Shown here: piece after piece, positions 1 through 23,597 of the stretch
Layout of the letters: each line of letters opens with the position of its first letter
Numbering within the stretch: position 1 is the stretch's first letter
DNA from: a virus
Strand: one strand, 5' to 3'
Virus record (IMG/VR): IMGVR_UViG_3300010885_014830
Location: 1 to 23,597 of that record
DNA: 23,597 nucleotides
Program-made: the position numbers and the translations under genes
The notes under the pieces: model-generated
Told to the model about the DNA's origin: nothing
Databases searched by the model: none
Seen by the model: the letters and a program-made list of their open reading frames with translations, nothing else

Positions 1-273
1 AAGAACTAGACCACCTGTACCTGTAGCAGTATTAGCTAACGTGACACCACCATATCTAATGGTAGAACCAAACACCGCAGCACCAGTCTGTAGCATAGTA
101 GTTTGATGAGTAACTGCACCTTTCGAAGTAAATGCTACGTTAGCAGTTATTGTGTTCGCATACAATGAAGCTTCGTTAATCGCAAACTGATTTAGTCGCG
201 TGAAACCAATATTCGTGCGAGTACGCCACGTTTCAAACGTATTAGTAAGGGCGACGTTAGCGATTACAGCCAT
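1..273 (-). CDS. Partial fibre-type virion protein, N-terminal 91 residues
   Basis: The gene starts at 273 and runs off the left edge, so only 91 codons are visible. The protein begins MAVIANVALTNTFETWRTRT, followed by NIGFTRLNQFAINEASLY. From family knowledge, an N-terminus of the type 'NTFDTWRxRTN' is common to tail-fibre and other virion proteins of T4-like phages of the cyanophage and marine group. The rest (TANVAF, GAAVFGSTIRYGG) is Thr/Ala/Gly-rich, as expected for a beta-structured fibre. A good ribosome site (AGGATAAG) precedes the ATG, and the stop of the upstream 71-aa gene lies 3 bases away. A TATAAATA late-promoter match sits about 70 bases upstream, inside that gene. The role as a fibre or peripheral baseplate protein is inferred, since the specific domains lie outside the window. 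Confidence 0.7.
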   Translation of the reverse strand, partial: MAVIANVALTNTFETWRTRTNIGFTRLNQFAINEASLYANTITANVAFTSKGAVTHQTTMLQTGAAVFGSTIRYGGVTLANTATGTGGLVL

Positions 274-276
274 TGC

Positions 277-492
277 TTATCCTATCTTTTCTAAAATGCG
301 CTGCATGAGCACTTTAATGTCGTTGATTTCATTCTTCATAGTATTTATATCTGTGATAGTATCGTTTAGCTCTTTTTGCTTTTCGCGTTTTCTTTTATAG
401 GCTTGCAGTGCTGTACCATCTGTGTGCAGCACTGCATTTGTGTCCATATCGCGAACATAACCAGGAGTATCTTTCACTTTAGCTATTTTCAT
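277..492 (-). CDS. Small coiled-coil protein of unknown function (71 aa)
   Basis: This short gene has a strong ribosome site (AGAGGTAA) and lies 2 bases after the stop of the 2530-aa gene and 3 bases before the fibre gene, so it is clearly part of the operon. The N-terminal half carries a VKDTPGYVRDMDTNAVL segment with a 'PGxVRDxxTxAVL' look that I associate with small conserved proteins at this position in T4-like phages. Residues about 33-71 are charged and heptad-like (KRKREKQKELNDTITDI, then MKNEINDIKVLMQRILEKIG), predicting a coiled coil. It could be a fibre-assembly helper or a small structural linker. The coiled coil is visible in the sequence; the function is not known. Confidence 0.75.
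   Translation of the reverse strand: MKIAKVKDTPGYVRDMDTNAVLHTDGTALQAYKRKREKQKELNDTITDINTMKNEINDIKVLMQRILEKIG
342..349 (-). promoter_or_regulatory. Possible T4-type late promoter for the fibre gene
   Basis: The minus strand reads TATAAATA exactly here, the consensus -10 element of T4 late promoters. It lies about 68 bases upstream of the fibre-type gene start at 273. It is inside the 71-aa coding sequence, where it encodes part of DINTM, so a chance match is more likely than for the intergenic copies. Confidence 0.4.
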
Positions 493-494
493 GA

Positions 495-3400
495 TTACCT
501 CTGTAATGCGATTGCTCTAAGCTCGCGCACGCGAGGAGGATTTGATGAAGTTTCGTTGACAAGAACAACCTTGACGGCGAAATACTTAAATCCTACAAAT
601 CTAGCACGATTACTATTACGATATTCTACGATGCTCGAATTGGTTGTATTAGCGCCAGCACGAGCAGTATCAGTGTATCCTGGGATCTTATACGTCATTT
701 CGAAGAAATCTTCACGATTTTCGCTGCTTGAGTAACGAGTTTCGCTAGTGAATCCTTCACTTGTATCACGATCCATTGGGTGCCATTTAGCATCACCAAA
801 TGCGTCGCTATCTTCTGCATTAAGAACCTTATAGTACACTAGAACGTTAGAGTTTATAGGCTTATAAGCAGATAGATACACACGAAGGTCTTCTGCGTCC
901 TGGCCATCAGCCAGAGTTACAGTTCTCGTAATATATTTAACTTTAGCATCACCACCACTAGAAACATGGTCTTCTGTAGACTGAATATTTGTGTTAGAAT
1001 TAATTAAATTATGATTTCCAACAAGAGAAATTCGTTTCAAGTCGATAGCAGGTGAAGCTACGATATTACGACATTCTAGCTCAAACTTAATTGTTGCCGA
1101 GTTTGAAGTAAGCGTAGAAGATTCGGTTGTATAGCTATAGATATAACGAGGCGAAGTAAATTCTGTAGAACCATTAAGATTCAATTTCATATAATCGGCT
1201 ACAACTGATGGTGCTGTTGCTAACTTACCATACGCAGTAATTGTTGTATTTGATGGTAAGATCGTAGAAGCGTAAACAGTAGCATCATCCATTACAATAG
1301 AATCAATTGAACTAATTGTAGCTGTGTAGCCGTTAGTTTGACCACGAAGCGCCATTCCAGAAGTAAAATTCTTTCCTGTTGTAATAGAAGTAGTGTTGAT
1401 GTATGAGCTGTTAGATAAATACAGTTTAGTATCAGTATAATTCGCAGCATCACGCATAGATACTTTACCTACAGGTGTAACAGCAGAAATAATAATTCCT
1501 GTAGAGTTACCTACGATAGTTCCAGTAGAAGCACTATATCCACCAGTACCAACATTAGTTCTAATACGAATACGTTCATTAGCTTGGAACTTATTGTCGA
1601 GTGTTACGTTTTTAACTCTGATCTGTGAAGATGAGAACGAAGTGATAACACCCTTAGCGAGTGAAGTCATTCCCTGAACATACGAAGCACCGTTCGAGAA
1701 CACAGTTTTCGTATTAGCGAATGTGCCACGAATAGTCGTTTCCCCATACACTAGTTCGCCAATACGATTCAGCGGACCAGATTCATCGGAAATCGTAAAT
1801 ATGTCGCGATTTTCGTTCTTAACGATCAAGTTACCAACTGCACTTCTATCAAACTCAGCATAGTAGGCGGTGAATTTCAGATCTTCGTTCTGAATAGTTT
1901 CCCACTTTCTTTCGTTTGACGAAATATGCAATTCACCAGCAGCAGGTTGAGAAGTTACTCGAGAACCTGTGAGTATATCTTCTTCGCCAAGAACAGCTGT
2001 ATATACAGCATAGTTTGGATTATTAGCACCAGGCGCAACAACAACCGAATACTGAGCATTTTCGTTCAGATACACCGGAGATTCAAAATATATCGGCGTT
2101 GCTAATGAACCATCATCACTCACGTTGATTTGTGATGATGGAACATTCACACGACTGAAAGGAATAATCTTAGAAGTTATTACACCAGAAGCAGGATCTA
2201 CTTCTTGCAACTGAACAGTAATGCCTTGAGTTTCGTCTTTCTGAGAAAAGTATAGATCAACCTTAGTCAGATAAACACCAGAGGTTGATACCTTTGTAGA
2301 AAGTAGTCCTGCAACAATAAATGTTTGCGCTAAAGGATCGCTGCTTTCAGGTCTCACCCAGCCTCTTTTACCAAGAACAAATCCTTGTAAACTATCAATA
2401 TTCAAACATCTATTAGTTTTACCTGTTCTTCCAAAAATTTCTATTCCAATTAGGCAACCGTTGCCATCAACCGGCGGTGGCGGCGGTGGAGGTGGAGGTG
2501 GAGGTGGTGGAGGAGGCACATAACCACAAGAAGGTGAATTGGATTGTGTGAGCACAGTTTCATAAGGACCGCCGTTAGCGGTGGTTAAGATAGTCATTCT
2601 ATCATAACCCTCACAATAAGTCGTAATCACAATACCAGCTGGAGGAGCAGGTGGTGGAGGCGGCGGCGGCGGCGGCGGCGGTGGAGGCGGTGGAGGCGGC
2701 GGCGGCGGTGGCGGCGGTGGCGGCGGTGGCCCAGGAGGAGGAGGCGGTGGCGGAGGTGGTGGTGGCGGCGGAGGTGGTGGTGGTGGCGGAGGTGGTGGTG
2801 GTGGTGGTGGCGGAGCAGGTGCCTGAACAAGCACTGTTGGCGTTGTTGATGCAGATCCACCAGGACCAACAGCTGTTACTGTTTCGCTCTTAGTTCCAGC
2901 AGTAGAAAACGGATAAGGCAATGAACCAGAAGAAGAAAACAGCTGAGCGCCGTATGTACTTAGTGTCACATGTGTTGAATTCGTAGAACTCCAAGATAAT
3001 GTTGAATTTTCACCAGTAAATATTACAGCAGGATTAAATGAAGCCGTAACTGTAGGAGCAGGTGGAGGAGGCGGCGGAGGAGCAGCTGCATCGCGAATTG
3101 CTACTGAAGAACTTGTCGCAACAATTGTTCCTCCTGTGCTTCCAGTTCGTAGATATACTACGAATGCTTCTGCATCATCAGAAATTCCGTCACTAAGTGC
3201 TGTTCTATTGATACTGCCACCGCTACCATAAATTGTCACAGTACCGCTGCTAGAACCATCGGTGAAATCTGCAGCTCCTGCGCTTCCTGACGAGGTCCAA
3301 TAGAGTGTTGTTCCATCAGCAATATTCGTAGTCACAACAGAAAATGTTACCGTAGAACCTTCAGTGATTGAAAGCACGTCAGGATAAATTGCATATGTTG

Positions 3401-6400
3401 GTGCTGGAGGAGGCGGAGGTGGTGGAGCAGGCGAAACATATCCGCAATACGGAGCGTTAGCTTGGAATAGAGTTGTAGTTTCTCCGTTATTTCCGTCCGT
3501 ATAGACTGAATATTGATCAAATCCTACGCAAGTATATCTTTTGAATAGACCAGCAGCAATAGGTGGAGGAGGTGGAGGTGGAGGTATAATTCCAACAACT
3601 CGACTACTATCAGCAGAATTTGTGATATTCGTAGAAATTATTTGTGTTTCTGTCATAGAAGAAGCAAAAATTTCTGGAACACGAGTAGATATAGTAACGT
3701 CAGAAACGCCGGATTGTAACCCACTAGCATTATAATCACCTTCAGCTGAAGTAGTGAATGCGCCAAATGCTTCAGTATTTCTTGGATTATCTGTTACTCT
3801 TAGTCTCTTAGTACCTACGTTAAATTTTAATGAAGAATCATTAGGAATTCTAAAGATAAAAAATACGTTGCCTGATGAGTTAGAAAACAGACTTGTGCCT
3901 TCCAAATTTGAAGGAAGCAAAGGAGCATTTGTGTTGGGATTTTTCAGACGAGTATTGTACTCTGATTCTGTCAAAGGAGTTATGTATGTGCTAACCAATT
4001 TGCTATCAAAGAAAACGTACAAACGACTAGAAGGTTTTAGAGAAGACCCCTTAACAAAAATTTGTTTAGAACGCATAAAAGGTATAAGCGTTTGATCAAC
4101 TATAACTTGTCCAGCTGAAGAAGTAGAAGTCGAACCTACTCGACCTGGCTTATATGTTGTGCGTGTCTGGGTGATTGGTGTAGTTGTAATAGATTCTGTT
4201 CTGAAACTTTCAACAATTTGTTTAGTACCATCAGCCAGAGTTTTCATTTCTGTTCCGCTGATAATATCTTGAGAAGCAGATGTTACAGGCACACCAACAA
4301 ATGAATTTTGCCATGCGCTTGGTTCTGTTTGCCAAGAATTCTGCATGTAATTCCAATTGTCTTGCGTGTTTTCTACTGGTACAGTTATAGCTGGTCGTGT
4401 TGTTGTGTCGAACCAATAATCATTATTGGGGTCGAGTGATAATGTACCTTTCCAGTTATATGAAGAACCAGAACAATTTCTTGTTGTAGTTCCGTATGGT
4501 TGTTGAGCAAAAACTTTATGAGAATACGGTAATGTTACTAGATCACCAGCTGAAATTCCTGTAACAGCAGAAATAGTACCTGTAACGGAACCGTTTGTTA
4601 CAGTTCCCCCGACAGCAAAATTACCTGTAGCATTCTCGATATAAAGTTTTGCTCCAACTTTATATCTTAGATAAGCAGTATTTCCACCAGAACTTACTGT
4701 CATACCAGCAGTGAATGCTGGAGTAGAAGAAGTAAGAGTTACGATTTGATCACGCGATACACCCGTAGGCGTTACGTTCGTACGAACAACATGAGTAGAA
4801 CCAGATGACCATGTTAGTTCTGTATTATCTACAGAAACAAGAGGACCTAATTCACCCTTAGCGCGATTGATAGAAGCCTTATAATCTAAATCAAATACGT
4901 TTGCGATATTCGTGCCGTTGAATGCGTCTACAAGAATACCATTTTTGAAACGATCTAAACCATTATCGTCTGGGATCATCAGATCTTTAGAATTCTTTTC
5001 AAGTAGGGTTAGTGAAGTTAGATATTCCAGGCGATCAATACGGTCGCGCAGAACACCAATATCTTTCATGGTGAAGCGTTCGTTCTTAAGGCGCTTGATA
5101 CTGTTTGTTAAATCGGGACGATTGATCTGACGACCAACTTGTTCTGAAAGTGAAGGATAAGGCGCAAGAGAAATAACTGCTAGAGACATAGCATCATCTG
5201 GCGCATATGGTGTTATAGGATTAAGAGAAGGTACGCCTTTGGTTATATCTATCGCACCTTCCTTGGTGATAGAAACTACGTCTTTTCTCTTTAGATAATA
5301 CGAAAGATCTGTTGTGAAATCTTGATTAGGGGGAGAATGATGCAGTCCTGTCACACCGCCAGATTGGAAACTAGTAGTGCCGATAGGATTTAAAGAAACA
5401 CCAGAAACTGTTGCATATACAGAATTAGCAGTATCAGAAACACGAGGACGGATGTCGATACAATTTCTTAGATCGTATGTAACACCGTTTGTCGGAGAAG
5501 TGAAAATCGGAATTTCATATGTGTAAATTTTAGTGCTGTCTACTCCAGCATTTGTATCGTCTATTGGATAAGAATTTACAGAAAAATATCCTACGCCAGT
5601 CGAATAGCTGTGTGTGAAATGATCAATAGAAACAAGCAAACGATCTGTACTCGTCAAACCTCCAGGTATTTGTGCGCCTGGTTTCTTAACAAGTTTCGCA
5701 TGATCATAGTATGTGTCTTTCATACCAGTATCAATAGTAAAGTATTTGGTTACATCTTCACCATCTGCTGTGGTTGCGAAATTAGAACCAGTCAAACGAC
5801 GAACAGAATTGAGTTTAAATCCATCAGAAAGACCTAGAGGCCATGGACCTGTTGTGTTTCCAGCATACGAACCAATACCTAGTGATTTAGTGTTACCTGT
5901 TCTGATAAGAACCAAACGATCACGTGCGACAAGTTTAGCAGCTTCTTGCCCATCAATCTTATTGAGCGTAGCGATAACTGTAGCGTTTAATGAAGAACCT
6001 AGAGTTTCGCTTAGTGCAAGATCTGCTTGACGCGAAGGAGTACCTGAAATAGAAATCGTACGATTACCATTTTTACCGACGCCCGCAAAATCTAAAACCT
6101 GACCAGACTTAAATCGCTTGAAATAAGGCATATTTGTTTTAGAAGCTACAACTGTTCCGAAAACCTGCAGCTGTGTATCACTAACAACTCTACTTACGAC
6201 ATAATCTCCACTGTTAGCAACAGCAATAATATCGCCAGGATTTACTTGAGTAGTAAACGCAGTTCCAGTACCACCGAAAGCATTAATTGTGTTTCCTGCA
6301 GTTGTTACGCTAACTGTGCCAGTAAGAGCAGCAGAGTTGGCAGTTCCGCGGGAAACAACATAAAAATCTGTACGAGTAGCATCATCACCTAAAGTTCCTG

Positions 6401-8087
6401 AACCGTCAAATGTCTCGGAATTCGTTCCACTGTTAATTGTTGCTGCACCAGAAGTGTTAAATGTAACATCAAAAGAACGATAAAATGAGAAATCGTTGTT
6501 GATACTACCAGCTGTGTTACGAACAGTTTTAATAGCATTTGCAGGGAGACGGAAAACTCCACGATCAAACGAAGGATCAGTTAAAGCAGCATTAGTTCCG
6601 TCAGAATTTAGTATATCAGCTTTACCTTTAGAACTACCACCAAACATCAAGCTCTGAACTTTGGTAAAGCTCTGACGAGCATTCATCTTGATATCTGTTA
6701 GATAAAACTTATATTGTGCGCTGGGTAAACCAGGAGTTCCGCTGTAGTATTCTACTCCGCGCACGCGAGCCGTGCCAATTTCATTTCCTGAAAGAGCAGA
6801 AGTAGAATAGCCTCCACCACTGATTGCATTCGATTGGCTATCGCGAAGAGAAATTACACTTTGTCTATCTAGATCCCATAATCCAACGACGTTGTCGCAA
6901 ATTACATAATTGCTATAGTCGATAAGAGCTTTTGCCGATTCGATAGATTCGAAATCTGTAGCCTTAGTGATAGTTTTTCTAGACGATACGATTTTTTCAA
7001 TATCGTAACCTTTGATATACGCTTTACCTTCACTGAGATTAACCGAAAGCTTTTCTGCGCTTCCTCCTACATAATTTTCAATCAATCCTCCATTTTTACC
7101 TGATTTCAAATGTTCTTGTATAGAAACATTAAAACCTTTTACGATGTAGTCACCAGATTCGTCGTATGTGCGTTGAGCCATATAATCACGAATGGCTGCA
7201 TAAGAAGGCTTAGTAGAAACAGACTGAACCAAACCATTGTCGACCTGCATCAATTCGATGAATGTATTTGACACTGCAGTTGTCAATGGGACTGCTTTGA
7301 TGGTAGCTTCTAGCTTGAGACGAGCCGCACCTGGAGCAGAATAGTTATAGGAACCTTGTGCTGGGTCTAATAGCGTGTCGTCTGTTTGTTCGGTAACAAT
7401 TGTTTCGGTGATGTCAAAACCAACACGAACAGAAGGATACTGCGAATACTTATCCAGAATAACAGTCTGTTCGGGAACTCTGATGAAATGGTCTTTAGCG
7501 TAAACAATACCCGCGCCAAACTTAACGGCAGCACCTTGTCCGCCGGGAAGACTGTTATTATTAGACTGAGCGGCAGTAATTGTATTGGCTGTTAATAGCG
7601 GAAACCCTACAGCTGTTATGATTTCGTTAGCTTTGAAATATCTATAATCGGTTGTTGTATTGGCTGCAATAAATTTAATATGGAATGTCTTGAAACTAGG
7701 ATTGTTAGATTCTGAGCCAGTAGAAACATTAACAACTTCAGCTAGAACACCAGAATTAGCACCCTTAATGACTTTACCTAGAAAATCAGACACATTAACT
7801 GTATTTGCACCAGTAGAATTCTTATCTCTAATTTTTACATAAGCATAATTTGGGTCGTAGTTCATTTCTAAACCACGAACAGTTGAACCTTCTTTGAAGA
7901 TATGACCCGCAAAACGATCAATCTGATTCTGAAGAATAGATTGCATCTGCGTAAGTTCGCGAGCCTGTACAGCCAATCCTGGACGAAACAGAATTCTATG
8001 GAAATTCTTTTCTTCATTGAAATCATCGTAGTATGGATCTACGTTGAAATTTGTTGAGAGAGTTACGTTATTAGCTTCTGCGGCCAT
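495..8087 (-). CDS. Giant DUF4815-type virion protein with polyproline-linked modules (2530 aa)
   Basis: Residues 1-90 (YYDDFNEEKNFHRILFRPGL, AVQARELTQMQSILQNQIDR) match the DUF4815 family of structural proteins in T4-like phages, probably at the baseplate periphery or fibre base. The core continues to about residue 1500 and includes a conserved-looking LIPFMRSKQIFVKG...LYVFFDSK segment. Residues about 1505-1872 form an accessory insert: P8, a Cys module (YTCVGFDQ...YCGYV, about 1516-1552), P7, a Calx-beta-like domain (about 1566-1666), P7, an Ig-like domain (about 1676-1752), P27-G-P27 (about 1758-1812), a second Cys module (YCEGYDRM...SCGYV, about 1817-1856) and P15. A DPLAQTFIVAG domain resumes near 1916 and continues to the end. 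A copy of a small module shared with two neighbouring proteins lies near 586-656. The start follows a weak GGTAGG site, 13 bases after the preceding stop. Host-contact function is inferred. Translation of the proline runs should depend on host EF-P. Confidence 0.9.
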   Translation of the reverse strand: MAAEANNVTLSTNFNVDPYYDDFNEEKNFHRILFRPGLAVQARELTQMQSILQNQIDRFAGHIFKEGSTVRGLEMNYDPNYAYVKIRDKNSTGANTVNVSDFLGKVIKGANSGVLAEVVNVSTGSESNNPSFKTFHIKFIAANTTTDYRYFKANEIITAVGFPLLTANTITAAQSNNNSLPGGQGAAVKFGAGIVYAKDHFIRVPEQTVILDKYSQYPSVRVGFDITETIVTEQTDDTLLDPAQGSYNYSAPGAARLKLEATIKAVPLTTAVSNTFIELMQVDNGLVQSVSTKPSYAAIRDYMAQRTYDESGDYIVKGFNVSIQEHLKSGKNGGLIENYVGGSAEKLSVNLSEGKAYIKGYDIEKIVSSRKTITKATDFESIESAKALIDYSNYVICDNVVGLWDLDRQSVISLRDSQSNAISGGGYSTSALSGNEIGTARVRGVEYYSGTPGLPSAQYKFYLTDIKMNARQSFTKVQSLMFGGSSKGKADILNSDGTNAALTDPSFDRGVFRLPANAIKTVRNTAGSINNDFSFYRSFDVTFNTSGAATINSGTNSETFDGSGTLGDDATRTDFYVVSRGTANSAALTGTVSVTTAGNTINAFGGTGTAFTTQVNPGDIIAVANSGDYVVSRVVSDTQLQVFGTVVASKTNMPYFKRFKSGQVLDFAGVGKNGNRTISISGTPSRQADLALSETLGSSLNATVIATLNKIDGQEAAKLVARDRLVLIRTGNTKSLGIGSYAGNTTGPWPLGLSDGFKLNSVRRLTGSNFATTADGEDVTKYFTIDTGMKDTYYDHAKLVKKPGAQIPGGLTSTDRLLVSIDHFTHSYSTGVGYFSVNSYPIDDTNAGVDSTKIYTYEIPIFTSPTNGVTYDLRNCIDIRPRVSDTANSVYATVSGVSLNPIGTTSFQSGGVTGLHHSPPNQDFTTDLSYYLKRKDVVSITKEGAIDITKGVPSLNPITPYAPDDAMSLAVISLAPYPSLSEQVGRQINRPDLTNSIKRLKNERFTMKDIGVLRDRIDRLEYLTSLTLLEKNSKDLMIPDDNGLDRFKNGILVDAFNGTNIANVFDLDYKASINRAKGELGPLVSVDNTELTWSSGSTHVVRTNVTPTGVSRDQIVTLTSSTPAFTAGMTVSSGGNTAYLRYKVGAKLYIENATGNFAVGGTVTNGSVTGTISAVTGISAGDLVTLPYSHKVFAQQPYGTTTRNCSGSSYNWKGTLSLDPNNDYWFDTTTRPAITVPVENTQDNWNYMQNSWQTEPSAWQNSFVGVPVTSASQDIISGTEMKTLADGTKQIVESFRTESITTTPITQTRTTYKPGRVGSTSTSSAGQVIVDQTLIPFMRSKQIFVKGSSLKPSSRLYVFFDSKLVSTYITPLTESEYNTRLKNPNTNAPLLPSNLEGTSLFSNSSGNVFFIFRIPNDSSLKFNVGTKRLRVTDNPRNTEAFGAFTTSAEGDYNASGLQSGVSDVTISTRVPEIFASSMTETQIISTNITNSADSSRVVGIIPPPPPPPPIAAGLFKRYTCVGFDQYSVYTDGNNGETTTLFQANAPYCGYVSPAPPPPPPPAPTYAIYPDVLSITEGSTVTFSVVTTNIADGTTLYWTSSGSAGAADFTDGSSSGTVTIYGSGGSINRTALSDGISDDAEAFVVYLRTGSTGGTIVATSSSVAIRDAAAPPPPPPPAPTVTASFNPAVIFTGENSTLSWSSTNSTHVTLSTYGAQLFSSSGSLPYPFSTAGTKSETVTAVGPGGSASTTPTVLVQAPAPPPPPPPPPPPPPPPPPPPPPPPPPPPGPPPPPPPPPPPPPPPPPPPPPPPPPPPAPPAGIVITTYCEGYDRMTILTTANGGPYETVLTQSNSPSCGYVPPPPPPPPPPPPPPPVDGNGCLIGIEIFGRTGKTNRCLNIDSLQGFVLGKRGWVRPESSDPLAQTFIVAGLLSTKVSTSGVYLTKVDLYFSQKDETQGITVQLQEVDPASGVITSKIIPFSRVNVPSSQINVSDDGSLATPIYFESPVYLNENAQYSVVVAPGANNPNYAVYTAVLGEEDILTGSRVTSQPAAGELHISSNERKWETIQNEDLKFTAYYAEFDRSAVGNLIVKNENRDIFTISDESGPLNRIGELVYGETTIRGTFANTKTVFSNGASYVQGMTSLAKGVITSFSSSQIRVKNVTLDNKFQANERIRIRTNVGTGGYSASTGTIVGNSTGIIISAVTPVGKVSMRDAANYTDTKLYLSNSSYINTTSITTGKNFTSGMALRGQTNGYTATISSIDSIVMDDATVYASTILPSNTTITAYGKLATAPSVVADYMKLNLNGSTEFTSPRYIYSYTTESSTLTSNSATIKFELECRNIVASPAIDLKRISLVGNHNLINSNTNIQSTEDHVSSGGDAKVKYITRTVTLADGQDAEDLRVYLSAYKPINSNVLVYYKVLNAEDSDAFGDAKWHPMDRDTSEGFTSETRYSSSENREDFFEMTYKIPGYTDTARAGANTTNSSIVEYRNSNRARFVGFKYFAVKVVLVNETSSNPPRVRELRAIALQR
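2649..2813 (-). repeat. Triplet tract encoding P27-G-P27
   Basis: Read on the minus strand in frame, this tract is 27 Pro codons, one Gly codon (GGG, plus positions 2730-2732), then 27 Pro codons. The codons mix CCG, CCA and CCT, including one run of seven CCG at 2661-2681. The plus strand is nearly all G with one other base per triplet, so it is a local GC spike and a G-quadruplex candidate on the template strand. Shorter Pro tracts occur in the same gene near 2472-2516 (15 Pro), 3060-3082, 3406-3430 and 3563-3587. Confidence 0.95.
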
Positions 8088-8100
8088 GGATACCTACCAA

Positions 8101-9903
8101 TTAAAAATTAATGATGACTTTAACGTCTTCTGTTTGTTCTAGCGCTCTACTAACAGGAGCTCTGTTTTCAGTATATATTACTAATCCGCTGTACTTTTTT
8201 AGAGCACCAGAAGTGACTGATTGCACGTTAGCAATTCTGGTACTAATAGAACCCTGAACGATTTCACCTATTTGAAACGAACCGCCTGTTCCGTTTGTTG
8301 TGATTCTAATTAATTTTAAATCACCCTTAGTTCTTGCACTATCAGTATTCGCGAAATATACTAAACGACCTTTAGCGCCACTCGACAACCCAGTTACTAC
8401 TTCGTCTGCAACAAAATCACCAGAAACTTCATTCACATTTACTCGTGTCGTCTGATCTAATGTAGAAACAGTAGCAGCAGAACCATTAGCTAACAATGGG
8501 TCACGCATAATACCGATTAATCTGAAATCGTTATTTGTAGGAAACGTATTAGATTCGGCTCCAGAAACTCGAATATTCATTAAAATACTAGTAGCGTACA
8601 ATTCATCGACCGGATCACTGCCGTGCCCATTTCTAGGGGAAATTATAGCACGAGCAGTAGCACCATAACCATGTGATGAATTAGCACTAATCGTTACGTT
8701 TGCAGTAGAATATGAACGACCCTGATTAATCATAGTTATCTTACGAACTCGACCAGCGAATGTATTAGATACGTATGCGTCCGAGCGAGATAACAAAGTG
8801 CCACCACTATCGCCTCGTATAGTGACCAAAGGAGAAATTATATATCTACTTGATGTGGTAGGTGTACTAGTGAAAGCAGAATTTACAATACAATAATTGT
8901 TAGAACCATAATACTTAACGATTTTACGGACTTCACCTGAAGCGGGACCAGAACTAATAAAAAGCCCAGAACCATTATACACACCATCAACAACACTAGC
9001 GTCTGTTTTTAATGTAAATGCGGATTTACTAGAAACAGAAGCAAAAGTATTTGTTGTAGTTAAGTAATTAGCACCGTTCGCAATAACTTTAATGTAATGT
9101 ATAGCACCATTAGCAGCAGATGTCTGAACATCCCACTGATCACTACTATCATCAGCTGCTAGAGTTTTAACAGGGATAAAATCCGTAGTTAGAAATTTTA
9201 GTGCGCTGGCAGCAGTTATTGTATACATATATTTCCAACGATAACCATCAGTAGTAGAAATTATATCGTTGGTTACAACTCCAGTTGGTTCTACAGTAGA
9301 TGCAGAATTTCTATTATTTTCAATACACTTATATACATTGCCTGCTGTTGTAGTAACATAATACTGCTTTTCATCAAGAATAGGATCTAAGTCATCATAT
9401 TCAGCATATGATGTGCCAGATATCCATTTATTTCTAGCAGCAACATGACTAACATCAGAAAACTGAATGCGTTTAGCCGCGATCATGTTTCGCCAAATAT
9501 CAAAATAGGTGTCTTGATATCTATCCACTGGAGCAATAGGCGTATAGTCTGAGTATGGTAAACGAACATATAGATTAGCACCTACTGTGGTTGTGGTAGT
9601 AGGTCTAATAGCAGAAATAAATGTTTGCGCGTTAGGTATAGAATGCACTCGCAAATCTTGTGAAGTGCCAGTAACTCGTACAATAGCTCCATTAGTCAAT
9701 TCAGTATCAAAATACGTTCCGCTACCAACAACTGTATTAGATGTGCTGGTTATTTTTACTGTTCCTCTTGTAGGAACAGCATTTGCAGAAGCGTAATTCT
9801 TACCGATAAAATAGTAATATCGAGTAGAAAGAGCTTCATTGAAAGATTCATAAAACTGAATCGCGTTGTGAATCCTAAAATGATGAGTTACTATAGCAGT
9901 CAT
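8101..9903 (-). CDS. 8: Baseplate wedge protein gp8-like (600 aa)
   Basis: The N-terminus (MTAIVTHHFRIHNAIQFYES) and the segment TTDGYRWKYMYTITAASALKFLTTDFIPV resemble gp8-type baseplate wedge proteins of T4-like phages. In T4, gp8 is 334 aa and forms a dimer in each wedge together with gp6, gp7, gp10, gp25 and gp53. This copy is much longer. Residues about 45-115 are an inserted module (GTVKITSTSNTVVGSGTYF, VRVTGTSQDLRVHSIPNAQT) that has a sister copy in the 1152-aa wedge protein. C-terminal residues about 350-600 are beta-rich and Ser/Thr/Gly-rich. The ATG at 9903 shares a base with the stop of the preceding gene (TAATG) and has no clear ribosome site of its own, so translation is probably coupled. 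The family call is from recognition; the extra modules are directly visible. Confidence 0.8.
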   Translation of the reverse strand: MTAIVTHHFRIHNAIQFYESFNEALSTRYYYFIGKNYASANAVPTRGTVKITSTSNTVVGSGTYFDTELTNGAIVRVTGTSQDLRVHSIPNAQTFISAIRPTTTTTVGANLYVRLPYSDYTPIAPVDRYQDTYFDIWRNMIAAKRIQFSDVSHVAARNKWISGTSYAEYDDLDPILDEKQYYVTTTAGNVYKCIENNRNSASTVEPTGVVTNDIISTTDGYRWKYMYTITAASALKFLTTDFIPVKTLAADDSSDQWDVQTSAANGAIHYIKVIANGANYLTTTNTFASVSSKSAFTLKTDASVVDGVYNGSGLFISSGPASGEVRKIVKYYGSNNYCIVNSAFTSTPTTSSRYIISPLVTIRGDSGGTLLSRSDAYVSNTFAGRVRKITMINQGRSYSTANVTISANSSHGYGATARAIISPRNGHGSDPVDELYATSILMNIRVSGAESNTFPTNNDFRLIGIMRDPLLANGSAATVSTLDQTTRVNVNEVSGDFVADEVVTGLSSGAKGRLVYFANTDSARTKGDLKLIRITTNGTGGSFQIGEIVQGSISTRIANVQSVTSGALKKYSGLVIYTENRAPVSRALEQTEDVKVIINF

Positions 9904-10490
9904 TAAGCAGAAGCAGTATAAGTTACGTTAAGTGTGTCGCCAGCAGTAACAACCTTATCGCCTACTGTGAACAAACCAGCAGAATATAGGGTTCCTGTTG
10001 AACCGGCCTTAGTAGCGTTGTTTGCGATGAACGCACCCTTAACAGTTCCAGCAACTGTGATTGTGAACACAACAGCATTAGAAGTTGCTTTAGAACCAGC
10101 TGAAGCAGCAGCGAAAGTGACTGCACAACGATTTGTCTGATTATAACCAGGAGCACGACCACCCTGAGCACCAGATTCAATCCATCCAGTATGCGAAGAC
10201 ATTGTGTCTGCAGCAGAAATGGCTGAATAACCATTAGCAGCAATCAAACCCATATACATCTGAGTTGTTTGCGAACCTACGCCTGTTCCGCTTAGATAAG
10301 CGTTTAGAATGGCATTCTTACCTGCAGTCGTTACAGTGTTAGGAAATTCATCAGCCCACTTTACTCGACCGTTTGCATCAAGACAAACAGCTGTGTATGT
10401 GCCGTGCAAATCTACAGATTCAGCCGAACCTGCGCCACGAGTTACGACTACGCTAGTAGAATCACCTGTATTAATTTTTTCGATAGACAT
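9903..10490 (-). CDS. Putative accessory or decoration virion protein (195 aa)
   Basis: The sequence (VDLHGTYTAVCLDANGRVKW, VTTAGKNAILNAYLSGTG, MYMGLIA, AADTMSSHTGWIE, GTVKGAFI, LYSAGLF, GDTLNVTYTASA) matches a phage virion-protein type that I know from podoviruses and other tailed phages, where it is usually annotated only as a hypothetical or structural protein. It is small and Ala/Gly/Thr-rich, with no Trp-rich or enzymatic motifs. It is preceded by an exact TATAAATA late promoter and AAGGGAG, so it starts a transcription unit and may be made in large amounts. It sits between the gp7-position and gp8-like genes, where T4 has no gene, which suggests horizontal insertion. The decoration or fibre-accessory role is inferred, with no direct sequence proof. 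Confidence 0.75.
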   Translation of the reverse strand: MSIEKINTGDSTSVVVTRGAGSAESVDLHGTYTAVCLDANGRVKWADEFPNTVTTAGKNAILNAYLSGTGVGSQTTQMYMGLIAANGYSAISAADTMSSHTGWIESGAQGGRAPGYNQTNRCAVTFAAASAGSKATSNAVVFTITVAGTVKGAFIANNATKAGSTGTLYSAGLFTVGDKVVTAGDTLNVTYTASA

Positions 10491-10521
10491 CTTAATAGTA
10501 CTCCCTTGGGTTAGGTACGTT

Positions 10522-10529
10522 TATTTATA
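10522..10529 (-). promoter_or_regulatory. T4-type late promoter (TATAAATA)
   Basis: The minus strand is an exact TATAAATA in the 53-bp gap between the 1152-aa gene's stop and the 195-aa gene's start at 10490. The distance to the ATG is 31 bases, leaving room for a short leader with AAGGGAG (10501-10507). T4 late promoters are read by host RNA polymerase carrying the phage sigma gp55 with gp33 and the clamp. An equivalent sigma in this phage is inferred. Confidence 0.8.
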
Positions 10530-10543
10530 ATACGAAAAGATAG

Positions 10544-13500
10544 TTAGAATGGTTTAATTGACGAACTTTGTGTCACTGAACCAGTATTAGTTACGATATT
10601 AACTGCACTTGCGTCGATTGTTGGTGAATCTCCCAACATTAGATATTTCGTGTTTGGTATATTTGGTAGAGGTACGAAATTCGGCACTGTAATTGTTGTT
10701 GCGGTTGGGTTGTATACTGCTGTTCCTACAACTACTCGTAGGTTTGTCATATATCCAGGCCATGATCTTAGATAAGAAGCACCGATTCGTTTTGTGGCTC
10801 CAATATAATTTATGGAGTTAGTTAATGTTCCAGTCGAGCTACGAGTACCATTTAAGAACAGTGTTTCTGTAGTTCCTGATCTGACTAGAGCGAAATGATA
10901 CCATGTGTTTGCAGACATCGCTGGAACAGTATATGCCTTTTGACCTAAACCGCCATTGCCATCGCTAGTGAACGTTGTGCTGTTAGACACAAACAGATTT
11001 ATTGGTCCGACTGTGGTATCCCCTGTTATTGCTCCTAGTATCGAATAGGCGTTGGTGAAATCTGGTAGTCTAATCCAACCTTCGATAGTGTATGAACTAT
11101 CGTTCAGCGTGAATCCTGTATTAAGATCCAACATACGTGTTTCAGCAACACCGCCTGGGAAGCTCAAGCTACCGGCTACAGAATTACCAACATATACTGT
11201 ATCGTCAAGATTTAGAACAGGAGTTACGAATTCACTAATTTGTGTAGACTGATATACTGAAATCTGTACTGAAGCATACGGAGTAATTGCTCCGTTGTTT
11301 TCGGTTATTGCTCCGCTCGTTCTGTTAGCACCAACAACAGAATCTGTTGAAGTAATCGTTTCGCTTATGGAAGCACCAAGAGTTACTAGAGCACCAATAG
11401 AATCTGTCGGAGTTACTGATTCGGCTCCTGTAGTTGCACTCGTTACTACACCACCAACAACAGAATCGTCTGAAGTAATAGATTCGCTAGTTTCAGCTGA
11501 AGTTACTCCGTAGCCTATAATAGAATCTGTTGATGTTATAGATTCAGTGATCACTGATGGGATTGAACTAATACCAACAACTGAATCTGTTGATGTTATA
11601 GATTCAGCGAAACTCGCGATAGCTCTATTCGTACCAACAATAGAATCTGTAGCGGTGAATGATTCATCGTAAGCAACATTCTTGGTAACATAACCAACCA
11701 TAGTGTCTGTTGCTGTAATTGATTGGGCGCCAGTATCGAGTTCACCACTGGTGTAAATGCCTGCAACAGAATCTGTTGTTGTTATCGACTGAGTTCCAGT
11801 GTTTAGGTCAGATACATATGTCGCGTCATTTGTATTTGTTACAGTTATAGATTCTGTGCCAGAAGTTAGATTTACAGATCTGTAAGTTCCGTTAACAATT
11901 TCAGTTGCGTCAACTGATTCTGTTGTTGTAGCAACAGCTTTGTTAGTAGAATTTAATGAATCTGTAGCACTAATCGATTCGTTATATGCAACATTCTTGG
12001 TAACATAACCAAGCATAGATTCTGTAAGAGAAATCGTTTCTGGACCTAAGATACCACTAGTGACTCTAGCACCAACAACTGTGTCTATTATTGAAACGCT
12101 TTCGCTTAAACTCAATGCGAATATGCTTGACTGCGTTAGTGTTGTTAATGCTGGTGTGTTAACAGTTGCATTGATTTGATAATCAGCGAAAAGTTTTGTG
12201 CCAGAAGGATGTACTAGTTTTCTAACAACATCACGATACTTTTCTAGCAGTTCCGTTACACGAATAACATACGAAAATTCTTGATAATAGAAATTATCTT
12301 GGAGCTTATTATTCCATGACAAGAAACCTTTAGTGTCAACATATTTTCCAGGATAATTGGTAACACCTGTTGGTTGCGCCAATCCTTCACCGCTATAGGT
12401 CTTTTTCTGTATTGTGTATTTCGTAGCAGCAGCACCACTCACAGAACGACCAGCATGACTAGTAGTGAACGAACTATTTCCCTGAGTAGTATTCAACATA
12501 TAGGCTGCAGAATATTTGTTAAAATTAGAACCTCTAGTTAATATGTTAAGTTCTGCAATTTCACCAGTTATTGTATTCGCAACAGCAACAGCATTTCTAC
12601 CTAGATATCCACCATATCCGTCATCTACATTTAATTTCGTAATTTCATCATCAATGATAGTGATCGTAGGAATAGTTGTATAATTTTTTCCTGGATTGAT
12701 GATAGAAATCGCATTGATCATATAGAAACTCGCGGTGCTATATGTTAATGCAGACGCGAGCGTAGATGAAACATTAGCCGCAGCCAATTTACTATAGCCG
12801 TTCGCGCGAGCATTTACGTTTGTTCGTGCAGTAGAAACGAATGTTTGCGCACCACCAATAGAATGAACTCTAAGCGCTGTACTAGATCCAGTGATACGAA
12901 CAATATCACCAACAGCTAACTGAGAAGTGAATGCGCTACCGATACCATAAACAGTATTCGTAGAGGTTTTTGCTTTTAATATACCTGTTAATTTCTTAGT
13001 CACGGCAGCTGTATTAGCACCTTTACGAACAAAAAAGTCCGAATCAAGGCGAACGTTTTTCATATTCCCAATAATATCAGAATTCAATGCAGTAGGAATA
13101 GCTTCTGGATAATAAGAAGCAACAACAATTTCTGTTCCTGTGCCATCACCATTTACTCGAACACGAGTGTTGTTTTTAGTGTATCCAGATCCACCCTTGA
13201 CAATACGAGCAGTTATACCTGTTGCTTCTTTAACTCTAGTAACAATAGCTGTAGCTGTAGAAGTCGAACCTGCTCCACCAATTTCAATTAAATCGCCTGT
13301 ATTATGGCGCGAACCGCCTTCTGTTATGTTGAATTGTGTGACAGGACCAATTTGCGCACTAACGGTAGCGTAATTATTGTTATCGTCGAATACTCTTTCG
13401 CCATCAACGAATGTTCCGTCGATGCTTTCTACCGTCATGTCGTAAATAATCATTCCAGAAGAAATGGTAGAAACTACTCCCTGAACAACAGCAGTTGCCC

Positions 13501-14002
13501 CAGAAACAGCACCTGTTACTTTAATACCTCCGAACCCTGAAGGATTAATGTTCTTAGGTTCGCCGACACGAAGCTTTGACTCTCTGAGCCAACGTCCGTC
13601 AGACGCACGTAGAATATCATCGCCTGGATAATAGAAATCTACTTCTTTATTGAAAAGCGCACGAAATAGAAAACGATACGATTCTGGAGTACCTCGAGAT
13701 TTATAAAAATCGCGAATATTCTTAATCAAAAGGCGTTGGTCTACAAGAGCGTCCTTTGGTATACTTGGCATAAGTTCGCGACGAAAATATTCAACAAAAG
13801 AATCTAATGTTCTGTCAATATCACGATAATCACTAAGAGAACGTGTTGCGTTAACAACCTTACCGTTCTGTTCCATATACTCAAAATATGCTTTCAGAAA
13901 CGAAACGAATTGCGGTCCTTCTTCGCGAATAAACCCAGGAAACTGAGATTCGATTTGAGAAGATAATTTCTTAAATGTTTCGTTTGCGCCAGCTATTGCC
14001 AT
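10544..14002 (-). CDS. Giant baseplate wedge protein (gp7 position) with repeats and LamG end (1152 aa)
   Basis: The N-terminal ~150 residues (FPGFIREEGPQFVSFLKAYF, EYMEQNG, RGTPESYRFLFRALF, VDFYYPGDDIL) are typical of a large wedge or structural protein that follows gene 6 in T4-like phages of the cyanophage group. T4 gp7 occupies this position and is 1032 aa, but I cannot prove homology. Residues about 150-340 are Gly/Thr-rich beta repeats. Residues about 344-400 hold the module shared with gp8 (NTVYGIGSAF, LRVHSIGGAQTF). Residues 634-900 are 13 tandem copies of a 20-aa unit, ESITSTDSVVG-x9. Residues about 945-1150 look like a LamG/concanavalin fold (YTIEGWIRL, WYHFALVRSG, ETLFLNG, GYMTNLRVVVGTAVY), usually carbohydrate-binding. 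The ATG is in a TAATG overlap with gene 6. It probably links the wedge to a sugar-binding tip. Confidence 0.82.
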   Translation of the reverse strand: MAIAGANETFKKLSSQIESQFPGFIREEGPQFVSFLKAYFEYMEQNGKVVNATRSLSDYRDIDRTLDSFVEYFRRELMPSIPKDALVDQRLLIKNIRDFYKSRGTPESYRFLFRALFNKEVDFYYPGDDILRASDGRWLRESKLRVGEPKNINPSGFGGIKVTGAVSGATAVVQGVVSTISSGMIIYDMTVESIDGTFVDGERVFDDNNNYATVSAQIGPVTQFNITEGGSRHNTGDLIEIGGAGSTSTATAIVTRVKEATGITARIVKGGSGYTKNNTRVRVNGDGTGTEIVVASYYPEAIPTALNSDIIGNMKNVRLDSDFFVRKGANTAAVTKKLTGILKAKTSTNTVYGIGSAFTSQLAVGDIVRITGSSTALRVHSIGGAQTFVSTARTNVNARANGYSKLAAANVSSTLASALTYSTASFYMINAISIINPGKNYTTIPTITIIDDEITKLNVDDGYGGYLGRNAVAVANTITGEIAELNILTRGSNFNKYSAAYMLNTTQGNSSFTTSHAGRSVSGAAATKYTIQKKTYSGEGLAQPTGVTNYPGKYVDTKGFLSWNNKLQDNFYYQEFSYVIRVTELLEKYRDVVRKLVHPSGTKLFADYQINATVNTPALTTLTQSSIFALSLSESVSIIDTVVGARVTSGILGPETISLTESMLGYVTKNVAYNESISATDSLNSTNKAVATTTESVDATEIVNGTYRSVNLTSGTESITVTNTNDATYVSDLNTGTQSITTTDSVAGIYTSGELDTGAQSITATDTMVGYVTKNVAYDESFTATDSIVGTNRAIASFAESITSTDSVVGISSIPSVITESITSTDSIIGYGVTSAETSESITSDDSVVGGVVTSATTGAESVTPTDSIGALVTLGASISETITSTDSVVGANRTSGAITENNGAITPYASVQISVYQSTQISEFVTPVLNLDDTVYVGNSVAGSLSFPGGVAETRMLDLNTGFTLNDSSYTIEGWIRLPDFTNAYSILGAITGDTTVGPINLFVSNSTTFTSDGNGGLGQKAYTVPAMSANTWYHFALVRSGTTETLFLNGTRSSTGTLTNSINYIGATKRIGASYLRSWPGYMTNLRVVVGTAVYNPTATTITVPNFVPLPNIPNTKYLMLGDSPTIDASAVNIVTNTGSVTQSSSIKPF
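11303..12103 (-). repeat. 13 tandem 20-aa (about 60-bp) repeats, ESITxTDSvvG type
   Basis: Thirteen units can be aligned, each starting with [E/Q][S/T][I/V/F][T/S/D]x[T/I/D][D/E/N]. Landmark bases recur at plus positions 11341, 11401, 11464, 11524, 11584, 11644, 11704, 11770, 11836, 11898, 11959, 12019 and 12080, a period of 60 bp with occasional additions of 3-6 bp. The middle units are nearly identical at DNA level, suggesting expansion by recombination or slippage, while the outer units have diverged. Confidence 0.9.
11673..12012. repeat. 25-bp exact direct repeat pair inside the 20-aa repeat array
   Basis: The same 25 bases (starting GCAACATTCTTGG on plus) occur at 11673-11697 and 11988-12012, 315 bp apart. 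They encode GYVTKNVAY in units 2 and 7. The spacing equals five repeat units plus 15 bp, which fits duplication of a five-unit block after the basic array formed. Confidence 0.9.
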
Positions 14003-15888
14003 TAGAAGTTATATAACCTTCCGGTAGGAGTTAGCAATGTAGCTGTCTGACCCATCGTGTCTACGTTCGAAGAAACAGCAACCGTTTTACCTGTGTTGTC
14101 ATCAATCACGTTAACGATAGTCTGAGACATTAATAAAATTTGATTTCGAATAGGAATGATATTGGGATTAACAGGAGAAACAACAATAGAAATTTCAGAA
14201 CCAACAATAGTGCCAGGAACGAAACTATTAATATTCACCGTGCCAGTTTCGTAGTCTATGGTTCCTGCTGTATTGTTTGTGTATACTCTCGAAGAAATCC
14301 CACCAATACCAGTCGTATGATAAATGCGAAGCGTACCATATCCATTATCATCGAAATATGAATTAAAATCAGCATACTGGAACTGCGAAGAAGTTAAGCA
14401 ACCAAATGCAGAATTCTGTATAGTATCACTCAAAGAACCTAGTCTTTGAATCTTATGATTGAATTTCAATGTATATGAGTTGATGCCAGTAAAATTAGGC
14501 ACAAATGTTTTTCTCAAACGAATATTTGCGTTTGTAGAAACGATAGCATCATCAACGCTGTCTAGAAAATCTAAGAATCTTGAATATCTAAAACGCTGAC
14601 CAAATCTTGAAAGATAAGCACTTTCGTATGCTATGACTTTATTGGTTATAGCGTCAGCAATTTCACCAGGAGTTTTTGCAGTTTGCGAAGGAACATAACG
14701 CACGTCAATTTCTGGCATAATATACAGATAAGTTGGATCAACAACTTCTACGTCAATTGATTGTACATTGAACTTACGAACAGAAGTACGAATATCAGTT
14801 TTGCGAGTTGTTGAGAATAGAGTTCCGGTTTTAGGTTTCGGACAAACAAATACTTTACCATATATCGGAGGAACGTTTTCTTCGCCACCCCAAACAGTAA
14901 CAGCTTGAATATCTGGATTTTCACGAAGCAGAATACGCTCATAGTCGTATGATGTTACGCTACGATTTTGGGTTTCATATTGAAGAGGAGCATTAAAACG
15001 AACCGACTCAATTGATTCGATAGCAGCACCACCTGAAGCACGACCTACTGGTTCGATGTATATGCCATTTTGTCCGTCAATAGTAGAACCAACAACATTA
15101 AAGATATTAGCGCCATTTGGAGCTGCACCATTACAAACACGATAAGAAACAGCAACAACACTTGATGTGGATGGTAATTTACCTAAAACGCCATCACCGA
15201 AAACAACTTTATATCTCTGCTCTTTATCCGCTTCTACGAAATATATCTGAGAACTAGAATTGATAGTCAATATGTCATCTACTTTAACGTAATTTTGTGT
15301 ATTACCGCTCGTAGTGACAGTTACAGTGATGCTCGACGTATCTACGTTATCGTTAGGTAAAACGAATGATGTGTTAGATGCGCGATTGAATAAGAATCTG
15401 TGAGTAAGCGGAACACCTTCTGTGATACGAATATATTCGGAAAATCCATCATCAGTGTTAGCCGTAATTGTGTATGTTTGAGGCGCAACGAATGTGTATG
15501 AAGTTCCGTTAACTGATGTAGTGAACTTAGTGTCTTTAGCGACACGAATAGAACGGAATGTTGTATTCGCTACCGAATTCGTGAAGATAAGCTTGACGTT
15601 CGCACTCGCGCCTCGCGCGCTCGTGGGAGTATATCCTAATTTTTTAGCATGAGACACAACGCTATCATAGAGCTGTGCTGTGTCTAAGAACGACTCGTTA
15701 GCAGCCATATTAACGTAGAACGCATTATAGTATGTGTTATATGCCAATAAGTCTAGAAGCGTTCCTAGAGCAGAGTCGTTAAAATCGTAGTCTGTGAATT
15801 CAGGTTTAGCAGCAATGAACGTGCGCAGATTTGCACGAATCGTATCGTAATCTAATCCTGTTACTATGAGATCTGTATTAGCAGGCAT
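14002..15888 (-). CDS. 6: Baseplate wedge protein gp6 (628 aa)
   Basis: The protein is a clear gp6-family (T4) baseplate wedge subunit, the ring-forming 'core bundle' protein homologous to gpJ of phage P2. The N-terminus (LDYDTIRANLRTFIAAKPEF, DYDFNDSALGTLLDLLAYNT, YYNAFYVNMAANESFLDTAQ) is the well conserved family signature, followed by HAKKLGYTPTSARGA. The length is close to T4 gp6 (660 aa). The middle (YKVVFGDGVLGKLP, SVRFNAPLQYETQNRSVTSYDYE) is also typical of the family. It follows gp25 through a TAATG overlap and ends in another TAATG overlap with the giant wedge gene, so gp25, gp6 and the wedge protein are probably made in step. No truncation or oddity is seen. Confidence 0.95.
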   Translation of the reverse strand: MPANTDLIVTGLDYDTIRANLRTFIAAKPEFTDYDFNDSALGTLLDLLAYNTYYNAFYVNMAANESFLDTAQLYDSVVSHAKKLGYTPTSARGASANVKLIFTNSVANTTFRSIRVAKDTKFTTSVNGTSYTFVAPQTYTITANTDDGFSEYIRITEGVPLTHRFLFNRASNTSFVLPNDNVDTSSITVTVTTSGNTQNYVKVDDILTINSSSQIYFVEADKEQRYKVVFGDGVLGKLPSTSSVVAVSYRVCNGAAPNGANIFNVVGSTIDGQNGIYIEPVGRASGGAAIESIESVRFNAPLQYETQNRSVTSYDYERILLRENPDIQAVTVWGGEENVPPIYGKVFVCPKPKTGTLFSTTRKTDIRTSVRKFNVQSIDVEVVDPTYLYIMPEIDVRYVPSQTAKTPGEIADAITNKVIAYESAYLSRFGQRFRYSRFLDFLDSVDDAIVSTNANIRLRKTFVPNFTGINSYTLKFNHKIQRLGSLSDTIQNSAFGCLTSSQFQYADFNSYFDDNGYGTLRIYHTTGIGGISSRVYTNNTAGTIDYETGTVNINSFVPGTIVGSEISIVVSPVNPNIIPIRNQILLMSQTIVNVIDDNTGKTVAVSSNVDTMGQTATLLTPTGRLYNF

Positions 15889-16319
15889 TAGCGGACCCTA
15901 TTAAGATTGACGTCCAGCGATACGTCGTTGAGTGTACCCACGTTTCGGAAACGTACAGTAACCGATAGTGCGTTTTCATCTGTATATTCTTTTACTGTTA
16001 CTGATTCTCTGCCGTCTTCAGACTCGAGCTTCACTCTTGGCTCGTAGTTTCCGATAGCGATATTAACCATCGTCTCGAATTCTGATTTCGTGATAGAGTT
16101 GAAATTCTCAAACAAACGAGCACGAATATTGCCGCCGAATTCTGGGTGAAACGGGCGCTCGTAGTGATTTGTCATGACAAGATTCTTGACGGCTTGCTTA
16201 ACGGCTTCGTCGTCTTTTTTGATTATTAGCTTACCAGTCGTAGGGTGACGTCTAAACGCAAGGTCGAAATCCCTGTTCGTCGCTTTATTAAGATATGCCG
16301 GCAGAGATTTCTTTTGCAT
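15888..16319 (-). CDS. 25: Baseplate wedge protein gp25 (143 aa)
   Basis: This is a gp25 family member, a small lysozyme-fold but non-enzymatic wedge protein that triggers sheath contraction and is shared with type VI secretion (TssE). Family features visible are RDFDLAFRRHPTTGKL, ERPFHPEFGGNIRARLFE and the diagnostic EPR motif (residues 93-95, in YEPRVKLE). The length is close to T4 gp25 (132 aa). It is the first gene of a transcription unit: an AATAAATA late-promoter variant lies 20 bases upstream, with a purine-rich ribosome site (AAAGGAAAAGG). It is coupled by TAATG to gp6. The identification is firm. Confidence 0.96.
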   Translation of the reverse strand: MQKKSLPAYLNKATNRDFDLAFRRHPTTGKLIIKKDDEAVKQAVKNLVMTNHYERPFHPEFGGNIRARLFENFNSITKSEFETMVNIAIGNYEPRVKLESEDGRESVTVKEYTDENALSVTVRFRNVGTLNDVSLDVNLNRVR

Positions 16320-16338
16320 AAACCCTTTTCCTTTATCT

Positions 16339-16346
16339 TATTTATT
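16339..16346 (-). promoter_or_regulatory. Late promoter variant (AATAAATA) for gp25-gp6-wedge unit
   Basis: The minus strand reads AATAAATA, one base off TATAAATA, in the 68-bp gap upstream of gp25. It is 19 bases from the gp25 ATG, about the same spacing as the exact copy upstream of 23028. The opposing plus-strand sigma70-like element starts 2 bases away, so the two may interfere. Confidence 0.6.
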
Positions 16347-16347
16347 C

Positions 16348-16376
16348 TTGACAAACAGTGGTATTTACATTATAAT
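16348..16376 (+). promoter_or_regulatory. Perfect sigma70 promoter, antisense to the structural operon
   Basis: TTGACA at 16348-16353 and TATAAT at 16371-16376 are separated by exactly 17 bases, a full consensus host housekeeping promoter. Predicted start of transcription is near 16383. It points rightward, away from gp25 and into the 3' end of the minus-strand Gly/Ala-rich gene that stops at 16388. No translatable sense gene lies directly downstream, so an antisense RNA is the likely product if it is active. Confidence 0.65.
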
Positions 16377-16387
16377 ATGAAATGTAA

Positions 16388-17839
16388 TCAGGCGTTAGTA
16401 ATAGCTTTAGCAGCCCTTTCAGCCATATCAATAATATGCAAAGCTTCTGCCACAGTTGTGTTAGACTTTATCTGTGGATATTTCTTTTTCATATCAGCAT
16501 AGCTCATAGAAGTGAGTTTACTATAGTCTGTCATCTGTTCCAGTTCAGCCATATGCTTTTCGATTTTAGCAGCAAGCTCTAGTCGTTTTTGTTCTTGTGC
16601 TAACAATTGTTGGTCGCGACCATATCCACCAGCGCCCCAGTTAACTGTATTCGCAGTATTTGTTAACTTCTGTTCGCCGTATGAAGTTTTTGCAGGTCCA
16701 CTATTAATTAGGTTCGTTTGAGGTGCGATGGTTGACATCATCCCCATAAAAGCAGATAAAGGTTGAGTCAATGTCGCTAGAGTACCTCCAGCAGCTGCTT
16801 CGGCGAATAGATTTTTCATCTGTAATGCTTTAACAGGTTTTGCTGGATTAGCTGTTTTCTGAGGTTTAATAGCGTTTGCTGTAGGAGTTTTGCCTGGAAT
16901 AGGGAGCATTTTCATTACTCCTCCAGCCAAATTCATATTCGGTATCATTGTATTTAGATTGATTCCGGCACCTGAAGCTGCTCCACTAATCATTTTATTC
17001 GCTATAGCATTCACATTTATCATAGGAAATTTCGCAGCAATTCCAGCTGCTGAAGCTGCGAATGCGATAGGATTACTTGCTAAACCAGCAAGACCAGCAA
17101 CCTGACTCTGAAGATTAACAACATTCTTAAGAGCGTCCGCTCCAGGAATATCAGACAATAGATTTCCATTAACAGCTTTAAATAATAAAGCAGCTGGTCC
17201 TTTTACTTGAGCAGTTAAGTGAGCTTTAACACCAGCAATTTGTCCTGCTATATTATGTGCACCTGCTGCGGCTGCACCGACTCCTCCTGGAAGTCCTGGG
17301 ATTCCAGCTGTAACTGCTCCCATAGCACCTTTCATAGCTTCCATAGGACCATCCAATCCAGGAGGCACAAAACTTTTTGCTAATCCTGTTAGTGAAGATA
17401 AACCACCACCAAGAGCACCTGCAGCTGCACCAGCAGCACCTCCTAATGCGCCTCCCAAAGCTCCTGCAGCAGCTCCTCCTAATGCATTTGCTGCTCCGCC
17501 TAATGCTCCAGCAGCTCCAGCCAATCCGGCGGCTCCAGCTAATCCACTAGCGAAATCTGCAGCTTTTGATGCGGCATTAAGAGTCGCCAATCCTTTCATC
17601 ACATTTGGATCTATTTGAAATGTTGGAGGTTTAAATCCCATAGGATTTGCGAGCATAGCTGCAGCATTTGCTTTATTAATCATGTCTGGATGTTTCATAC
17701 TCAAGTCATCAATCATGTCTTGAATTTTATCAGCACCTTTGTACATGATTTGCTGACCATTAATTGTATACATTTGTCCTGGAACTGCGTCTGGAAAAGC
17801 AGTTGCTATTTTATAATCTTGCGATACTTGATCTACCAT
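16388..17839 (-). CDS. Gly/Ala-rich hydrophobic protein of unknown function (483 aa)
   Basis: The start is taken at 17839 (MVDQVSQDYKIA) because it forms a TAATG overlap with the PAAR gene and has AGGTGG upstream; a longer reading to 17887 would overlap PAAR by 49 bases. Residues about 1-85 are soluble-looking (PGQMYTINGQQIMYKGADKI). Residues about 90-160 are almost pure Gly/Ala/Leu (GLAGAAGLAGAAGALGGAAN and similar), and residues 160-330 stay hydrophobic and Gly/Ala-rich. Residues about 330-400 are Lys/Pro/Ala-rich and then mixed. Residues about 410-483 form a charged helical end (LAQEQKRLELAAKIEKHMAE, MSYADMKKKYPQIK). I recognise no family. Its place directly after the spike tip suggests a virion protein, perhaps tube-lumen or membrane-active. 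That role is inferred only. Confidence 0.85.
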   Translation of the reverse strand: MVDQVSQDYKIATAFPDAVPGQMYTINGQQIMYKGADKIQDMIDDLSMKHPDMINKANAAAMLANPMGFKPPTFQIDPNVMKGLATLNAASKAADFASGLAGAAGLAGAAGALGGAANALGGAAAGALGGALGGAAGAAAGALGGGLSSLTGLAKSFVPPGLDGPMEAMKGAMGAVTAGIPGLPGGVGAAAAGAHNIAGQIAGVKAHLTAQVKGPAALLFKAVNGNLLSDIPGADALKNVVNLQSQVAGLAGLASNPIAFAASAAGIAAKFPMINVNAIANKMISGAASGAGINLNTMIPNMNLAGGVMKMLPIPGKTPTANAIKPQKTANPAKPVKALQMKNLFAEAAAGGTLATLTQPLSAFMGMMSTIAPQTNLINSGPAKTSYGEQKLTNTANTVNWGAGGYGRDQQLLAQEQKRLELAAKIEKHMAELEQMTDYSKLTSMSYADMKKKYPQIKSNTTVAEALHIIDMAERAAKAITNA

Positions 17840-18129
17840 TAACCACCTGCGAATACGTTTGGAGAACCTGCAGCAACAGAAGTGCAACCAGAAATTCCGT
17901 CACCAATTCTACCGACACCTTTACCGTTTGCGAAAACAGTAGTAGAACCAGTTGTGATAGCTGCTGAATGGGACGGACAAGGAGCACCAGGAAGTAGATG
18001 TGAAGTGTTTACGTCACCTTGACGACTTACGCCTATGCCGTTTATAAACACGTCTGAAGATTTTCCTTGCCTAGTCATTCCCGAACAATGAGCAACGTCT
18101 GCGTCACCAAATCTAGTTACTGCTGGCAT
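17839..18129 (-). CDS. 5.4: PAAR-domain spike tip protein (96 aa)
   Basis: The whole protein is one PAAR domain, the metal-stapled cone that sharpens the tip of contractile-tail spikes (T4 gp5.4, 97 aa) and type VI secretion VgrG spikes. Family features are MPAVTRFGDADVAHCSGM, the PCPSHSAAITTGSTTVFANG block, and GKGVGRIGDGISGC. Likely zinc or iron ligands are H14 or C15, H44, C51 or H54, and C82. The gene overlaps both neighbours as TAATG and has a good ribosome site (AAGGGAAAAG). It follows the needle gene and precedes the Gly/Ala-rich gene, as expected for a hub-spike unit. No toxin or effector extension is fused to it. Confidence 0.93.
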   Translation of the reverse strand: MPAVTRFGDADVAHCSGMTRQGKSSDVFINGIGVSRQGDVNTSHLLPGAPCPSHSAAITTGSTTVFANGKGVGRIGDGISGCTSVAAGSPNVFAGG

Positions 18130-18326
18130 TATTTCTTTTCCCTTTTCATAAGCTCTTTTAGTTTATCATTCCATTCGGCAATTTCATCGTGTTCATCATG
18201 CGTATGAGGACCTTCAGAAATTTCTGGTAAAAACTGTATCACATGATCAAATGATTCAGGAATATCTTCGAATCGAGTATATTCTGTCAATATATTATTG
18301 TTTTTGATAACAAACTTATATGCCAT
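18129..18326 (-). CDS. Small acidic His-containing protein, unknown (65 aa)
   Basis: The frame is sandwiched between the needle gene (9-base gap) and the PAAR gene (TAATG overlap), so it is very probably real. It starts MAYKFVIKNNNILTEYTRFE, continues with a helical acidic segment (DIPESFDHVIQFLPEISEG), then a striking HTHDEHDEIAEWNDKLKEL and a basic KREKK end. The His/Asp/Glu cluster could bind metal, which would fit delivery of the metal ion to the adjacent PAAR protein, but that is speculation from position. The start codon has no clear ribosome site. I recognise no family. Confidence 0.7.
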   Translation of the reverse strand: MAYKFVIKNNNILTEYTRFEDIPESFDHVIQFLPEISEGPHTHDEHDEIAEWNDKLKELMKREKK

Positions 18327-18335
18327 GATAAATCA

Positions 18336-19001
18336 CTAATTCAGATAAATGTTAGAAGCTGTTGCAGTCATGTTACCCGAAACACCAATACCTAATTCAC
18401 CACCAGCACCAAGCCCCATATTATCAGCCGATACTATAGATACGTCACCACCAGAAACGATACCAGTTGAACCAGCAGTCATATTAGCCGAATCACCAGA
18501 AGTTGTTACATTTCGATTACCACCTACTGTTTCAACCATATTAGACCCTGTAATATGCTCACGTTCACCGCCAGTTCTATGTGAAGTTTTCCCATTCACC
18601 TGAACACGTTGGTCGCCTCCAGTTTCTTGGAGATTATTTCCAGCCGAAACAACACGAAAATCACCATGCGTGACGATTTCATAATCACCTTTAACTTCCT
18701 GTTTCATACTTCCGGTGACATGAATGAACACATCACCATCAACAGTAAGATTGAACTGACCAGTAATCTTCTGATCTTTTCCTGCTTCAAGAAATTCCTG
18801 ATCTTGTGCTACGACCTTACTGATACGAGCGCCGTCATCTTTGATTTCAATGTAAGTCCCGCTCGCATGATAAATATGAATACGTCTATCATTTGGAGAA
18901 TTGTCTATCTCAATCTTATGACCAGCTTCAGTAGTTGTGACATGATTCCCAAGATATTTGGAACTACTACCACCTGGTTTTTGCTCTTGATATTTTGCCA
19001 T
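18336..19001 (-). CDS. gp5-type spike needle, triple beta-helix (221 aa)
   Basis: This looks like the C-terminal part of T4 gp5 made as a separate protein. Residues about 20-60 (TTTEAGHKIEIDNSPNDRRI, HIYHASGTYIEIKDDGARI) are the VgrG/gp5 linker type that leads into the needle. From about residue 75 onward there are repeating V-x-G-x-rich strands (ITGQFNLTVDGDVFIHVTGS, MKQEVKGDYEIVTHGDF, VETVGGNRNVTTSG, MTAGSTGIVSGGDVSIVSA), as in trimeric beta-helix needles that pierce the outer membrane. A good ribosome site (AAGGA) precedes the ATG, 10 bases after the stop of the Ig-like gene. It should join the OB-fold protein below and carry the PAAR tip above, though the three are separate chains here. 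No lysozyme domain is fused. Confidence 0.85.
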   Translation of the reverse strand: MAKYQEQKPGGSSSKYLGNHVTTTEAGHKIEIDNSPNDRRIHIYHASGTYIEIKDDGARISKVVAQDQEFLEAGKDQKITGQFNLTVDGDVFIHVTGSMKQEVKGDYEIVTHGDFRVVSAGNNLQETGGDQRVQVNGKTSHRTGGEREHITGSNMVETVGGNRNVTTSGDSANMTAGSTGIVSGGDVSIVSADNMGLGAGGELGIGVSGNMTATASNIYLN

Positions 19002-19011
19002 TATTTAATCC

Positions 19012-19815
19012 TTATCCAAATGGACTACCAACGTCCGTAGCTGCATTTCCAGTTCCGCCTGGATTGCTTTGAATCAATGCTTTTGTTTCATCAGGTGCTG
19101 CTCTCATTTCTGGAGTTGAGCTAGCAGCTTCAATTTCAGCAGAAGTTATACCAGCGAGAGCGTCTTTAGCTTGTCCAGCATCTGGCACTTCGATATCTGG
19201 GGCAGAAGCACCACTATCAGTAGATTTCATCGGATGTTTCTTAGGAGGAATAGGAGCAGTAGTAGCTTTCGCTCGTTTTTCTTTATCTATGATTCTAGCG
19301 TCCGAACCTCGTTCCTGATCTGAACGACCAGCGAGAGAAGTAGAACTATCATCATCAAGAGAAGGATGAACTGCAGGATTTCCACCCACACCATTTTGCC
19401 CACCAAACATTTTACCTACACTATCCATAAGTCCTGCGACTAATGCTACTTTTTGCAGAATAGTGAGATTTTTTTGCTGTTCTAGTATTTGATAAGGAAC
19501 AGGTTCTATAATAAGTTCGCCATTCGTAGTATCTTTCGCGAGCGTAGCGCGAGTATTAACGTCTACGACTCTAGCTTCTACGTTATATGTTCCTTCGAAT
19601 AATGGACTATCAAAATGAAGTTTCCACACATTAGGAGTAACTTTTTCATCAACACCTAGTTTACCATCAAACAATTTGTATACAACGTAATTGATTTCTA
19701 CTTCGATAGTTTCGCGAGGAATTCCTTTAGCATCTATTCGAGTGTAATCAACTGTTCCCGTAAGAATAGGCATAGTGTTCGAAGTTCTTAAAGGTTTTAC
19801 GGTGATACTCGCCAT
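19012..19815 (-). CDS. Ig-like protein with disordered tail, in the place of the gp5 lysozyme (267 aa)
   Basis: Residues about 1-110 form one Ig-like beta sandwich (PILTGTVDYTRIDAKGIPRE, IEVEINYVVYKLFDGKLGVD, NVWKLHFDSPLFEGTYNVEA, RVVDVNTRATLA). Residues about 115-145 are a short helical or hydrophobic stretch (KNLTILQKVALVAGLMDSVGKMF). The last ~120 residues are low-complexity and charged or Ala/Asp-rich (DDDSSTSLAGRSDQERGSDA, VPDAGQAKDALAGITSAEI). No lysozyme catalytic pattern is visible. The gene sits between the OB-fold and needle genes, exactly where the lysozyme domain lies in T4 gp5. It has a strong ribosome site (GGAGGTGC) and a TAATG overlap. It may be a spike collar or replacement hub part; this is inferred from position. 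Confidence 0.8.
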   Translation of the reverse strand: MASITVKPLRTSNTMPILTGTVDYTRIDAKGIPRETIEVEINYVVYKLFDGKLGVDEKVTPNVWKLHFDSPLFEGTYNVEARVVDVNTRATLAKDTTNGELIIEPVPYQILEQQKNLTILQKVALVAGLMDSVGKMFGGQNGVGGNPAVHPSLDDDSSTSLAGRSDQERGSDARIIDKEKRAKATTAPIPPKKHPMKSTDSGASAPDIEVPDAGQAKDALAGITSAEIEAASSTPEMRAAPDETKALIQSNPGGTGNAATDVGSPFG

Positions 19816-20204
19816 TACTTAGCACCTCCAGAACCTGGAGCTCCTTGACCTGCTCCACCTTTCTGTTGAATATGAGGCATTGTAGCAAGCACAACAGGAA
19901 CCTGACCAGCAGCACCGTCCATGAAAAATCCTAGAACCTTAGTTCCTTCTGCAATTCCTGTTGGACTTTGACCTACTCCACTGATAGAAGCAGAAGTTGT
20001 AGGAGTACAAACATAACACCACGGAAGGTCTTTAGTAGGAAGAACTCCCTTATCTTGTGAATGATGTACGTCGATACGGACTTTGATTCGTCCGAGCTTT
20101 AGATTATCTTTTTGCCCTGAAAACTGACCAGAACCGCGATCTTCAACAGTGCCCATCCACCATTTCATGCCGTCCTGGCCCATTACTGTGCCTTCTTCAG
20201 CCAT
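19815..20204 (-). CDS. 5: gp5-type hub OB-fold protein, stand-alone (129 aa)
   Basis: The protein matches the N-terminal OB-fold of T4 gp5, which sits on the gp27 ring. Family signatures are MKWWMGTVEDRGSGQFSGQK, LKLGRIKVRIDVHHSQDKGV, DLPWCYVCTPTTSASISGVG and the EGTKVLGFFMDGAAGQVPVV end. It stops at 129 residues with a Gly/Ala/Pro tail, so it lacks both the lysozyme domain and the needle that follow in T4 gp5 (575 aa). These parts are partly replaced by the next two separate genes. Its start is within TAATG of the gp27-like gene, with GGGAG upstream. The call as a gp5-like hub piece is firm; whether it is called gp5 is a naming matter. Confidence 0.93.
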   Translation of the reverse strand: MAEEGTVMGQDGMKWWMGTVEDRGSGQFSGQKDNLKLGRIKVRIDVHHSQDKGVLPTKDLPWCYVCTPTTSASISGVGQSPTGIAEGTKVLGFFMDGAAGQVPVVLATMPHIQQKGGAGQGAPGSGGAK

Positions 20205-21454
20205 TATGCAACTCCCGAATTACCAGATGAAGATTTGTTTTTAGAATCAGATTTGCATTCTAAAATACAATTATATTTCATATCGTTTTCTTCTTTATAT
20301 ATAATATGTTTTATAGAAGTAACCAAGAACGAACCGGAACGCTGGTCCAGTTCCATATTTTCTTGGTTGCCTGGAATATTGATTTTCACTTTAATTCCTG
20401 GTTTATATGCAGTGTTTCCAGGAACACGAATATTTATGACCAGATTATCTAGCTGAACAGCAGCAGACGACTGAGCTGCATGTTCAGGAAGCGAACGTTT
20501 ATGCTCAGCAATTTCAGGGTCGCGCGAGTCGCGAAATTTACTTTTCACTTGACCTGGAGCTACGATTAGATTATATCTTTCACCACGACCACTGGTTTGC
20601 TTTTGAGTTAGTTGCGTAGAACCTGTATGAGTAGTATCACCTGCTCCGTCACGTTTACCTTTTTCCGACGAGTCGACTTTTCCTGTCGTGGGGTCGTAGA
20701 AATACCAGTGATCTGAATCTGCGCCATTATAGCTAGAATCTAAGCTATTGAAATCGCCTTTCTGGTCGAACGAAATGATTTTGAAATTAGGATCACCACC
20801 AGCAGCACCGATGTTCTGAGCAGCATATGAAAATGTGTACTCGTCACCACCAGAAAGCATTTTATCTACTGTGCGAAAATGATATCCGTCGCGGTCTTGA
20901 TAGAAAAGATAGTTAGACGCTTTTGCTTCAGCTGATTTGCCTTCTTTAGCAGCCCAACGAATAGCAGTGATTGGAGACTTACCAGTTCCATGATAGCTCT
21001 GCTTATCTTCAGTTTCTTCGTTAGTTGCTAGATCTTTTTTCAGAGTCTTAGTTTCTTTGGTGTATTCTTCGTGCCAATCTTTGACCATATCGGACACTTT
21101 TTTGCCCTTATATGCTTTGACAATTTCTTTTTGATTCTGTTCGAGAAACTCTTGAGGTACGCAGTTGATATTAAACATGTCCTGATTACTTTTCACGCGC
21201 ATGCGATTACCCTGCATTGCAGTTACGAAATTCATCTTGATCGTGCTTTTACGATCACCAAACATAATAGATACGTCTTCGCCGCCTTTAAGATTAGCTC
21301 TTTGATTGAATCCGCTAGAATCGTTAACAGTTAAATTACATGATGCGCAAGGTGCGTATATGCTTTCAAAATACTCCAGCATATTGATTAGCTGTTTGAT
21401 TTCTTCGCCGTTAACAGATACCTGATTTAAATTGCCGCCGCCTACATCACTCAT
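20204..21454 (-). CDS. 27: Baseplate hub protein gp27-like (416 aa)
   Basis: In position and fold-type this is the gp27 hub, which forms the trimeric ring that connects the tail tube to the gp5 spike. The N-terminus (VSVNGEEIKQLINMLEYFES, IYAPCASCNLTVNDSSGF) and the repeated beta strands (KSTIKMNFVTAM, RMRVKSNQDMFNINCVPQEF) are typical of hub domain I. Residues about 150-200 contain SPITAIRWAAKEG and SNYLFYQDRDGYHFRTVDKM, a hub signature. The C-terminal IRVPGNTAYKPGIKVKINIP and SGSFLVTSIKHIIYKEENDM segment is also characteristic. T4 gp27 is 391 aa, so the size fits. It overlaps gp53 by ATGA and the OB-fold gene by TAATG. Confidence 0.87.
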   Translation of the reverse strand: MSDVGGGNLNQVSVNGEEIKQLINMLEYFESIYAPCASCNLTVNDSSGFNQRANLKGGEDVSIMFGDRKSTIKMNFVTAMQGNRMRVKSNQDMFNINCVPQEFLEQNQKEIVKAYKGKKVSDMVKDWHEEYTKETKTLKKDLATNEETEDKQSYHGTGKSPITAIRWAAKEGKSAEAKASNYLFYQDRDGYHFRTVDKMLSGGDEYTFSYAAQNIGAAGGDPNFKIISFDQKGDFNSLDSSYNGADSDHWYFYDPTTGKVDSSEKGKRDGAGDTTHTGSTQLTQKQTSGRGERYNLIVAPGQVKSKFRDSRDPEIAEHKRSLPEHAAQSSAAVQLDNLVINIRVPGNTAYKPGIKVKINIPGNQENMELDQRSGSFLVTSIKHIIYKEENDMKYNCILECKSDSKNKSSSGNSGVA

Positions 21455-22041
21455 CTTACATATGTACCTTCATCAAAAATATATGGATGCTGCTCTTTAA
21501 TAAGAAGCGTAAAGTTAAGGTCTAATAGAAATATGTTTTTGTTATCGTCGTTTATTTTACTTTCATGTTCAAATATAGTAACTGCTTTGCGCTCTGACGC
21601 GATCAGTGAAGTGTATGTTGTATAATCAACCGTAATAGTTTTTTCTTGAATGATGCGCTGAATACCAGATTCAGTTAAGAGCTGATAAGGCGTGATGATT
21701 TGCTCATAATGGTGATTTGTTCTCATAGCGTATTCTACGCTGCCATATTTCTGTTTGATATATGAATTGAACTGCTCGTATGTACGAGGCCACTGGAAAT
21801 AAGGATCATGAATTTCATTAGCAATTAACACAAGCCAATCTAGGGTCTGGTCACTATAGTATTGATAAGCCACAGTATCTGGACGATCACCATCTTGCAA
21901 AATATAATTATCGAAATGAACTTTCGCGTTCGATATGAAACTGGTCAAAGCAAATCGTCTAGTGATATCAGTAACACTAACAGATTTGGTTTCTTTTGGA
22001 ATACGATACTTGATCGTAGGAAACGGTCTAAAATAAAACAT
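21451..22041 (-). CDS. 53: Baseplate wedge protein gp53 (196 aa)
   Basis: This is a gp53 family wedge protein that holds wedges around the hub and carries a LysM-like fold in T4. Visible signatures are DGDRPDTVAYQYYSDQTLDW, LVLIANEIHDPYFQWPRTYE and QFNSYIKQKYGSVEYAMRT. The length matches T4 gp53 (196 aa). The DRPDTVAYQYY stretch corresponds to the peptidoglycan-binding-like LysM part. The start directly follows the stop of the upstream gene (TAA then ATG), and AAAGGT provides a ribosome site. Its end overlaps the gp27 start by four bases (ATGA). The identification is firm. Confidence 0.95.
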   Translation of the reverse strand: MFYFRPFPTIKYRIPKETKSVSVTDITRRFALTSFISNAKVHFDNYILQDGDRPDTVAYQYYSDQTLDWLVLIANEIHDPYFQWPRTYEQFNSYIKQKYGSVEYAMRTNHHYEQIITPYQLLTESGIQRIIQEKTITVDYTTYTSLIASERKAVTIFEHESKINDDNKNIFLLDLNFTLLIKEQHPYIFDEGTYVR

Positions 22042-23028
22042 TTAGTTGAACCTTTGACCTGTTATGGGATCTTTGTAATCCAATGAATTCTTTGTGATAA
22101 TTTCGGTTTCTCTAAACGATAATGTTAACTCAATTTCGACAGGTGCAGGAATTCCACCGCCATTTGCGTCGCGAACATATCCAGCATAACCCTGGGAATG
22201 ATAATTCACTTTGATATCTGTACATACAGATGGGCGCAAATCGAATAGATACTCTGGATGATTAAACTTGATTTCAAAATACTCTGGATACTTGAAAAAC
22301 AAACCTCCACCAACAAACTCTGGATGAGTATAGAATCTCATCATTTTAATAATATCGCGTATAGTATCCGACTCTTGGCGATTCTTAGGTGATAGTTTCC
22401 AGCTAAAACTATGATCACGAAAATCAACGCCTGTAAACAATAGTATTTTGTTAGGGTTTAGTGCAACACCACCAGCAGTTTTGAGCACAGCTGCAGCAAC
22501 GTCTTCTCCACCTGCCGCCTTCATTCCTGCTTGAACTTTTGCATTCTGTCCGGCTATTCCTAATGCAATTCCTGCCATAGCAGCACCAGTCGCAGCTCCC
22601 CCACCCATTTCTTGATTACCGTACATTGCTCTATCGAATGGTTTTATTATAGAACCAGCAGCAGCACCTAAATCTTTTTTAGAATACTCAGGATTGTAGT
22701 CGGTAGAAAGATTAGAAGGCAAGGGTAAGAAAACTGAACCACCTGCAACGTTGAAATTACTTCCTATATTTACTCCAAACCCACTAAGAATTCCTGCTGC
22801 TAGTCCGTTTGTTTGCTTAGCAGTAAACGAAACCCAATGGTCTAGGTTGACTAGATCGTCTGGAAATGTTAATCTTGCGCCAGAAAACTGATCAGTACCA
22901 ATTCCCCCGTTAGCGAGTGAAGCTAGAGTAATACCCGCGCCAGCAAGCGCAGCAACAGCACCGACAGCTCCAACAGTTCCTATTGCAGTTCTTCTGGCAA
23001 CTAGTCTGGCTAAACTTGATAAGGCCAT
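22042..23028 (-). CDS. Baseplate-tail tube initiator, gp48/gp54 family (328 aa)
   Basis: The C-terminal half carries the gp48/gp54 family pattern: VDFRDHSFSWKLSPKNRQES, IRDIIKMMRFYTHPEF, FFKYPEYFEIKFNHPEYLF, VKVNYHSQGY-like IKVNYHSQGYAGYVRD and IELTLSFRETEIITK. In T4 these two related proteins sit on the hub and start the tail tube. The length resembles gp54 (320 aa) more than gp48 (364 aa), but I cannot choose. The N-terminal ~190 residues are Gly/Ala-rich and hydrophobic (IGTVGAVGAVAALAGAGITL, ATGAAMAGIALGIAG). It is the first gene of the leftward operon, with AAAGGA as ribosome site and an exact TATAAATA just upstream. Confidence 0.9.
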   Translation of the reverse strand: MALSSLARLVARRTAIGTVGAVGAVAALAGAGITLASLANGGIGTDQFSGARLTFPDDLVNLDHWVSFTAKQTNGLAAGILSGFGVNIGSNFNVAGGSVFLPLPSNLSTDYNPEYSKKDLGAAAGSIIKPFDRAMYGNQEMGGGAATGAAMAGIALGIAGQNAKVQAGMKAAGGEDVAAAVLKTAGGVALNPNKILLFTGVDFRDHSFSWKLSPKNRQESDTIRDIIKMMRFYTHPEFVGGGLFFKYPEYFEIKFNHPEYLFDLRPSVCTDIKVNYHSQGYAGYVRDANGGGIPAPVEIELTLSFRETEIITKNSLDYKDPITGQRFN

Positions 23029-23048
23029 GCAGTATCCTTTCTTTTTTA

Positions 23049-23056
23049 TATTTATA
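23049..23056 (-). promoter_or_regulatory. T4-type late promoter (TATAAATA) for the hub operon
   Basis: The minus strand is an exact TATAAATA in the 38-bp spacer between the leftward operon and gp4. It lies 20 bases before the ATG at 23028, leaving a short leader with AAAGGAT (23034-23040). It probably drives the leftward cluster down to at least the Gly/Ala-rich gene. The divergent plus-strand gene gp4 has no equally clear promoter of its own here. Confidence 0.85.
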
Positions 23057-23066
23057 TCGTATACAT

Positions 23067-23519
23067 ATGAGTATGGCTACTTACAAAGGCAGATTCGTCC
23101 CCAAAAATCCCGCAAAATACAAAGGCGATCCTACGAAAATCGTTTATCGATCGTCGTGGGAGCTTCGCTTTATGAAATATCTCGATGAGAACTCAAACAT
23201 TATCCAATGGGCATCGGAAGAACTAGCTATCCCATATAAGTCCCCGCTAGACGGACGATGGCATCGCTATTTCCCAGATTTCCTCGTGCGCATGCGCGAT
23301 CGCGAGGGAAACATAACTGTCAAGATGATTGAGATTAAACCTCGCTCGCAGTCGGTCCCACCTACTCCTAAGAATAAAGGTTCTAAACCAACCAAGAGAT
23401 ATCTACAGGAAGTAGCAACTTTCGGAATAAATAGTGCTAAGTGGCACGCAGCTAAAGACTATTGCGAAGACCGTAAATGGCAATTTGTTGTGCTTACAGA
23501 AAAGGAATTAGGGCTTTAA
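23067..23519 (+). CDS. 4: Head completion protein gp4, PD-(D/E)XK-like (150 aa)
   Basis: The sequence matches T4 gp4 (formerly gp50/65), a protein needed to finish filled heads before tails join. Signatures are YKGRFVPKNPAKYKGDPTKI, VYRSSWELRFMKYLD, HRYFPDFLVRM and VKMIEIKPRSQSVPP. E32, D71 (in PD) and E89-I-K91 form an intact PD-(D/E)XK nuclease-like set, with local resemblance to TnsA-type nucleases. The start is taken at ATG 23067 (MSMATYKG); MATYKG at 23073 is an alternative. The upstream reading to 22983 lies over the opposite-strand gene and is hydrophobic junk. No good ribosome site is visible. It is divergent from the baseplate operon and coupled by TAATG to the next gene. Confidence 0.93.
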   Translation: MSMATYKGRFVPKNPAKYKGDPTKIVYRSSWELRFMKYLDENSNIIQWASEELAIPYKSPLDGRWHRYFPDFLVRMRDREGNITVKMIEIKPRSQSVPPTPKNKGSKPTKRYLQEVATFGINSAKWHAAKDYCEDRKWQFVVLTEKELGL

Positions 23520-23597
23520 TGGTTGCTTACATATTCGACACAATCGTTAAACGCGGAGCTAAGGCTGGTGTTAATCCTTCTATTAAAAAGAGTAGTC
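23519..23597 (+). CDS. Partial gene downstream of gp4 (first 26 codons)
   Basis: An ATG shares a base with the gp4 stop (TAATG), and the frame stays open to the window edge, starting MVAYIFDTIVKRGAKAGVNP. The pattern 'FDxxVxxGxxAG' reminds me of a conserved structural or completion protein of T4-like phages, but too little is visible to name it. Coupling to gp4 suggests a head or neck completion role, which is inferred from position. Confidence 0.65.
   Translation, partial: MVAYIFDTIVKRGAKAGVNPSIKKSS

Follow-up and report, generated by a model that had tools for sequence, protein, structure and literature searches.

Contig IMGVR_UViG_3300010885_014830, a virus sequence of 23,597 bases with a G+C content of 40% (the whole stretch analysed, hereafter the window), raises the question of why a phage protein should carry two runs of 27 prolines joined by a single glycine, and whether these are a pair of equal rigid rods hinged at the glycine, as originally predicted, or part of a linker of changing length. 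Translation of the minus strand gave P27-G-P27 at window positions 2649-2813 exactly, and the four further proline runs of 7-15 residues noted in the same protein were found to have 8, 7, 7 and 15 residues. The exact P27-G-P27 reading is thus confirmed, the rod-and-hinge interpretation is weak, and a variable linker at a reusable baseplate site is the likely explanation.

From its profile matches (Table 1), the 2530-residue product of the proline-run gene is assigned to a T4-like phage as a baseplate protein of the DUF4815/VrlC type. The gene directly follows a gp8-like wedge gene (8101-9903; Phage-Gp8, Pfam, 46.4 bits, cut-off 25), and the baseplate families matched by the window genes include a tube cap, wedge subunits, hub and spike pieces and a PAAR protein in addition to this gp8-like wedge protein. 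In isolate genomes, the gene before the homologue is annotated as a baseplate (wedge) protein in 10 of 10 records, with the label gp8 in two, and the homologue itself is annotated as VrlC or VlrC, adsorption-associated tail protein, neck protein or hypothetical protein. The prediction that the prolines belong to a phage structural protein is therefore borne out by the DUF4815/VrlC match beside baseplate wedge genes. The wedge gene before gp8 (10544-14002) has a concanavalin-like lectin domain near its end (Laminin_G_3, 50 bits, cut-off 27.6), with numerous ESIT/TDS repeats ahead of it, and an Ala/Gly-rich frame of 499 residues lies between the hub and wedge genes (16388-17887), with no match to PHROG (E 0.01) or Pfam (E 0.1).

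Table 1. Positions in the window of the proline-run gene and of the parts of its product, the latter in order from the N-terminal end
Feature	Positions	Strand	Basis
Gene for 2530-aa DUF4815/VrlC-type baseplate protein (assigned), single open frame	495..8087	-	Pfam PF16075 183.6 bits (cut-off 30), PHROG 358 1171.2 bits
Conserved N-terminal part, residues 1-1497	3597..8087	-	blastp: L003 57% over residues 1-1482; L006 34.5% over 5-1496
P8 run	3561..3584	-	Translation
Small two-Cys module copy 1 (putative), ends CGYV	3426..3560	-	44% identical to copy 2; no Pfam match
P7 run	3405..3425	-	Translation
Calx-beta-like (by eye) module	3081..3404	-	tblastn: 11 phage records, 28.7-41% identity, E up to 1e-3
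P7 run	3060..3080	-	Translation
Ig-like (by eye) module	2814..3059	-	47.5% identical to L005; weak PHROG 2155 match E 6.5e-4
P27 run 1	2733..2813	-	Translation; DNA identical in L002
Single Gly codon GGG	2730..2732	-	Translation
P27 run 2	2649..2729	-	Translation; one extra CCT-CCA-CCG unit in L004
Small two-Cys module copy 2 (putative)	2517..2648	-	44% identical to copy 1
P15 run	2472..2516	-	Translation
Conserved C-terminal part, residues 1917-2530, starts DPLAQTF	498..2339	-	blastp to relatives; first-domain fold measured on L003

Comparison with relatives by blastp showed that all six proline runs are confined to an insert of approximately residues 1498-1916, between two conserved parts, in the order P8, two-Cys module, P7, Calx-like module, P7, Ig-like module, P27-G-P27, second two-Cys module and P15. 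We take the two larger modules to be Calx-beta-like and Ig-like from their appearance by eye, and the two-Cys modules share the pattern C.G.D ... CGYV. A Pfam search yielded no match for the Calx-like module up to E 5, and a DUF7933 match to the Ig-like module (14.3 bits, below the cut-off of 26.5) was the one sub-threshold match for the four modules at this threshold. Prediction of the fold of the modules, which had been proposed together with the rods, was carried out with AlphaFold, and the resulting model was poor (mean pLDDT 41) and not usable, so the Calx-like, Ig-like and two-Cys folds are putative. By tblastn, the Calx-like module was found again in 11 phage records, including cyanophage structural and hub proteins, as would be expected of a roaming surface module. 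The Ig-like module is also present in a near relative, L005, where it adjoins a run of at least 23 prolines; a phage search with this module at E 1e-3 gave nothing, and neither did one with the second two-Cys module alone at E 0.01. When viral contigs were scanned with the stretch containing the Calx-like and Ig-like modules, one of 14 candidates was confirmed, and this was the window's own phage.

At the DNA level, 54 of the 55 codons of the tract are CCN, which at the window's G+C content of 40% is not due to chance. Tandem Repeats Finder identified a period of 9 with 16.6 copies and 78% matches at positions 2653-2804, so the tract consists of degenerate 9-bp units in tandem. The third bases are mixed across its codons, which indicates that the array is not brand new and is still compatible with slippage. 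The seven consecutive CCG codons singled out as possibly recent are present. The codon mixture, which had been read as a sign of selection on the protein, is also there, but the argument built on it is weak in both directions, as a degenerate 9-bp array allows slippage.

Several other signals in the tract were considered and set aside. Differences restricted to third bases within the runs are a circular sign of selection, as a proline run consists of CCN codons by definition. The idea that run 2 duplicates run 1 was rejected, since their third bases agree at only 8 of 27 positions in register, and phase switching by slippage is unlikely because the 9-bp unit preserves the reading frame. None of the 91 codons within the runs is CCC, compared with 7 of 95 elsewhere (Fisher p 0.014), but no codon selection is claimed on this basis, given that CCC, which accounts for 71 of 1165 run codons in 32 viral proline-run proteins of at least 300 residues (a set that includes L144, the window's own phage), is also missing in 12 of the 32. 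Tests for a period in the third bases were weak, the best value (run 2, lag 3, P 0.007) being uncorrected for nine lags in three sets.

The same phage was found in a second assembly. Contigs L002 and L004 (the latter 3300027782_000347), both from metagenome 3300027782, matched the window with zero mismatches over 14,390 and a further 2,678 bases, respectively. However, both terminate within the proline tract, so the exact run lengths in the assemblies, including that of the window, are uncertain. Run 2 has three CCT-CCA-CCG units in L004 versus two in the window (+9 bp), at the end of the contig; this would imply run lengths of 27 and 30 if the missing 5' part of the run is unchanged, and it may be an assembly error. 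A search of the viral collection for records with both exact flank patterns returned only these two contigs besides the window, a result from which near records are possibly omitted. In L005, with a C-terminal part 85% identical to that of the window, the run of at least 23 prolines precedes the Ig-like module and a P7 run follows it, which is the reverse of the window, where P7 precedes this module and P27-G-P27 follows it. L004 also contains, downstream of the VrlC gene (4109-6853), a 914-residue Gly-rich fibre-like protein with GNPG/GTAG repeats, perhaps a second extended low-complexity adhesin. The tail-fibre region is followed by five frames (6874-10426), which we presume from motifs seen by eye to encode enzymes of the ATP-pyrophosphatase and oxygenase types.

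That three contigs (L002, L004 and L005) end within such a tract, and that 22 of 122 listed CCN tracts lie within 30 bp of the end of a stretch, not necessarily that of a contig, could point to an assembly artefact, with a true tract that is shorter, longer or out of frame. We nevertheless consider this improbable, as two assemblies agree in run 1 and keep an open frame on either side of the tract, and long runs recur in two other relatives, L112 and L256.

The extra unit in L004 also bears on the symmetry about the glycine, which the original prediction called striking and which we reject as a signal on the evidence of a second assembly with one more 9-bp unit in run 2. Two uninterrupted runs of 27 with a single glycine between them are what would be expected of length-selected polyproline-II rods and a hinge that serve the baseplate as a ruler or lever on the molecular scale. 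However, the additional unit, the reversed arrangement around the Ig-like module in L005 and a full-length relative devoid of proline runs (L003) all argue against a fixed pair of equal rods. Nor was conservation of run lengths, for which a comparison with relatives had been proposed, observed: the lengths differ in L004, L005 and L256, and L003 has none. The rigid rod of about 84 angstrom proposed for each run would hold for an all-trans helix only. One simulation study describes polyproline chains as stiff, yet cites NMR evidence for cis bonds, which it models as kinks (PMC3101224); free polyproline of this length can thus carry cis kinks. We therefore regard the ruler or lever as very improbable, even more so than an artefact.

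A comparison of relatives placed the insert at a well-defined junction. In the best-aligned relatives (blastp), the N-side alignment ended at residues 1480-1499 and the C-side alignment mostly started at 1909-1919; in others, the N-side ended earlier, and C-side starts at 1889, 1893 and 1937 were also seen. The span from the AE to the DPxxQ motif was determined for 13 of 15 sequences, the search motif being absent from L262 and L293, and extended over 467 residues in the window, 157 in L256, 124 in L257, 90 in L265 and L266, 84 in L263, 74 in L270, 73 in L264, 71 in L258 and L259, 61 in L003, and 57 in L260 and L261. As the relatives differ at the junction, the length of the linker is not fixed, and its composition also varies. 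L258 and L263 share 97.0% identity on each side of the junction but differ in their linkers (PPTPTDGGGCGGGGCGG in the former and a Gly-Asp-rich linker in the latter). L003, which is 57% and 51% identical to the window protein in its two parts, has the linker DNGCGGSD and no run of five or more prolines. L270 has P7 followed by glycine, and the span of L256 includes proline runs of 6, 11, 5, 8, 9, 13 and 8 residues. In the DUF4815 protein of L112 (187.7 bits), P25 precedes EEDDDPLAQSF; the more distant L009 and L018 carry Thr-Pro repeats at the junction, and the isolate Stenotrophomonas phage vB_SmaS-DLP_6 (DLP6) has a Pro-rich linker, a PKD domain and P9 there.

The gene itself is broken at the junction in L006, L007, DLP6 and L013. 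In L289, L291 and L310, the C-terminal part starts at about position 4001 as a separate frame whose M or MK immediately precedes a PIAQTF-like motif, so these further lineages also have the gene split at precisely this point. The VrlC-like gene of L006 (region 8640-11736) and the first VrlC frame of L007 close at the junction with a Hint-like stretch, for which the Pfam matches in L006 were sub-threshold. Four small frames precede the separate C-part gene in L006; judging by eye from their motifs, we take them to encode two oxygenases, a dehydrogenase and an acetyltransferase.

Structural comparison located this junction between folded domains. A profile built from 33 relatives and aligned to the DUF4815 protein of phage phi812 matched it to either side of this point (45.3 and 116.2 bits); in phi812, the aligned residues stop at 786 and resume at 791, leaving approximately four residues, versus 446 between the matching points in the window. 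In a model of L003 that spans the junction (mean pLDDT 79.3, from 33 sequences), a first domain predicted with confidence leads into an extended stretch of intermediate confidence; ten residues with a pLDDT of 38 then mark the junction itself, and a second domain follows. The model was similar to phi812 (Foldseek E 1.4e-9). The C-side domain of this model superimposed on phi812 with Z 20.3 (rmsd 1.8-1.9 A over 151-152 residues), and the two domains together with Z 17.5 and an rmsd of 30.3 A, so the placing of the domains relative to each other differs between L003 and phi812. According to this model, which is of L003 and not of the window protein, the junction is predicted to be a domain boundary.

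Long proline runs appear to be a rare exception in the family. A first scan of 38 loci, many of which fall short of the junction, yielded six with a run of at least five prolines; two of these were the window's phage, and three (L013, L014 and L035) look like one protein. In two further scans (the best 80 of at least 595 and the best 80 of at least 542 relatives), such a run was found within 450 residues before the junction in three of 160 loci; in five of the 160, the frame covers fewer than 100 residues of that stretch. One of ten isolates has four or more consecutive prolines in the DUF4815/VrlC protein, and nine lack such a run. With runs so rare (three of 160 loci and one of ten isolates), a need of this phage for long proline runs is not indicated. 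Beyond the family, a scan of viral contigs for 25 consecutive CCN codons was evaluated on 120 stretches among the matches listed (at least 120), and proline was the longest reading in 53; of these, 35 had runs longer than 27 and 32 had frames of at least 300 residues, L144 being the window's own phage, although not all 53 may be phage genes or real proteins. With single runs of up to 62 among these listed stretches, 27 prolines in a row are no record. Among the papers listed in literature searches, none concerned long proline runs in phage baseplates, judged by titles and the beginnings of abstracts in a collection that omits most subscription papers, and the papers retrieved for DUF4815 were unrelated by title.

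The absence of proline runs from 157 of the 160 loci is also what would be expected if the tract were a neutral product of slippage, without function and tolerated in a loose loop at the junction, and both the tandem 9-bp array and the difference in unit number between assemblies fit with such an origin. The circular third-base pattern is no argument against it. However, two distant relatives, L112 and DLP6, also carry Pro-rich linkers at this junction, and the alternation of proline linkers with modules, in DLP6 as in the window, would not be explained by blind expansion. We thus consider a purely neutral origin unlikely, while giving it more weight than the other alternatives.

The runs might also hold up the ribosome in a programmed way, either to set the timing of folding or to restrict how much protein is made, and production would then depend on the host EF-P. 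Ribosomes stall at two or more prolines in a row unless EF-P relieves the arrest (PMC11611912), and host EF-P therefore probably matters for making this protein, as originally predicted. As the purpose of the runs, however, pausing seems improbable, for two prolines already cause a pause, making 27 unnecessary, and relatives with Gly-rich linkers would have no long pauses.

In our opinion, P27-G-P27 is probably the longest piece of a hypervariable low-complexity linker at one DUF4815/VrlC domain boundary, an interpretation supported by the proline runs at the same junction in L256 and L112. The degenerate (CCN)n array would gain or lose whole 9-bp units with the frame kept; such a change is seen as the difference between two assemblies, and slippage or unequal recombination may have produced it. 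The possibility that the +9 bp, read from a contig ending in the tract, is an assembly error counts against the linker. Proline would be kept by selection as an extended, soluble spacer, with the runs holding the two two-Cys, the Calx-like and the Ig-like modules away from the baseplate, and these modules would probably contact the host surface or neighbouring fibres, leaving the flanking folded parts undisturbed. 

More tentatively, and with slightly less than even confidence, we suggest that the DUF4815/VrlC junction may be a general display site of contractile-tailed phages, loaded repeatedly with spacers (Pro, Gly or Thr-Pro), adhesion-type modules or gene-splitting Hint-like ends, the drift of its length by tandem units leading to a fast-evolving host reach. 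A proline curiosity thereby becomes a testable statement on the place in the baseplate at which T4-like phages vary. Should the junction indeed be a display site, comparison across phages would link modules and spacer lengths to hosts, and such phages, with their long proline runs, would offer a natural probe of viral reliance on host proline-translation factors.

Among known systems, the DUF4815 baseplate protein of the Staphylococcus phage phi812 (PDB 9euf, 9eui and 9euj) has the same Pfam family name as the window protein, but is 1152 residues long rather than 2530, with the minimal junction described above. VriC of Ackermannviridae phages, a baseplate-side protein with a similar annotation name, has been likened to the phi812 and A511 baseplate proteins, its role being speculative in that report (PMC11721090). 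The VlrC of DLP6 (KU682439, L163) resembles the window protein in having a Pro-rich linker, a P9 run and a further stretch at the same junction, and differs from it in its shorter runs, in a PKD domain (PKD_4, 35 bits, cut-off 27) in place of the Ig-like and two-Cys modules, in a Gly run and a Hint-like end (by eye), and in having its C-terminal part encoded by a separate gene. The protein of L112 (viral contig 3300030104_005275) likewise has P25 and other Pro-rich stretches directly before DPLAQSF, but its insert is shorter and no module was recognised by eye between the runs. Finally, the phage adhesins S16 gp38 and Bxb1 gp33 and gp29, described as Gly-rich polyproline-II bundles (PMC13243192), are, like the window protein, phage surface proteins, and make use of polyproline-II helices; their bundles are Gly-rich and packed, with solved structures, whereas the window protein has free proline runs.
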